DNA from: Methylophilus sp. 42
GTDB lineage: Bacteria > Pseudomonadota > Gammaproteobacteria > Burkholderiales > Methylophilaceae
Reading direction: 5' to 3'
Assembly (NCBI RefSeq): GCF_000384155.1
Contig: NZ_KB913031.1
Coordinates: forward strand, 744,001-808,000
Length of the DNA: 64,000 bases
Made by a program: the position numbers and the translations under genes. Positions 1 to 64,000 of the stretch are shown here, piece after piece; positions within the stretch are counted from its first letter, which is position 1; every line of letters starts with the position of its first letter. The notes under the pieces were generated by a model. That model worked only from the letters and a program-made list of their open reading frames with translations, had not been told where the DNA came from and did no database searches.

Positions 1-39
1 AATATAATTCTGTTTGTTAGGCGCCAAAGAAATGTATTT

Positions 40-198
40 ATGTCTGAGTATATAAATTTAATCATCAGAATATTGTATTGGACAGGGGTTCTTGTAATAG
101 TCAGAGTTATATGGGTTATTTATTTGCTGTTAAAAGTCTTCCCGGTAATTGGATTGTTGTTAGCAAGCTTTCTCGGATGGGTGTTCTTGTTTGAGTAA
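40..198 (+). CDS. Small hydrophobic membrane protein, 52 aa (possibly 5' truncated)
   Basis: An open frame runs from ATG at 40 to TAA at 196-198. It is also open upstream to the window edge, so this may be the C-terminal end of a longer gene. The product is strongly hydrophobic with two likely membrane segments (about residues 7-32 and 33-51) and few charges, ending in FLFE. There is only a weak purine-rich stretch before the ATG. It converges with the leftward gene ending at 335. I recognise no family. It could be a chance hydrophobic frame in AT-rich DNA. Confidence 0.35.
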   Translation: MSEYINLIIRILYWTGVLVIVRVIWVIYLLLKVFPVIGLLLASFLGWVFLFE

Positions 199-334
199 AT
201 AATAGTGCAAAGATATCTGCTCCCCCATTCCAATTGTGCGTGTGCCGTGTTCGGCTTACAAGAGTGGTTTATAAAGAGACTTAAGGTCAACGCTTTAGGT
301 TTTTTTTGTTTTTGTGGTTCGCAACAGGGAGAGG

Positions 335-520
335 TTAAATGTCATTCCCGCTATTAAGCTCGCTTTCAGAGAGCAGGCCATGCTCAACCTCTAACCCAAT
401 TTCTTCTTCAAGCGCCTGCTCTATGCCTAGGTGATATTTTTTAGTTTTTTTCTTGTCTGCATGCGTGTTTGCCTCTTGATCAGAAGGGTTGTTGACGTTG
501 GTTTGTAATTTATCTGCCAT
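335..520 (-). CDS. Small charged hypothetical protein, 61 aa
   Basis: The ATG at 520 is preceded on the minus strand by a good ribosome binding site (AAAGGAAG, about 6 nt away). The protein is hydrophilic, rich in Glu, Asp, Asn and Lys, with a short KKKTKK stretch and a C-terminal half likely to form an amphipathic helix (LGIEQALEEEIGLEVEHGLL). There is no signal peptide and no Cys. It starts 16 bases after the stop of the frameshifted cupin gene and is probably the last gene of the nitric oxide reductase unit. I do not recognise the family and assign no function. Confidence 0.5.
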   Translation of the reverse strand: MADKLQTNVNNPSDQEANTHADKKKTKKYHLGIEQALEEEIGLEVEHGLLSESELNSGNDI

Positions 521-536
521 CGTGGCTTCCTTTCTA

Positions 537-868
537 TTATTCGCGTTGCAGTAAGATCGTAATCAGTAGCGTACTGTCCGAAAGAGCTTTAACTGTATGG
601 CTGGCACCCGCACTCAAATAAACCAGAGTATTTGCTTTCAGAATTCTGATTTGTCCTGCCAGATTCAATTCAACCTCACCTTCATACACTGAATAGTGAC
701 AGCACCGGCTGCTGTATGCTCTGGTGTGGTTTTGCCTGCGTTTAAAATAAACCTGAAAACCTCAATATGGCTTTCGCGTATTAAGGTTTCCGATTTGGCA
801 GACTCAAATTTGGCGCCATCAGGACTAATGTTGATCACTTCACCTGGCGCGTAGTGTTGAATGCTCAT
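537..868 (-). pseudogene. Frameshifted cupin-domain protein
   Basis: The first 62 or so residues (ATG at 868) read as a cupin: an alkyl/His motif (TTPEHTAAGAVTIQC), then an early TGA at 665-667. Moving one base at about 680-690 restores a frame that continues with the second cupin half (YEGEVELNLAGQIRILKAN, then LSAGASHTVKALSDST) to a TAA at 537-539. The span is 332 bases, one short of 111 codons, so a single-base deletion explains it. The repaired protein would be about 110 aa, usual for a single-domain cupin. It lies 26 bases after the nitric oxide reductase gene on the same strand. Either a true pseudogene or a sequencing error; the rest of the frame looks undecayed. Confidence 0.75.
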
Positions 869-894
869 ATGGAAACCCTTCTGCTCAATTGTAA

Positions 895-3156
895 TTAAAC
901 AGTACTTATATGATGGTGCGGCTTCCTATCCAAAAGACTCAGTGTAACTTGGCTTGCAATGGATAAGGCCCCAATAATGAAGACAACATCCCCAAAGGTT
1001 CTTACCCATCTTAGGGTTTGCAATAATGGTTGTTGCATGAACTCCTCACTACGTGCGTACCAGAGGCCTTCGTTAAAGCTGGCTTGGAATTGCATAAAAC
1101 CAATCGGCAAGAGGCTGGTAAATATCATTAACAATAATCCGATATTGAGCGCCCAAAAGCCTGTTCTCATTAGCTTTTCGTTAAAGATTACGTGCGGGCG
1201 GATATATCGTAACACTAGCAGGCAGAAGCCGATAGCAAGGAAGCCATATACACCAAACAGTGCAGCATGAGCGTGTACCGCTGTCGTGTTGAGCCCTTGA
1301 ATGTAATATAGAGAAATAGGTGGATTGATTAGAAAACCAAATACGCCTGCGCCCAGCATATTCCAGAAAGCGACCGCTGCAAAGCAACATAAAGGCCAAC
1401 GTAAGTTCTCAAGCCATATTGCTCGTTTATGCAAGTGCCAGTGATGCCACGCTTCATGACCGAGCACAAGTAAAGGAACAACTTCTAGCGCACTGAAACT
1501 GGCGCCGATTGCCATAACTGGCGTAGTCGTTCCAGAGAAATAAAGGTGATGGAACGTACCCGGAATGCCACCAACCATAAACAACGATGCTGATGCCAAG
1601 CTAGTGGTTGTTGCAACAGACCTAGATACCAGGCCAAGTGACATAAAAATGTAGGCCAACGCTGCAGTGGCAAATACCTCGAAAATACCTTCCACCCACA
1701 GGTGCACAACCCACCAACGCCAGTATTCCATCACCGAGAGATTGCTATGTTCACCATAGAACAGGCCACTGCCATAAAATAAACCAATCGCAATCACCGA
1801 AGCGGTCAATAATGCCAGTAGATTTTTATCGCTATCTTTTGCCTTAAGCGCGGGGATCATGCAGCGAAGCATTAAACCTAGCCACAATAACAGGCCAACA
1901 AATAATGCAATCTGCCAGAAACGGCCAAGGTCTATATATTCATAGCCCTGATGCCCAAACCAGAAATTAAATGCAGTTGGTATTAGGTGAGCGATCGCTG
2001 AATATTGGCCAAGGAAAGAACCTGTGACCACAATCAGTAAAGCGATAAACAGAATATTCACCCCTAGTTTTTGATATGCAGGATCTTTGCCGCCATTAAT
2101 GATCGGTGCCAAAAATAATCCAGCGGCCAGAAAGCCGGTGGCGATCCAGAATAAAGCACTCTGGATGTGCCAGGTACGGGTGAGTGAATAGGGAAACCAT
2201 TGTGATACGTCAACGCCATAAAACTCTTGGCCTTCTACCGTGTAATGTGCAGTAAACCCACCAATAAACACTTGGAATATCAGCAAGGCAACCACAATAA
2301 ACAGGTATTTTCCTAGGGCTTGCTGCGAGGGTGTTAATGCGAAACTGGTAATAGGATCAAGCTTGCCTGCTTTGGGAGGTACATCATCTTCTTTGCGTAA
2401 TGCTGTCCAGCCTAAAATTAGCAGCCCTATGCCAGCCAACAAAAATACAATACTGCCCATGGACCAAAGGATATTCTCGCTGCTCGGTTTGTTGGCGATC
2501 AAGGGCTCATGAGGCCAGTTATTGGTGTATGTTACCGCTCCCTCGGCACGCTCGGTTGCTGCTGCCCACGATGTCCAGAAAAAGAAATATGCCATCTTTT
2601 TCCTGGCCTTCGCATCGGGCAATGTATTGTCTTTCATGGCATATGCGATACGGGTTTTCTTAAGCTCTGGTGCATCAGAAAACAATGCTCCGTAATATGC
2701 GGCGGTTTGTTGCACCGCTTTAGCGCGACGTGGTGTCAGTGACAAGATGCCTTGGTCATCCAGTCGATTGCTGCGATATTCTTGCTTGAGCATCTCACGC
2801 AGGCCTGCTTGTTTAACAGGATCCAGCATGTCATAACTTGAACTATAGGTTTCCTGAGCTGCTAAATTCAGCCAAGCGATCAATTCACGATGTAACCAAT
2901 CGGCAGTCCAGTCTGGCGCTTGGTAAGCGCCATGTCCCCATATTGAGCCCATTTGCATTCCACCAATTGATTGCCAGTGTGATTGCCCCGTCAGAATGTC
3001 AGCTTCTTTAAATTCAAGTTGATGGTCATTGCTCATCACGCTCTTGGGAATCGGTGGTGCTGAACGATAAACCTCGGCGCCCATATAGCCCAGAATAGTA
3101 AATGTAACTATGAGTACTGCAATGAGGATGAGCCAAAACTTTTTATATATACCCAT
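895..3156 (-). CDS. norZ: Quinol-dependent nitric oxide reductase, single-subunit type (qNOR)
   Basis: Reduces nitric oxide to nitrous oxide with electrons from quinol, at the cytoplasmic membrane. The 753 aa length fits qNOR, in which a NorC-like N-terminal extension is fused to the 12-helix NorB core. There is one N-terminal membrane helix (residues 7-29), a periplasmic domain (about 30-225), then the haem-copper-oxidase fold. Visible ligands include His485 and Glu490 in WVVHLWVEG, the His536-His537 pair in FHHLYFSG, and His628/His630 in AVHAHAALFG. A ribosome binding site (AAAGAGAG) precedes ATG 3156. No other denitrification gene is in the window, so NO detoxification is more likely than full denitrification. 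An FNR-type site lies about 120 bases upstream. Often named norB or norZ. Confidence 0.93.
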   Translation of the reverse strand: MGIYKKFWLILIAVLIVTFTILGYMGAEVYRSAPPIPKSVMSNDHQLEFKEADILTGQSHWQSIGGMQMGSIWGHGAYQAPDWTADWLHRELIAWLNLAAQETYSSSYDMLDPVKQAGLREMLKQEYRSNRLDDQGILSLTPRRAKAVQQTAAYYGALFSDAPELKKTRIAYAMKDNTLPDAKARKKMAYFFFWTSWAAATERAEGAVTYTNNWPHEPLIANKPSSENILWSMGSIVFLLAGIGLLILGWTALRKEDDVPPKAGKLDPITSFALTPSQQALGKYLFIVVALLIFQVFIGGFTAHYTVEGQEFYGVDVSQWFPYSLTRTWHIQSALFWIATGFLAAGLFLAPIINGGKDPAYQKLGVNILFIALLIVVTGSFLGQYSAIAHLIPTAFNFWFGHQGYEYIDLGRFWQIALFVGLLLWLGLMLRCMIPALKAKDSDKNLLALLTASVIAIGLFYGSGLFYGEHSNLSVMEYWRWWVVHLWVEGIFEVFATAALAYIFMSLGLVSRSVATTTSLASASLFMVGGIPGTFHHLYFSGTTTPVMAIGASFSALEVVPLLVLGHEAWHHWHLHKRAIWLENLRWPLCCFAAVAFWNMLGAGVFGFLINPPISLYYIQGLNTTAVHAHAALFGVYGFLAIGFCLLVLRYIRPHVIFNEKLMRTGFWALNIGLLLMIFTSLLPIGFMQFQASFNEGLWYARSEEFMQQPLLQTLRWVRTFGDVVFIIGALSIASQVTLSLLDRKPHHHISTV

Positions 3157-3278
3157 GAAACGCTCTCTTTCTTATATGGAGGCTGCTGTACAAAATAAAT
3201 ACAATTTGCACAGTGCATTATTAATGTGACCGTGACGATGATGCAAGTCTAGACTATAAAATATGTCCCTCTTTGAGC

Positions 3279-3292
3279 TTGCGATAGATCAA
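3279..3292. promoter_or_regulatory. FNR/Dnr-type site upstream of the nitric oxide reductase gene
   Basis: TTGCGATAGATCAA has the TTG-N8-CAA spacing of FNR-family sites; the right half (ATCAA) is perfect and the left (TTGCG) matches 3 of 5. It sits 123 bases upstream of the start codon. Function is inferred. Confidence 0.35.
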
Positions 3293-3400
3293 TAAATGGA
3301 TTCTTAAAAAAACAATATTTAGATGTTTGATAGTCCTCCAGCGCTCTCGAATAGCTGGACAGTATCGGGACCGTAAGGTCGACGAGTCGAGCCTCTGGAA

Positions 3401-3530
3401 ATTACTTATTCGGAGCCCTCAACCCTGCCTATAGTCGCTCGTCTTGAGCTATAGGCAAGTAATCAGGGGCTAGCTGATACGGCGGTAATCCCGGTGGCAG
3501 TTGTTGGCCGTTATGTTGACTGGGTGTGGG
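3401..3530 (+). repeat. Diverged direct repeat, copy 1, with hairpin
   Basis: Aligns with 4101-4217. Shared blocks include ACCCTGCC, TTGAGC, ATAGGCA, AATCAGGGG, GGTGGCA and TTGTTGGCCG. Inside it a perfect 9-bp inverted repeat (TGCCTATAG at 3426-3434 with CTATAGGCA at 3449-3457, 14-base loop) makes a hairpin. Confidence 0.6.
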
Positions 3531-3789
3531 GGTTATCCATACAAAGGGGTTGGCGATAGATAAAGAAAAAGCCCAACACTCGGAGGAATGCCAGGCTTTA
3601 ATCATCGGTTTCCTCGGGAAAGGATGGATGTTTATTCAATATAAGTACTCGTAATCCAGCTGTCAAAGAAGACCTGACACTCCCATTAATATTAGGAAGA
3701 AATCCCATATGCGGTTGGGATCTGATCCTTCATTATTCTGTTCAGGGCATGGTTTGCCACTAGGACCGTTTGAAATGAGGTGACTTATT

Positions 3790-4146
3790 TTGAGCGGGGT
3801 AAAACATTCCCTAGCCGATGTGTGTTGGCCTGTGCATGAAGCAATTATTAGCATTGTAAAACCAAAAGCTATTTTGGTCTTTGGTAATAGCAATCCTTCA
3901 CCATTCTTATATTTACACAATAAATACCAAGGTCAAATTGAATATTGCGAATCTGGTCACGGTGACTGGCAGATAAAAGCATTCAAGACGAGTATTGATG
4001 GGCGAGAGGTTGATATTATTGGATTTCCACATTTCAGTTATTACTCGCCTTCAGGGAAAGAAAAAGTAATGCAATGGGTAAGTCAAAGATTGCTGGCTAA
4101 GTACTCGTTTCACAGCCCAAACCCTGCCCATAGACACACACTTTGA
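3790..4146 (+). CDS. Orphan hypothetical protein, possibly a remnant (118 aa)
   Basis: The frame opens with TTG at 3790 right after an in-frame TGA at 3781; there is no ATG near the start and no clear ribosome binding site. Its core (WPVHEAIISIVKPKAILVFG, then IIGFPHFSYYSP) resembles the C-terminal half of uracil-DNA-glycosylase-like proteins in general pattern (a hydrophobic strand ending VFGNS, and a PHxS-like motif), but I cannot confirm this. The last ~15 codons lie inside repeat copy 2, so the natural C-terminus may be lost or replaced. It could be a fragment of a transferred gene. Function not assigned. Confidence 0.35.
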   Translation: MSGVKHSLADVCWPVHEAIISIVKPKAILVFGNSNPSPFLYLHNKYQGQIEYCESGHGDWQIKAFKTSIDGREVDIIGFPHFSYYSPSGKEKVMQWVSQRLLAKYSFHSPNPAHRHTL

Positions 4147-4217
4147 GCAATAGGCAGGCAATCAGGGGGGCGACGTAATCTCGGTGGCAATTGTTGGCCG
4201 TGATGTTGGCTTGTTGT
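4101..4217 (+). repeat. Diverged direct repeat, copy 2
   Basis: Second copy of the repeat at 3401-3530, about 700 bases downstream, in the same orientation. The central hairpin is less perfect here (TGCCCATAG ... CAATAGGCA). The two copies bracket the orphan ORF at 3790-4146. Confidence 0.6.
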
Positions 4218-4350
4218 GAAAGCGAGCATGGAGTCGGTCGCAAGAGTCGTCATGTATGTCTGGAAATAGCCCATAATTACTATTGATGAGATAAGGTCGT
4301 GGTGATAATCTGCGAAAACTAAAAAATTCTTTAATGTTTACAAGGCTACT

Positions 4351-4995
4351 ATGAGCATGAAATCAGTATTTATTGCGGGCTTGCTATCTTTTGCAGCAAA
4401 CTCTGCCTTTGCCGCCACAACTGAGTACGCAGACTTCTCAAGTTGGTCTGATGATGTTGCTGGGATTATTACGACTGAAACTTACAACGAGTATGACTTT
4501 ACTGGCGGTGGTACTAATAATGTCTTTTATGGCAGTGGTACGACGCTAGGGGGGATCACTTACAAGCTTGATAATGATGGTCAATTGTACGGTGTCAATA
4601 AAAACTTAGATTACGATGCGGCTTATCACAAATCAAATTACCTTGAGTGGCAATCGGGCATCCCAACCAACACTTTGACCATTACTTTGGCCTCTTACAC
4701 TAATGCTGTCGGGTTTAATTTTGGGCAGTTTTATGGCGATGCGGAAACCTTTACGGTAAAGCTGGGCAATGGTGACACTTTCACGCTGCTTGGTAGTACG
4801 ACCTATTCATTTTTTGGTGCAATCTCCACTGCAGCTTTCAACACGGTTTCTATTACCGGGCTACCTTATCCAACGCTGGATAATTTATCTGTAGCTCCTG
4901 CTGTGGCTGCACCTGTACCTGAGCCTGAAACTTACGGTATGTTGTTGGCTGGTTTATTCTTGGCAGGACTTTCGGTACGCCGTAATCGCCAGTAA
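4351..4995 (+). CDS. PEP-CTERM sorting-domain exported protein
   Basis: The 214 aa product has a signal peptide (residues 1-21, cleaved after AFA), a beta-rich, Gly/Thr/Asn-rich secreted middle, and a textbook PEP-CTERM tail: VPEPETYG (about residue 189), a hydrophobic helix and a basic end RRNRQ. This tail is the signal for exosortase, which cleaves it and attaches the protein to the envelope or exopolysaccharide. ATG at 4351 has AAGG five bases upstream; ATG at 4357 is also possible. A strong terminator follows at 5015. No exosortase gene is nearby, which is usual for scattered PEP-CTERM genes. The ligand or role of the middle domain is unknown. Confidence 0.85.
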   Translation: MSMKSVFIAGLLSFAANSAFAATTEYADFSSWSDDVAGIITTETYNEYDFTGGGTNNVFYGSGTTLGGITYKLDNDGQLYGVNKNLDYDAAYHKSNYLEWQSGIPTNTLTITLASYTNAVGFNFGQFYGDAETFTVKLGNGDTFTLLGSTTYSFFGAISTAAFNTVSITGLPYPTLDNLSVAPAVAAPVPEPETYGMLLAGLFLAGLSVRRNRQ

Positions 4996-5014
4996 TTTGA
5001 ATCACCCAGTTAAG

Positions 5015-5041
5015 AAGCCGACTTTATGGTCGGCTTTTTTG
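5015..5041 (+). terminator. Intrinsic terminator after the PEP-CTERM gene
   Basis: AAGCCGAC (5015-5022), short loop, GTCGGCTT (5029-5036) and a T run. Confidence 0.85.
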
Positions 5042-5136
5042 TTGATGCTTCCATCCTCATATCTCTGGTGCCTGGCGATTTAAAATTTAAAGCTCAGTGT
5101 TGTGTGATCTGTAGCAGAAAAAGTAAATGCGCCGAG

Positions 5137-5568
5137 TTATTTTTCAAGCGCTTGTTCGTATGCGATTAAGCTCAAGGCCCGTGCCCGCACTAACTGCATG
5201 CCTAGGTTGGTGCCGGACAACTGATGAATCGTGCCTTGTTGTGATGAAACAATCTCACTGATCACCTTGCCTTCAGCATCTCTGTATTTAAGCCATTGTT
5301 GTTGGGCTTTGCGCAGCGCAGCTTGTTGAGAGGGGCTCAATTTTTTCATCAAGCGTTTATACACAATGTTCATCTCTGCATCCCACTTTATGCGCGCTTG
5401 ATTGGTAATATTGCGCATGTCTGCAGTAGAGTTCACGGTCTCTTCGGCCATTTTCTCTTCATACCATGCGTCAATGGCGTGTTGCGTTGGTTCGATTGCC
5501 ATGTCTGCAAAGGCAGATACTGAAAAAATGCTAATCCATACGATGAGTAAGCGTTTTAATAAATGCAT
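5137..5568 (-). CDS. LprI-like (DUF1311) exported protein
   Basis: The 143 aa product has a signal peptide (cleavage after FADM or AFA, about residue 21) followed by a helical domain of the lysozyme-inhibitor LprI / DUF1311 family: paired helices with LSPSQQAALRKAQQQWLKYR, where the QQxWxxYRD pattern is characteristic, and a final helix. Members are periplasmic or lipoproteins; the name comes from mycobacterial LprI, and most have no proven function. Unlike many relatives it has no Cys pair in the mature part. A small lipoprotein gene lies 60 bases upstream on the same strand, so the two may be cotranscribed. Confidence 0.7.
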   Translation of the reverse strand: MHLLKRLLIVWISIFSVSAFADMAIEPTQHAIDAWYEEKMAEETVNSTADMRNITNQARIKWDAEMNIVYKRLMKKLSPSQQAALRKAQQQWLKYRDAEGKVISEIVSSQQGTIHQLSGTNLGMQLVRARALSLIAYEQALEK

Positions 5569-5628
5569 ATGTACCTGGCTGATAGTCTGTTGAAGTAACT
5601 GTGTATCTAAATCTACAGCGATTTATGA

Positions 5629-5841
5629 TTATTTCTGGCCAGAGCGCTCTTTTTCATAGTCTTCATATGTTTTGGTATTCAGCCGCTCTAAGCATGGCTC
5701 AACTTCGCCTGGGGGCTGGCTGCGGCAGTTGTTTTTTGCGCCTTCTTTCACGCCTTCGTACCAGGCTTTATTGGTGCAGGCAGTCATAGTGACGCTTAAA
5801 ACAATAAGCAGGATAAGCATTAAGGATGATGTTGTTTTCAT
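5629..5841 (-). CDS. Small lipoprotein, 70 aa
   Basis: The chosen ATG at 5841 gives a typical lipoprotein signal (MKTTSS, a Leu/Ile/Val core, then VTMTAC). A longer frame to 5871 would add ten basic residues in front and is less likely. The mature part is short and hydrophilic, with two further Cys (NNCRSQPPGEVEPCLERL), which could form a disulfide in the periplasm. It lies just upstream of the LprI-like gene on the same strand. I know no family for it. Confidence 0.55.
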   Translation of the reverse strand: MKTTSSLMLILLIVLSVTMTACTNKAWYEGVKEGAKNNCRSQPPGEVEPCLERLNTKTYEDYEKERSGQK

Positions 5842-6002
5842 GGTTAGTCGCTTTCGGCGTTGGCTGCCCAATTGATATTGAGTCCAGAATATTGTGGGCT
5901 AATAGTTCAAACAAGTATAACAACTAGGCATCCGTTTTATAACCTGGTGTGAAATAATGCCTGGTCTGCTACGCTAGCCCACATTCTTTCTGCTCTGACT
6001 TC

Positions 6003-6920
6003 ATGAAGCCTGACCACACCGCCTCTACCTTGCACCCGCGTAACCTGCATCGCGCGGGTTATGATTTTGCTGTGCTGGTGCAAGCATATCCGCCTCTGGC
6101 CAGTTTTGTGCGGCCTAATGCTTACGGCGATGCGTCGATCGATTTTGCCAACCCGCAAGCGGTGAAGGCGCTGAATCAGGCTTTGCTCAAACAGTATTAC
6201 GGCGTCGCTGAGTGGGATATTCCAAAGCATTACTTATGTCCGCCTATCCCGGGGCGGGCGGATTATGTGCATTATCTGGCGGATTTATTGGCAGAAAGCC
6301 ATCCAGATTTAAACCCCGAACAAGTACGCCTGTTGGATATCGGCACGGGTGCCAATCTGGTTTATCCGCTGATTGCGGCGCATGCTTATCATTGGGAATG
6401 TCTAGGCGTGGATATTGATGCCAAAGCCTTGCGTAATGCGCAGCAGATTGTTGAGGAAAATGGCTTGCAGCAACAGATCGCTTTGCGTCAGCAGCCTAAC
6501 CCTGCATCAATCTTCAAGGGAGTGATTTTGCCGGGCGAGCAATTTACCGTTACGTTATGTAATCCACCTTTTCATGCGTCAGCCGCAGAAGCACAGGCGG
6601 GGTCGCAGCGCAAATGGCGCGGGTTGGGCAAGCGGCCTCCGCAGGCACTGAATTTTGGCGGGCAATCGAATGAGCTGGTATGTGAGGGTGGTGAGGCGGC
6701 ATTTTTAAGCATCATGATTAGCGAGAGCAAACAATTCTCCAAGCAGTGTGTGTGGTTCACCACGCTGGTTTCTAAAGCCAGCAATTTGCCGCTGATCTAC
6801 CGTGAGCTGAAGAAAGTGCAGGCAGTGACGGTGAAAACGGTGGAGATGGCGCAGGGCCAGAAACAAAGCCGATTTGTGGCGTGGACGTTTCAGCCTATGC
6901 CTGCTAAAAAGCGCATTTAA
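6003..6920 (+). CDS. rlmF: 23S rRNA (adenine-N6)-methyltransferase RlmF
   Basis: Methylates N6 of A1618 of 23S rRNA using S-adenosylmethionine, in the cytoplasm. The 305 aa product matches RlmF (YbiN) end to end: N-terminal LHPRNLHRAGYDF, PIPGRADYVHYLADLL, the SAM-binding loop LDIGTGAN (residues 111-118), and the catalytic NPPF tetrapeptide (187-190) typical of N6-adenine methylases. The start is the ATG at 6003; the family usually begins with a short Lys/Pro-rich leader before LHPRN. It stands alone between the leftward lipoprotein gene and the OsmC-YcaO gene, 89 bases downstream. Confidence 0.93.
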   Translation: MKPDHTASTLHPRNLHRAGYDFAVLVQAYPPLASFVRPNAYGDASIDFANPQAVKALNQALLKQYYGVAEWDIPKHYLCPPIPGRADYVHYLADLLAESHPDLNPEQVRLLDIGTGANLVYPLIAAHAYHWECLGVDIDAKALRNAQQIVEENGLQQQIALRQQPNPASIFKGVILPGEQFTVTLCNPPFHASAAEAQAGSQRKWRGLGKRPPQALNFGGQSNELVCEGGEAAFLSIMISESKQFSKQCVWFTTLVSKASNLPLIYRELKKVQAVTVKTVEMAQGQKQSRFVAWTFQPMPAKKRI

Positions 6921-7009
6921 TCAGCAGCTTGCCATTTACCCTTAGGTGGCTTAGGCGTTGTGAGGGATAATAGCGCCCTTATCTTTTTTGCAGCATTTGG
7001 AGTTTCGCC

Positions 7010-9208
7010 ATGGAAGTCAAAGTCAACTTTCTCGATAAGCTACGTCTTGAGGCCAAGTTTGATGACTTCACGGTGATTGCTGACCAGCCTATCCGCTATA
7101 AAGGCGATGGCTCGGCCCCTGGCCCGTTCGATTACTTTCTGGCTTCTTCTGCGTTGTGTGCAGCTTATTTTGTCAAACTGTATTGCAGCACACGCAATAT
7201 TCCAACCGACAATATCCGCCTGTCGCACAACAATATCGTTGACCCCGAAGACCGCTACAAGCAGATTTTCAAAATCCAGATTGAGTTGCCGACCGATATT
7301 TCTGAAAAAGACCGTGTCGGTATTTTGCGTTCGATAGACCGCTGCACAGTGAAGAAAGTAGTGCAGGCTGGCCCCGATTTCATCATTGAAGAGGTCGCGA
7401 ACCTGGATGCCGATGCGCAGGCTTTGCTCACCGTTAATCCGGGCACAGAGTCACAGACTTATATCACTGGCAAAGATTTACCGTTGGAGCAAACCATCGC
7501 CAATATGTCTGGCTTGCTGGCGAGCCTGGGCATCAAAATTGAGATTGCGTCGTGGCGCAATATTATTCCCAATGTATGGTCGTTGCATATCCGCGATGCG
7601 CATTCACCGATGTGTTTTACGAATGGCAAAGGATCGACCAAGGAAAGCGCGCTGGCGTCGGCTTTGGGCGAGTATATTGAGCGGCTGAGTAACAACCACT
7701 TTTATGCTGGATCTTACTGGGGTGAAGAGATTGCCAATGCTCCATTTGTGCATTACCCGAACGAGCGCTGGTTTAAGCCTGGCCGCAAGGATGCCCTGCC
7801 GAAAGAAATTCTGGACGACTATTGCCTGGAGATTTATAACCCGGATGGCGAGCTGCGTGGTTCACACCTGATAGATACCAATTCCGGCAATGCTGAGCGC
7901 GGCATCTGTTCATTGCCTTTTGTACGCCAGTCGGATGGCGAAACCGTGTATTTCCCAACCAATCTGGTGGAAAACCTGTTTGTCAGCAACGGCATGAGTG
8001 CGGGTAATACGCTGGTGGAGGCACAGGTGCAATGTTTATCCGAGATTTTTGAGCGTGCAGTCAAACGTGAAATCATTGAGGGTGAAATTGCCTTGCCAGA
8101 TGTGCCGCAGGACGTGCTGGCGAAATACCCTGGTGTGGTCGCTGGCATTCAAGGGCTGGAAGAGCAGGGCTTTCCGGTGCTGGTGAAAGATGCGTCGCTG
8201 GGAGGTGAATATCCTGTGATGTGCGTTACCTTGATGAATCCGCGCACCGGCGGCGTGTTTGCTTCATTCGGTGCGCATCCCAAGCTGGAAGTGGCGCTCG
8301 AACGTAGCCTGACTGAGTTGCTGCAAGGCCGCAGCTTTGAAGGCCTGAATGATTTGCCGCAGCCGACCTTTGCCAGCGAAGCGGTGACAGAACCGAATAA
8401 CTTTGTTGAACACTTTATTGATTCCAGTGGCGTGGTGTCGTGGCGCTTTTTCAGTGCCAAAGCGGATTATGAGTTTGTGGAGTGGGATTTTTCCGGCCAG
8501 GGCGAAAATGCTAATGCCGAAGAAGCCGCGACCATGTTTGGCATGCTGGCCGAGATGGGCAAAGAAACTTACGTAGCTGTGTATGACCAATTAGGCGCGA
8601 CCGCTTGCCGCATCCTTGTGCCGGGGTATTCGGAAGTGTATCCGGTAGAAGATCTGGTCTGGGATAACACGAACAAGGCGCTGCTATTTCGCGAAGATAT
8701 CCTCAACCTGCACACCTTGGACGATGACCGCCTGGAAGCCTTGCTGGAGCGCCTGGAAAATAATGAGCTGGATGATTACGGCGACATTGCTACCCTGATT
8801 GGCATTGAGTTTGACGAGAACACTGACTGGGGCCAGCTCACAGTAATGGAGCTGAAGCTGCTGATTCAGCTCGCTTTACAGCAGTTTGAAGAAGCCCATG
8901 ACCTGGTGGGTGCCTTTTTGCAATATAACGACAACTCACTGGCGCGCGGATTGTTTTACCAGGCTTTGAATGTGGTACTGGAAGTATTGCTGGATGACGA
9001 ACTAGCACTTGCCGATTACGAAACCAACTTCCGCCGCATGTTTGGTGATACACGCATGGATGCGGTGATCGGTTCAGTCGATGGCAGCGTGCGCTTTTAT
9101 GGCCTGACGCCAACCAGTATGCAACTGGAAGGTCTGGACAGGCACCAGCGCCTGATCGACAGCTATAGAAAAATACATGCGGCACGGGCTAAAGTGGCAG
9201 CCGGGTGA
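7010..9208 (+). CDS. ycaO: OsmC-YcaO fusion protein
   Basis: The 732 aa product joins two domains. Residues 1-135 are OsmC-like and keep both conserved cysteines (Cys50 in SSALC, Cys112 in RCTVKK), as in thiol-dependent peroxidases of the OsmC/Ohr family. Residues about 185-565 are a YcaO ATP-dependent domain, with GKGSTKESALASALGEYIER and CLSEIFERAVKRE as the ATP/Mg-binding region; a helical tail follows. E. coli YcaO influences beta-methylthiolation of ribosomal protein S12 together with RimO; other YcaO proteins activate amide carbonyls of peptides for thioamide or azoline formation. No precursor peptide or partner is adjacent. ATG 7010 is preceded by TTTGGAG. The same fused architecture is known in other proteobacteria. 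Confidence 0.85.
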   Translation: MEVKVNFLDKLRLEAKFDDFTVIADQPIRYKGDGSAPGPFDYFLASSALCAAYFVKLYCSTRNIPTDNIRLSHNNIVDPEDRYKQIFKIQIELPTDISEKDRVGILRSIDRCTVKKVVQAGPDFIIEEVANLDADAQALLTVNPGTESQTYITGKDLPLEQTIANMSGLLASLGIKIEIASWRNIIPNVWSLHIRDAHSPMCFTNGKGSTKESALASALGEYIERLSNNHFYAGSYWGEEIANAPFVHYPNERWFKPGRKDALPKEILDDYCLEIYNPDGELRGSHLIDTNSGNAERGICSLPFVRQSDGETVYFPTNLVENLFVSNGMSAGNTLVEAQVQCLSEIFERAVKREIIEGEIALPDVPQDVLAKYPGVVAGIQGLEEQGFPVLVKDASLGGEYPVMCVTLMNPRTGGVFASFGAHPKLEVALERSLTELLQGRSFEGLNDLPQPTFASEAVTEPNNFVEHFIDSSGVVSWRFFSAKADYEFVEWDFSGQGENANAEEAATMFGMLAEMGKETYVAVYDQLGATACRILVPGYSEVYPVEDLVWDNTNKALLFREDILNLHTLDDDRLEALLERLENNELDDYGDIATLIGIEFDENTDWGQLTVMELKLLIQLALQQFEEAHDLVGAFLQYNDNSLARGLFYQALNVVLEVLLDDELALADYETNFRRMFGDTRMDAVIGSVDGSVRFYGLTPTSMQLEGLDRHQRLIDSYRKIHAARAKVAAG

Positions 9209-9272
9209 GTGGTGGCAAATAGGCGTGAAAATCCAAATATATTCAATAGATTAGAAATAGTCGAATCACGCG

Positions 9273-9278
9273 TATAAT
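9273..9278 (+). promoter_or_regulatory. Candidate -10 box of the RhlE-type helicase gene
   Basis: A perfect TATAAT in the sequence CGTATAATAGCC, with a weak TTAGAA 16 bases upstream. A start site near 9285 would give a 5' leader of about 150 nt. Confidence 0.5.
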
Positions 9279-9354
9279 AGCCATACCCTGCGCACTACCA
9301 ATCAACGCAGCGGTTCTGAAATACCTCAAGTTGTTACCTCGTTAGTCCAGATTG

Positions 9355-9415
9355 GTGTTGCCGCAGGCAACAGACCAGCGCCTAATTAATTTATTGCATG
9401 GTGATGCCATGCAAT
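9355..9415 (+). promoter_or_regulatory. Structured 5' leader of the helicase gene (two hairpins)
   Basis: Two perfect inverted repeats lie in the leader: TGTTGCC / GGCAACA around a GCA loop (about 9356-9372) and ATTGCATGG (9393-9401) / CCATGCAAT (9407-9415) with a 5-base loop. The second ends 19 bases before the TTG start. No T run follows, so this is not a plain terminator; a translational control element is more likely. Confidence 0.45.
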
Positions 9416-9434
9416 TTCTATAAGTTGAATTACT

Positions 9435-10937
9435 TTGTCACAAGAAAATACCCCTGCAAACATCACGTTTGCTGATTTAAATTTATGCGCGCCGGTGTTG
9501 CGCGCGATTGCCGATGCCGGCTATACCTCACCAACGCCGATTCAGGCACAGGCGATTCCTTATGTGCTGCGTGGAGGCGATTTGCTCGCTGGTGCGCAAA
9601 CTGGTACCGGCAAAACCGCCGGATTTACCTTGCCGATTCTGCACCGCTTGTCTGAAGCACCATTGGTGCAGGCGGCAAAGGGCAAGCCGCGTTGTTTGAT
9701 CTTGTCACCGACACGTGAGTTGGCGGCGCAGATTGGTGAGTCTGTTACTACTTATGGCAAATATTTGCCGCTTAAAAGCATGGTGGTGTTTGGTGGCGTC
9801 AGCATCAATCCGCAAATCAACCGTTTAAGCAAACCACTGGATATCCTGGTGGCGACGCCTGGCCGTTTACTCGACCTGGTGCAGCAAAAAGCGCTCGATT
9901 TATCTGCCATTGAAATCCTGGTGTTGGATGAAGCCGACCGTATGCTGGACATGGGCTTTATCCACGACATTAAAAAAGTATTGGCCATGCTGCCTAAAAA
10001 ACGCCAGAACCTGCTGTTCTCGGCCACTTTTTCTGATGACATCAAGCGTCTTGCGGATAGTTTGCTTAATACGCCAGACCTGGTGGAAGTGGCACGTCGC
10101 AATGCATCCAATGCACTGATTGAGCAGAGCGTGCACATGGTGCCGCAGGCGCACAAGCGCGAAATGGTCAGCTATTTGATCAAGCACCATCAGTGGCAAC
10201 AAGTGCTGATTTTTACGCGTACCAAGCATGGCGCCAACCGACTGGCAGAAAAGCTGGTGAAAGATGGTATCCCGGCGATGGCGATTCATGGCAACAAAAG
10301 CCAGAATGCGCGTACAGCAGCGCTGGCACAGTTTAAAGCGGGCACCATCACGGCGCTGGTGGCGACGGATATTGCTGCGCGCGGACTGGATATTGACCAG
10401 TTGCCGCAAGTGGTGAATTTTGAATTGCCGAATGTACCTGAAGACTATGTGCACCGCATTGGCCGTACTGGCCGTGCCGGTGCCAGTGGCGCTGCTATTT
10501 CACTGGTAGACCGTGAAGAATTTGGCATGCTCAAGGATATTGAAAAGCTGATTAAGCGCGATATCCCGCGGGTGCCGGTAGAAGGTTTTGTCGCGCCTGA
10601 GAAAAACAGCGAAGAGCCTGACCGCCCACCACGTGGGCAGAACCAGGGCCGTCAACGCCAGGGGCAGTCTCAGAAACAAGGACAGCCACAGAAACAGGGT
10701 CAGGCTCAGAAGCCGTCACAACCCCGCCAAGGACAAAGCCAGCCGCAAGCGCAGGCCGGCGCCAATAAGCCTGGGCCAGGCAAGCCGAATCCGCACAAGT
10801 CCGGGCATGCGAATCCTGGCCAACGCAACGGTCATCAGACGCAACATCGCCAGGGCGGCAACAAGCCTCAAGGCGCGTTGTTTACGCCTAAGCCAGGTGC
10901 GAATTCGGCCAATAAAACACCGCCGAAAGCGCGCTAA
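9435..10937 (+). CDS. rhlE: DEAD-box ATP-dependent RNA helicase, RhlE type
   Basis: Unwinds RNA duplexes, in ribosome assembly and cold adaptation. All helicase motifs are present: the Q motif region (TPIQAQAI), Walker A AQTGTGKT (54-61), PTRELA (92-97), DEAD (165-168), a SAT motif (about 196-198) and [10 protein letters not shown] near residue 340. From about residue 385 the protein is a low-complexity tail rich in Gln, Gly, Pro, Lys and Asn, typical of RNA-binding tails in this group. The start is TTG at 9435: an in-frame TGA at 9426 and the lack of an ATG before the conserved region force it. The stop overlaps the next ATG by one base. A long structured leader precedes it. Confidence 0.9.
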
Positions 10938-11422
10938 TGCATATTTGGGTGGATGCAGATGCTTGCCCGGTCGTGATTAAAGAAATCCTGTTCCGGGCGG
11001 CAACGCGTTCTCTTATCACCACCACCTTTGTCGCCAACAAATTGCTGCGGGTGCCACCATCGCCGTATTTGCGTGCGATGCAGGTCGATAAAGGCTTTGA
11101 TGTGGCAGATAATGCCATTGTTGCTGCGCTGGTGGCGGGGGATTTGGTGATTACGGCGGATATCCCCTTGGCCGCGCAAGTCATAGACAAAGGCGGCCAT
11201 GCGCTCAATCCGCGCGGTGAGTTTTATTCGACTGAAAATATCAAAGAGCGGTTGGCAATGCGCGACTTTATGGAGTCGTTACGCGCCAGTGGCGTAGAAA
11301 CGCAAGGCCCAAGTGCAATGCAGTCCTCTGATCGCCATACCTTTGCATCACAGCTTGACCAGTTTCTGGCGCGCCAGAAGCGCAAGGGTGCAAGCGTAAA
11401 CATCGATTCGAGCCAGCCTTAA
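10937..11422 (+). CDS. YaiI/YqxD (DUF188) family protein
   Basis: The 161 aa product is a member of the UPF0178/DUF188 family, recognised by the N-terminal [14 protein letters not shown] and the later [22 protein letters not shown]. The Asp-rich core resembles PIN/NYN-type nuclease folds, and a nuclease role is plausible, but the biochemical function is not established. The ATG overlaps the helicase stop codon by one base (TAATG), so translation is probably coupled and the two may act together on RNA. A terminator follows at 11462. Confidence 0.8.
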
Positions 11423-11461
11423 ATCGATAGCAGATAAGTCAGCAGGGCTTGCAGCAAGTGT

Positions 11462-11493
11462 AAACGGCTGGCAGAGATGCCAGCCGTTTTTAT
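11462..11493 (+). terminator. Intrinsic terminator after the DUF188 gene
   Basis: Stem ACGGCTGGCA / TGCCAGCCGT with a 4-base loop, then TTTTATT. Confidence 0.88.
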
Positions 11494-11564
11494 TGGCATC
11501 AGCGTGATGCTAAGTTACTGTTTTGTCACACATGTTAATCCTTGAAAATGGTCGGTGTGGGCTA

Positions 11565-11592
11565 TTGGCGGCTGTTTTGTTTTTGCTAGAAT
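11565..11592 (+). promoter_or_regulatory. Sigma-70-like promoter of the second PEP-CTERM gene
   Basis: TTGGCG (11565-11570), 16-base spacer, TAGAAT (11587-11592), about 67 bases upstream of the start codon. Confidence 0.45.
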
Positions 11593-11659
11593 GAACGCTG
11601 TAATAATAGATAATTCGCAAAAATATTATTGCGATAATCTAATTTAAAAGGATATGTAA

Positions 11660-12250
11660 ATGCGCTTTTTTAAAACCTTAGTGCTTGCGATGACCATGCT
11701 GGTGTCAGTGTCCTCACAAGCGGCAGTTGAAAGTTATGGCACCTTGTTGTCTGGCAGTTACCAGCCGGCGACTGATTTTGCATCGCTTTCAGTCAGCGGC
11801 ACAGGCAATGTGTACACTTTTACCTTAACCGCCTACGACCTGAATGCCTTGTTTACCAATAAAGCCTTTATTGGCTCAATTGCCGTCAAGGTATCGCCAG
11901 ATGTGAAGGCAAACACAATTGCTGTGAGTGGTATTTCCGGCGGCGTGACCAACCTGGCAGCCAGCAATGGCGGCGGTCCTGGTGGCGATTGGGATTTCAG
12001 GTTTGTGCTTGGTCAAGGCGCTAACGACAGACTGTTGGCAAACGAGTCAGTCACCTGGACGGCAACATTTGCGTCTAATGTGAGCATTGATGACTATGCA
12101 CTGCACGTGCAAGGATTGACCAAGGCGCAAGGTGACAGTGCCTGGTATCTGAATTCAGTCGTTACTACGCCTGTGCCTGAGCCTGCTTCATGGGCATTGT
12201 TGCTGGTAGGGTTGGGCGTTGCCAGCAGCATGCGTAAGCGTCGTGCGTAA
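11660..12250 (+). CDS. PEP-CTERM sorting-domain exported protein
   Basis: The 196 aa product has a signal peptide (MRFFKTLVLAMTMLVSVSSQ, cleaved after QAA), a beta-rich extracellular domain rich in Gly, Ser, Thr and Asn (residues 24-165), and a PEP-CTERM anchor: VPEPASW, hydrophobic helix, then RKRRA. Exosortase would remove the tail and fix the protein to the envelope or exopolysaccharide. A ribosome binding site (AAAAGGA) lies 8 bases before ATG 11660. It is a single-gene unit with its own promoter and a terminator at 12279. It shares no clear similarity with the other two PEP-CTERM proteins outside the sorting tail. Confidence 0.85.
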   Translation: MRFFKTLVLAMTMLVSVSSQAAVESYGTLLSGSYQPATDFASLSVSGTGNVYTFTLTAYDLNALFTNKAFIGSIAVKVSPDVKANTIAVSGISGGVTNLAASNGGGPGGDWDFRFVLGQGANDRLLANESVTWTATFASNVSIDDYALHVQGLTKAQGDSAWYLNSVVTTPVPEPASWALLLVGLGVASSMRKRRA

Positions 12251-12278
12251 TCACGCTTAACGCTTAAGTTTTATCAAC

Positions 12279-12310
12279 AAACGGCTTGCATTGATGCAGG
12301 CCGTTTTTGT
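12279..12310 (+). terminator. Intrinsic terminator after the second PEP-CTERM gene
   Basis: AACGGC-TTGCA / TGCAG-GCCGTT stem, then a T run. Confidence 0.85.
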
Positions 12311-12494
12311 TTGTGCGCGCTGGTCAAGGCAGCTTTAAGAGCAACTATTGTGCGCATCAAGCGCTACGTTTTGATTGTAATGAATTGAAAACCCCTTTGA
12401 TTTAACTGGTTATTTTTAAGGGCTTGCATTAGCATGAGTTAAAACAGCGTATATAAAGCTGTCTGTAAGAATAAAAAGAAGAGGTCATCAGTTA

Positions 12495-13640
12495 ATGAGT
12501 TTGCAGACTCGGATTGACGAGGCGTTATTTCACAGGCTGTTATCGGGAGCACGCATTCCTTTAATCGGGAGTGCGTTCGGTGGCCTGTTGATTGCGTTTT
12601 CGCAACTCGGCTCTGAAAAAAGTGATCTGTTCCTGCTCTGGTGCGGTATGGTCTATGCGGTGATTGTGTTCCGCGTATTTTGCCTGAAACGTTGTCACCA
12701 GATGCTGGCCAAGCATGGCTTTAATTATTCTTTGGCGTATAGATATTGCCTGACCCTGGCGCTCTCCGGGCTGGCATGGGGCGCGCTGGGCTTTCTGGTG
12801 AAAGATGCGCCGCCCATGACGGTGATTATCGTCATCACGGCCATTCAGGCGATGGTGATGGGTGGCGTGGTCACCATGGCGTCCTGTATCCCGGCTTTTT
12901 TTGCCTTTAGTTTACCGGCGATGTTGCCGACGGTGCTGGTGTTCTCGTTTAGTGAAAACTTGTCGAGCTTTATCATGGCCGTGTTTAGCGTGATTTTTTA
13001 CTTGTTGATGATAGGCATCGCCTACCGTTTTAACCAGTCATTGCGGCAAGCCACACGCATCAGCTTCGAGAACGAAGATTTAATCGGTTCTTTAAAGGAT
13101 GCTTATCACAAGATTTCTGCGCAGAATCAGGAGCTTAATCATGTGGCGCACCATGATACGCTCACCGGCTTGCCTAACCGAAAATTGTTGTCATTGCGCC
13201 TGCAGCAGGCGATAGAACTGGGGCGGGTGAAGAAAACTGGTACGGCGATCCTGTACCTGGACCTGGATGGTTTTAAAGCCGTGAACGACCAGTGGGGGCA
13301 CGAGGCGGGCGACCTGGCCTTGATCGAAGTGTCGCAGCGCCTGAGCAAGGTGATCCGCGGTAGCGATACGCTGGCGCGCGTGGGGGGTGATGAGTTTGTG
13401 ATCGTGCTGTCTGATTTGCCTGAACAGGGAAGGTCCTCGGTGGAAATGGTCGGTCAAAAATGCCTGATGGTGTTTGAACGGGATTTCCAGATTCAGGGCG
13501 TTGTTTGCCGTCTGGGAACGTCGATAGGCTTAACCGTGTGCAAAGACGGTCAGACCATAGATCAACTGCTGTCTGCAGCCGATAAGGCCATGTATCAGGC
13601 AAAGTTACTGGGTTGCGGGCAAATATCCTGGGCGGTTTAA
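12495..13640 (+). CDS. Membrane-bound diguanylate cyclase (GGDEF)
   Basis: Makes c-di-GMP from two GTP. The 381 aa product has about five to six membrane helices (residues 20-178) forming an unnamed sensor, a short coiled linker (185-215), and a GGDEF domain. The active site is intact (GGDEF at 297-301), and the product-inhibition I-site RGSD (288-291) lies exactly five residues before it, so feedback control is expected. It begins a run of three c-di-GMP genes on the same strand, with gaps of about 140 bases each. The start codon has an AGAGG-like site upstream. Confidence 0.88.
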   Translation: MSLQTRIDEALFHRLLSGARIPLIGSAFGGLLIAFSQLGSEKSDLFLLWCGMVYAVIVFRVFCLKRCHQMLAKHGFNYSLAYRYCLTLALSGLAWGALGFLVKDAPPMTVIIVITAIQAMVMGGVVTMASCIPAFFAFSLPAMLPTVLVFSFSENLSSFIMAVFSVIFYLLMIGIAYRFNQSLRQATRISFENEDLIGSLKDAYHKISAQNQELNHVAHHDTLTGLPNRKLLSLRLQQAIELGRVKKTGTAILYLDLDGFKAVNDQWGHEAGDLALIEVSQRLSKVIRGSDTLARVGGDEFVIVLSDLPEQGRSSVEMVGQKCLMVFERDFQIQGVVCRLGTSIGLTVCKDGQTIDQLLSAADKAMYQAKLLGCGQISWAV

Positions 13641-13780
13641 GCCGTCGCGGGTTACATACAGCTTGAGGCGTAGAGGTGCCCAAGTCTGCCAGGATTGAAA
13701 ATCTGTGTCGATTTTCAATTGCATAAATTAGCTTTTGCGATAAGAATTCATACTTTGATGATTGTCATGCGAGAGTAATC

Positions 13781-14596
13781 ATGCGGCCGCAGTATAAGAT
13801 TGTGATGGTGTATGTATTGGTGGGCGCCGCCTGGATATTCTTTTCCGACAAGGTCGTTGCGCAGCTGTTTACGGACCCGCGTGACCTGACCACGGTACAG
13901 GATATCAAAGGCTGGCTGTTTATTCTGGTCACGGCCGTGTTGTTGTTTTTTCTGGTGAAGCGTGCGCTCGCAGATGCTGCACAAGACCAGCAAAAACTGA
14001 TTCACAGTTATGACCAGACCATTCGTGGCTGGGTGCAAGTGCTCGATTTACGACACAAGGAAACCAAAGACCACACTTATCGCGTCGCGGCCATGACGGT
14101 GGCGCTGGCCAGCAAAATGGGCGTCACTGACGAAGCCTCCCTGAAGCTGATTGAGCGCAGCGCCATTTTGCACGATATAGGCAAAATCGGCATTCCCGAT
14201 GCGGTGTTAATCAAGCCCGGCCAGTTGGATGAGGAAGAAATGCAGCTGATGCGCACACATCCGCAGATTGCGCGCGACTTGCTGGCAAATATTGATTTTC
14301 TGCGCAACTGTATGGATATTCCCTATGGTCATCATGAGCGCTGGGATGGCCAGGGATATCCGCTCGGTTTACAAGGTGAGCAAATTCCATTTGCTGCGCG
14401 AATTTTTTCGATTGTTGATGTGTGGGATGCCTTGATGCACCCGAGGGTGTACAAGCCGGCCTGGCCGGAAGATAAAGTGCTGGACTATATTCGCAGTGAA
14501 TCCAGTATCCGCTTCGATCCGGCCGCCGTGGATGCGTTTTTTGCCCATTATGATGTGATCAAGGACGCCGCCAGTGCGTCTTATAGTGAAAAATAG
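13781..14596 (+). CDS. Membrane-anchored HD-GYP phosphodiesterase
   Basis: HD-GYP proteins hydrolyse c-di-GMP to GMP or pGpG with a di- or tri-metal centre. The 271 aa product has two N-terminal membrane helices (residues 7-26 and 45-62), a short linker, then the HD-GYP domain: ILHDIGK with His131-Asp132 and Lys135, and HHERWDGQGYP at 184-194, the full signature. The sensor part is minimal, so it may depend on a partner. It sits between a diguanylate cyclase and a GGDEF-EAL protein. Confidence 0.85.
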   Translation: MRPQYKIVMVYVLVGAAWIFFSDKVVAQLFTDPRDLTTVQDIKGWLFILVTAVLLFFLVKRALADAAQDQQKLIHSYDQTIRGWVQVLDLRHKETKDHTYRVAAMTVALASKMGVTDEASLKLIERSAILHDIGKIGIPDAVLIKPGQLDEEEMQLMRTHPQIARDLLANIDFLRNCMDIPYGHHERWDGQGYPLGLQGEQIPFAARIFSIVDVWDALMHPRVYKPAWPEDKVLDYIRSESSIRFDPAAVDAFFAHYDVIKDAASASYSEK

Positions 14597-14741
14597 TTTG
14601 AGTGCAATGGCTTGGGTGAGGGGGAGGTAACCTGCTGGATGCCGGTATCAGGTAATTTGCCGGGCATTTATACAGGTATTTGGGGATTTGATTTTAATCG
14701 CATCCCTTACAGTAGTGGACGGGGGCTTAGGCTAAACATCC

Positions 14742-17357
14742 ATGTCTGCACAACAATTCATATCTGCAGGGCGGGGCAAGCTAATCAGACGTTTGTGGCT
14801 GATGGTCTTGTTTGCGCTATTAATTTGCCTCACGTTCACGCAGGCTAGCCTGCCTGTAACCACGCATCGCCTGATTGTTTTGATACTCGCCCTGGGGGTC
14901 GTCTTATGGGGGGTGTTAACCGTACTCATCTGGCATCAACAACGCACCGCACTGGGCACGCAAGCCGCAGACCTGCAAACCTTTAACCGGGTGCTGGCAG
15001 ATGTTTATGCCAGTGACACGTTTACCCCGGTGGTGTTTTCTCCGACCGCATCTGCCAGCGTCGAGAGTGGCTGGCAACAACTGCGTACACAACTGGCGCA
15101 ACTGGACAGCGATGGCGCCTCAGTCAAGCAACATCATCAACAACTGAATCAGCTCTACCTGGCCTTGAGCCAATGTAACCAGGCCATTGTGCAGAGCCAG
15201 GACAAGCATAGCTTGTTTGAACAGATTTGCCGGATTATCGTGAATCTTGGCCATGCCAATATGGCCTGGATTGGTGAGCTGGATAGAGACAGTAAACAGA
15301 TTTTGGTCGCCAGTGCATTTGGTTCTGGCATTAACTATCTGGACGAAGTATTGATTTCAGCAGACCCGGCCGCCGCAAGCGGCAGAGGGCCGTGCGGTTT
15401 AAGCATGCTGTCAGACCACCCGTACTGGGTGCATGATTTCCAAACCAATCCTATCAGCGCGGTGTGGCATGACAAGGCCACGGAGTTTGCCTGGAAAGCC
15501 GCTGCTTTTTTACCGCTGCATGCTGAAGGCAAAGTCATCGGCTGTTTGTCATTGTATGCAGAGCATGAGCATGCATTTGAACCAGATATCCAGCGTTTAC
15601 TGCAGGACATGGTCGCGAATATTGATTTCGCCCTGGGCCGCTTTGAGGTGCAAGCGCAGAACAGCCTGTTTCAAACCAATTTGCTGATGAGCGAGCAGCG
15701 CGCACAACTGGTGCTGGAAAACGCGCTGGATGCCATTGTGAATATCGACCTGCAAGGCTCTATTGTGGAGTGGAACCGGGCTGCGGCGCATATGTTTGGG
15801 TATACGCGGGCGGAGGTGCTTGGGCGCATGCTAGAGGATGTGATTGTGCCGCCTGCGTATCGTGAGGCGCATCATCAAGGCATGCAGCGTTTGCAGCAAT
15901 CCGGGCACTCGCGATTGTTAGGTAAGTTGATTGAAATTACTGCTTTGCGCCGGGACGGCAGCGAGTTTCCCATTGAACTGACGATTGTGGAAATCAAGCG
16001 CGACCATGAGCATTATTACAGCGCATTTATTCGCGATATCACTACCCGTAAAGAGGCAGAAGAGCGCATACGGTTTCTGGCCAATTATGATTCTTTAACT
16101 GGCCTGCCTAACCGTCACCTGCTGAATGAACGCGTGATTGTCGAAATTGAGAAAGCCTGGGACCAGGATGGACAGTTTGCGTTGATGTTCCTCGATCTTG
16201 ATCACTTTAAAGATGTGAATGATAGTTTGGGACATCGCTACGGCGATAATCTGCTGATTGCATTGACGCATCGCTTTCAAAGCCTGGTGCGACCGCAGGA
16301 TACGATTTGCCGCCTGGGTGGTGATGAATTCGTGTTTTTACTGGCAGAGGCAGATCACACCATTGCCAAAGAGGTGGTAGAGCGCCTGCTAAAGGCTGTT
16401 GAGCAGCCATTTTTGATCGACCAGTACGAGCTGACCATTACCGCGTCGGTCGGCATTGCCATTTACCCGGATGATGGGTTGGATATGGAAAGTCTGCAAC
16501 GCAATGCTGATGTCGCCATGTACCGCACCAAAAAAGAGAGCCGTAATAGTTACCGCTTCTTTAGTAACCATATGCAAGTGCAGACCGCGCGTAACCTGCA
16601 ACTGGTCAATGCCTTGCGCCAGGCCATTGCGCTGGGACAGCTGGCGGTGTATTACCAACCGCAGGTCGCACTCGACTCTGGTCGCCTGGTCGGCGTAGAG
16701 GCCTTGCTGCGCTGGAAGCATCCGCAATTAGGTTTTATTTCGCCAGCCGAATTTATTCCGCTGGCGGAATCCAGCGGCCTGATTATTTCCATCGGCAGCT
16801 GGGTGCTGGAGCAGGCCACGCAGCAAATTCACACCTGGCAACTGGCGGGCATCCAAGATATTTCGGTATCGGTTAACTTGTCCAGTATCCAGTTCAGGGA
16901 TCCAAAACTGCCTGCCCTGGTGAAGAGTATTCTCGAGCGTTATCAGGTGTCACCGCACTGCCTTGAACTGGAGCTGACTGAAGGCGTCGCACTGGAAAAC
17001 CCGGAAGGGGCGGTGGCCATGATGGATGCCCTCAGCGGCTTGGGCGTACGTTTGTCGATTGACGATTTTGGCACCGGGTATTCTTCACTCAGTTACCTGA
17101 AAAAGTTTAAAGTCTACAAACTCAAGGTAGACCAGACGTTTGTCCGTGACATCACCACCGATGATGAAGACAAGGCCATTGTCATCGCGATTATTCAACT
17201 GGCGCGCAGCCTGGGCATGAAAACCATTGCCGAAGGGGTGGAAACCCCGGAGCAGAAAGCTTTCTTGCAAGCACAAGGCTGTGACGAGATGCAAGGCTAT
17301 CTGCTGAGTAAACCCATGAGTAGTGAAGACGCCACGACTTTCCTGCTGTCTTATTAA
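14742..17357 (+). CDS. GAF-PAS-GGDEF-EAL c-di-GMP signalling protein
   Basis: The 871 aa product has two membrane helices (about 15-35 and 43-64), a coiled linker, a GAF domain (about 145-295), a PAS domain (about 320-435), a GGDEF domain and an EAL domain. The cyclase motif is intact (GGDEF 526-530, with I-site RPQD at 517-520), and so are the phosphodiesterase signatures: EAL at 653-655 and DDFGTGYSSLSYLKK further on. Both activities are therefore possible, with the GAF and PAS domains choosing between them. It ends the first c-di-GMP gene run of the window. Confidence 0.9.
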   Translation: MSAQQFISAGRGKLIRRLWLMVLFALLICLTFTQASLPVTTHRLIVLILALGVVLWGVLTVLIWHQQRTALGTQAADLQTFNRVLADVYASDTFTPVVFSPTASASVESGWQQLRTQLAQLDSDGASVKQHHQQLNQLYLALSQCNQAIVQSQDKHSLFEQICRIIVNLGHANMAWIGELDRDSKQILVASAFGSGINYLDEVLISADPAAASGRGPCGLSMLSDHPYWVHDFQTNPISAVWHDKATEFAWKAAAFLPLHAEGKVIGCLSLYAEHEHAFEPDIQRLLQDMVANIDFALGRFEVQAQNSLFQTNLLMSEQRAQLVLENALDAIVNIDLQGSIVEWNRAAAHMFGYTRAEVLGRMLEDVIVPPAYREAHHQGMQRLQQSGHSRLLGKLIEITALRRDGSEFPIELTIVEIKRDHEHYYSAFIRDITTRKEAEERIRFLANYDSLTGLPNRHLLNERVIVEIEKAWDQDGQFALMFLDLDHFKDVNDSLGHRYGDNLLIALTHRFQSLVRPQDTICRLGGDEFVFLLAEADHTIAKEVVERLLKAVEQPFLIDQYELTITASVGIAIYPDDGLDMESLQRNADVAMYRTKKESRNSYRFFSNHMQVQTARNLQLVNALRQAIALGQLAVYYQPQVALDSGRLVGVEALLRWKHPQLGFISPAEFIPLAESSGLIISIGSWVLEQATQQIHTWQLAGIQDISVSVNLSSIQFRDPKLPALVKSILERYQVSPHCLELELTEGVALENPEGAVAMMDALSGLGVRLSIDDFGTGYSSLSYLKKFKVYKLKVDQTFVRDITTDDEDKAIVIAIIQLARSLGMKTIAEGVETPEQKAFLQAQGCDEMQGYLLSKPMSSEDATTFLLSY

Positions 17358-17558
17358 TTCACTTCGGTTGTTTATATCCCGGCTGTTTATTCCCCAATTT
17401 CTACGCGTTTCATCTTGACCGCACACGGTGGGCCGCGGCATTGCTGACGATGGTGTTTTTTCGCATACGCATCACAATATTTTTATGTTAATAAAATATA
17501 AATATTGTTAAAATAACTCACGAATACATCTTAATAAATCAAAGTGAGGAGTTACACA

Positions 17559-18809
17559 ATGTATAGCAAGGGAGTCGTTTTATCCGGAATGAAGAAAATC
17601 AGCCTGGCCGTGATGCTGGCTGGTTTGTCCGCGAATCTGCACGCGATTGAGTTGTTGAGCGGGTTTGGCGGCGATGCCGGTTTTGGTGAGCTGGCCATGT
17701 TAGCCAATGATGATGATTCAAGCAACGCCTTAAATTTGCCGTTTGGTATTAATTTCTTTGGCCAGGAATTCAATCGTTTTTTTATTAACAATAACGGCAA
17801 TATCAGCTTTTTGAGCGATTTGTCTACATTTACACCAGAAGCTTTCCCGGTGGCGACGCAGCCCATGATCGCCCCTTACTGGGCAGATGTAGATACGCGT
17901 GTTGGGCAAACACCGACTGCTTTCGGCAGTAATAGTGTGTATGTGGCCTCGCCCAGCGCAGAGACCGTGGTGGTGACTTGGCATAACGTCGGTTACTATC
18001 CAGCGCAAAACAATAAACAGAATAACTTTCAATTAGTGCTGCAAAAAACACCAGGCACTTCTAATGGTAGTTTCAGTGCCGAGTTTCGCTATGACCGACT
18101 GGAGTGGACGACAGGCGACGCCAGTGGCGGCGTCAATGGTTTGGGCGGCACACCTGCGCAAGCTGGCTATGATGCCGGTGATAATATCAATTACGAAACC
18201 CTGCCTGGCTCTCGTTCTAACGAGGTGCTGAACCTGGTCAATTTGAGTAATGTTTCTACGGCGACGCCTGGTTTATGGCGATTCTCGTTTAATAACGGCG
18301 CCTTGCCAGGACAAACGGCCGAAAATGCTTTTTTACCGGTGGTGGTCGATGGCGCGTATCAATTCGAGTTTAATGTGCAATTGAATCAACGTGTGTTTAT
18401 TGACCCGCTGGTGGCTGTTGGCTATGACTACGAAGTCACAGGCGGTAATCAGTTTACCTCTGTATTGTTACCGCTTCTGGCAGCTGACACAGATGGTTAC
18501 GCAATTTATGCTTTAGGTAATCTGACACCAGGTGGCCTGTTAGGCACCGTAACTGGTGGCACCGTGTTTAATTTTGCGACGCCACTGACAGGTTTCACGG
18601 TGGCTGGTATTGATGCTGCGGCCATGCTGGATCCGGCGAATACGACCGCATTTGTTACCGGGCTGACTTTTTTGAATGCAGGTGTGGTGCAGATGTCGCA
18701 AACACCAATTACCACATTGGTGGCACAAGTGCCTGAGCCATCCTCCTATGCCATGCTGTTATGTGGTCTGGCGGGATTGATTGTTGTGCGCAGAAAAACG
18801 CGCGCCTAA
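17559..18809 (+). CDS. NIDO-like PEP-CTERM exported protein
   Basis: The start is ATG 17559, with the ribosome binding site GAGGAG 8 bases before it (the longer frame from GTG 17544 would begin inside that site). The 416 aa product has a signal peptide ending near LHA, then a domain resembling the extracellular NIDO domain (nidogen-like): LPFGINFFGQEFNRFFINNN, PYWADVDTR, and later WRFSFNNG. Such domains are found in adhesion proteins. A second beta-rich part and a PEP-CTERM tail follow (VPEPSSYAM, hydrophobic helix, RRKTRA). Terminator at 18829. Probably exosortase-sorted to the cell surface or matrix. Confidence 0.85.
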   Translation: MYSKGVVLSGMKKISLAVMLAGLSANLHAIELLSGFGGDAGFGELAMLANDDDSSNALNLPFGINFFGQEFNRFFINNNGNISFLSDLSTFTPEAFPVATQPMIAPYWADVDTRVGQTPTAFGSNSVYVASPSAETVVVTWHNVGYYPAQNNKQNNFQLVLQKTPGTSNGSFSAEFRYDRLEWTTGDASGGVNGLGGTPAQAGYDAGDNINYETLPGSRSNEVLNLVNLSNVSTATPGLWRFSFNNGALPGQTAENAFLPVVVDGAYQFEFNVQLNQRVFIDPLVAVGYDYEVTGGNQFTSVLLPLLAADTDGYAIYALGNLTPGGLLGTVTGGTVFNFATPLTGFTVAGIDAAAMLDPANTTAFVTGLTFLNAGVVQMSQTPITTLVAQVPEPSSYAMLLCGLAGLIVVRRKTRA

Positions 18810-18828
18810 GTCTTTATTAGGCTGATCT

Positions 18829-18855
18829 CAAAAACCCTGCTTTTGCAGGGTTTTT
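18829..18855 (+). terminator. Intrinsic terminator after the NIDO PEP-CTERM gene
   Basis: AAAAACCCTGC / GCAGGGTTTTT stem with a T run. Confidence 0.9.
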
Positions 18856-18946
18856 GCATTCATGACACAGGCAACAGTGTGGTGCCTCACAATCGTTGTG
18901 GGCACACATATTTCTTTAAAGTCTTTTCATTGATGCATTATTTTTC

Positions 18947-18977
18947 TTGACACTGTAAATGATAATTATTATCATTT
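18947..18977 (+). promoter_or_regulatory. Sigma-70 promoter with an overlapping Fur box
   Basis: Perfect -35 TTGACA (18947-18952), 17-base spacer, -10 TATCAT (18970-18975). Over it lies a 21-bp perfect palindrome, AAATGATAAT-T-ATTATCATTT (18957-18977), matching the Fur consensus (GATAATGATAATCATTATC). Iron-loaded Fur bound here would block RNA polymerase, so the operon should be on under iron limitation. Confidence 0.88.
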
Positions 18978-19002
18978 GAAAACAGTTTAGCCAAGGAGAG
19001 TC

Positions 19003-19215
19003 ATGATGAAACGTCATACGGTGGTTGGAAAAACCATGCTGGCTGGAAAAACCGCCTGCAAAGTGCTTTATCACCAGTCTTCAGACACGGTGGAGCTGGA
19101 AGTCGGCGGGACCACACTCAAGTTTGAGGCCGACAGCTTTATCGTGATTAACGAAATGCTACGCAAGGCGGCGGCCCGTATTGTGATGCAGACTGAAATA
19201 GAGATGAGTGTTTGA
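19003..19215 (+). CDS. Small protein of unknown function, first gene of the Fur-box operon (70 aa)
   Basis: Two ATGs in tandem follow AAGGAGAG, a near-perfect ribosome binding site. The 70 aa cytoplasmic protein has no signal peptide or membrane segment. Its fold seems to be two or three short beta strands (KVLYHQSSDTVELEVGGTTL) followed by an amphipathic helix. It is a clear paralogue of the third gene of the operon: both have a Lys/Leu/Gly start, a tyrosine-containing strand, an ELE(V/I)G strand, and a final helix. One Cys (residue 19). Control by Fur suggests a role in iron starvation. I know no named family. Confidence 0.75.
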   Translation: MMKRHTVVGKTMLAGKTACKVLYHQSSDTVELEVGGTTLKFEADSFIVINEMLRKAAARIVMQTEIEMSV

Positions 19216-19228
19216 AAGAGAGATTGCC

Positions 19229-19498
19229 ATGAATACAATGAATATCCACGCGATGCGTTATGACCCCAGCTTGCCCGATGCTGAATCGGTGATGGCGTCA
19301 TTGCTCTATATTGCGACCTTGTATATCAAGAAACCAACCTATGATCTGGCCAAGCAGGCCTTGCGCCTGGCCGAAACACTGACTGCGCCCGAGTATGCGG
19401 ATTCAGACCTGATTTGCAGTGTGTCGCGTCGCATGTGTGTGCAGTGGACCCTGCTGGTCAATGAGCATGAGCAGGCTGAAACGCCACTGGCAATATAA
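19229..19498 (+). CDS. Small helical protein of unknown function, second gene of the Fur-box operon (89 aa)
   Basis: ATG 19229 is preceded by AAAGAGAG. Starting 13 bases after the stop of the first gene, the 89 aa product appears all-helical (YDPSLPDAESVMASLLYIAT, then AKQALRLAETLTAP) with three Cys, two of them near the C-terminus in SDLICSVSRRMC. It has no signal peptide. No family is recognised. Its placement between two paralogous genes in a Fur-controlled unit suggests that the three proteins act together, perhaps as a complex. Confidence 0.7.
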   Translation: MNTMNIHAMRYDPSLPDAESVMASLLYIATLYIKKPTYDLAKQALRLAETLTAPEYADSDLICSVSRRMCVQWTLLVNEHEQAETPLAI

Positions 19499-19523
19499 AA
19501 ACAACCGTGTTTAGGGCTTGAAT

Positions 19524-19766
19524 ATGAGTGAGGAAAGTATGTGTAAGAAAATTCTGTTGTCCGGCCAGGCTGGTTTTCGTGTGCATTATTGTGAAACACA
19601 TCGCACGATAGAGCTTGAGATCGGCGCCATGAGCTTGCGGCTGGATGAAGACGCGCTGGAAGTGATGAGTGATGCTTTGGATGAGTCTGTGAGCAAGTTG
19701 CAGGCCTTGCATGCGACCAAAGGCTCTTTTCAGGCATTTATGCGGCAATTGAATATGCCGGATTAA
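19524..19766 (+). CDS. Paralogue of the first Fur-box operon gene (80 aa)
   Basis: ATG 19524 (alternatively ATG 19539, which has AGGAAAG five bases before it). It aligns with the first gene: KKILLSGQAGFRVHYCE against KTMLAGKTACKVLYHQS, then TIELEIGAMSLRLDEDALEV against TVELEVGGTTLKFEADSFIV. The C-terminal helix is longer by about 20 residues. Two Cys are in the N-terminal half. A terminator (19792) closes the unit 25 bases downstream. Function unknown; a metal- or iron-starvation role is inferred from the promoter only. Confidence 0.75.
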   Translation: MSEESMCKKILLSGQAGFRVHYCETHRTIELEIGAMSLRLDEDALEVMSDALDESVSKLQALHATKGSFQAFMRQLNMPD

Positions 19767-19791
19767 GGCGCTGGCCTAAAGCGTAAACTAC

Positions 19792-19824
19792 ACAGGCTGT
19801 GATGCTCGCATCACCGCCTGTTTT
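19792..19824. terminator. Hairpin terminator between the Fur operon and ppk2
   Basis: ACAGGC-T-GTGATG, loop CTCG, CATCAC-C-GCCTGT, then TTTT. It can serve the rightward operon; ppk2 converges from the right and ends at 19830. Confidence 0.8.
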
Positions 19825-19829
19825 CAGTT

Positions 19830-20804
19830 TCAATATTTGGCGGGTACGAACATTTCTTTGGGGACAGGTTCGCGGATGTAGTCGGCGTTGTAGACGCGCT
19901 TGGGCAGTACGACAGGTGCGTGCTCTACTTCTCCATAGTTAATCTGGCTCAACAGGTGGCTGATGCAGTTAAGGCGCGCCTTCTTTTTGTCGACGGCCTC
20001 GATGACCCACCACGGTGCTTCGGGAATATGCGTACGTTCCAGCATGACCTCCTTGGCTTTGGTGTATTGCTCCCACAGGCGGCGGGATTCCAGATCCATC
20101 GGGCTCAGTTTCCATTGCTTGAGCGGGTCGTGAATACGCGTCATAAAGCGCAAATGCTGTTCGTCGTCGGTGATCGAAAACCAGTATTTAATTAAAATAA
20201 TGCCGGAACGTACCAGCATCTTTTCAAACTCCGGCACTGAGCGGAAAAACTCTTCGTATTCGTCGTCGTTACAAAAGCCCATGACTTTTTCGACCCCGGC
20301 ACGGTTATACCAGCTGCGGTCAAACAACACGATTTCACCGCCTGCCGGCAGGTGCGAAATATAGCGCTGAAAATACCACTGTGAGCGCTCACGCTCACTG
20401 GGGGCAGGCAGTGCAGCCACACGGCAAACGCGCGGGTTCAGGCGCTGCGTGACACGTTTAATGACGCCGCCCTTACCGGCAGCATCGCGACCTTCAAATA
20501 GCACCACCACTTTCAGTTTGTTACGCACGACCCAGTCTTGCAATTTGACCAGCTCACCTTGTAGCCGAAACAGCTCTTTAAAGTAGGTTTGTCGATCCGA
20601 CAGGGTAGATTGACTGCGCGCTGATTGCAGGCCATCGATATGAGTTGCCCCCGCAAATTCGGCCAGAATCTGCTCCATACGTTCGTCGTCCAGTTCCATT
20701 TCCAGCTCTTCATCAAAACTATCCAGCATTTCATTGTTGAAGCGTTCATCCATAGACAAACGTTCATCAACAGATTCAATTTCAGCAGATTTTTCGGTGG
20801 TCAT
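19830..20804 (-). CDS. ppk2: Polyphosphate kinase 2
   Basis: Transfers phosphate between polyphosphate and nucleoside diphosphates (class I PPK2 usually makes GTP or ATP). The chosen start is ATG 20804 with GGAAC upstream; the longer frame to 20915 has no family similarity. The 324 aa product has an acidic N-terminal leader (residues 1-60), then the PPK2 core: Walker A GRDAAGKGG (105-113) and the DRSWYNRAGVE lid/Walker B region (162-172). The head-to-head partner is a phosphate transporter, 153 bases away, linking phosphate uptake to polyphosphate metabolism. Confidence 0.9.
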   Translation of the reverse strand: MTTEKSAEIESVDERLSMDERFNNEMLDSFDEELEMELDDERMEQILAEFAGATHIDGLQSARSQSTLSDRQTYFKELFRLQGELVKLQDWVVRNKLKVVVLFEGRDAAGKGGVIKRVTQRLNPRVCRVAALPAPSERERSQWYFQRYISHLPAGGEIVLFDRSWYNRAGVEKVMGFCNDDEYEEFFRSVPEFEKMLVRSGIILIKYWFSITDDEQHLRFMTRIHDPLKQWKLSPMDLESRRLWEQYTKAKEVMLERTHIPEAPWWVIEAVDKKKARLNCISHLLSQINYGEVEHAPVVLPKRVYNADYIREPVPKEMFVPAKY

Positions 20805-20829
20805 GGAGTGTTCCGGTATGGATATGCAG

Positions 20830-20846
20830 AACTCTAATTTAGAGTT
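20830..20846. promoter_or_regulatory. Palindromic operator candidate between ppk2 and pit
   Basis: AACTCTAA-T-TTAGAGTT is a perfect 8-bp inverted repeat 26 bases upstream of the ppk2 start. A second, weaker inverted repeat (TGTCA-N6-TGACA) lies at about 20893-20908. No classical Pho box was found. Confidence 0.4.
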
Positions 20847-20957
20847 GCAGCATGACAATTTGATGACTATTGCGCGCTTGCCACGTCTTTTTGTCATCAA
20901 TGTGACATATTTCAAAACAATACTCTGAATTCTTAATAGAACATCCGGAGAATATTG

Positions 20958-22586
20958 ATGGATACTTCAGCGGCTAGTCATTCGACGCTGTTACATACTG
21001 CGTCTTCCTCTAAACCTAATCTCGATAAGAAATCTGGTGCGCTGACCATTGCGGTATTTGTTGGCTTATTGCTGATTGGCCTGGTGTATACCGGCTTTAG
21101 CCTGATGCACGATGTGACGGATACCGGCGCGCAGACAACCACCTGGGTGCCATTTATTTTGCTCGGTGTGGCGCTGGTAATTGCGCTCGGTTTTGAGTTT
21201 GTGAATGGTTTTCACGATACGGCGAATGCGGTGGCCACCGTCATTTATACCCATTCATTGCCTGCTAACTTTGCGGTGATCTGGTCGGGCACCTTTAACT
21301 TCCTGGGCGTGTTGGTGTCTAGCGGTGCCGTGGCTTTCGGCATTATTTCCCTGTTGCCCGTCGAGCTGATTTTGCAAGTGGGCTCGGGCGCCGGGTTTGC
21401 CATGGTGTTTGCCTTGTTAATCGCCGCCATTATGTGGAATTTAGGCACCTGGTTGCTGGGCTTGCCGGCTTCCTCATCGCATACCTTGATTGGTTCTATT
21501 ATCGGCGTGGGGGTTGCCAATGCCTTGATGCATGGCCGTGATGGTACCAGTGGTGTCGATTGGGCGCAGGCGACCAAAATCGGTTATTCCTTATTGCTTT
21601 CACCGTTAATCGGCTTCTTTTTTGCGGCTTTATTGTTGCTTGCCCTGAAAGCATTTGTCAAAAGCAAAGAGTTGTATCAAGAACCTAAAGGCAATAAACC
21701 ACCACCGTTGTGGATACGCGGCTTGTTGATTTTGACCTGTACCGGCGTCTCGTTTGCGCATGGCTCCAATGATGGCCAAAAAGGCATGGGACTCATTATG
21801 TTGATTCTGGTGGGGACAGTGCCGATGGCCTACGCGTTAAACCGTGCTATGCCGGTGGATCAAATGACGCAGTTTGTTGCCGTGGCACAAGTCACTCAGC
21901 AATCCCTGGCGCACAGCACCAGTTTAACTCCGCCTGCCAGCAGCGAAACTGCGCGCCATGTGCTGACTGAGTATGTGCGCACAAAGACTGTTACACCTGA
22001 TGTTGTGCCTGCCTTGGCCGCCATGACTGGCAGCATAGGTGAGCAGGTGAAGTCGCATGGTACGTTTGCTGAAGTGCCTGCCGAGCAGGTAGGTAACGTG
22101 CGTAACGATATGTACCTGGTTTCTGAGGCCATTCGTTTTCTGGACAAGGATGAAAGCGTTAAATTTGACACTGATACCAAAGCCAATGTGACAGCGTTCA
22201 AAAAGGAAATTGATGGCGCAACCAAATTTATTCCGCTGTGGGTAAAAGTGGCGGTTGCGATTGCCCTGGGCCTGGGCACCATGGTGGGCTGGAAACGTAT
22301 TGTGGTCACGGTGGGTGAGAAAATTGGTAAAACACACCTCACTTACGGCCAGGGTGCATCGGCCGAGCTGGTCGCCATGACCATGATAGGTGCCGCGGAT
22401 ATGTATGGCCTGCCGGTATCGACCACCCATGTATTGTCCTCAGGCGTGGCGGGGACCATGGCCGCAAACAAATCAGGCCTGCAAATGTCTACCATCCGCA
22501 ACCTGCTGATGGCCTGGGTGCTGACCTTGCCTATGGCGATGGTGCTGTCAGGCAGTTTGTACTGGCTGTTCACACATTTGTTTTAA
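20958..22586 (+). CDS. pit: Inorganic phosphate transporter, PiT family
   Basis: A proton- or metal-phosphate symporter of the inner membrane. The 542 aa product has about ten membrane helices in two repeated halves, each with the signature of the family: GFHDTANAVATVIYT in the first and FAHGSNDGQKGMGL in the second. The long loop (residues about 305-430) between the halves is expanded and hydrophilic. ATG 20958 has GGAG upstream. It is divergent from ppk2. Metal-phosphate complexes are the usual substrates of such carriers. A perfect 15-bp inverted repeat follows the gene. Confidence 0.9.
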   Translation: MDTSAASHSTLLHTASSSKPNLDKKSGALTIAVFVGLLLIGLVYTGFSLMHDVTDTGAQTTTWVPFILLGVALVIALGFEFVNGFHDTANAVATVIYTHSLPANFAVIWSGTFNFLGVLVSSGAVAFGIISLLPVELILQVGSGAGFAMVFALLIAAIMWNLGTWLLGLPASSSHTLIGSIIGVGVANALMHGRDGTSGVDWAQATKIGYSLLLSPLIGFFFAALLLLALKAFVKSKELYQEPKGNKPPPLWIRGLLILTCTGVSFAHGSNDGQKGMGLIMLILVGTVPMAYALNRAMPVDQMTQFVAVAQVTQQSLAHSTSLTPPASSETARHVLTEYVRTKTVTPDVVPALAAMTGSIGEQVKSHGTFAEVPAEQVGNVRNDMYLVSEAIRFLDKDESVKFDTDTKANVTAFKKEIDGATKFIPLWVKVAVAIALGLGTMVGWKRIVVTVGEKIGKTHLTYGQGASAELVAMTMIGAADMYGLPVSTTHVLSSGVAGTMAANKSGLQMSTIRNLLMAWVLTLPMAMVLSGSLYWLFTHLF

Positions 22587-22608
22587 AGGTGTTTAAGCGG
22601 ATGCTAAT

Positions 22609-22653
22609 GACAAAAGAAATGTACAAGCGCTAATACGCTACATTTCTTTTGTC
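22609..22653. terminator. Perfect 15-bp inverted repeat after pit (likely terminator)
   Basis: GACAAAAGAAATGTA (22609-22623) and TACATTTCTTTTGTC (22639-22653) with a 15-base loop that itself contains GCG / CGC. It lies between pit and the convergent marR-type gene and probably ends transcription from both sides. Confidence 0.65.
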
Positions 22654-22705
22654 TGGCTGAGGCTGCTTGTGACTGCGGCGAGAGTCGCTTGGAATGACCT
22701 AACGG

Positions 22706-23143
22706 CTAATCAGGGATTTTAGCCGTTACATTTTTGGTCAGGGTATTCAACGTTTGATTCAGGGTATCAAACGCGCTGTTGTTAAGCCCGGTATCACAGG
22801 CCACACGTTTTTGTACATCTGACAGCTTGCTGCGCAAGGCCTGGCCTTCTTCGGTCAGGCTGACAATCACCACGCGCTCATCATCTTTCTGGCGTGTGCG
22901 TTTAGTCAGTTTTTTCACTTCCAGGCGTTTGACCACTGGCGTGATGGTGGCTGGTTCCAGCATCAGTTTTTCGGCGATTTGTTTAATCGACAATTGTTTG
23001 TATTGCCAGAGGGCGACCAATACCAGATATTGCGGATAAGTCAGGTTGAGTTTGTCCAGATCGGGCTTGTAAGAGCGTAGCAAGGCATGGGTTGCCGAGT
23101 AGAGCGAAAAGCACAATTGGTTTTCCAAATAGAGGTTAGGCAT
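22706..23143 (-). CDS. MarR-family regulator, OhrR-like
   Basis: The 145 aa product is a winged-helix MarR protein of the OhrR branch: LENQLCFSLYSATHALLRSY, LTYPQYLVLVALWQ, recognition helix LMLEPATITPVVKRLE, and wing RTRQKDDERVVIVSLT. Cys11 sits at the place of the peroxide-sensing Cys of OhrR. A partner ohr gene is normally adjacent but is absent here; the OsmC-YcaO fusion at 7010 is the only OsmC-type thiol protein in the window. Direct repeats TCATTAAT-N5-TCATTAAT lie just upstream of the start (about 23164-23184). Target genes unknown. Confidence 0.8.
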   Translation of the reverse strand: MPNLYLENQLCFSLYSATHALLRSYKPDLDKLNLTYPQYLVLVALWQYKQLSIKQIAEKLMLEPATITPVVKRLEVKKLTKRTRQKDDERVVIVSLTEEGQALRSKLSDVQKRVACDTGLNNSAFDTLNQTLNTLTKNVTAKIPD

Positions 23144-23422
23144 GAGCTTTAAAAATTATATTGTCATTAATAGGAATCATTAATCATTACAGCATCAATC
23201 GGGGTGAGTGTCTATAGCTGTTTTGTAGGAGAAACACTGGTTTTGTATAAGATATGAGACCTCACAGTGTAAATCTGGGTATTAATAGCCATTTCGAGGT
23301 GAAAGACCCTGATATGAAGCGGGGAATGGCTGTGTTTGAGGATGGCGGCGAATAGATTAAAGTGCGTTAAAATGGATGGATATCCCAGCCGAATTGATGT
23401 GCAGTAGAAAGCCTTCCGCGTT

Positions 23423-24814
23423 ATGTTGCCTTCCGTGACTTTTCTTGACCTCGAAACCACCGGGGCGACCCCTTTACGTGACCGTATCACCGAGATTGCG
23501 CTGGTGCGCTTTGACAACGGTGTTGAAACTTTGCGCTGGCAAACCTTGGTCAATCCGCAACAGCCTATCCCGCCGTTTATTCAATCATTGACTGGCATTA
23601 ACGACGCCATGGTGGCCGATGCCCCTCTGTTTGCCGAAGTGGCGGATAAATTATTAGCGTTTTTGGAAGGCTCGGTGCTGGCTGCGCATAATGTGCGTTT
23701 TGACCATGGCTTTTTAAAATCGGAATTCAAACGCCTGAATATTACTTTGCGGCAACAAGTGCTGTGTACGGTCAAACTCTCGCGCCTGCTATACCCGCAG
23801 CATTATAGTCACGGTATAGATGCCATTGTCGCCCGTCACCAGATCACCGGCCTGGCACGTCACCGCGCCATGGGCGATGTCGAGGCGATATTGATTATGT
23901 TGAATGATGCCAGGCGTGACCTCGGCGCAGAGGTGGTGCAGGCCGCTGCGCTCAAATTAATGGCCGCACCGGCCTTGCCGCCACATATCGATGCCAGCCT
24001 GGTCGGTGAGTTGCCTGAGGCGCCCGGCGTTTACCTGTTTTATGGCGAGAACGATTTGCCTTTATATATAGGTAAAAGTGTCAATGTGCGCGCACGCGTG
24101 CTATCGCACTTCAGTAGTGATCATGCCTCCAGCAAAGAGATGCGCATGACACAGGAAATGAAACGCTTTGAATGGATACCCGCCGCAGGCGAATTTAGCG
24201 CTTTGTTGCTGGAGTCACGGCTGGTAAAAGAGCGCATGCCGATTTATAACCGGCAATTGCGGCGCGAGCGCCAGTTGTGTAGCTGGCAGTTAGTGACTGG
24301 TGCACAACCGATAGTCAGGCTGGTGAATGAGGATGAGATTGACCCTAGCCAAATGGCCCATTTGTTCGGTACGTTTAGAAGCAAGCGGCAAGCCGTTGAG
24401 ACCTTGCGCAAGATTGCTGACCTGAGTCATTTGTGTGCCAAAACACTGGGGCTGGAAACGGGGCGTGACGGGCCGTGTTTTGCTTATCAACTTAAACGCT
24501 GTAAAGGCGTCTGTTGCGGCCAGGAATCTGCCGAGATGCATGCCTTGCGTGTGCAGCAAGCACTGATGGCACATAAGCTCAAAGCCTGGCCGTATCGCGG
24601 CAAGATCGGTATTGAAGAATATAACCTCGAAAATGATTTACGCCAGATTCACGTGTTTGAGCACTGGGTGTATGTGGGCGTGGCGGTGGATGACGAGAGT
24701 TTGCTGGCTTTACGCGAGCAAAAAACAGTGCTTAAGTTTGATCTTGATAGTTATAAGCTGTTGTTGAAAATGCTGTCGCAGAAAAAGACCCGTGTACTGG
24801 ATCTGGCTGGTTAG
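23423..24814 (+). CDS. DnaQ-type 3'-5' exonuclease fused to a UvrC-like GIY-YIG domain
   Basis: The 463 aa product starts with a DEDDh exonuclease (residues 1-170): ExoI DLETTG (9-14), ExoII around HNVRFDHGFL, ExoIII HRAMGDV. From about residue 197 follows a UvrC N-terminal GIY-YIG endonuclease (GVYLFYGENDLPLYIGKS, and the later RRERQLCSW part) and a Cys-rich stretch (CAKTLGLETGRDGPCFAYQL, CKGVCCGQ) like that of UvrC/Cho. A Cho-like role in excision repair is expected. The fused architecture is known in betaproteobacteria. The start at 23423 has weak upstream signals. Confidence 0.87.
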   Translation: MLPSVTFLDLETTGATPLRDRITEIALVRFDNGVETLRWQTLVNPQQPIPPFIQSLTGINDAMVADAPLFAEVADKLLAFLEGSVLAAHNVRFDHGFLKSEFKRLNITLRQQVLCTVKLSRLLYPQHYSHGIDAIVARHQITGLARHRAMGDVEAILIMLNDARRDLGAEVVQAAALKLMAAPALPPHIDASLVGELPEAPGVYLFYGENDLPLYIGKSVNVRARVLSHFSSDHASSKEMRMTQEMKRFEWIPAAGEFSALLLESRLVKERMPIYNRQLRRERQLCSWQLVTGAQPIVRLVNEDEIDPSQMAHLFGTFRSKRQAVETLRKIADLSHLCAKTLGLETGRDGPCFAYQLKRCKGVCCGQESAEMHALRVQQALMAHKLKAWPYRGKIGIEEYNLENDLRQIHVFEHWVYVGVAVDDESLLALREQKTVLKFDLDSYKLLLKMLSQKKTRVLDLAG

Positions 24815-24860
24815 GAAAGCGTTCACCAACCGGGTACACGGGTAAGGGGTAGGGTAAGTA

Positions 24861-26270
24861 TCAGGGCAGGTAGAATGTGCTATTGGTAGATACTTGCTCG
24901 CCATTCGAGAGCGCTGTTACCTCAATCTGGATGCGATGGCTGCCCTGCAAATCGCTCGCAGGTACAGACAAGCTTAAAGGTACTAATATTTCCTCAGTAG
25001 AAGCGGCTGTGAGTATCTGCTCACTTTCCACACGCAAGCCGTCTATGCCGCGGGCACGCACCTGGTAGCGCTGATTGTGCTCGGTGGCATTGGTGAGGTG
25101 CAACTGGTAAGGGTTTTCAATGCCATGGCCGGTTTCGCGGTACATGATATTGCGGTCACGCATGATATCGACCTTGAAATCGGGTTTATGCAACAGCCCG
25201 TAGCCTAACCAGGCGGTCATCAATACAAATAATCCACTATAAATCAGTACGCGTGGCCGCAGCAGATGTTGCCGCAGTTTGTGTTGCTCGCTGAGGCCAG
25301 CCGCGGAAAAGCGGATTAAGTCGCGTGGGTACTGCATTTTGTCCATGACGTCATTACAGGCATCAATACACAAGCCGCAGCTGATGCACTCATATTGCAA
25401 ACCATTGCGGATATCGATGCCGACCGGACATACTTGCACGCAGATATTGCAGTCTATGCATGAGCCCAGGCCGTCTGCCTGGTAATCCTGGTTTTTGCTG
25501 CGGCCACCACGCGGTTCGCCACGTGCGCTGTCATAGGCCACAATCAAGGTGTGATTATCAAACATCGCACTTTGAAAGCGGGCATAGGGGCACATATGTT
25601 TGCATACTTGTTCGCGCAGAAAACCGGCGTTGCCATAGGTGGCCAGTCCGTAAAAGCCTAGCCAGAAGCAGGACCAACCGCCCATTTGCCATTGCAGCAT
25701 GTCGCTGCATAATTCGCGTATCGGCGTGAAGTAACCGACAAAGGTAAAGCCGGTGACCAATGAAAAAGCCAGCCAGGCGGAGTGCTTGCTCACTTTGATG
25801 CCGATTTTGTGCGCGCCCCAAGGCTGGCTGTCCAGTTTTTGCCTGGCCATGCGGTCACCTTCGATCGTGCGCTCCATCCACAAAAAGATCTCGGTATACA
25901 CCGATTGCGGACAGGAGAACCCGCACCAGAGGCGGCCTGCCACGGCAGTAAATAAAAACAGGCCCAGGGCGCTAATGATCAGTAGCAGTGCCAGGTAAAA
26001 CAAATCCTGCGGAAAAATCACCAGGCCAAACAGGTAAAAGCGATGGGTGTCGATATCCAGCAACAGTGCCTGACGGCCGCCGTATTGCAGCCAGGGCATG
26101 CCGTAAAACACTAATTGTGTCAGCCAGATCATCAGCCAGCGCCAGTTTTTAAAATAGCCGCTGACCGAGCGTGGATACACCTTGGGTGTTTTCTGGTAAA
26201 GCGAAATAGTTTGCCCGGCGACTGGGGCTGCCACAATCGGGATCACAGGTTTGCTGCGTGAAGATGTCAT
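24861..26270 (-). CDS. ccoG: Cytochrome oxidase accessory protein CcoG (FixG/RdxA)
   Basis: A membrane iron-sulfur protein needed for assembly (copper insertion) of cbb3-type cytochrome oxidase. The start ATG 26270 was chosen over a TTG at 26288. The 469 aa product has membrane helices in the first half (for example WLMIWLTQLVFYGMPWL and LFYLALLLIISALGLFLF), the motif CGFSCPQSVYTEIFLWMERT, and two ferredoxin-type 4Fe-4S sites (CIDCNICVQVCPVG and CISCGLCIDACND). The Ig-like C-terminal periplasmic domain is present. The ccoNOPQ genes it would serve are not in this window. Confidence 0.92.
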   Translation of the reverse strand: MTSSRSKPVIPIVAAPVAGQTISLYQKTPKVYPRSVSGYFKNWRWLMIWLTQLVFYGMPWLQYGGRQALLLDIDTHRFYLFGLVIFPQDLFYLALLLIISALGLFLFTAVAGRLWCGFSCPQSVYTEIFLWMERTIEGDRMARQKLDSQPWGAHKIGIKVSKHSAWLAFSLVTGFTFVGYFTPIRELCSDMLQWQMGGWSCFWLGFYGLATYGNAGFLREQVCKHMCPYARFQSAMFDNHTLIVAYDSARGEPRGGRSKNQDYQADGLGSCIDCNICVQVCPVGIDIRNGLQYECISCGLCIDACNDVMDKMQYPRDLIRFSAAGLSEQHKLRQHLLRPRVLIYSGLFVLMTAWLGYGLLHKPDFKVDIMRDRNIMYRETGHGIENPYQLHLTNATEHNQRYQVRARGIDGLRVESEQILTAASTEEILVPLSLSVPASDLQGSHRIQIEVTALSNGEQVSTNSTFYLP

Positions 26271-26371
26271 ACAAGCACTCGGTATCAATAAGACAAGTGC
26301 AGTGTAAAAGAGAAAGTCAGTTTAAAACAGATTCAGTTTTTTGTTAAAAAACCATATCAGATGCACAATGT

Positions 26372-27808
26372 TCACGCCTGCTTGATCAGTTGCCCCAGGC
26401 GTTCAATGGCCTGCAAATGCACGTGATTAACGGTATGCCCGTAATTGAGCCGGATATAGCTGGCGTATTGCTGTTGTGACGAAAACATATGGCCGGGGGC
26501 GAGACTGATGTTCTCAGCAATCGCTTGTTGAAACAGCTGCAAACTATCGCGTTGATCGGGTAGCTGTAGCCATAAGAAATAGCCGCCTTGCGGCAAGGTA
26601 AAACGTACTTGTGGCGGCAGGTGCTGGTGGATGGCTTGCGAGAATTGTAATTGCTGTAACATGAGCTGGTGCCGCAGCTGGCGCAAGTGTTTGTCATAGC
26701 CGCCTTTGGCCAGGTAACTCGCTAATGCCAGTTGTGCCGGAATCGAGGTGGCCAGGGTGGTGGATATTTTTAAGCGGGTGATTTTTTCGGCAAAGCGCCC
26801 GGCGGATACCCAGCCGACCCGGTAGCCCGGTGCCAGCGCTTTGGAAAAAGAGCTGCAATGCATCACCCAGCCCTCTTTGTCCCAGGTGTTGGCAGGTAGC
26901 GGACGCTGTTTGCCAAAATATAATTCGCGGTACACATCATCTTCTATCATGGGCAATTGATAGCGCGTGATCAACTCGACCAAGGCCTGCTTTTTTTGCT
27001 CCGGCATCAGGCTGCCGGTCGGGTTCTGAAAGTTGGTCATCAACCAGCAGGCTTTGGGTTGGTGCTGAATAATGGCGCGCTCCAGTGCCGCCAGGTCTAT
27101 GCCTTGCTCGGGGTGGCTGGGCACCTCAATTGCGCGCAGGCCCATGCGCTCAATTGCCTGTAAAGCCGCATAAAAGCTGGGCGACTCGATAATCACGCTA
27201 TCGCCAGGCTGGGTCACGGCGGCCAGGCAGAGGTTGAGTGCTTCCAGTGCGCCATTGGTAATCACAATGTCACTGAGGTCGGTGGGTTTGCCATCCAGTT
27301 GGTAGCGCAATGCAATCTGGCGCCGGAGGGCGACATCGCCCTGACCAATGTCACTGACTGTATCTTGCGGTTGCATACGGCGCACGGTGCTGGCCATATG
27401 GTCGGCCAGTTTTGACAGCGGGAATAGCAACGGGCTGGGAAAGGCTGAGCCGAAAGGAATCTGCTGCGGGTCTTTGATGCGCTCCAGCAGGTTGAACACC
27501 AGGTCGCTGACTTGCAGTGTGGTAGGCGTGCCTTCATCGCTGGCGGTGTGTGGTAACAGGCGTTCACTGCGCAGCGGTCCGGCGACGTAATAGCCGGAGC
27601 GCGGCCGCGTCACAATCAGGCCGCGAGCTTCCAGCAGGTAATAGGCCTGGAATACGGTAGAAGCGTTGACCTGCTTGCTGGTTTGGATCTGGCGGATAGA
27701 GGGCAGTTTGTCACCACGCTTGAGCAGGCTTTGCTGAATCGCGCTGGCGATTTCTTCGGCAATGATTTCGTATTTCTTCACAACTAGCCTTGCTGCCGCT
27801 AAGCACAT
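26372..27808 (-). CDS. MocR-type GntR/aminotransferase transcription regulator
   Basis: The 478 aa product joins an N-terminal GntR winged helix (residues 10-75, with LPSIRQIQTSKQVNASTVFQ) to a type-I aminotransferase domain that holds PLP. The Schiff-base lysine is in SSFSKALAPGYRVGW, and substrate or cofactor contacts such as NFQNPTGSLMP are present. Proteins of this class regulate genes of amino acid, vitamin B6 or GABA metabolism, often divergent from themselves. Here the divergent neighbour is the hypothetical gene at 27898, 89 bases away. Confidence 0.88.
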   Translation of the reverse strand: MCLAAARLVVKKYEIIAEEIASAIQQSLLKRGDKLPSIRQIQTSKQVNASTVFQAYYLLEARGLIVTRPRSGYYVAGPLRSERLLPHTASDEGTPTTLQVSDLVFNLLERIKDPQQIPFGSAFPSPLLFPLSKLADHMASTVRRMQPQDTVSDIGQGDVALRRQIALRYQLDGKPTDLSDIVITNGALEALNLCLAAVTQPGDSVIIESPSFYAALQAIERMGLRAIEVPSHPEQGIDLAALERAIIQHQPKACWLMTNFQNPTGSLMPEQKKQALVELITRYQLPMIEDDVYRELYFGKQRPLPANTWDKEGWVMHCSSFSKALAPGYRVGWVSAGRFAEKITRLKISTTLATSIPAQLALASYLAKGGYDKHLRQLRHQLMLQQLQFSQAIHQHLPPQVRFTLPQGGYFLWLQLPDQRDSLQLFQQAIAENISLAPGHMFSSQQQYASYIRLNYGHTVNHVHLQAIERLGQLIKQA

Positions 27809-27897
27809 AATCTGATATGGTTAATTTAATCTAAACTGCCGCTGTTCGGCAATGCCTGGCCGCGATAAGCTGCTATCTTTTGTGAAAAAGGCTAGGC

Positions 27898-28242
27898 ATG
27901 CATATCTCTGAATTGCTGACGTCGGCAGTGAAAAGCGTGGCGCAACAGAATAAAAAACACTATGCATTAACATTGCATGACGGACAGGCGCTGCAACTGA
28001 AGGTCGCAGATATGTTTAACGTGCACTTGTTGCAGCAGGATCATCCGCTTGCCTGTGTGCATTTTCAACCGCTGAGCTCATTGAATAATATTGAAATGCA
28101 GCCAATTTACCGCGTGGCTTCGCTACGCACGGCGACGGGCGAGGATACCCAGCTCTCTGCCGAATTGCTGGAATGCGTGTTTGCGGTGTATCGTTATTAC
28201 ACCAATGGCAGTATCCGGCCCTGGCGAAACGCTGTAAAATAA
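27898..28242 (+). CDS. Conserved-looking hypothetical protein (114 aa)
   Basis: ATG 27898 has AAGGCTAGG upstream. The soluble 114 aa product shows alternating strands and helices (YALTLHDGQALQLKVADMFN, then ACVHFQPLSSLNN) and ends RPWRNAVK, with two Cys. No signal peptide or membrane segment. It starts 89 bases from the MocR-type regulator in the opposite direction, a common arrangement for a MocR target, so it may be regulated by it. I do not recognise the family. Confidence 0.55.
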   Translation: MHISELLTSAVKSVAQQNKKHYALTLHDGQALQLKVADMFNVHLLQQDHPLACVHFQPLSSLNNIEMQPIYRVASLRTATGEDTQLSAELLECVFAVYRYYTNGSIRPWRNAVK

Positions 28243-28312
28243 GGTGTTGGATGGTAAGTCAGGCTGTTAATCCAGTGGGCTGGGCAGCCGTGAAAAACAT
28301 GCGCAAATATAT

Positions 28313-28340
28313 TTGCATTCTGCAATAAATTGCGTATAAT
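28313..28340 (+). promoter_or_regulatory. Promoter of rplU-rpmA
   Basis: TATAAT (28335-28340) with TTGCAT 16 bases upstream (28313-28318). The -10 is perfect and followed by TGCGGG. Confidence 0.6.
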
Positions 28341-28377
28341 TGCGGGTTCTTTAAAAGGCGACGTTTAAGGCATCATT

Positions 28378-28692
28378 ATGTACGCAGTGATTAAAACAGG
28401 TGGCAAACAGTACAAAGTAGCCGCTGGTGACAAATTAAAAGTAGAAAAATTGGTTGGTGACGTTGGTTCTACTGTTGTGATCGACAAAGTGTTGTTGATT
28501 GCTAACGGCGAGTCAACTACGATTGGTGCACCTTTGGTGGCCGGTGCTAAAGTGAGTGCGACTGTGGTATCACATGGCCGTGGCGACAAAGTGATGATTT
28601 TTAAAATGCGTCGTCGTAAGCACTACCGTAAGACTCAAGGTCATCGCCAGAGCTATACCGAAATTCAAATCGACACTATTTCTGCTAAATAA
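28378..28692 (+). CDS. rplU: 50S ribosomal protein L21
   Basis: Binds 23S rRNA in the large subunit. The 104 aa product matches the family throughout: [20 protein letters not shown], then [19 protein letters not shown] near the C-terminus. Its length is normal. It heads the conserved rplU-rpmA-obgE arrangement, with a strong promoter upstream and L27 starting 28 bases later. Confidence 0.98.
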
Positions 28693-28720
28693 TTAAGCAG
28701 ATTGCTAGAGGGAATCAAAC

Positions 28721-28978
28721 ATGGCACACAAAAAAGCAGGCGGTAGTTCACGTAACGGCCGCGACTCACAAGCAAAACGCCTGGGCGTTAAAGCTTTCGG
28801 TGAAACAGTAGTTAACGCTGGCAGCATCATCGTTCGCCAACGTGGTACTAGAATGCACGCTGGCGAAAACGTCGGCATGGGTAAAGACCACACACTGTAT
28901 GCATTGGTAGAAGGCAAAGTTAAATTTGCAATCAAAGGCGCGTTGAAGCGTCATACCGTGAGCATCGAAGCGGTTTAA
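28721..28978 (+). CDS. rpmA: 50S ribosomal protein L27
   Basis: L27 sits near the peptidyl-transferase centre. The 85 aa product begins [19 protein letters not shown] with no firmicute-type extension, and continues with the usual [16 protein letters not shown]. Ribosome binding site GAGGGA lies 12 bases before the ATG. A terminator (28993) separates it from obgE. Confidence 0.98.
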
Positions 28979-28992
28979 TCAAAGTTGTATGT

Positions 28993-29022
28993 AAAAAGCC
29001 CTGTCGCTTGACGGGGCTTTTT
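28993..29022 (+). terminator. Terminator after rpmA
   Basis: AAAAAGCCC / GGGCTTTTT stem with a GTCGCTTGAC apical part; T run follows. Confidence 0.88.
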
Positions 29023-29093
29023 ACTTTATAGTTCGCAGATTGCATGCAGCCTTGTTCACCATAACGCAGCCATGCGCTTAAAAGGCAAATTGA

Positions 29094-30149
<1,056 letters not shown>

Positions 30150-30154
30150 GTTTT

Positions 30155-31276
30155 ATGAGTGTCTCTCTCATACAAGACAGTAAAACCCTGATTGTGAAGG
30201 TGGGTTCCAGCCTGGTCACCAATAATGGCCAGGGCTTGGATAAAACTGCCATTGCCGCCTGGGCAGAGCAAATCAGTGCGCTGGTCAAGCAGGGCAAGCA
30301 AGTGGTGCTGGTTTCCAGTGGTGCAGTCGCCGAAGGCATGCAGCGCCTTGGCTGGAAAAAGCGCCCGGTAGAAGTGAATGAATTGCAAGCCGCTGCCGCC
30401 GTTGGCCAGATGGGCCTGGTACAGATGTATGAGCAGTGCTTCTCGCAGCACGGCTTACACACTGCGCAATTGCTGCTGACGCATGAAGACCTGGCAGACC
30501 GTAAGCGCTACTTGAATGCGCGGACGACGCTGCGTACGCTGCTCGATTTAAACGTGATTCCTATCATCAACGAAAATGACACGGTGGTGACCGAAGAGAT
30601 CCGCTTTGGGGATAACGATACCTTGGGTGCGCTGGTAGCAAACCTGATCGAAGCCGATGCGCTGATTATCCTCACTGACCAGCAAGGCCTGTATTCGGCT
30701 GATCCGCGCAAAGACCCTGCTGCGGTATTTGTCAATTTTGAAACTGCTGGTAACCCCGCGCTGGAAAGCATGGCTGGCGGTGCTGGTAGCGCGGTGGGCA
30801 CGGGTGGCATGCTGACCAAAATTCTGGCGGCCAAGCGCGCGGCCAGTAGTGGTGCGCACACCGTGATTGCGTCTGGCCGTGAGCCGCAGGTGCTGATGCG
30901 TTTAAGCCAGGGTGAAGCTATCGGTACACATTTAAAAGCGGGCAAAATGAAAACGCTGGCCAAGAAACAATGGTTGGCTGATCATTTGCGCGTGGGCGGA
31001 AAATTGGTGCTGGATGATGGTGCTGTCAATGTGCTGAGCAAAGATGGCAAGAGTTTGCTGCCGATTGGTGTGGTGGATGTATTGGGCCAGTTTGAGCGTG
31101 GCGATGTGGTTGCCTGTGTCGATGCACAAGGGAAAGAGTGGGCGCGTGGCATTGTCAATTACAATGCCAATGAAGTGCGCAGAATTAAGCGTAAACCCAG
31201 TAACGAGATTGAAAGTGTGCTGGGTTATGTGGAAGAAAAAGAGTTGATACACAGAGATAATCTGGTATTGGTTTAA
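30155..31276 (+). CDS. proB: Glutamate 5-kinase
   Basis: First step of proline synthesis: phosphorylates glutamate with ATP. The 373 aa product has the amino-acid-kinase domain ([12 protein letters not shown] near the start, [17 protein letters not shown] in the middle, [15 protein letters not shown]) and a C-terminal PUA domain (about residues 280-370). It lies 5 bases after obgE, a common pairing. Confidence 0.97.
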
Positions 31277-31311
31277 TTGCCAACAAGACGAAGAGAGTGC
31301 AAGGCAACGTG

Positions 31312-31806
31312 ATGAGTAAATCTTTGGTAGCCATTATTATGGGGTCGGACAGTGACTGGCCAGTGATGAAAAATGCCGCGCAAATGCTGGCAGATTTTGG
31401 GGTGGCTTATGAAGCGCGCGTCGTATCTGCGCATCGCACACCGGATCTGATGTTCCAGTTTGCCGAGTCAGCTGCAAGCAATGGTTTTCAGGTGATTATC
31501 GCCGGTGCTGGTGGTGCTGCGCACCTGCCAGGCATGGTGGCGGCGAAAACCACCTTGCCGGTATTGGGTGTGCCTGTGCCTTCCAAGCATCTGCAAGGGC
31601 AAGATTCATTGCTGTCTATCGTACAAATGCCTAAAGGGATTCCGGTGGCTACGTTTGCCATTGGTGACGCAGGGGCTGCCAATGCCGGGTTGTTTGCCGT
31701 GGCCGTGCTGGCGAACCAGGATGCTGGCTTGGCTGAGAAATTAGCGACTTTCCGCAAAAAACAAGCCGAAAAAGTCCATGCAATGGTGTTGAGCGAACAA
31801 CCATGA
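31312..31806 (+). CDS. purE: N5-carboxyaminoimidazole ribonucleotide mutase
   Basis: Converts N5-CAIR to CAIR in purine synthesis. The start is ATG 31312 with AAGG 8 bases upstream; a GTG at 31297 would add five residues. The 164 aa product has [12 protein letters not shown] and the [13 protein letters not shown] loop of class I PurE. Its stop overlaps the purK start in ATGA, so the two are translated together. Confidence 0.96.
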
Positions 31807-32951
31807 CATCATTCGTGATTCAACCTTCTGCCATGTTGGGTATGTTGGGCGGCGGCCAGCTAGGTCGTTTCTTTGTCATTGCTGCGCATGAAATGGGCTA
31901 CAAAGTCACGGTGCTGGACCCGGACAAAAATAGCCCGGCGGGCATGATTGCTGATGTGCATTTGTGTGCGGCATACGACGATGCAGCCGCTTTGAAAACC
32001 ATGGCTGACACCTGCCAGGCAATTTCGACTGAATTTGAAAATGTGCCCGCTGAAACGTTGGCAACCTTGGCAAAATCGACCATTGTTCATCCAAGCGCAG
32101 ATGCCGTAGCGATTGCGCAGCACCGTATCAAAGAAAAAACCTTCTTTAAAGATTCTGGCTTGCCGATAGGTCCGTTTGTGCCGGTGACGGCTGAAAGCGA
32201 TTTGCCGCAAGATGGTGATATGTATCCGGCGGTGCTCAAGGTAGCGCGCTTTGGTTACGATGGTAAAGGTCAGGCGCGTGTCGCCAACCGCGAACAAGCT
32301 GTGGCCGCTTTCCAGGGCTTTAAGCAGGAAACCTGCGTGCTGGAAAAAATGTTACCGCTGGACCTGGAAGTGTCCGTGGTTCTGGCGCGCGATGTGCATG
32401 GCAATATTGCTGCATTCCCCACTGCTGAAAATAGCCACTTGAACGGTATTCTCGATATCAGTATCGCGCCTGCACGTTGCTCCGAAGTGATTAAAGCCAA
32501 TGCGCAAGAATTGGCGAAAAAGCTGGCCAATAGCCTGAATTATGTCGGTGTATTGGGCGTGGAGTTTTTTGTGGTCGGCAACCAGTTGCTGGTCAATGAA
32601 ATTGCACCGCGTCCGCATAACTCTGGTCATTACACGCTGGATGCTTGTGTGACCAACCAGTTTGAACAGCAGGTGCGTGTGATTACCGGCCAGGCATTAG
32701 GCAGCCCGCATTTGCATAGCAACGCAGTCATGGTGAATATTCTGGGCGATAGCTGGCTGTATAGCGGCAAGCAGGTTGAGCCTGCGTGGGATAAAGCCTT
32801 TGCGCATGGCAACCTCAAAATGCACTTGTACGGCAAGCATGAGCCGCGCAAGGCCCGCAAAATGGGGCATTTCACAGTGATTGGCGAGGATGCGCAAGCT
32901 GTGCTCAATGCCGCTAAAGTGGCGCGCAGTGAGTTGCATATTGGTGAGTAA
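31803..32951 (+). CDS. purK: N5-carboxyaminoimidazole ribonucleotide synthase
   Basis: ATP-dependent carboxylation of AIR to N5-CAIR, the step before PurE. The 382 aa ATP-grasp enzyme shows [15 protein letters not shown] near the start, the [16 protein letters not shown] segment, and [18 protein letters not shown]. It overlaps purE by 4 bases (ATGA). A terminator follows at 32974. Confidence 0.97.
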
Positions 32952-32973
32952 GAAGGTGTAACGCTTCAAAGAG

Positions 32974-33001
32974 AAAAGCCCGGCATGTCCGGGCTTTTTT
33001 G
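32974..33001 (+). terminator. Terminator after purK
   Basis: AAAAGCCCGG / CCGGGCTTTTTT hairpin. Confidence 0.9.
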
Positions 33002-33037
33002 TGTCTGGTTTTTGCTGTGTGGCGGATGTTAGGCAAT

Positions 33038-33067
33038 AAAAAAGCCGGACATCCGCCCGGCTTTTTT
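33038..33067 (-). terminator. Terminator of rpsT
   Basis: AAAAAAGCCGG / CCGGCTTTTTT, usable on both strands, between the convergent purK and rpsT genes. Confidence 0.88.
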
Positions 33068-33087
33068 AGTATGCACCCCTACTGAAA

Positions 33088-33459
33088 TTATTCAGCAGCT
33101 TTTTTCGCGCGAGGCTTAGCAGCTTTTTTAGCTGGTGCCGCTTCGGCTTTAGGTGCAGCTGCTTTTTTCACAGAAGCCAAAGTCGCAGGTGTGTCACCGG
33201 ACAATGCTTTGATCGCAGCAGTCAAACGGCTCTTATGACGAGCAGCTTTGTTTTTGTGGATGATTTTTTTGTCAGCGATGCGGTCGATCACGCTTACGTT
33301 TTCTTGGTAAGAAGCTACTGCAGCAGCTTTATCACCAGTTTGAATCGCTTTGATTACTTTTTTGATCGCAGTACGCAAAGTAGAACGCAACGCAGCATTG
33401 TGCGCGTTTACTTTGACGGATTGGCGCGCGCGTTTGCGAGCTTGTGCGGTATTTGCCAT
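33088..33459 (-). CDS. rpsT: 30S ribosomal protein S20 with extended C-terminus
   Basis: Binds 16S rRNA; primary-assembly protein of the small subunit. Residues 1-87 are standard S20 ([20 protein letters not shown], then [18 protein letters not shown]). Residues 88-123 form an extra tail of Ala, Lys and Pro, with [12 protein letters not shown], like histone H1-type tails; usual length is about 87 aa. The reading frame is unbroken and rpsT has its own terminator. The tail may add rRNA contacts. Confidence 0.96.
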
Positions 33460-33666
33460 ATTCGTTTTATCCTGTAACTTTCAAAAGGGGTGTGATACGA
33501 AACCGTGCATCATACTGTTTTTGCTTTGTTTTTGCAAGATTAAAAACGCATTTAGTCGATTGATTGTTGCTGCATGGTAAAATCGGCCAACTTTTCAATC
33601 TGCTGACAGTCCGCTGCTAGCGATAAGCTGCCAAAAATAGACTAAGGCGCGTATTTTCCATCATTT

Positions 33667-35211
33667 ATGAATTTGCTCAAAGCTCTGGCCACTGTGGGTG
33701 GCATGACGTTTATTTCGCGCCTGCTCGGCTTTGTACGTGACACGCTGATCGCCCGTATTTTTGGCGCGGGCATGGCCACCGATGCGTTTTTTGTGGCGTT
33801 TAAAATCCCTAACCTGTTGCGCCGTATTTCTGGCGAAGGCGCGTTTAGCCAGGCCTTTGTGCCTATCCTTTCCGAGTATCGCAAGCAGCGTACGCCGGAG
33901 GCGACCAAGGCGCTGATTAACCATGTGGCCAGTTTGCTTGGCCTGTTTCTGGTGGCGATTACTATTGTCGGCATGTTGGCGGCACCGCTGATTGTGCGCC
34001 TGACCTCACCGGGCTTTGTGCATGACCCGGCCAAGTTTGCGTTGACCACTGAGCTGTTGCGCATCACCTTTCCTTACATCCTGTTTATTTCGCTGGTATC
34101 GATGGCAGGCGGGGTGCTCAATGCTTTTAGCAAGTTCCAGGTGCCTGCCTTTACGCCGGTCTGGCTCAATTTGAGTTTTATCACGGCGGCGATTTTTATT
34201 GCGCCGCATTTCCACAACTCCGTCTATGTCTTGGCCTGGGCAGTATTTGTGGGCGGTATTATCCAGTTGCTGTATCAGTTGCCTTACCTGCAAGAGATAG
34301 GCATGTTGCCGCGCTATGCGCTTAACTTTGAGGACGAAGGCGTGCGCCGTATTCTCAAGTTGATGGGGCCGGCTATTTTTGGCGTGTCTGTGGCGCAGAT
34401 TTCCATCGTGCTGAATAATATTTTTGCTTCATTTATGCCTACCGGTAGCGTGTCCTGGTTATATTACGCTGATCGCCTGATGGAGTTTCCGACCGGTGTA
34501 TTGGGCGTGGCATTAGGCACGATTTTGTTGCCGAGTTTATCCAAGGCGCACGTCGATAAATCCAGCGCCGAGTTTTCACTGTTGCTGGACTGGGGCTTGC
34601 GCCTGACCTTTATGCTGGCCATTCCGGCAGCGGTGGCGATGGCCGTGCTTTCCAAGCCTTTGGTTGCCAGCCTGTTTTATTACGGTAAATTCACCGCTAT
34701 GGACGTGTTGCAAACCGAGCGCGCACTCATTGCCTATAGCCTCAGCCTGTTGGGCTTGATTATGGTCAAGGTCCTTGCGCCGGGGTTTTATGCGCGCCAG
34801 AACGTGAAAACGCCGGTTAAGATCGCCATCTTTACCTTGGTTGTGACGCAAGTCATGAACGTGGCTTTCTTACAGTTGACGCCTTTGCAGCATGCCGGAT
34901 TGGCGCTGTCTGTTGGTCTTGGTGCTTGTCTCAATGCGACCTTGCTATGGGTTACTTTGCAGAAAACGGATGCTTATCAGCCGCAGCCTGGCTGGCTATT
35001 ATTCCTGCTTAAACTGCTGATTGCGGTGACGGTGATGGCGCTGGTGTTACATGCGGCGGCGACCTGGTCCGGCGATTGGCTGGCGATGGCGACATTAACG
35101 CGTATGTCGCATCTGGCGGGTATCGTGGTGCTGGGCATGAGTGTGTACTTCGCCGCACTCGGCTTGCTCGGTTTCAGGCCAAGAGACTTTATGAAACGGG
35201 TGGCTAAATGA
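33667..35211 (+). CDS. murJ: Lipid II flippase MurJ
   Basis: Moves lipid II across the inner membrane for peptidoglycan synthesis. The 514 aa product has about 14 membrane helices of the MOP superfamily, with the MurJ markers MTFISRLLGFVRDTLIAR, FKIPNLLRRISGEGAFSQAF and RKQRTPEATKAL. Divergent from rpsT. ribF follows after 16 bases and is probably cotranscribed. Confidence 0.96.
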   Translation: MNLLKALATVGGMTFISRLLGFVRDTLIARIFGAGMATDAFFVAFKIPNLLRRISGEGAFSQAFVPILSEYRKQRTPEATKALINHVASLLGLFLVAITIVGMLAAPLIVRLTSPGFVHDPAKFALTTELLRITFPYILFISLVSMAGGVLNAFSKFQVPAFTPVWLNLSFITAAIFIAPHFHNSVYVLAWAVFVGGIIQLLYQLPYLQEIGMLPRYALNFEDEGVRRILKLMGPAIFGVSVAQISIVLNNIFASFMPTGSVSWLYYADRLMEFPTGVLGVALGTILLPSLSKAHVDKSSAEFSLLLDWGLRLTFMLAIPAAVAMAVLSKPLVASLFYYGKFTAMDVLQTERALIAYSLSLLGLIMVKVLAPGFYARQNVKTPVKIAIFTLVVTQVMNVAFLQLTPLQHAGLALSVGLGACLNATLLWVTLQKTDAYQPQPGWLLFLLKLLIAVTVMALVLHAAATWSGDWLAMATLTRMSHLAGIVVLGMSVYFAALGLLGFRPRDFMKRVAK

Positions 35212-35227
35212 AACGGATGACTAGGTA

Positions 35228-36121
35228 ATGCAGATATTTCGCCATATTCCAGCTGCGTCCTCGCCGCAAGCGATTGCGATCGGTAATTTTGATGGCATGC
35301 ATTTGGGGCACCAGGCTTTGTTGCGCCAACTGGTCGCTTATGCACACACCTACAAAATCACACCCGCAGTGATGACTTTTGAACCGCATCCGCGTGAGTT
35401 CTTCATGCCACAAAAGGCGCCTGCCCGTTTGGCGTCGATGCGCGAAAAACTGGAGTATTTTGCCGAATGCGGCGTGCAGCATGTGTATGTGCAGCGCTTC
35501 AATCAGGCATTTGCAGCACAAAGCCCGGCCACGTTCATGCAGGTGTTGCGTCAGCAACTGAATGCCAATGTGGTCATGGTCGGCGAAGATTTCTGCTTTG
35601 GTGCCAAGCGCGCAGGCACGGTGCAAACGCTGATTGAACACGGCTTCAACGTGATCCCGCTGCCTGAAGTGCAATTGCATGGCGAGCGCGTTTCCAGCAC
35701 CCTGGTACGTAATGCGCTGTCGGCAGGCGAACTGGTCAAGGCGCATACTTTGCTTGATCGCCCATACAGCATTAGCGGCAAGGTGGTACATGGCGCCAAG
35801 CTCGGACGCCAGTTAGGTTACCCGACAGCCAATGTACATATGCGCCACGAACGGCCTGCACTGACCGGGGTTTATGCGGTAAAATTGAACAATTTACCGG
35901 CGGTTGCCAATTTGGGTAACCGGCCGACTCTGGAAGGCATCCCCAAACTCAAGCTTGAAGTGCATGTGTTTGATTTTAATGGTGATCTTTACGATCAGCA
36001 TGTGCATGTGCAGTTTTTTCATAAACTGCGTGACGAACAAAAGTTTGCCGGGCTGGATGCATTGAAGGCGCAAATTGCGCTGGATGCCTTGCAGGCGAAA
36101 CAATATTTTAGCCACGGATAA
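35228..36121 (+). CDS. ribF: Bifunctional riboflavin kinase / FAD synthetase
   Basis: Makes FMN and FAD. The 297 aa product has the N-terminal adenylyltransferase domain (AIAIGNFDGMHLGHQALLR, TFEPHPREFF) and the C-terminal flavokinase domain (GKVVHGAKLGRQLGYPTANV, GVYAVKL). Its place in murJ-ribF-ileS-lspA matches the conserved order in proteobacteria. Confidence 0.97.
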   Translation: MQIFRHIPAASSPQAIAIGNFDGMHLGHQALLRQLVAYAHTYKITPAVMTFEPHPREFFMPQKAPARLASMREKLEYFAECGVQHVYVQRFNQAFAAQSPATFMQVLRQQLNANVVMVGEDFCFGAKRAGTVQTLIEHGFNVIPLPEVQLHGERVSSTLVRNALSAGELVKAHTLLDRPYSISGKVVHGAKLGRQLGYPTANVHMRHERPALTGVYAVKLNNLPAVANLGNRPTLEGIPKLKLEVHVFDFNGDLYDQHVHVQFFHKLRDEQKFAGLDALKAQIALDALQAKQYFSHG

Positions 36122-36173
36122 ACGCTGAACATCAATCAGCCATCAATCTGTGGCTGATTTTTTGGATATTTAA

Positions 36174-39032
36174 ATGACTGACCAAACCAAAGATTCAAAA
36201 TATAAACTGAATTTACCTGAAACCAGTTTTCCCATGCGCGGTGATTTGTCCAAGCGCGAACCCGCCTGGTTAAAAAGCTGGCAAGAGCGCAAGGTGTACG
36301 AGCGCATCCGTGCCAAACGTAAAGGCGCGCCAGCCTTTATCCTGCATGATGGCCCGCCGTACGCCAACGGTGATATTCACATTGGTCATGCCGTCAATAA
36401 AATCCTCAAGGACATCATCATCAAGGCCAAAACCATGGGTGGTTTTGACGCGCCTTATGTGCCGGGCTGGGATTGCCACGGCCTGCCGATCGAGCTGGTG
36501 GTAGAGAAAAATCACGGCAAGAATATTGATCCGGCCAAGTTCCGCGAGCTGTGCCGTGCCTACGCTGCCGAGCAGGTCGAGAAGCAGAAAAAAGACTTTA
36601 TCCGCCTGGGCGTATTGGGTGACTGGGATCATCCTTACCTGACCATGGCGTTTAATACCGAGGCCGATATCATGCGCGCCCTGGGTGATATCTACCAGAA
36701 TGGTTATCTGTATCAAGGCTCCAAGCCGGTGCACTGGTGTGTAGACTGCGGCTCTGCCCTGGCTGAAGCCGAGGTGGAATACGAAGACGTCAATTCGCCT
36801 GCGATTGATGTCGGTTTCAAGGTGGTGGATAACGCTGCCTTGAGCAAAGCATTTGGTAAGGCCGTGAATGGTGATGCTTATGCCGTGATCTGGACCACAA
36901 CGCCATGGACGCTACCTGCTAACCAGGCGGTAAGCGTGAATGCCGAGCTGGATTATGACTTGATCCAGACCAGCAAAGGCTTGCTGATCCTGGTGCGTGA
37001 CCTGGCAGAAAAAACCTTGGCCAGATATGCCGAAGAAAATACTTCTGTCATCGCCAGTTGCAAGGGCGCCGCTTTGCGCGGCTTGTTGTTGCAACATCCG
37101 TTCGATCACCGTCAGGTGCCTGTGATCACTGGCGACCACGTGACTACCGATGCCGGTACTGGCTTGGTGCATACCGCTGCGGCACATGGTAACGATGACT
37201 GGCTAGTGATGCGCGCCAATTTCCCTAACGAGAAACCCCGCGTCCTCATTGGTGGTGATGGCAAGTTTTTTAGCAGTGAGTTGGTTGAGCTGGCCGAGAT
37301 TCGCGGCTTGAGCCGTCAGGATGCTAACAAGATCATCCTGGCTAAATTGCAGGAAAACGCTGTGCTGTTTGCCTCTGCGCGCTTGAACCACAGCTTCCCA
37401 CATTGCTGGCGTCATAAAACGCCACTGATGCAATTGGCGACGCACCAGTGGTTTATCGGCATGAACTCGGTCGGCCCAGATGGCAAGGCCTTGCGTGAGC
37501 ACGCGAATACCGCCGTGGATGCGACCCAGTTCTTCCCGAGTTGGGGCCGTGCACGCCTGGAAGCCATGATCAAGAACCGCCCGGACTGGTGCGTGTCACG
37601 TCAGCGTAACTGGGGCGTGCCGATGCCGTTTTTTGTGCATAAAGAAACCGGTGAGCCACACCCTGACACTGCGCAATTGCTGGAAACCGTGTGCAAGCAA
37701 GTGGAGCAACAGGGCATCGAAGCCTGGTTTAGCTTAGACGGCGCTGCTTTTCTGGCGCAACACGCACCGGCGAATGCCGAGCAGTATAAAAAAGTGACTG
37801 ACACGCTGGACGTCTGGTTTGACTCTGGTGCGACACATTATGCCGTGGTGCGCTCCGAGCAACATCCTACTTTGTCCGCTACCGCCAAACTGCGTGAGGC
37901 TCAGCACCAGCCAGTGGCTGACCTGTACCTCGAGGGCTCAGACCAGCACCGTGGCTGGTTCCAGTCCAGTTTATTGACCGGTTGCGCGATTGACGGCAAC
38001 GCGCCATACAAAGCCTTGCTGACGCATGGTTTTGTGGTCGATGGCGCGGGCCATAAAATGAGTAAATCCAAAGGCAATGTCGTCGCGCCACAAAAGGTGA
38101 TGGATACCTATGGCGCCGATATTCTGCGTCTGTGGGTGGCTTCGACCGATTATTCCGGCGAGCTGACCATCAGCGACGAGATCCTCAAGCGGGTGGCTGA
38201 TGGCTATCGTCGTATCCGTAATACCTTGCGTTTCCTGCTCTCAAACCTGGCTGATTTTGATGCCAGCAAAGACCTGCTGCCCGTCGATCAATGGCTGGAA
38301 ATTGACCGCTATGCGCTGCACCTGACGCAGCAATTGCAAAACGGTATCCTGGCTGATTACGATAAATACGAATTCCACTTGGCGGTGCAAAAGTTCGTTG
38401 GTTTCTGCTCTGAAGATTTAGGTGGTTTCTACCTCGATATCCTCAAAGATCGCCTGTATACCAGCGGTGAAGCTTCACATGCACGCCGTGCGGCACAAAG
38501 CGCCTTGCATCACATCACACATGCCATGATGCGCCTGATGGCGCCGATTTTGAGTTTCACGGCCGATGAAATCTGGCAGACACTTGGTCTGGATAGCGTG
38601 GCAACCGTGTTTGAAGAGGATTGGTATGGCTTGCCGGAGTGTGGTTTGAGCGACAGCCAACTGCAACATTGGCAAACCGTGATTGCCTTGCGCGCGCAAG
38701 CCGCCAAAGAAATCGAGGTGTTGCGTGGTGAGGGCAAAGTCGGCTCTTCATTGCAAGCGGAGCTGGAGTTTCATGTCGCCCCTGAAGCATTCGACGCATT
38801 GAGCAGTCTGCAAGATGATTTGCGGTTTGTCATGATCACCTCCAGCGCGATTACTTATAAAGTGGCCGATGCAACTGCGCAGAAAATCCTGGTCAAACCT
38901 AGTACACACCAGAAATGTGACCGCTGCTGGCATTACCGTGCCGATGTCGGCAGTGATGCGGCGCATCCGACCATTTGTGGCCGCTGCGTAAGCAACCTGT
39001 TTGGCAGTGGTGAAGTGCGCACATATGCTTAA
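36174..39032 (+). CDS. ileS: Isoleucyl-tRNA synthetase
   Basis: Charges tRNA-Ile. The 952 aa class I synthetase has the HIGH region [16 protein letters not shown], the KMSKS loop ([14 protein letters not shown]), the editing domain between them (with [10 protein letters not shown]), and a C-terminal zinc ribbon ([20 protein letters not shown]). Its stop overlaps the lspA start by 8 bases. Confidence 0.98.
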
Positions 39033-39501
39033 ACTGCGTTCGGCTTTGCCTTGGTTGATATTGAGCGCGGTTGTGATCGTTCTCGACCTGTACACCAAGC
39101 ATTTGGTGCAGCAGGCTTTTGTCTACGGCGAACACCTACCGGTCACGGGCTTTTTTGACCTGGTGCGTTACCACAACACTGGCGCGGCCTTCAGCTTTCT
39201 GGCCAATGCCGGTGGCTGGCAGCATGGCTTTTTTACCGCGGTTTCTACGCTGGCCTCTGCAGTGATGGTGTATTTACTGGTCAAGCATCCGCAGAAAAAG
39301 CTGTTTTGCTTTGGCTTGGCGCTGGTATTGGGTGGTGCCTTGGGTAATTTGTATGACCGTTTAACGCTGGGCTATGTCGTCGATTTTCTGTTGTTTTACT
39401 ACCAGCAATGGGCCTGGCCGGCATTTAATGTCGCCGATAGCGCCATCTGTATCGGCGTGGGCCTGTTGATGCTGGATAGTTTTAAACAGCCGAACACATA
39501 A
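39025..39501 (+). CDS. lspA: Lipoprotein signal peptidase
   Basis: Removes signal peptides from prolipoproteins in the inner membrane. The start is ATG 39025 ([10 protein letters not shown]), inside the ileS end; the longer frame is ileS sequence. The 158 aa product has four membrane helices and the catalytic aspartate motifs: [24 protein letters not shown] and [11 protein letters not shown]. Confidence 0.96.
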
Positions 39502-39521
39502 TTGTAGCTAGAAGCGAGGCC

Positions 39522-39839
39522 ATGATGGATGGGCTGCAATATACCTTTAGCGATATCATCAAACAGTGGTTAGGCAGTAAAAGTACCTGGCACTATGTCA
39601 GCTTACCGGCGGCCATGTCAGATGAAATTCACACGCTGAGCCAATATCACCAGACCAAGCGCCGTGGCTGGGGTGCGGTGAAAGTGGCGGTAAGCATGGG
39701 TGACCAGCAGTGGCAAACCTCTATATTCCCGGCGTTTGAGGGTAAACGTTATGCGCTGTTTTTAAAGGCAGACGTCCGTAAGCGCCTGGCTGTGACGGTG
39801 GGCAGTGAAGTTAGCGTGTCATTAACAGTTCTGTTTTAG
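39522..39839 (+). CDS. DUF1905-domain protein
   Basis: The 105 aa product has the DUF1905 pattern: TWHYVSLPAAMSDEI, GWGAVKVAVSMGDQQWQTSI, KRYALFLKADVRKRLAVTVG. Such proteins are small beta-barrels of unknown function, sometimes fused with YdeI-like domains. The start is ATG 39522, 20 bases after lspA. The last 29 bases overlap the end of the leftward EAL gene, so the two transcripts are antisense over that stretch. Confidence 0.78.
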   Translation: MMDGLQYTFSDIIKQWLGSKSTWHYVSLPAAMSDEIHTLSQYHQTKRRGWGAVKVAVSMGDQQWQTSIFPAFEGKRYALFLKADVRKRLAVTVGSEVSVSLTVLF

Positions 39840-42144
39840 ACATCAACCCGCCGCCTGGCTGGCTGGCGGTCAATAGTTTGTGTATGTCCTCTATAGGCAT
39901 CGGCCTGCCCAGCAAAAATCCCTGAATGCAGTCGCAGCCGGTGTCTCGTAAAAAGTCGAGTTGGGCCTGGGTTTCTATACCTTCAACCACCACCGAAATC
40001 CCCAGGATGCCCGCTGTTTTCACTATTGTGCTGACAATCTCACTGTCAGCGGTGCTGTCTGGCACATCGACCATAAACGCACGGTCTATCTTCAGTTCAT
40101 CAATCGGCAAGTGCTTGAGTTTAAACAGCGATGAGTTGCCGACGCCAAAATCATCCAGTGACACACGCACGCCGAGCTCTTTGAGTTGCTTGAGAATTTC
40201 CAGCGCCTGTTCCTCGTGTTCAAAGACGGCACTTTCGGTGATTTCCAGCGTGATGAGTCCAGGTGGAATGGCATATTGTTGCAGGAGTTGGCCAATGCGC
40301 AAGGGCAGGCTGTGGTCGCGGAACTGGCGTGGTGAAATATTGATGGATAAGCCTACTGTTTGACCGCTTTGCTGCATCAATACGGATAAATGACGAAAAG
40401 CCTCGCTGATGACCCATTCACCAATATGCAAAATCAGGCCGGATTGCTCGGCATAAGGGATAAATTCGGCCGGGGAAATAATGTCGCCTTTGTTGTTTCG
40501 CCAGCGGATCAGGGCTTCAATATTAGCGATGCGCGGTTGCGCCTGATGATTCAGGTTGAAGATAGGCTGAAACTGTAAAAAGAATTCCTGTTTTTTAATC
40601 GCTTTGCGCAACTGTACATCCAGCCGGAAACGGTTTTGCGCCAGTTTGGTTTGTTCTTTGCAATAAAATAAAAACAGGTGTTGGCTGGAGCGTTTAGCGT
40701 GGGCAAGAGCGGTATTAGCGTTACGCGCAAGCTGGTCTGCATTGCTGGCATCGCGCGGGTAAATACTGATACCAATGCAGGCGTCGAGGATTAATTCATG
40801 GCCTTCTGCCAAGACGGGTTTGTGCACGATTTTGCATAAGTTGTGCGCCAAGTGCACCAGCTCGGCGTCGGTTTTGTGGCGGGTGACGATTAGCGCAAAT
40901 TTGTCACCATGCACACGACCGAGTTCACCGCATTCATTGGTGATGTATTGCAGGCGCTGCGCGACTTCGAGCAGGAACAGGTCGCCGGTTCGGTGGCCAA
41001 AACTGTCATTAATACTTTGAAAGTGCTTTAAATCAACCATCAGCAGGGCCACCATGCCGCTGTCGTTGGCGGCGTTAATGATGGCATGTTCGAGCAGGTT
41101 GAGCATGGCCAGCCGGTTGGGCAGGCGCGTGAGCGGGTCACTGCGCGATAGTTGCAGGTACTCCATCTCTTTTTCGGCCAGGCGTTTTTCGGCGCGTAGC
41201 AGTTTCTCGCTTTCGCGCAATAAAATGCTTTGCCTGACGGCGGAGAAAATCAGTATCGATGTCACCGAGCCGATCGCAATATGGTAAGCATAAGGATGCG
41301 GGCCGCTTTGCCACCAGATCAGCAGCAGGGTGCTGATACTGAATACCACGGCAATCACCGGAATCCAGCTGCGTAAGCGGCGGCATTGGCGATGGAATGC
41401 GGTTTTTTTGGCGATGCGCACTTGCCAGCCGTAAAGCCCGCTGCCGATGAGCAGGTCTGCGACGGAGAAGCCATAGTTAATCCAGAGGCTGGTTTGCGGA
41501 CTGTGATTGAGTGCATTCAGGTTCCATTGCATCCAGCAGATGCCTAGCAGGGCGAGCCCGGCACTGAGTAGCAGCCAGGGCATCATCCAGGCCGGTCTTA
41601 AATAAGGAATGAGTAGCAGCGAAACCAGGGCGGCGCTGAGCATGCTGGCCGGGTAGGCAGTGAGCACGGCCAGTTGTAACAGGCTGACATCTGCCGACTG
41701 TGGTAAATAAGAAATCAGCACGTAGCCGAGGATGGCAATGCTGAATGAAGCGGCGTCGATGGTAAATGCCCAGGTTTTTGAGCGCGAGAGCTGGCTGCGC
41801 AGGGCGGTGATAAAGCCAATGATGAGGCAGGGGCCCAATAATGGGTAAAAAATATCTGATTGTGCCGGGAAGGCGGTTTGATGCGTCAGGACTTGAAATA
41901 TCCATAATACGCCGCCGGTAAAGTAGGCGATGGCACCAATGACAAACCAGCGTTTACAGGCCCGATGTGCGGGGTTGGCGCGGAAATAACCCAGGAGGGC
42001 AAGCATGAGGCAGGCACTGATGGTGGCCATCCAGTGGACGTTGTCCAGCCATAGCGCTGTTTTAGGCGTCGCGTTGAAGGAGGCCGCTAGGCAAAGCAGT
42101 AAAACAGATACAGCAACAACAATAACTTTACGCGAAAGTGTCAT
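39811..42144 (-). CDS. Membrane EAL phosphodiesterase with degenerate GGDEF
   Basis: The 777 aa product has about nine to ten membrane helices (residues 7-300), a GGDEF-type domain whose motif is altered to HGDKF (412-416), and an EAL domain with an intact EAL (543-545) and LDDFGVGNSSLFKLK. The cyclase is therefore probably inactive, and c-di-GMP hydrolysis is the expected output; degenerate GGDEF domains can still bind GTP to stimulate the EAL domain. It overlaps the DUF1905 gene at the 3' end. The membrane domain matches no sensor family I can name. Confidence 0.88.
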   Translation of the reverse strand: MTLSRKVIVVAVSVLLLCLAASFNATPKTALWLDNVHWMATISACLMLALLGYFRANPAHRACKRWFVIGAIAYFTGGVLWIFQVLTHQTAFPAQSDIFYPLLGPCLIIGFITALRSQLSRSKTWAFTIDAASFSIAILGYVLISYLPQSADVSLLQLAVLTAYPASMLSAALVSLLLIPYLRPAWMMPWLLLSAGLALLGICWMQWNLNALNHSPQTSLWINYGFSVADLLIGSGLYGWQVRIAKKTAFHRQCRRLRSWIPVIAVVFSISTLLLIWWQSGPHPYAYHIAIGSVTSILIFSAVRQSILLRESEKLLRAEKRLAEKEMEYLQLSRSDPLTRLPNRLAMLNLLEHAIINAANDSGMVALLMVDLKHFQSINDSFGHRTGDLFLLEVAQRLQYITNECGELGRVHGDKFALIVTRHKTDAELVHLAHNLCKIVHKPVLAEGHELILDACIGISIYPRDASNADQLARNANTALAHAKRSSQHLFLFYCKEQTKLAQNRFRLDVQLRKAIKKQEFFLQFQPIFNLNHQAQPRIANIEALIRWRNNKGDIISPAEFIPYAEQSGLILHIGEWVISEAFRHLSVLMQQSGQTVGLSINISPRQFRDHSLPLRIGQLLQQYAIPPGLITLEITESAVFEHEEQALEILKQLKELGVRVSLDDFGVGNSSLFKLKHLPIDELKIDRAFMVDVPDSTADSEIVSTIVKTAGILGISVVVEGIETQAQLDFLRDTGCDCIQGFLLGRPMPIEDIHKLLTASQPGGGLMSKTELLMTR

Positions 42145-42191
42145 GCAGCCCCCTTGTTTTTTGTCAATTCTAACAAGGGGTTAGAAAAAAA

Positions 42192-43088
42192 CTAGTCCCT
42201 GCTGATAATTAATTTCACGATATGCATTAATCCAACACACAGTGCACCAGCAAGTACGCCAACGGCGGCGTTCATCAGCCATGACCATTGTGAAAACTGC
42301 TCAAGCAATGCGTGTAGTGGGTGTATGCCATGCACGATGATGCCGCCGCCCACCAGAAACATGGCCGCCGTGCCCAGCACGCTGAGTAAGCGCATTAAAT
42401 GCGGCACGATTTGCACCATGCCCCAGCCGAGTTTACGCGTCGCCTGCGACGGCAGGTGTGTACCTGGGCGTTGCATCAGCCATAAACCAATATCATCCAT
42501 TTTGACGATCAGGGCCACCAGGCCATAGACGCCTATGGTCATGACCACCGCAATCAGAGACAACACCAGGATGCGTTGCGTCAGCGCAGCATCGGCCACC
42601 ACGCCTAAGGCAATGACGATAATCTCGGCCGACAGGATAAAGTCAGTGCGCACTGCGCCTTTGATTTTTTCTTGCTCCAGCGCCACCAGGTCAGTCTGCG
42701 GTTGCTGCATGGCGGCATGTAAGGCTTGTGCATGTGCGTCTTCTTTGGTGTTGTGACGCAGTTTGTGCCAGACTTTTTCAAAGCCTTCAAAACACAAAAA
42801 AGCACCGCCAAGCATGAGTAAGGGCGTAATCAGCCAGGGTAAAAAGGCGCTGATCAGTAAAGCCGCAGGCACCAGAATCAGCTTGTTAATGAACGAGCCG
42901 CGCGCCACGGCCCATACCACAGGTAACTCACGGTTTGCCGCAATACCGGTGACTTGCTGTGCATTGAGGGCCAGGTCATCACCCAGCACGCCGGCCGTTT
43001 TTTTTGCCGCTAACTGGCTCATCACCGACACGTCGTCGAGCATGGTAGTGATGTCATCGAGTAATGCCAGCAGGCTGGATCCGGCCAT
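42192..43088 (-). CDS. DUF808 membrane protein (YedI-like)
   Basis: The 298 aa product shows the DUF808 start ([20 protein letters not shown], then [20 protein letters not shown]) and about seven to eight membrane helices. YedI in E. coli is an inner-membrane protein of unknown function. It lies 47 bases downstream (in the leftward sense, upstream) of the EAL gene and is divergent from the DUF2946 gene, 62 bases away. Confidence 0.85.
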
Positions 43089-43138
43089 GGTTTGTCCTGT
43101 ATCAATGGGAATAGTTGTTTATTCTAAAGGATTCCCGT

Positions 43139-43144
43139 TAGAAT
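43139..43144 (+). promoter_or_regulatory. Candidate -10 box directly before the DUF2946 gene
   Basis: TAGAAT in GTTAGAATAGCGGC, six bases before the first ATG (43151), so a transcript from it would begin at or near the ATG. TTGTTT lies 18 bases upstream. The same 14-base string occurs upstream of secB. Confidence 0.4.
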
Positions 43145-43150
43145 AGCGGC

Positions 43151-43585
43151 ATGGTAACGCGCAGATTTCAACGGTGGATGGCACGCATGGCCTTGATGGC
43201 AATCATGCTGGCAGCGCTCGTCCCTAGCTTGAGTTTGGCTTTTCCCATGCAGAGTGGCAAAACCTTTGTACAGGAAGTGTGTTCTTCGCAGGGCGGCAAG
43301 TTGGTAATTCAGGTGCTCACTACGCAAGGCAAGTTACGCGCCACGCTGATAGACTACCAGCCGTCTCAAAAGCCGGTGTCCCTTAGCCATCACCTCAATC
43401 ATTGCCCATTCTGTCATATGGCAATGGATGATGTGGTCGTGCCATCACCCAGCCCGGCCTATATCCTGTTTCAGCAAGCCCAGGCCGATATCGCACTAAG
43501 CGAGTATCGCGCCCCGGTTGTTTCCAATTTTTACCCCACTGCGCACACCAGTCGCGCGCCCCCTCTGACTCCACGCGCAATCTAG
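43151..43585 (+). CDS. DUF2946 exported protein, likely metal-binding
   Basis: The 144 aa product has an N-terminal signal or membrane segment (ALMAIMLAALVPSLSLAF) and the DUF2946 core with a Cys/His/Met motif HHLNHCPFCHMAMDD (about residues 77-92). DUF2946 genes often stand beside copper-related TonB receptors, so a periplasmic copper role is plausible. The first ATG has no ribosome binding site and may be leaderless; ATG 43178 or 43187 are alternatives, and the signal peptide is kept in each. It starts the locus with the XRE regulator, TonB receptor and PepSY protein. Confidence 0.75.
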   Translation: MVTRRFQRWMARMALMAIMLAALVPSLSLAFPMQSGKTFVQEVCSSQGGKLVIQVLTTQGKLRATLIDYQPSQKPVSLSHHLNHCPFCHMAMDDVVVPSPSPAYILFQQAQADIALSEYRAPVVSNFYPTAHTSRAPPLTPRAI

Positions 43586-43587
43586 TT

Positions 43588-43605
43588 CCGTCAATTATTT
43601 GACGG
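43588..43605 (+). other. Hairpin after the DUF2946 gene
   Basis: CCGTCA / TGACGG with a 6-base loop; no T run, so not a clear terminator. Confidence 0.4.
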
Positions 43606-43648
43606 GTTTAGCGTCTGCCTGTGATCCAGGCATGAATGGAGTCATCTC

Positions 43649-43897
43649 ATGATTATTATCAACCTACAGGCAATGATATTTGCCAAGCAGGTGGAGTGGA
43701 AACGCCACATCACCCTCAAAGAAATTGCCGAGTCCACTGGCATCAGCCGCATGACTTTGCACCGCATGGTCAAGAACCCTACCTACAACGCATGCACCGA
43801 GCATTTGGGCAAGCTATGCACTTATTTCGCTTGCGACATCAGCGCCTTGATCCGCTGGCAGCCAGAAAGTGCTGTCAGGCAAGTGTTTGCAGCTTGA
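43649..43897 (+). CDS. Small XRE-family helix-turn-helix regulator
   Basis: The 82 aa product is almost entirely a Cro/CI-type helix-turn-helix: ITLKEIAESTGISRMTLHRM is the DNA-binding segment, followed by NACTEHLGKLCTYFACDISA and a short tail. The three Cys in the C-terminal half (TEHLGKLCTYFACD and NAC) could bind a metal or sense redox state, but that is inference. It lies between the DUF2946 gene and the TonB receptor, so it is a natural candidate for their regulator. Confidence 0.78.
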   Translation: MIIINLQAMIFAKQVEWKRHITLKEIAESTGISRMTLHRMVKNPTYNACTEHLGKLCTYFACDISALIRWQPESAVRQVFAA

Positions 43898-43911
43898 TCT
43901 TTAGGACGGTA

Positions 43912-43939
43912 GCACTGCTTGTCTGATGACAGGCAGTGC
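43912..43939 (+). promoter_or_regulatory. Hairpin between the XRE gene and the TonB receptor gene
   Basis: GCACTGC-T-TGTC, loop TGAT, GACA-G-GCAGTGC: a 12-bp stem with one G.T pair, 31 bases before the receptor start. No T run. It could be an attenuator, an operator or a processing site. Confidence 0.45.
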
Positions 43940-43970
43940 ATATTGCGTAGAAAGAATAAGGGAATACAAC

Positions 43971-46037
43971 ATGAATAAAACAAAAATCTGCCTGGCTATT
44001 TTGGCGGCGATGCCTTACCTGGCACAGGCCGAGCATGAGGGCACAGTACATCTCGATGAAGTTAAAGTGGTAGCAAAGAAAAACAAAGCGTCACTGACAC
44101 AGCCGGATATTGAAACGGCAAAAGAAAACCTGTCAAAAACCGCAGGCGGCACCACAGTGGTCAATATGGAAACCGTGCGCGAAGGCCGTACCAGTAATAT
44201 GCAGGATACGCTGGGCATGGCGACGGGTGTATTGGCACAATCTCGCTTTGGTGCAGAAGAAACACGTTTATCTATCCGAGGCTCTGGCTTGCAGCGTACC
44301 TTTCATGGCCGTGGCCTGAAGTTAATGCAAGATGGGATCGCCGTTAACCTGGCCGATGGCGGCTTTGATTTTCCAGCGATTGACCCGATGGCAACGGATT
44401 ATATTGAAGTCTATCGTGGCGCCAATGCCTTGCAGTATGGTTCGACCAACCTGGGTGGTAGCATCAACTTTATTTCCCGCACCGGTTACACGGCGCCTGC
44501 GCTGGAAGTGCGCTCAGAGGGTGGCAGTTACGGCTATTATCGACTCGGTGTTAGCACGGGCGGCGTCAAAGATAACGTGGACTACTTTGTCAGTGCCAGC
44601 AAATACCATTCAGACAGTTTCCGCGATAACGCACAGCAAGGTGCAGACCGCCTGACCGGGAATGTGGGCATCCGGCTCAATGAGCAGGTGGAAACCCGCT
44701 TCTTCTTTGGCTACGTCAATAATGACTCACAACTTTCAAGTAGCCTGACCAAAGCGCAGTTAAAAGATGATCCGAAACAGGCGACCGTGACTGCTGGTCA
44801 AGGCATTAACCAACGTAATATCAATGTCACCCGCGTGGCAAACAAGACCACTATTTTGTTTGACCAGAGCAAGCTGGAACTGGGGGCTTATTATGCGCGC
44901 AAGGGCTTGTTCCACCCGATTGGCAACTTTGGTGACACCACCGGCGTGATTGATCAAGAGTCATACGATATTGGTTTGACTGCGCGCTGGGCTTACCAGG
45001 GCGAGTTGTTTGGCCTCAAAAACGAGTTTGTGGCCGGGCTGTCGCCTACACGTGGACGCACTGATGCAAAAAACTATTTAAACGTCAATGCCAGACGCGG
45101 TGCCTTGCTCAATGATTTCGACCAGAAAGCCACTAACTTCGAAACCTATCTCGAAGATCGCCTGAGCCTGGATGAGCAATGGACGGTGATTGCCGGGTTG
45201 CAATATGCAAAATCCAAGCGCGACTCTCAAGACCAGATGATCACTGCCAGCGGTGACCAGAGCGTGGATAAAACCTATAGCCAGACTAGCCCGAAACTGG
45301 GCGTGCTGTATCAGTTGCAGCCACAGGTGCAAGTGTTTGCCAATGCCTCGCGTAGTTTTGAGCCGCCGAGTTTTGGCGAGCTGAACAGCCTGGTAGTGAG
45401 CAGCCTCAAGGCACAAAAAGGCACTACCTTTGAAATTGGCTCACGCGGTAATAGTGAGTTTGTTGACTGGGATGTGGCGTTTTATCAGGCACGCTTGCAG
45501 GATGAGTTGCTACAGGTCGGCGCAGCCGGTTCGCCATTTGCCAGCCAAACCATTAATGCGGGAAAAACCATCCATCGTGGTCTCGAATTCGGCCTGACAG
45601 CCCGTTTGCCTTACAGTTTGCAATGGCGTTCCAGCTTGCTGATTAACGATTTCAAACTGGATAATGACCCGACTTTCGGCAGCAATCGCCTGCCAGGTAT
45701 TCAGCGCTCTTTACTGCGTGCCGAGTTGGTTTACCGTGGCAGTGATGTACTCGAAAACTTCTACATCGGCCCGACCATAGAGTGGTCGCCACAGCGCTAT
45801 AACGTCGATTTTGCAGAAACCCTGTATGCCGACAGCTATTTCCTGTGGGGGATGAAGGCCGGTCAGAAAATCAACCAGCACTGGTCATGGTTTATTGAAG
45901 GACGTAATCTGGCTAACCAGAAATATGCGGCGACAACCGGGGTCGTTGCCGATGCAACGCGTGCCTTTACCAGCCAAGCCCAGTTTTTCCCAGGCGATGG
46001 CCGCACGGCTTACCTAGGGGTGACCTGGACTTATTAA
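43971..46037 (+). CDS. TonB-dependent outer-membrane receptor
   Basis: The start is ATG 43971 with AAGGGA upstream (the frame from 43926 adds 15 residues before the signal peptide). The 688 aa product has a signal peptide ending AQA, a plug domain (about residues 45-165, with TRLSIRGSGLQRTFHGRGLK and LADGGFDF) and a 22-strand-type barrel ending in an aromatic residue (LGVTWTY). The plug resembles receptors of the FecA-like group. Because its neighbours are a DUF2946 protein and a PepSY protein with a His-rich loop, it may import a metal chelate (iron or copper); the substrate cannot be told from sequence. Confidence 0.92.
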   Translation: MNKTKICLAILAAMPYLAQAEHEGTVHLDEVKVVAKKNKASLTQPDIETAKENLSKTAGGTTVVNMETVREGRTSNMQDTLGMATGVLAQSRFGAEETRLSIRGSGLQRTFHGRGLKLMQDGIAVNLADGGFDFPAIDPMATDYIEVYRGANALQYGSTNLGGSINFISRTGYTAPALEVRSEGGSYGYYRLGVSTGGVKDNVDYFVSASKYHSDSFRDNAQQGADRLTGNVGIRLNEQVETRFFFGYVNNDSQLSSSLTKAQLKDDPKQATVTAGQGINQRNINVTRVANKTTILFDQSKLELGAYYARKGLFHPIGNFGDTTGVIDQESYDIGLTARWAYQGELFGLKNEFVAGLSPTRGRTDAKNYLNVNARRGALLNDFDQKATNFETYLEDRLSLDEQWTVIAGLQYAKSKRDSQDQMITASGDQSVDKTYSQTSPKLGVLYQLQPQVQVFANASRSFEPPSFGELNSLVVSSLKAQKGTTFEIGSRGNSEFVDWDVAFYQARLQDELLQVGAAGSPFASQTINAGKTIHRGLEFGLTARLPYSLQWRSSLLINDFKLDNDPTFGSNRLPGIQRSLLRAELVYRGSDVLENFYIGPTIEWSPQRYNVDFAETLYADSYFLWGMKAGQKINQHWSWFIEGRNLANQKYAATTGVVADATRAFTSQAQFFPGDGRTAYLGVTWTY

Positions 46038-46115
46038 CGAGTGTGCCCGGCAATGGTTTGCCGGGCTGTCCGGCATGATTAAAGCATCGTGTGTAGCGGC
46101 AATATGGAAACAGAG

Positions 46116-47627
46116 ATGAGTAATCAACAGAGAAAGATCCAGCGTGGCTGGTTGTTTTGGCATCAATGGATAGGGGTGATCGCCTGTATCGGTATGGTGT
46201 TGTGGGGCCTCTCTGGGGCTTCGCACCCGATGATGAGCCGCTTGCAGCCGGCGCCCCGGCAATTTATGCCGCCGTTGCAAGCGGTGGATCTCCGTCAGGC
46301 AGTGCCGTTGCCCGCGATTTTACAGCAACAGGCGATCACGCAATTTCAGCACATTAGTCTGGTTTCGTTAGCTGGGCAGGGCTATTACCGTATTGCCTTG
46401 CCAAATGCGGATCCTCGATACTTTTCTGTGACCAGTGGTGCAGAGCGTGTCGGCGCCGAACAGGCCGCGGCAAAGAGCCTGGCTACTTACTATACCGGGC
46501 TGCAGGCGCAATCCATCCGTGCAGTGCAGGCCGTGATCGAGTTTGAGCCGGATTATCATCCGGTCAATCGTTTACTGCCAGTATGGAAAGTCGCCTACGC
46601 GGACGCTGCAGGTTTGCGCGCCTATGTGGATACCGAGCAATCCAGGCTGGCGACGCTGGTGGATGACCGGCGTGCATTCTTGACTAAAGTGTTTCAGTTC
46701 GGCCATAACTGGTCATTTTTGCAGGCCTGTTCTACGCTGCAACTGGCCGTGGCGACCCTGGTGCTGGCGTTAATTCTGGCGTCGGCGGTGACCGGTATCA
46801 TTCTTTACATCAAGCAACGCAAAACGGCACCTTATCGCTTAAAACGCTGGGGCTTGCAATGGTGGCACCGTGAGTTCGGCTTATGGGTGTCTCTGGTGAT
46901 TCTGTTGCTCGCCAGTACAGGTTTATTTCATTTGTGGATGTCTGATATTCAACAGCGCAGGCCAATATTGCGCACGGTGTTTGCCAGTGACAGCGCCGCG
47001 CTCAGTGAAACTGCCTGGTCACAGCTGGCAACCGGCCCGGTATTGAAACTGGATATTTATGGCCGCGGCTCAACGTTGTTCTGGCAAATCATTCCCGTTT
47101 CTTCTGGCACGCAAGGTTTGCCTTCTGCGCAGGTGGCGGCCATGCATCACCAACAACAAGGTCAACACCAGCATGACCAACATCATGCAGCCATGTCACA
47201 TGCCCCGGCTGCGCCTGCGTTATGGCTGACCGGGCCGCATGAGGTGACGGCACTGACGCCCGAGGCATATGCATCGGCATGGCTGACCATCATGGCCGAA
47301 AACACATTACCAGCGATTGCATCAGTGCAGTGGATCACCACCTTTGCCAATGAATATGGGTTTATTTTTAAACGCCTGCCCGTGTTAAAAGTACAAACCA
47401 CACAGGCACATCACGCGCGATTCTACCTGGAGCCTGCCACAGGAGCGCTGGCGACCAATATAGATGACACGGATGGCATGGAAGGCTTTATTTTTGCCTA
47501 TCTGCACAAATGGAGTTTTCAGTCGGTGAATAAAGATGTGCGCGATTTGCTGGCGATCTTTGCTGCATTGGCCGTGAGCCTGACCGGCTTGCTAGGCGCT
47601 TACCTGTTTGCCAGAAAACGCAGCTAA
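46116..47627 (+). CDS. PepSY-associated membrane protein with His-rich loop
   Basis: ATG 46116 has GGAAACAGAG upstream; ATG 46104 is an alternative. The 503 aa product has an N-terminal membrane helix with WLFWHQWIGVIACIGMVLWG, PepSY-like periplasmic parts, two or three central helices (LAVATLVLALILASAVTGII) and a C-terminal helix. Such PepSY membrane proteins accompany TonB receptors and may reduce siderophore-bound iron. A loop at about residues 343-362 carries seven His and two Met in twenty residues, suggesting direct metal binding. Downstream of the TonB receptor by 78 bases. Confidence 0.83.
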   Translation: MSNQQRKIQRGWLFWHQWIGVIACIGMVLWGLSGASHPMMSRLQPAPRQFMPPLQAVDLRQAVPLPAILQQQAITQFQHISLVSLAGQGYYRIALPNADPRYFSVTSGAERVGAEQAAAKSLATYYTGLQAQSIRAVQAVIEFEPDYHPVNRLLPVWKVAYADAAGLRAYVDTEQSRLATLVDDRRAFLTKVFQFGHNWSFLQACSTLQLAVATLVLALILASAVTGIILYIKQRKTAPYRLKRWGLQWWHREFGLWVSLVILLLASTGLFHLWMSDIQQRRPILRTVFASDSAALSETAWSQLATGPVLKLDIYGRGSTLFWQIIPVSSGTQGLPSAQVAAMHHQQQGQHQHDQHHAAMSHAPAAPALWLTGPHEVTALTPEAYASAWLTIMAENTLPAIASVQWITTFANEYGFIFKRLPVLKVQTTQAHHARFYLEPATGALATNIDDTDGMEGFIFAYLHKWSFQSVNKDVRDLLAIFAALAVSLTGLLGAYLFARKRS

Positions 47628-47643
47628 CAGGTCGCTATGCGAC

Positions 47644-47675
47644 TGGAAGCGGATGCCCAGCGGGCATCTCTTCCA
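47644..47675. terminator. Strong hairpin between convergent genes
   Basis: TGGAAG-CG-GATGCCC, loop AGC, GGGCATC-T-CTTCCA. It lies between the PepSY gene and the leftward HD-GYP gene and probably marks both transcript ends; no long T run. Confidence 0.55.
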
Positions 47676-47687
47676 AGGCGCAGCGCT

Positions 47688-48971
47688 TTAAGACGTGGCG
47701 TAAATCTTGTCCAGGAAATAGCTGGTACGCTGTTTTAAACGCAGCCTGTTTTGCAGGATAGTAGGCAGCTGCTCAGGTTTCAGGCACTGGATAATATTGA
47801 TATCCAGCGCTTCCCGCAGGTCGATAATATCGCCTTCTTCTTCGCGGTCATCACTCAGCATTTGAATAAACGGGCGCAAAGGTTGTTGCGGGTTGGTCGA
47901 CAGCACCGTAGCCAGTTTCTGGTCTGACAGGCGAACCACGCTGCCAGGTGGATAAATGCCCAGGCATTTGATAAAGCGCCGCAGGATGGTTTGGTCAAAC
48001 TGGTGTCGTTGTTGCGCAAACATCACACTCAAGGCTTCGTAAGGTGTTTTGGTGAATGCCGGGTTGGACGGATTGCACAGGTTGTCGTACATATTGGCAA
48101 TGATGAGAATATGCGATAACGGATCAATCTGGTCGCAATGCAGGCCTTTCGGGTAGCCTGTGCCATCCGCAAACTCATGGTGCTGTGAAATCAGTGTCAG
48201 TATCTTTTTAGGGACGGCGACGTCGCGCAGCATATTCATGCCCAGCAACACGTGCGTTTGGTAAATAGCGGTTTCGCGCACGCTGAGCGGGTCTTTTTTC
48301 AGCAGGATTTTGTCACTGATCTGGCGTTTGCCAATGTCGTGCAGTATGGCTGACATGCCTAAAATGACGACATCTTCATCAGTGATATCCAGGTTTTTAG
48401 CCAGCAACATCGCCACCACCAGCGTGTTCAATTCATGCTGGAAGTGCTGGTCACTGACACGGTGGCCATTCATGGCATGAATCGCAATGTCGCTCTCGGT
48501 CAGGGTGCTGGTGACCAGGTCTTCTACCAGCCTGGAGGCGATGCCATAGGCCTGCTCGGGATGTTCCGTCGACAGCTTCTGAATGTTTCTTACTTCAGTG
48601 CTGGTTTTCATGAACTTCTGTTCGCTTTCCGCAATTGCCTGCCTCAGCGCCAGTTGTTTCTTCTGCGCGGCGCTCAACTCCGGTGCGGCATCAATGATTT
48701 CCACTTTGGGTGAAGCGGCTTTTTTCAGCGGAAACTCAACCACGTTCTGTTGAGGGGCGATCCTCAGTGGCATGCTGGAGCTGCGTCTGGGGTCATAACG
48801 TAGCTGCTTCAATCCCAAGGACTTGATGGTCTCAATCTGTGATTCATCCGTGATCTTGAAGTTGCTCACCGAAAATGGATGATCCATCCAGCCCAGGTCG
48901 AGGTGGATGTAGAGACCGATCTGAAGCTGGTCTATGTCGATATAGTAGGTATCTGAGGCGTGATTAGGCAT
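47688..48971 (-). CDS. HD-GYP phosphodiesterase with DUF3391 domain
   Basis: Hydrolyses c-di-GMP. The 427 aa product begins with a DUF3391 domain (residues 8-65, YIDIDQLQIGLYIHLDLGWM, then LKQLRYDPRRSS), then a helical linker and the HD-GYP domain: AILHDIGK with His211-Asp212, and HHEFADGTGYPKG at 264-276. All signature residues are present. It starts 8 bases before the end of the PAS-GGDEF-EAL gene, so translation is coupled. Confidence 0.88.
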   Translation of the reverse strand: MPNHASDTYYIDIDQLQIGLYIHLDLGWMDHPFSVSNFKITDESQIETIKSLGLKQLRYDPRRSSSMPLRIAPQQNVVEFPLKKAASPKVEIIDAAPELSAAQKKQLALRQAIAESEQKFMKTSTEVRNIQKLSTEHPEQAYGIASRLVEDLVTSTLTESDIAIHAMNGHRVSDQHFQHELNTLVVAMLLAKNLDITDEDVVILGMSAILHDIGKRQISDKILLKKDPLSVRETAIYQTHVLLGMNMLRDVAVPKKILTLISQHHEFADGTGYPKGLHCDQIDPLSHILIIANMYDNLCNPSNPAFTKTPYEALSVMFAQQRHQFDQTILRRFIKCLGIYPPGSVVRLSDQKLATVLSTNPQQPLRPFIQMLSDDREEEGDIIDLREALDINIIQCLKPEQLPTILQNRLRLKQRTSYFLDKIYATS

Positions 48972-51906
48972 GGCGTTTTATTTTTCTTTGATTATTTAAC
49001 ACTAGTAACTGTAAAAAGTCGTCCGAGTTCACCGGATAAGCATACAGATAGCCCTGTGCTGTCTGGCAGCCCAGTCGCTGTAAAAACTTTTCCTGTTCTT
49101 CGGTTTCGACCCCTTCGGCAACAACGGTGAATCCTAACTGTGTCGCCATCGCGTAGATCGCGCTGGTAATGGCGGCATCGTCTTTATCATCTGGCAGGTC
49201 TTTGACAAAACTGCGGTCAATCTTGATCTGGTCCAGCGGCAAGCGTTTCAGGTGCGATAGCGAGGAGTAGCCGGTGCCAAAGTCGTCAATGGCAATGCTG
49301 ACCCCCAGCAGTTTTAACTGGTTAAAGGTGTCGACCACATGCTGGGTATGCTGCATCAGCGTGCTTTCGGTGATTTCCAGCTCAATAATAGAAGGGTCGC
49401 ACTCGCTTTCCATCAGGATGCCATACACGGTGTCGGCAAACTTGCTCTTCATGATTTGCACACCAGAGACATTGATGGCAATTTTCTTGAATTCAGGATG
49501 CTTCTTGTGCCAGGCGTGTGCCTGGCGCACTGCTTGTGCCAATGCCCATTCGCCTATGCTTAAAATCAAGCCGGTTTCTTCTGCCAGCGGGATAAATTTC
49601 GCTGGTGAAATAATGCCCTGCACCGGATGTATCCAGCGTATCAAGGCCTCGGCGCCAATAATCATGCCGGTATTTAAATCGATCTGTGCCTGATAGAACA
49701 TCTTGAGCTGGTTTTTGGTCAGCGCCTGGCGTAACTCGGTTTCCAACTGGAAGTGCTCTACGGCATCGCGGCTGAGGGCCACGTCATAAAACGAGACGTG
49801 GTTTTTCCCGTTATTTTTCACCTGGTACATCGCCAGATCAGCCGCTTTAATCAGGCTTTCTACATCGTTACCATCGTGTGGATACATGGAGATGCCGATG
49901 CTGGCGCCAACAAAAATTTCATGGTGGTCGATCATGAACTCGCGTCTCAGCGCGTCCAGGATGTCATGTGCTTTTTGCGCGGCATCGGCTTTGCCATGCA
50001 GGTTTTCCAGCAGGATAATAAATTCGTCGCCACCCAGGCGACCTACAATATCAGACTCACGCAAGGTGGCGCGCAGGCGCTCGGTGACGCCCAGCAATAA
50101 CTGGTCGCCGCAATAGTGGCCCAGGCTGTCATTAATGTTCTTAAAACGGTCCAGGTCAATAAACAGTACGGCTGCCTGTTGTTCATTGCGGTTGGCGCGC
50201 TGAATCGCATGCGTAAACAAATGGTTAATCAGCCTGCGGTTAGGCAGCCCGGTCAGCGGGTCATGATTGACCAGTGAGTTCAACTGCGTTTGCGAACGCT
50301 TCATTTCGCTGATGTCTGCGAACACGCCCACATAGTTGGTGATGGCATTGGCATGGTTGCGCACGGCGGTAATGGTCATCCACTCGGTATAAGTGTCGCC
50401 GTTCTTGCGCATATTCTCAATTTCGCCTGACCATTTGCCATGGCGTTTGAGCGCACCAAACAGACCACGCGGACGCTGCCTGAAAATCTGCGGCTTGGTG
50501 CCCAGCACTTCCGCTTCTTCAAAGCCGGTGATCAGGGTGTAGCCCTGGTTGATACCAACCAGCTCGCCCGCCGGGTTCACAATCATGATGCCTTCGGTGG
50601 TGCTGTCAAAGGCGATTTTGGCCAGCTTGAGATGTTTGCCGGTTTGTTCACGGTCAATCGCCACACTTAATGTACGGCCAATCGCCATTAACGAGCCCAG
50701 CTCTTGTGAGCTGGTGTTTTCGGCATCGAAACAACGTTCAATCACCATGGATCCCCACCACTCATCATCAATCATGAGCGGCACAATCACCAGGTTGACG
50801 GTGTCATGCGATTTAAGCAAGGCGCGTTCTGACGCTGGCAGCGTGAGCGCGTCACACATCACCGGCTGGCCTTTGGACAGCAGGCTATACCAGCGTTGCA
50901 GTTCAGGCGACAGGAAAGAAATCTTTTCCCAATGCTCGTAGGTGGCATGAAAGCCGTTCATTGCCCAGTGGAACAAGGCTTTAGAGCGAATGTCGGTTTT
51001 CTTGCGGCTGGAAATGGTTTCGTGTTGCAGTAATACGGCACGGCTAAAGCGGAAAGACAGGCAGCATTGCTGCAAGACATTTTCCGCCACGCTCTGCCAG
51101 CGTTCGGCCGAGTGCAACATCCAGTCGCAGGAAATCAGCGTGTCCAATACCGCACTGCGGTTAAGCAGCTGCGTTTGAATGAATTTCTGTTCGCTAACAT
51201 CACGCGCGACGGTAATCAGATGGCTGGGTTGATCTTTCTGGTCGTGGTAGGCGACTTTATTCACTTCCAGCGTTTTGTAACCACCCTGCGGCAAATGCAC
51301 CAGTTCTTCGTTGTGGTACGCCTGGCGCGATTTCCAGACCTGCTGGTCAGATTTTTCGTGATGTTCGAAGCTATTGCGGAACACCGGATGCAAGGTATCC
51401 GCAATTTGCAAATTGTTTAAGAACTGGTAGTCAAAGCTGTCAATCTGGAAGGTGTTCAGCATGTGCTGGTTGGCCATCATCCAGCGATTGTCGTTATCTT
51501 TAATGCAAATCAGGTCCGGGCTTATCTCGATCAGTGAGTGCACAATTGATTGCATGTGCAGCAATTGATCGACCAGCGTGCGTTCTTCCTCCTCCAGCAT
51601 CAGGCCAATGGCGTGGCGGCCGGATTGTGGATAGAAGACGCGGCATTTGAAATCGCGTTTTGCGCCATGAATCTGCGTGCTGATACTTAATTCAGTTTTG
51701 CCTTCGCGTATGGCCTCAACCAGCATCTGGCGAATCTCTTTGGGCAACTCGTCGGCGAGTTCGCCCAGCAGGTTTTTTGCTGCGGCGCTGATGGCGAGAC
51801 ACTGGGCACGGCGATTGATGGCCAGCATAGGCGTATCCGGCATGGTGACGGCCAGGGGCTGCAACCATGCTGTGCTATGATGATCAAAAACGGTTGGTAA
51901 TGACAT
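48964..51906 (-). CDS. PAS-GAF-PAS-GGDEF-EAL c-di-GMP signalling protein
   Basis: The start MSLPTVFDHH (51906) was chosen over a frame from 51975. The 980 aa product lacks membrane helices. It has an N-terminal PAS-like region, a second PAS (about 125-250), a GAF-like region (about 270-420), a third PAS/PAC (about 430-540), then GGDEF and EAL. Both are intact: GGDEF at 625-629 with I-site RESD five residues earlier, EAL in IIGAEALIRWIHP, and DDFGTGYSSLSHLKRL. Cytosolic cues are likely. Overlaps the HD-GYP gene by 8 bases. Confidence 0.9.
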   Translation of the reverse strand: MSLPTVFDHHSTAWLQPLAVTMPDTPMLAINRRAQCLAISAAAKNLLGELADELPKEIRQMLVEAIREGKTELSISTQIHGAKRDFKCRVFYPQSGRHAIGLMLEEEERTLVDQLLHMQSIVHSLIEISPDLICIKDNDNRWMMANQHMLNTFQIDSFDYQFLNNLQIADTLHPVFRNSFEHHEKSDQQVWKSRQAYHNEELVHLPQGGYKTLEVNKVAYHDQKDQPSHLITVARDVSEQKFIQTQLLNRSAVLDTLISCDWMLHSAERWQSVAENVLQQCCLSFRFSRAVLLQHETISSRKKTDIRSKALFHWAMNGFHATYEHWEKISFLSPELQRWYSLLSKGQPVMCDALTLPASERALLKSHDTVNLVIVPLMIDDEWWGSMVIERCFDAENTSSQELGSLMAIGRTLSVAIDREQTGKHLKLAKIAFDSTTEGIMIVNPAGELVGINQGYTLITGFEEAEVLGTKPQIFRQRPRGLFGALKRHGKWSGEIENMRKNGDTYTEWMTITAVRNHANAITNYVGVFADISEMKRSQTQLNSLVNHDPLTGLPNRRLINHLFTHAIQRANRNEQQAAVLFIDLDRFKNINDSLGHYCGDQLLLGVTERLRATLRESDIVGRLGGDEFIILLENLHGKADAAQKAHDILDALRREFMIDHHEIFVGASIGISMYPHDGNDVESLIKAADLAMYQVKNNGKNHVSFYDVALSRDAVEHFQLETELRQALTKNQLKMFYQAQIDLNTGMIIGAEALIRWIHPVQGIISPAKFIPLAEETGLILSIGEWALAQAVRQAHAWHKKHPEFKKIAINVSGVQIMKSKFADTVYGILMESECDPSIIELEITESTLMQHTQHVVDTFNQLKLLGVSIAIDDFGTGYSSLSHLKRLPLDQIKIDRSFVKDLPDDKDDAAITSAIYAMATQLGFTVVAEGVETEEQEKFLQRLGCQTAQGYLYAYPVNSDDFLQLLVLNNQRKIKRHA

Positions 51907-52035
51907 AGTTAAATCTGTTTCGGTCCGGTGTGCGTTGTAGTGCGGATAAGTGGTTATCGGCGCGAATGCAAGCAAACTTTAGCGACATTAACGTTTGATA
52001 ATTAAGGTAAATTTAAAGGTGTTTCTGATTAAGCG

Positions 52036-53235
52036 ATGGGTTGGCGATTGATGGTCAAACAGTGGGCAAATCTGGTGTGGGGGCTGGCTTTTTTTCTATC
52101 GATACAGGTGGTGCAAGCACATGAGTCCCATCACGAACCATCCGCCAGTCAATTGGCCGTCAGTGTTGCGGTAGACCATGCCGGGCGTGTGTTGCTGGCG
52201 CAGGTCAGACAGGGGCAGGTTTGGGTGTCGGCCAGTGACGATACCGGCAAGCATTTTAGCACCGAAGTCGCTGTGAATCCTGCGCCGATGCAGATTGCGG
52301 CAGACGCAGAAGCGCGGCCAAATATTGCAGCAGATGCCAATGGCGCCGTCTATGTCAGCTGGACCGAGGCGCTGAAAAAGAACCATGCGGGCAATATCTG
52401 GTTTGCACGATCACTGGATGGCGGCAAAAGGTTTGAAGCACCCTATATCGTGCATCAGCACCGTGAACAAATCACCCATCGTTATGATGCTTTGCAAGTG
52501 GCGGCAGATGGCACGATTACCGTTGCCTGGCTGGATAAGCGGGATATGCTGGCAGCCAAAGCCGCAGCTAAAGCCTATGACGGCGCAGCGATTTATTATA
52601 CGGTTTCACCCGATCAAGGCAAAAGCTTTAGCCCTGAGCAGAAGCTGGCCGATAACAGTTGTGAATGTTGCCGCATTGCCATGACCAGCAAACCGGATGG
52701 TACTGTGGCCGTATTGTGGCGGCATGTGTTTGAAGGGAGTGAGCGCGATCATGCCATGGCCGAAATTGGCCCTGTGGGTAAGCCTGTGCTGGTGCGTGCC
52801 AGTTATGGCCATTGGAAAATAGAAGGTTGCCCGCATCATGGCGCGGCCCTGGCGGTGGGTAAAGGGTTTGGTTATCACCTGGCTTATTTTGATGGTGCGG
52901 GTGACAAACCTGGTTTGCGCATTGCGCGTATGGATGGCCAGGCCTGGGTGACTTCGCCGCCGCGACGCTTTGGTGACACGAAAAGGAATGCAGGTCATCC
53001 GGCACTATTGAGCGTCGGCGATCAGGTTTGGCTAGCCTGGCAAGAACATGATCATAATGGCGCTGATATTGTGGCGATGGCGTCATCAGACGGCGGTAGA
53101 ACTTGGGGCGCGCAGGTCGTGATCGTACACAGCAGCAAGCTCGATTATCCACAATGGCTTTATCTGCAAGGGCAAGCAACGCTGGCAGTGAACAGCGCCG
53201 ATAAGGGCTTGCAACTGGTGCCGTTTACGCATTAA
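52036..53235 (+). CDS. Exported Asp-box (sialidase-like) protein with CECC motif
   Basis: ATG 52036 (or ATG 52051) begins a signal peptide ending VVQA. The mature part (HESHHEPSASQ onward) is a beta-propeller with four Asp boxes (SASDDTGKHFS, SLDGGKRFE, SPDQGKSFS, SSDGGRTWG). Sialidase active-site residues are not obvious, so sugar hydrolysis is not supported. A NSCECCRIAM motif (about residues 207-216), a His-rich start and EHDHN near the end suggest metal binding, perhaps copper. Alone between the leftward c-di-GMP operon and clpB. Function not known. Confidence 0.7.
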   Translation: MGWRLMVKQWANLVWGLAFFLSIQVVQAHESHHEPSASQLAVSVAVDHAGRVLLAQVRQGQVWVSASDDTGKHFSTEVAVNPAPMQIAADAEARPNIAADANGAVYVSWTEALKKNHAGNIWFARSLDGGKRFEAPYIVHQHREQITHRYDALQVAADGTITVAWLDKRDMLAAKAAAKAYDGAAIYYTVSPDQGKSFSPEQKLADNSCECCRIAMTSKPDGTVAVLWRHVFEGSERDHAMAEIGPVGKPVLVRASYGHWKIEGCPHHGAALAVGKGFGYHLAYFDGAGDKPGLRIARMDGQAWVTSPPRRFGDTKRNAGHPALLSVGDQVWLAWQEHDHNGADIVAMASSDGGRTWGAQVVIVHSSKLDYPQWLYLQGQATLAVNSADKGLQLVPFTH

Positions 53236-53273
53236 ACCACAGACTAAAGTCGCGCCAATTTGATCTGTATCTA

Positions 53274-53301
53274 TTGAAAACGCAAAAACCCGCCGCATTA
53301 T
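53274..53301 (+). promoter_or_regulatory. Sigma-32 (heat-shock) promoter of clpB
   Basis: TTGAAA (53274-53279), 13-base spacer, CCGCATTAT (53293-53301), close to the RpoH consensus CTTGAAA-N13/14-CCCCATNT. About 54 bases before the clpB start. Confidence 0.72.
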
Positions 53302-53354
53302 AGGGTTATCCAGCCGCGCGCTGCGGCATGACTTTAAATAATGAAAGGGTTTGC

Positions 53355-55937
53355 ATGCGTTTTGATAAACTCACCACCAAATTTCAACAGGCACTGGCCG
53401 ATGCCCAGAGCATGGCTGTGGGTGCCGACCACCCTACTATTGAAGCGCCACATTTGTTGCTGGCGATGCTCAACCAGGACGATAGCGGTGTTGCTGCCTT
53501 GTTGTCACGCGCGGGTGCGCAAGTCAGTGCACTGAAATCCGGCTTGCAACAAGCAATTGACGCCTTGCCCAAAGTCAGTGAAAACAGCGGCGATGTCGCG
53601 GTTTCGCGCGACCTTAACAACCTGTTAAATGTCACCGACAAACTGGCCCAAAAGAGTGGCGATAGCTATATTGCCAGCGAGATGTTTTTGCTGGCCCTGG
53701 CCGATGACAAAGGTCACACAGGCAAATTGCTCAAGCAGCACGGCGTGAATAAGGTTGCGCTGGAACAGGCGATTAAGGCGGTACGCGGAAATGACTCAGT
53801 TAACAGCCAGGAAGCTGAAGGCCAGCGTGAAGCATTGAAAAAATACACCCTGGACCTGACCGAGCGTGCGCGTGCCGGCAAGCTCGATCCGGTGATTGGC
53901 CGTGACGATGAAATTCGCCGCGCGATCCAGGTATTGCAACGTCGTACCAAAAACAACCCGGTGCTGATCGGTGAGCCTGGTGTCGGTAAAACGGCCATCG
54001 TCGAAGGCCTGGCGCAACGGATTGTGAATGGCGAAGTGCCAGATTCGCTCAAAAACAAAAAAGTACTGAGCCTGGATATGGCCGCCTTGCTGGCCGGAGC
54101 CAAATACCGCGGTGAATTTGAAGAGCGTTTAAAGTCTGTGCTCAAAGAGTTGGTGCAAGACGAAGGCCAGACCATTGTCTTTATTGATGAAATTCACACC
54201 ATGGTCGGCGCGGGTAAGTCCGAGGGTGCGATGGATGCGGGCAATATGCTGAAACCAGCGCTGGCGCGTGGTGAGCTGCACTGTGTGGGTGCGACCACGC
54301 TGGATGAATACCGCAAATACATCGAAAAAGATGCGGCGCTGGAGCGTCGCTTCCAGAAGGTATTGGTCGATGAACCGAGTGTTGAGGCGACGATTGCCAT
54401 TTTGCGCGGTTTGCAGGAAAAATACGAGCTGCACCATGGCGTAGAGATCACTGACCCGGCCATTGTGGCGGCAGCTGAGTTATCTAATCGCTATATTACT
54501 GACCGTTTTTTGCCAGACAAAGCCATTGACCTGATTGACGAGGCGGCTTCGCGCATCAAGATGGAAATCGACTCCAAGCCTGAGGTGATGGATAAGCTCG
54601 ACCGCCGCCTGATTCAGCTTAAAATCGAGCGTGAAGCGGTGCGTCGCGAAAAGGATGAAGCCAGCCAGAAACGCTTTGGCCTGATTGAGGACGAAATCAG
54701 TAAGCTGGAAAAAGAGTACGCTGACCTGGAAGAGGTGTGGAAAGCAGAAAAGGCCGCCGTGCAAGGCTCTGCTGGCGTTAAAGAGGCGATCGAAAAGATC
54801 AAGCTGGACATGGAAGCCGCCAAGCGCAAGGGCGATTGGCAAAAAGTCTCTGAGTTGCAATATGGCAAACTGCCACAGCTGGAAGCACAGTTAAAGCATG
54901 CTTCAACGGCAGAAGCTAATGGTGCGGTCAAACATAAAATGCTGCGCACCGAAGTGGGCGCTGACGAGATTGCCGAAGTGGTCAGCCGCGCGACGGGCAT
55001 TCCTGTGAGCAAAATGATGACTGGTGAGCGTGAAAAGTTGCTTAATATGGAGAGCCGCTTGCATGAGCGCGTGGTCGGACAGGATGAAGCGGTGCGCCTG
55101 GTGTCAGACGCGATTCGGCGTTCGCGTAGCGGCTTGAGTGATCCTAACCGCCCATATGGCAGCTTCTTGTTTTTGGGGCCTACCGGCGTGGGTAAAACCG
55201 AGTTGTGCAAAGCGCTGGCTAACTTTCTGTTTGATAGCCCGGATCACTTGGTGCGTATTGATATGAGTGAGTTTATGGAGAAGCATTCAGTCTCCCGCCT
55301 GATTGGCGCGCCGCCTGGCTACGTCGGTTACGAAGAAGGTGGTACGCTGACCGAAGCCGTCCGTCGCAAGCCTTACTCTGTAGTGTTGCTCGATGAGGTG
55401 GAAAAAGCGCACCCGGATGTGTTTAACGTGTTGTTGCAAGTGCTGGATGATGGTCGCCTGACCGATGGCCAGGGACGCACGGTGGACTTTAAAAACACGG
55501 TGATTATCATGACCTCCAACCTGGGCAGCCAGATGATACAAAGTATGGCCGACCAAGATTACCAGGTGGTCAAGTTGGCGGTGATGGGCGAAGTGAAAAC
55601 GCATTTCCGTCCTGAGTTCATCAACCGTATCGATGAAGTCGTGGTGTTCCATTCTCTGGGCGAAACACATGTGAAATCGATTGCCAGTATCCAGTTGCAA
55701 TTGCTGGCCAAACGGGTGGCCGCGATGGATATGCAACTGGAGATCGGTGATGCCGCCTTGGCTGAAATTGCCAACGCCGGCTTTGATCCGGTGTATGGCG
55801 CGCGGCCGTTAAAACGGGCTATTCAGAGTGAAATCGAGAATCCGCTGGCGCGTGAAATTCTGGCTGGGCAGTTTGCCGCCAAAGACACGATTCGCGTCGA
55901 CTTCCAGGCCGGGAAGATGCAGTTTCGCAAAGGCTAA
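53355..55937 (+). CDS. clpB: ATP-dependent disaggregase ClpB
   Basis: A hexameric AAA+ chaperone that works with DnaK to dissolve protein aggregates after heat shock. The start is ATG 53355 ([10 protein letters not shown]) with AAAGGG upstream. The 860 aa product has the N domain (1-145), the first AAA+ domain with [13 protein letters not shown], the coiled-coil M domain (about 405-525, [16 protein letters not shown]), and the second AAA+ domain with [13 protein letters not shown]. Length is normal. A sigma-32-like promoter lies upstream. Confidence 0.98.
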
Positions 55938-55973
55938 ACACAGTGATCAGCTCACTGAAACTTGATTGCAATA

Positions 55974-56006
55974 AAAGGGTCATACCGGGTGTGACCCTTT
56001 ACTTTT
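55974..56006 (+). terminator. Terminator after clpB
   Basis: AAAGGGTCA / TGACCCTTT hairpin followed by ACTTTT. Confidence 0.82.
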
Positions 56007-56029
56007 ATCGGGTGTAGAATGGAAGCACT

Positions 56030-56551
56030 ATGCGTTATTCACAATCTTTGCGTTTAATCTCTGCGACTTTTTTGCTGGGCGTGCTGGCTGGCTGCGCTTC
56101 GCAGCCACCACAGCCTTTGCAAATTGACCGCATTTCGCCTGAGCAGCTTGCTGCGCTGGTGCCACCTGCCCAATCCACGTTGACCCTGGAGCAGATTGTG
56201 GCTATGAGCAAGCAAGGCAAAACCGATGCCGAGATTATTGAGGCGATCAAACAATCGCAGTCACGCTATTCGCTGACGCCGTCTGATGTGCTGGACTGGC
56301 ATCAAAAAGGCATCTCCAAAGGCGTGCTCAATTACATGCAGCAGGCCAACGCGCTGGCTGAACAGAATGCCATTGCTGACGAAATTAACAAGCGCGAAAA
56401 AGCGCGCGTGGAGTCTGAGGCAAAACTGAAGCGCGAGCGTGACATGGCGAGGTTGCGTAGCATGGACCCCTGGTTTTATGGCGGCCCAGGCTTCTACGGT
56501 GGCCCTTGGGGTTACCGACCTTATTGGGGCGGTGGCTGGCGCTACTGGTAA
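56030..56551 (+). CDS. Lipoprotein with Gly/aromatic-rich tail (173 aa)
   Basis: A lipoprotein signal with LAGC at about residue 22 (LISATFLLGVLAGC). The mature protein has a helical segment (TLEQIVAMSKQGKTDAEI, SLTPSDVLDWHQKGIS), then a charged coiled stretch, and ends in a glycine-tyrosine-tryptophan-rich tail (WFYGGPGFYGGPWGYRPY). The EQIVAMSKxGKTDAEII pattern is like that of other small envelope lipoproteins in this group. Function unknown. Confidence 0.7.
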   Translation: MRYSQSLRLISATFLLGVLAGCASQPPQPLQIDRISPEQLAALVPPAQSTLTLEQIVAMSKQGKTDAEIIEAIKQSQSRYSLTPSDVLDWHQKGISKGVLNYMQQANALAEQNAIADEINKREKARVESEAKLKRERDMARLRSMDPWFYGGPGFYGGPWGYRPYWGGGWRYW

Positions 56552-56613
56552 TACTGGCTCGTGACCTGAACCCGGTATAATGCAGGTTTAGTTCTTTGTT
56601 CCGGGAATCCGCT

Positions 56614-57033
56614 ATGCGACAGCATCACGAAACACTTTCTATCGATGCGCAAGGGCGGCGTTTGTACGATATCACGCCGCAAGTCTTGCAATGGGTACAG
56701 CAGTCCGGCATCGGGAGCGGATTGCTCACGCTCTATATTCAACACACTTCTGCCAGCCTGCTGATCAATGAAAATTATGACCGTGATGTACTGGTTGATT
56801 TGGAAGCGTTTTTTAATCGACTAGTGCCTGATGGCGATGATTTGTTTATACATACCGTGGAAGGCCCGGATGATATGCCTGCGCATGTGCGTACGGCGCT
56901 CACGCAAACCAGCCTGTCCATCCCTGTGTTGCAGGGTCGGGTTGCCCTTGGCCAGTGGCAAGGTATTTTCCTGTTTGAGCACCGTCATTTGCCCGCCCGC
57001 CGTCGCGTGTTGATGCATGTGATGGGTGAGTAA
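56614..57033 (+). CDS. YjbQ family (UPF0047) protein
   Basis: Start ATG 56614 (MRQHHETLSI), with CGGGAA upstream. The 139 aa product fits the YjbQ/UPF0047 family: LTLYIQHTSASLLINENYDR, HTVEGPDDMPAHVRTAL, GQWQGIFLFEHRH. Members can restore growth of thiamin-phosphate-synthase mutants, but a physiological role is not settled. It is 60 bases after a lipoprotein gene on the same strand. Confidence 0.88.
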   Translation: MRQHHETLSIDAQGRRLYDITPQVLQWVQQSGIGSGLLTLYIQHTSASLLINENYDRDVLVDLEAFFNRLVPDGDDLFIHTVEGPDDMPAHVRTALTQTSLSIPVLQGRVALGQWQGIFLFEHRHLPARRRVLMHVMGE

Positions 57034-57062
57034 TTCGTTTTTATTGTGTTAGAAATGTTGTG

Positions 57063-57317
57063 ATGAAATATAGCTCTATCGTTGTCTTGTCTTTTTTGTG
57101 TGCTGTTTGCCTGGTGGGTTGTGAGCATGAGGCTTCAACAGCCGAGCAGGCTGTGAAGCCGTCAGCAAATGCCGAACCCTCATCCGCTGGCGGCTATGAG
57201 CCTAGCGCAGATGAGCGCGTCCCTGGTATCACCATGTCGCAAGAAGAACTGGATAAAATTTATGCCGAAGCCAGGCGTAACATGCCATTGCCGGTGATCC
57301 CCGAGGACGCGCGCTAG
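57063..57317 (+). CDS. Small lipoprotein (84 aa)
   Basis: ATG 57063 starts a lipoprotein signal (SFLCAVCLVGC). The mature peptide is short, disordered-looking and acidic, rich in Ala, Glu, Ser and Pro (EASTAEQAVKPSANAEPS), ending with a helix and PLPVIPEDAR. It follows the YjbQ gene by 29 bases and may be in its operon. No known family. Confidence 0.6.
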   Translation: MKYSSIVVLSFLCAVCLVGCEHEASTAEQAVKPSANAEPSSAGGYEPSADERVPGITMSQEELDKIYAEARRNMPLPVIPEDAR

Positions 57318-57326
57318 GCACCCATA

Positions 57327-57860
57327 TTAGGGCGTGTGCATATAGGTTTCATAGTGGTCGACGCATTGCGTGAGTTGCCTGGCGAAAGACTCCACATCCC
57401 CGGTCAATATTGCAGTTGTGCTGTCAGCGTGTTTAGCCGTACTGGCATCCATGATCTTTTGCTGCCCGGCATAGAGCATCAATGAATGGATGCCTGCGCC
57501 GGTATCTGCAGATAGCGCTGGGCGGATGGCCTGCCGTGGCATGGCCACCAGGTGGTAGTCTTGAATCCATTGTGTCAGTTGCAGCATGATATCTGCTGCT
57601 GGCTCCTGCTCTACGTCGGCTAGTGTCTCGTCATAGCTGGTGATAACCAAATGGATCCTTTCGGCATCAACCGTCAGCGCGAAGCTGCGATGGTAGGGCG
57701 GTGGCACGGATGCGCCCTGATAGTGGTAAATCAAGCGTGTGATTTGCGGTGTCATTGACGGCTTCCTTTCGCTACCCGGCAGCAATGGCAGTGTTAGCAG
57801 TAACAGGGTGGTTACGATTCGCAAAATGATGGTCTGGGGATGATGGCCTTTACCAGCCAC
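57327..57860 (-). CDS. Hypothetical exported protein (177 aa)
   Basis: The frame opens with GTG at 57860 inside the right-hand half of a perfect 16-bp inverted repeat; an internal TTG might be the true start, since the hydrophobic segment (IILRIVTTLLLLTLPLLPG) begins a few residues later. It has one N-terminal hydrophobic segment, then a soluble domain with FALTVDAERIHLVITSYDET and YETYMHTP at the end. One Cys. It lies 38 bases after the calpain-like gene on the same strand. Family unknown. Confidence 0.5.
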   Translation of the reverse strand: MAGKGHHPQTIILRIVTTLLLLTLPLLPGSERKPSMTPQITRLIYHYQGASVPPPYHRSFALTVDAERIHLVITSYDETLADVEQEPAADIMLQLTQWIQDYHLVAMPRQAIRPALSADTGAGIHSLMLYAGQQKIMDASTAKHADSTTAILTGDVESFARQLTQCVDHYETYMHTP

Positions 57861-57886
57861 GCTGGTTGCACGTGGCTGGTAAAGGC
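57846..57886. repeat. Perfect 16-bp inverted repeat between two leftward genes
   Basis: Arms GCCTTTACCAGCCACG (57846-57861) and CGTGGCTGGTAAAGGC (57871-57886), with a 9-base loop. It lies 12 bases after the calpain-like gene stop and overlaps the start of the next frame. There is no T run on the minus strand. Confidence 0.8.
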
Positions 57887-57898
57887 ATGCTTCATTAT

Positions 57899-59107
57899 TT
57901 ATACCACGACACCTGAGCCGGCAAAATATTGCTGGAAGGTACTCGCCTTCATGGCAAACACACCGTTGCTATTGAGTGGGATACTGGCCGAGAACGATAT
58001 CTGGTAGGCAGACCAGTTGCCTGACAGCGTATCCAGCACGGCATGATGCGTGCCCCACGGATTGCGCAAGACGATGTATTTTTCACCGTCAACATATTGC
58101 CAGCCCAGAATCGAATACGCATGATTGCCGACCACTTTGGCTGTGCTGTAATTGGTCCCGGCGGGGGAGGAGCCATAGGTCCAGGCTACCATCGGGTTAA
58201 CCGTACGTCTGCTAAGCGAATGGCTACGGACAAATGTCCACAAATCATCGCCGGTTTTGCCACTATGACTGACATACGTCTTTTCACCGCTGATGATTTC
58301 GGCACAGGCATTCACCGGGTCGCCGCCGGCGATGGCCGGATAGTTGGGAAAGTCTGTACTATTATTGGTCCGCCATTTTGCGTAGGCTTTTTCCATCACA
58401 GCTGGCCAGGTTTCGCCTGCATCCAGTGAGCGCGCGTAGACCCAGTTGTGCGCAGGCTTGCTGACTGGCACCAACTCTGTCACTTCCACGGCTTGTGCCT
58501 CCCCGGCCCCGTTTTTATAAAAATTGACCTTGTGTATCGGCTGTTCCTCATTGCCCCAGGCTGAAGGGCGGGTCATATTGACGATGGCATATGGTCTGGC
58601 CCAGGCGACCGACGCCATGGCGGCTATGAAATAGCAGTCGCCCAATACGCCTTGTATTGGGTCGTTGAGCTCGGCCACATCTTCAAAGTAGTCGCCCATA
58701 TCTACCCAGTCTTTGTCTGGAGGTGTCCATGGCGTACTGGCAATGGCCGTGCGTAACACGGCGGTATTAATCATGATCTCAGATAACACCACCGATTTTC
58801 TGATGGTGCCCAGGCGCAAACGTTGTGCACCGATAGATCTGGTGGCAACAGGACTTTGGGTTTGATAGAAACGGTTAATCCTGTCTGCAGTTTGTGCTTC
58901 AGATAGCACCTTCAGACTACCGTCGGCGGAAAGTTCAGCATCTGGCCTGAGGATGGGGTTACGCAGGTCAAAGATTTTTTCTGCGCTGACGCCTAAAATC
59001 TCCGCCAGCATGACTTCAGGTTCGGCGACTTGCTCCCAGTTGATTTTCTTTTGCGCAATCACTTCTGCGGCGGCATACGGATTAATGACTCCAATATTCA
59101 CTTCCAT
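57899..59107 (-). CDS. Calpain-like (family C2) cysteine protease
   Basis: The start is ATG 59107 with a strong site (TAGGAGAA) upstream; a longer frame to 59212 has no family similarity. The 402 aa product contains the calpain catalytic triad in the usual order: Cys158 in GVLGDCYFIAAM, His329 in VVGNHAYSILG, and Asn349 in LRNPWG. The N-terminal 140 residues are helical and unknown. No signal peptide and no calcium-binding domain are seen, so it is probably intracellular. Calpain-like enzymes are uncommon in bacteria. It has an AT-rich upstream region and a weakly related neighbour. Confidence 0.85.
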   Translation of the reverse strand: MEVNIGVINPYAAAEVIAQKKINWEQVAEPEVMLAEILGVSAEKIFDLRNPILRPDAELSADGSLKVLSEAQTADRINRFYQTQSPVATRSIGAQRLRLGTIRKSVVLSEIMINTAVLRTAIASTPWTPPDKDWVDMGDYFEDVAELNDPIQGVLGDCYFIAAMASVAWARPYAIVNMTRPSAWGNEEQPIHKVNFYKNGAGEAQAVEVTELVPVSKPAHNWVYARSLDAGETWPAVMEKAYAKWRTNNSTDFPNYPAIAGGDPVNACAEIISGEKTYVSHSGKTGDDLWTFVRSHSLSRRTVNPMVAWTYGSSPAGTNYSTAKVVGNHAYSILGWQYVDGEKYIVLRNPWGTHHAVLDTLSGNWSAYQISFSASIPLNSNGVFAMKASTFQQYFAGSGVVV

Positions 59108-59309
59108 GGCTATTCTCCTAAACGACTGTTTGTATAAACGAACGAGGTTAAGTTGATTGCTAGGGTCATGAGCGCTGGTGCGCCCATCGCCTTCCGGATG
59201 TTTTCCGGACATTTGATGGTATATGAATATGTTAATAAATAATAATTAAATTTAAATTAATTTATCATTTTTGGGTTGAGTATTTAGCTGGAGATAGCCT
59301 GTAGACAAA

Positions 59310-59343
59310 AATAAACCACCTCTTACCTCAGGTGGTTATTTAC
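59310..59343 (-). terminator. Terminator of envC
   Basis: On the minus strand AACCACCT / AGGTGGTT stem then TTATTTTTG, 29 bases after the envC stop. Confidence 0.8.
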
Positions 59344-59371
59344 ATGGGCGCTGATTTACGGGGGGAGGGTG

Positions 59372-60754
59372 CTAGCGCACAGTGCTCCATTGCAGCGGAT
59401 CAAAAGGAATACTGTTGCGACGCAGTTCATAGTAGACGCCGTTTTCGGCATTGCCGCCGCTATTGCCGACGGCGGCAATGGTGTCGCCGGATTTGACGCT
59501 TTGTCCAGAAGACTTATACAAAGCCTCATTATTGCCATACAAACTCATATAGCCGTTGCCGTGATCGATCACGATCAGGTTGCCAAAACCGCGCATCCAG
59601 TCGGCAAAGACTACTTGGCCGCCCGCCACGGATTTGACCTCGCCGCCTTCTTTGGCGCGGATGAAAATGCCTTTCCAGCTGACGCCCGTGTCTGCGCGTG
59701 CGGTGCCGAAGCGGTTAATGACATCGCCACGTACCGGCAAGCGCAAGCGACCGCGCAATTGCGAGAAGTTTTCTTTATTGGCGTTGTATTCGGGTAAGGT
59801 TTCATTTTTAGCAACGACTGTGTTGTTTGGTGTACTGCTGTCGCTGTCATCAACATTGGTCTGTGGTGCGCGTTCAAAGGTGCGTCCGCCAGATTTTTTC
59901 TTGCTGCGTGCCAGTTCAGCGGCTTTTTTCGCGGCCGCTTCTTTTTCGCGTTTGGCTTTGGCCAGCGCTTCCTGCTCACGCTTTTTCGCTTCGGCCAGCA
60001 GGCGCTGGAACAATTGTGACAAGGCTTCTTCGTCTTTTTTCAGACGCACCATCTGCTGCTCTTGCGTTTCAATTTGTTTGGAAAGCTCGTTTAAGGCTTC
60101 AGTCCGGCGTGATTTTTCACCTTCCAGTTTTTGCGTCGTTTCACTGTATTGATTCGCCAGGCGCTCGGTTTCGTGTAGTTGCTCTGTGGTGGCCGAGCGT
60201 ACGCGGTCTATCGCTTCCTGATTGTCTTGCAATGATTGGATTTGCTGCTGGTGAGCCGCCGTCAGGTAGCCCAGGTATTTCAGGTTGCGCGTGGTATTAG
60301 CCGGGTCTTGCTGCTGTAATAACATTTGCAGCGGACTGTTATTGCCATGGCGGTATTGCTGATTAAGCTGTTCGCTCAGTGCGTGGCGCTGCTGATTGAC
60401 CTGGCGCTGCAATAATGACAATTGCTTTTGCAGGTCTTGCAACTTACCGCGATTGTCCTGTTGCGCATCCTGAATTTCGCGCAGCTTTTTACGTGAGCTG
60501 CTGATGGCGGTTTCTGAGGCTTTTAACGCCTCATGCGCATCCTGCTTGGCCACGCGAGAAGCTTTGAGTGCATTGGCTAACTGCTGGATTTTCTCTTTGA
60601 CTTGCTCCAGGTCGCCCTTGGTGGTTTCGGTTTTGTCATTGGCCGCTGCGTGCACAGGCATGGGTAAGCCGCTTGCACACAAGGCAAGGCAAGCAGCCAA
60701 GGCTGCCCACAGTCGTTTGGGCTGTGGATAAGCAATTACGCTGAAATCAGGCAT
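59372..60754 (-). CDS. envC: EnvC-type murein hydrolase activator
   Basis: Activates amidases at the division site in the periplasm. The 460 aa product has a signal peptide (ending VHA), a long coiled coil (residues 45-245), an Ala/Lys-rich stretch (about 260-300), and a degenerate LytM/M23 domain at the C-terminus (RLPVRGDVINRFG, GIFIRAKEGGEVKSV, GNSGGNAENGVYYELR). The metal-binding His of true M23 peptidases (HxxxD, HxH) are replaced, which is diagnostic of an activator. It starts 17 bases after gpmI, an arrangement seen in many proteobacteria. Confidence 0.92.
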   Translation of the reverse strand: MPDFSVIAYPQPKRLWAALAACLALCASGLPMPVHAAANDKTETTKGDLEQVKEKIQQLANALKASRVAKQDAHEALKASETAISSSRKKLREIQDAQQDNRGKLQDLQKQLSLLQRQVNQQRHALSEQLNQQYRHGNNSPLQMLLQQQDPANTTRNLKYLGYLTAAHQQQIQSLQDNQEAIDRVRSATTEQLHETERLANQYSETTQKLEGEKSRRTEALNELSKQIETQEQQMVRLKKDEEALSQLFQRLLAEAKKREQEALAKAKREKEAAAKKAAELARSKKKSGGRTFERAPQTNVDDSDSSTPNNTVVAKNETLPEYNANKENFSQLRGRLRLPVRGDVINRFGTARADTGVSWKGIFIRAKEGGEVKSVAGGQVVFADWMRGFGNLIVIDHGNGYMSLYGNNEALYKSSGQSVKSGDTIAAVGNSGGNAENGVYYELRRNSIPFDPLQWSTVR

Positions 60755-60771
60755 GCACCAAGCGGGCCAGT

Positions 60772-62322
60772 TTAGGCCACTGCATTGAGGGTGATCAGGT
60801 TTTTACCTGTCATTTCGGCCGGTTGCGGTACCCCCATTAATGACAACAAGGTCGGTGCAATATCAGACAGCGCCCCTTCGGGGGTAATCTGCCCGGCCCG
60901 GCCAATGTAAATAAACGGCACCAGGTTGGTAGTGTGTTGGGTGTGTGCCTGGTCGCTGGCGTGGTCAAACATGCTTTCGGCATTGCCATGATCAGCGGTA
61001 ATGATAACTTCTGCGCCCATTTTTTGTGCCGCAGCGACTACGCGCCCAACACAGGTGTCCAGGGTTTCTACCGCTTTAATCGCTGCCTGCAGGTTGCCGG
61101 TATGGCCTACCATATCGCCGTTGGCATAATTACAAATGACTGCCTGGTATTGCTGGGATTCAATCGCCGCCACCAGTTTGTCGGTGAGCTCGTAAGCGCT
61201 CATTTCCGGTTGCAGGTCATAAGTCGCGACTTTAGGCGACGGCACCAGAATGCGGTCTTCGCCGGTAAATACGGTTTCTTCGCCGCCGTTAAAGAAAAAT
61301 GTCACGTGCGGATATTTTTCAGTCTCGGCGATACGCAGCTGTTTCAGCCCAAGATTAGACACGTATTCGCCAAAGGTGTTAGGCACCGTAAATGGCGCAA
61401 ACACTGGTTCGGCCAAGGTTTGGTTTTTGTCATATTGTGTCAGCGTAAAATAGTGGCTGAAGCGCGGCACGCGGCTACGTTCGAAACCGCTAAATTGTGG
61501 GTTAAGCAGGGCATCTGTCAGCTGGCGGGCACGGTCACTCCTGAAGTTCATAAACACCAGGCAGTCACCATCTTCCATCCGGACCGGTGCTGCATCCACT
61601 GCACGGATGGCGGTGCATTTTACAAACTCATCGCTTTCCTCACGTGCGTAGGCTTGTTGCAAAGCTGTCAGGCTGTCAGGCGCGACATAGTCAGAAGTGC
61701 CATTAACCAGCAGTTCATAAGCTACTGATACACGCTCCCAGCGCTTGTCCCTGTCCATGCCATAAAAACGGCCGCCAACGGTGGCGACTTTGCCCACACC
61801 CAGTGCGCTCAGGTGGTCTTCCAGTACTTGCAGATAGGGTTGAGCACTCTTTGGCGGCGTGTCGCGGCCATCAAGGAAGGCATGCACATAGACCTTGCTC
61901 AGGCCTTGTTGCTTGGCCATGTCGAGCATGGCATGAATATGTGGCTGATAGCTATGTACACCACCGTCAGACAGCAAGCCGAGAATGTGCAAGGCTTTGT
62001 CATTCGCTTTGAGTGCCTGCATGGCATTCACCAGGGCAGGCAATTTGAAAAACTCACCGCTGCTGATGCTGTTATTAATGCGTTCAAAGTCTTGAAAGAC
62101 GATACGTCCCGCCCCAATATTCAAATGACCGACCTCAGAGTTGCCCATCTGGCCATCTGGCAAGCCGACGTAATGCTCCGAGGCATTGATTAGCCCGTGC
62201 GGGTAAGTGGCCTTTAATCTGTCCAGGTTCGGGGTGTTGGCTTGTAACACGGCATTGAATTCAGTGGTCTCGCTGTGACCAAAACCATCGAGGATAAGCA
62301 AAATGACAGGTTTGATTGACAT
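60772..62322 (-). CDS. gpmI: 2,3-bisphosphoglycerate-independent phosphoglycerate mutase
   Basis: Interconverts 3- and 2-phosphoglycerate. The 516 aa product has LILDGFGHSETTEFNAV, the catalytic serine region GQMGNSEVGHLNIGAGR, and ADHGNAESMFDH with alkaline-phosphatase-type metal ligands (two Mn). Length is normal. Divergent from the rhodanese gene; envC follows after 17 bases. Confidence 0.97.
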   Translation of the reverse strand: MSIKPVILLILDGFGHSETTEFNAVLQANTPNLDRLKATYPHGLINASEHYVGLPDGQMGNSEVGHLNIGAGRIVFQDFERINNSISSGEFFKLPALVNAMQALKANDKALHILGLLSDGGVHSYQPHIHAMLDMAKQQGLSKVYVHAFLDGRDTPPKSAQPYLQVLEDHLSALGVGKVATVGGRFYGMDRDKRWERVSVAYELLVNGTSDYVAPDSLTALQQAYAREESDEFVKCTAIRAVDAAPVRMEDGDCLVFMNFRSDRARQLTDALLNPQFSGFERSRVPRFSHYFTLTQYDKNQTLAEPVFAPFTVPNTFGEYVSNLGLKQLRIAETEKYPHVTFFFNGGEETVFTGEDRILVPSPKVATYDLQPEMSAYELTDKLVAAIESQQYQAVICNYANGDMVGHTGNLQAAIKAVETLDTCVGRVVAAAQKMGAEVIITADHGNAESMFDHASDQAHTQHTTNLVPFIYIGRAGQITPEGALSDIAPTLLSLMGVPQPAEMTGKNLITLNAVA

Positions 62323-62468
62323 GGCTAACAGTCTTTAAAGTGGTGACGGAACGTCGAATTGATGAATTCGTCTATTATAATCGCAACCGCAGGCGACGCA
62401 TACCCGAAGGGGCTGGTGCTTTATTCAATCGTGCTGCTAATCATTAAGCTAAGAGGGCGAGTGTACAA

Positions 62469-62879
62469 GTGGAGTTTTTAAAACAAAATGTATTGTTGAT
62501 CGGTCTGGCAATCGGTTCGGGCCTGGCCTTGCTATTGCCGATGTTGAGTCGCTCTGTGGCTGGCATCACTTCGCTATCGGTGACTGAGGCCGTGATACTG
62601 ATGAACCGTAAGTCTGCGCTGGTGCTAGACGTGCGAGAGCCTGACGAATTTTCCCAGGGTCATTTGCAAGGGGCGCGTAATGTGCCGTTATCGCAATTGT
62701 CTGCGCGCCTTAAAGAGTTGGAAAAGTTTCGCGATAAACCTGTGCTGGTTGTTTGCCAGCGTGGCAGGCGTGCGCATACCGCCGCCAAATTGCTCAAAGC
62801 GCAACAGTTTACGACTTTGAATGTCCTCAAGGGTGGCATGCTGGCCTGGATAGAGGCCAAGATGCCGAGCAGCAAATAA
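62469..62879 (+). CDS. Membrane-anchored rhodanese-like protein (YibN type)
   Basis: GTG start at 62469. The 136 aa product has one N-terminal membrane helix (residues 8-29) and a rhodanese domain with LVLDVREPDEFSQGHLQGA and the active-site loop VVCQRGRRAHTAA, where Cys is the sulfur carrier. In this family the gene stands before grxC and secB, as here. A sulfur transfer role is expected, the acceptor unknown. Confidence 0.88.
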   Translation: MEFLKQNVLLIGLAIGSGLALLLPMLSRSVAGITSLSVTEAVILMNRKSALVLDVREPDEFSQGHLQGARNVPLSQLSARLKELEKFRDKPVLVVCQRGRRAHTAAKLLKAQQFTTLNVLKGGMLAWIEAKMPSSK

Positions 62880-62917
62880 GCGGCATTGCAAGCAGAAGTG
62901 TTTTTAAAAGGAATTGT

Positions 62918-63175
62918 ATGGCTAAAGTCGTGATGTATACCTCCGCAGTATGCCCTTATTGCATCAATGCGGAACGTTTGTTGAAGAACAAGGGCGTGAC
63001 CGAGATTGAAAAAATCCGCGTCGATTTACAGCCGGAATTGCGGGCTGAAATGATGGAAAAAACCGGTCGTCGTACGGTGCCGCAGATTTTTATTGGCGAG
63101 CAGCATGTAGGTGGCTTTGATGACTTGCATGCGCTTGATGTACAAGGCGGCCTGGACCCATTGCTGGCTGCTTGA
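62918..63175 (+). CDS. grxC: Glutaredoxin 3
   Basis: A thiol-disulfide oxidoreductase using glutathione. ATG 62918 has AAAGGA upstream. The 85 aa product carries the dithiol active site CPYC (TSAVCPYCINAERLL), the cis-Pro TVP loop and the GG motif (VGGFDDLHAL). It is 38 bases after the rhodanese gene. Confidence 0.95.
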   Translation: MAKVVMYTSAVCPYCINAERLLKNKGVTEIEKIRVDLQPELRAEMMEKTGRRTVPQIFIGEQHVGGFDDLHALDVQGGLDPLLAA

Positions 63176-63205
63176 AACACATTGTTTTTTGTCACAAAAA
63201 ACACA

Positions 63206-63234
63206 TAGTCATGCCGGGGATGTCCGGTTAGAAT
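63206..63234 (+). promoter_or_regulatory. Candidate promoter of secB
   Basis: TAGTCA (63206-63211), 17-base spacer, TAGAAT (63229-63234). The -10 context GTTAGAATAGCGGC is identical to that before the DUF2946 gene. Confidence 0.45.
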
Positions 63235-63271
63235 AGCGGCTTTGTGTATTGATAATTATTAAGGATAATTC

Positions 63272-63748
63272 ATGGCTCAGGATTCACAGAACCAAACAGA
63301 ACAAAACGCAGCGCCGATTTTCAGCATTGAAAAGCTGTATGTACACGATGCTTCGATTGAAGTGCCAAATGCGCCTGCTATTTTCACTGAGCGTGCTACT
63401 CCGCAAATCAATGTAGAGTTGGGCAATAATGCACAGCAAGTCGAAGAAGGCATTTTCAATGTCTCTATCAAAGTGACCGTGACCGCCAAAATCGAAGACA
63501 AAACAGCTTTCCTGGTGGAAGTTAACCAGTCTGGTATTTTCGCGATTCGTAACGTGCCGCAAGAAAACATGGAGCCTATTTTGGCTGTGGCTTGCCCGAA
63601 CATTCTGTTCCCATATGCCCGTGAAGCGATTTCTGACATGGTGACACGCGCCGGCTTTATGCCTGTATTGTTGAACCCGATCAACTTCGAAGCGCTTTAC
63701 CTGCAACAGCAGCAACAAGCTGCCCAGGCTGCTGGCGCACCTAACTAA
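63272..63748 (+). CDS. secB: Protein-export chaperone SecB
   Basis: A tetrameric chaperone that keeps preproteins unfolded for SecA. The 158 aa product shows [19 protein letters not shown], the conserved [16 protein letters not shown] and [20 protein letters not shown], and a Gln/Ala-rich tail. Gene order rhodanese-grxC-secB-gpsA is well conserved in betaproteobacteria. A terminator follows. Confidence 0.98.
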
Positions 63749-63759
63749 TTTTTTATCTT

Positions 63760-63790
63760 AAAAAGTAAGTTACCTGTGACTTACTTTTGT
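63760..63790 (+). terminator. Hairpin after secB
   Basis: AAAAGTAAGT / ACTTACTTTT with an 8-base loop, followed by TGT; a weak to moderate terminator. Confidence 0.65.
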
Positions 63791-63811
63791 CTTTTATCTG
63801 GATAAAGCCAA

Positions 63812-64000
63812 ATGAGTAAGGTCGCCGTTCTTGGTGCTGGTGCCTGGGGCACCGCGCTCGCCATGCATATCGCCTTACAGCACGACGTTGTGCTGTGGGC
63901 GCGTAATAGCGGGCATGTCTCCGGTATGCGCAAAGCGCGTGCTAATCCGCTCTATCTGGGCGACTTTGCTTTTCCTGAAAAGCTTACGGTTGAAGACGAC
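63812..64000 (+). CDS. gpsA: Glycerol-3-phosphate dehydrogenase [NAD(P)+], partial at the window end
   Basis: Starts ATG 63812 and runs off the window after 63 codons. The N-terminal Rossmann motif VAVLGAGAWGTALAMHIA is diagnostic of GpsA, which makes sn-glycerol 3-phosphate for phospholipid synthesis. It follows secB by 63 bases, separated by a hairpin. Confidence 0.95.
   Translation, partial: MSKVAVLGAGAWGTALAMHIALQHDVVLWARNSGHVSGMRKARANPLYLGDFAFPEKLTVEDD

Follow-up and report, generated by a model that had tools for sequence, protein, structure and literature searches.

The closest described counterparts of the operon analyzed here are the iron uptake operons of the TonB-ExbB-ExbD/TonB-receptor type, the small HemP/HmuP regulators of heme-uptake receptors (PF10636) and those ribosomal proteins, L31, L36 and S14, that occur as Cys-containing and Cys-free pairs under zinc control. 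One HemP/HmuP member is reported to bind heme and to act post-transcriptionally (PMC9131926), and S4 of Thermus is stated to bind a [4Fe-4S] cluster (PMC11791143). The Methylophilus operon described below resembles HemP in the small size of its products, in being preceded by a Fur box and in that its three gene families share a parent operon with hemP; this parent operon is of the TonB type, although the three-gene operon itself contains no transport gene. The likeness to the zinc-controlled pairs also lies in the parent operon, which encodes a Cys-free S4 in a genome whose main S4 has four Cys. In contrast with those pairs, its box is of the Fur type, the candidate cofactor is an Fe-S cluster, and no S4 gene lies within the three-gene operon. 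Among the titles returned by our literature search, none linked hemP, S4 or Methylophilus with Fur control.

The operon lies in a stretch of 64,000 nucleotides (hereafter, the window) corresponding to positions 744001-808000 of the 2.97-Mb single-contig genome of a Methylophilus sp. Positions 18947-19821 of the forward strand hold a complete transcription unit, composed of a promoter, a Fur box, a Shine-Dalgarno sequence, three ORFs (hereafter, the trio) and a hairpin. The first-pass annotation had described a promoter with a Fur palindrome over its -10 element, three small ORFs and a terminator, and all of these elements were recovered in our analysis (Table 1), with the proviso that the T tail of the hairpin is short, with just 4 T after the stem. 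The start codons admit alternatives, as the mechanical ORF list places a GTG further upstream for ORF2, yielding a 96 aa product, and ORF3 has a second candidate ATG at 19539. Upstream, the trio neighbors a gene that we take to encode a PEP-CTERM-like protein, and downstream it faces a convergent gene that is presumably polyphosphate-kinase-2-like; the products of two genes in the window (17544-18809 and 11660-12250) carry what we take to be a terminal PEP-CTERM-like segment. An Rfam scan returned six matches, all of them below the gathering score and five located upstream of the promoter. By analogy with BrrF, a 3'-end sRNA (PMC7377471), we considered that the trio operon might hold an sRNA of this kind.

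Table 1. Features of the trio operon, numbered from the first nucleotide of the window.
Feature	Positions	Strand	Description
Sigma-70 promoter	18947-18975	+	TTGACA-17-TATCAT; 11/12 positions match
Fur palindrome	18957-18977	+	AAATGATAATTATTATCATTT; 21 bp, perfect; covers the -10 element
Fur core (7-1-7)	18960-18974	+	TGATAATTATTATCA; 0 mismatches
Shine-Dalgarno	18993-18998	+	AAGGAG; from the sequence and the aligned trio upstream regions
ORF1	19003-19215	+	70 aa; single Cys (C19); pI 7.9, basic; paralogue of ORF3
ORF2	19229-19498	+	89 aa; two Cys; pI 4.9, acidic; predicted three-helix bundle
ORF3	19524-19766	+	80 aa; C7, C23, H26; pI 5.0, acidic; predicted beta4-alpha fold; Cys-rich family
Rho-independent terminator hairpin	19792-19821	+	-18.2 kcal/mol, z -5.2

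The Fur core of the trio is the only perfect match to the Fur pattern in the window, which contains 7 sites with up to 3 mismatches, compared to a mean of 2.2 in shuffled sequence. Genome-wide, we identified 4 perfect sites and, allowing up to 2 mismatches, 47 sites versus 4 for the reversed control pattern. When 15 of these genomic sites were inspected by eye, several were seen to lie near ECF sigma-, anti-sigma-, TonB-dependent receptor- or bacterioferritin-like genes, and others had no evident iron gene nearby. The genome also encodes a Fur protein (PF01475, E 1.1e-46), as well as a second, weaker member of the family. Across the 16 Methylophilus loci harboring the trio, the Fur core presents no mismatches in 13 and a single mismatch in 3. 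An alignment of 15 upstream regions (14 Methylophilus trio loci, without L008 and L011, and the L086 locus of another genus) reveals TTGAC in all 15, the window's included, together with a perfect or near-perfect palindrome, followed in most of them by a Shine-Dalgarno-like stretch, while the flanks drift. The control by Fur put forward in the first-pass annotation is, as far as sequence goes, well supported by this preserved footprint between drifting flanks and by the presence of a Fur gene. From the box, we infer that in the cell iron-loaded Fur would shut the trio off and that iron starvation would turn it on.

Conservation of the trio together with its Fur box, proposed as a check in the first-pass annotation, was observed in 16 of the 22 sampled Methylophilus genomes, as well as in the single locus (L086) detected outside the genus. 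Methylophilus methylotrophus also carries the trio (L117). ORF2 matches were obtained in 18 of the 22 genomes. The trio was not found in the remaining six, four of which (G011, G015, G018 and G019, with completeness of 80-94%) lack any ORF2 match, whereas G001 and G012 present only the other operon type described below; since it was not found in these six genomes, the trio is dispensable. A decayed trio is seen in a genome of another genus (L090, 12169-12763), where ORF2 is split across two frames, ORF3 is open and ORF1 was not found.

In 13 comparisons per ORF spanning 14 of the 16 trio loci (L008 and L011 were left out), dN/dS values range from 0 to 0.12 for all three ORFs wherever synonymous sites are unsaturated, the exceptions being ORF2 against L016 (0.17) and L017 (0.33). 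Furthermore, the ORF3 protein of three relatives is identical to that of the window, although 8 to 21 synonymous changes have accumulated in the gene. These substitution patterns indicate that all three ORFs are under purifying selection. In trees inferred from 37 and 27 chosen rows, which include some long branches and the first of which had bootstrap values that had not settled, the trio ORF2s define one clade (97/100), as do the ORF1s (100/100), and the trio ORF3s group together (92/82).

The Methylophilus sp. genome contains a second copy of ORF2 (43% identical) in another operon (L082), preceded by a Fur box with two mismatches. The gene order in this operon is ORF2, rpsD2 (encoding an S4 paralogue), hemP, and the genes for TonB, ExbB, ExbD and PepSY_TM, with hemP and the last four identified by Pfam. 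In two further loci (L085 and L090), a Fur box precedes the succession ORF1-ORF2-rpsD2-hemP-ORF3-hemP, which continues with genes read as tonB-exbB-exbD; Pfam was used to check operon neighbors in L082, L090 (receptor), L150, L153 and L154, and all other neighbors were named by eye. In this operon the three families appear in the order seen in the trio, and the trio therefore corresponds to the three small genes of the operon minus the rest. As judged from sequence, the trio arose by duplication and detachment of a module from the Fur-boxed ORF1-ORF2-rpsD2-hemP-ORF3-hemP-tonB-exbB-exbD operon. The first-pass view of a self-contained unit holds with regard to the unity of the trio, which is retained as a set across Methylophilus and in L086, but must be modified in that this unit derives from a larger operon preceded by a Fur box. 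The stand-alone Methylophilus trio provides a minimal genetic unit in which these proteins can be studied, free of the accompanying transport and ribosomal genes.

Counting the genome under study, relatives of ORF1 and ORF3 were detected in 61 of 120 genomes and 15 of 24 genera in the family sample, in 12 of 369 genomes in the class sample and in 7 of 397 genomes in the phylum sample; the class-level matches include one with an internal stop (G335) and one split over two frames (G234). Among the 13 loci outside the family, an ORF2 relative lies directly upstream of ORF3 in 7, and a Fur box with up to 2 mismatches occurs within the fetched stretch in 8 and was not detected at this threshold in 5. 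The neighboring genes differ among these loci, with hemP in L033 and L047, Porin_O_P, FMN_bind and ApbE in L153, and DUF3501 in L150. ORF1/3 and ORF2 define two small-protein families that reach no curated family, although they are found alongside Fur boxes and iron genes across several families of proteobacteria.

The paralogy between the first and third proteins noted at the outset was confirmed by direct comparison (25% identity, single-comparison E 2e-10) and by the match between independent profiles of the ORF1 and ORF3 families (E 8e-10, probability 96.5). Profiles of near and distant ORF2 relatives also match each other (E 2.2e-8). In a set of 16 chosen ORF3 relatives, which leaves out the window ORF3, the other trio ORF3s, the ORF1s and loci L024, L083 and L087, every row shares three Cys, 11 rows have a fourth, and the last residue is His in 11. 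One four-Cys relative is that of Methylobacillus flagellatus L1B (L102). A broader set of 21 rows, the window copy among them, retains as its sole invariant Cys the first of the CxxC motif, the second being almost invariant. In the window ORF3, two of the four Cys are replaced, one by Phe and the other by His, while ORF1 retains one Cys and has lost the CxxC motif. ORF1 is a basic protein in all 7 members analyzed (pI 7.9 or more), and this charge, together with the acidic window ORF2 and ORF3, would suit a mixed complex.

Structural predictions with AlphaFold2 yielded a fold of four strands and a long helix for ORF3 (mean pLDDT 84.9, pTM 0.59; 20-sequence alignment) and three helices for ORF2 (mean pLDDT 82.9, pTM 0.71; 14-sequence alignment). 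Foldseek comparisons of these models against PDB and BFVD returned nothing at E <=0.001, with weak leads only to the PC4/whirly-like 2it9 (TM 0.59, E 0.73) and 4bhm (TM 0.45) and to MIT- or S20-like folds, and profile searches against PDB returned nothing at this threshold either. The relatives of ORF2 and ORF3 (alignments A1, A6 and A11) often terminate in VH, RH or LQ, and ORF2 may resemble FagA of Pseudomonas.

None of the three window proteins obtained a reliable match in Pfam, NCBIfam, PADLOC or PHROGs. The best scores were at chance level, encompassing LRR_NXF1-5 for ORF2 (E 0.0064, 16.5 versus 30.5 bits) and, for ORF1, UreE (E 0.028) and two functionally uncharacterized PHROGs (E 0.043 and 0.055). 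The earlier statement that these proteins match no known family stands at threshold level, but it overlooks that the ORF1/3 family repeatedly matches DUF6686 (PF20391), an uncharacterised domain, below threshold. Matches at E <=1 were obtained for 9 of 21 ORF3-family members (best 0.0011) and in a second, partly overlapping set for 4 of 10, spanning, where positions are given, the Cys and strand region of the ORF3 family. The scores shown for ORF3 relatives fall below the curated cut-off (best 17.6 versus 23.9 bits), and none of the three window proteins matches the domain. A search of the Methylophilus sp. genome for DUF6686 produced no match, but the controls likewise matched nothing, and our literature search found no mention of this domain. 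HemP did not match any of the three window proteins either, and a descent of ORF3 from HemP was rejected, as hhalign assigned a probability of 0.4 to the comparison of the two profiles.

We propose, with a probability of roughly 40%, that the trio encodes a Fur-repressed small-protein complex of iron starvation, in which the ORF3 family would play a HemP-like role together with ORF1 and ORF2. In this mechanism, the tricistronic operon would be induced by iron starvation to produce a set of small, probably cytoplasmic proteins. ORF3, with its predicted beta4-alpha fold, would be the original functional subunit, the three to four Cys of its relatives serving to bind a metal, an Fe-S cluster or heme; ORF1 would be its basic sister without the CxxC motif, and ORF2 its acidic helical partner. 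The resulting complex would read residual iron or heme and tune how the iron-uptake machinery is expressed or assembled, a mode of action proposed for the ORF3 family by analogy with HemP. The cofactor is less sure in the window ORF3, because Phe and His replace two of the four Cys. Further points against the proposal are that ORF3 shows no sequence relation to HemP, that the structural comparisons gave no significant match, that 5 of the 13 loci outside the family lack a Fur box with up to 2 mismatches and that six of the 22 Methylophilus genomes did not yield the trio. In turn, the varied neighbors of the ORF2-ORF3 pair make a general cytoplasmic role likelier than one as part of a transporter.

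The same conserved Cys would also suit a direct role in iron or Fe-S handling, with ORF3 acting as a metallochaperone or cluster carrier under iron scarcity. ORF2 would then be the adaptor, and the Cys-poor ORF1 would serve as scaffold or antagonist. In some loci the family is linked to FMN_bind, ApbE and PepSY_TM genes, and some ORF3 relatives present weak matches to the zinc-ribbon-like LysW (2 of 16 members in NCBIfam, best E 0.023; E 0.51 in PDB), but these matches are within chance. Moreover, a carrier would be expected to retain its ligands, which have been lost in the window ORF3 and in ORF1, and we hence consider this explanation possible but unlikely.

A second alternative derives from the S4 genes of the parent operon. 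In the Methylophilus sp. genome, outside the window, the main S4 (L125) has four Cys in a metal/Fe-S-type pattern, and the rpsD2 product (L082, 4843-5460) is Cys-free. We examined S4 genes in 25 chosen genomes, including 22 chosen family genomes; 1 of 30 loci (L177) gave no Cys reading, and in L180 and L184 the single Cys precedes the start Met. Among the family genomes, 19 encode a four-Cys S4, 12 of them together with a Cys-free S4, and 3 (G022, G031 and G428) encode the Cys-free S4 alone. The ORF2-rpsD2 unit of the 12 genomes with both types is preceded by a Fur box, which has at most 2 mismatches in 10 cases and 3 mismatches in 2. Of the three genomes with the Cys-free type alone, two have a 3-mismatch Fur box at a distance of 53-55 bases upstream of rpsD2, and in the third no box was detected. 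This distribution fits an iron-sparing ribosomal swap, with control loosened where the Cys-free S4 stands alone, in what is a correlation drawn from small numbers; the argument is weakened because 3-mismatch boxes do precede rpsD2 in two of the three Cys-free-only genomes. The parent operon makes testable whether iron is saved by replacing a ribosomal protein that possibly bears an Fe-S cluster.

The trio might in this context accompany ribosome remodelling at low iron, as ORF2 directly precedes rpsD2 in all 14 loci L018-L031, and lies before it in all 12 genomes that encode both S4 types versus none of the 3 with the Cys-free S4 alone. The S20-like and PC4/whirly-like Foldseek matches point in the same direction, but they fall short of significance, both ORF2 and ORF3 are acidic, and no S4 paralogue was detected beside the window trio or the distant ORF2-ORF3 pairs, which renders this role in translation improbable. 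Returning to the HemP-like reading, a more specific version would see the trio as an undescribed iron-starvation complex of a Cys-ligated beta4-alpha sensor (ORF3), a Cys-poor basic ORF1 and a three-helix ORF2, operating beside HemP and with a Fur-controlled swap to an Fe-S-free S4; we regard it as rather unlikely.

In three loci (L094, L095 and L097), the gene immediately following ORF3 was named tonB by eye, a placement that could reflect an accessory function in TonB-ExbB-ExbD uptake, through the stability or assembly of TonB or its receptors. The Methylophilus trio is, however, detached from tonB, and distant ORF2-ORF3 pairs lie near other gene types; with Porin_O_P, FMN_bind and ApbE genes beside it in L153, the pair is not bound to a single transporter, and such a function is likewise improbable. 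A selfish cassette of small genes, of the toxin-antitoxin or another type, with a chance Fur box, suggested by the several small adjacent genes and by one weak match of ORF3 to TacA1 (E 0.19), is very improbable in view of the purifying selection, the 0 PADLOC matches of the trio to toxin-antitoxin or defence components and the recurrent linkage to iron-uptake genes.

ORF3 genes also occur on their own. In L088, L089 and L091, stand-alone ORF3 genes are each preceded by their own Fur box (0-1 mismatch), and in the first two the neighboring gene is presumably glutamate-1-semialdehyde-aminotransferase-like. In L153, L154 and L155, ORF3 adjoins porin-, FMN_bind-, ApbE- or PepSY-like genes, named partly by eye, which could constitute an iron reduction or uptake set; ORF2 accompanies ORF3 in L153 and, weakly, in L155.
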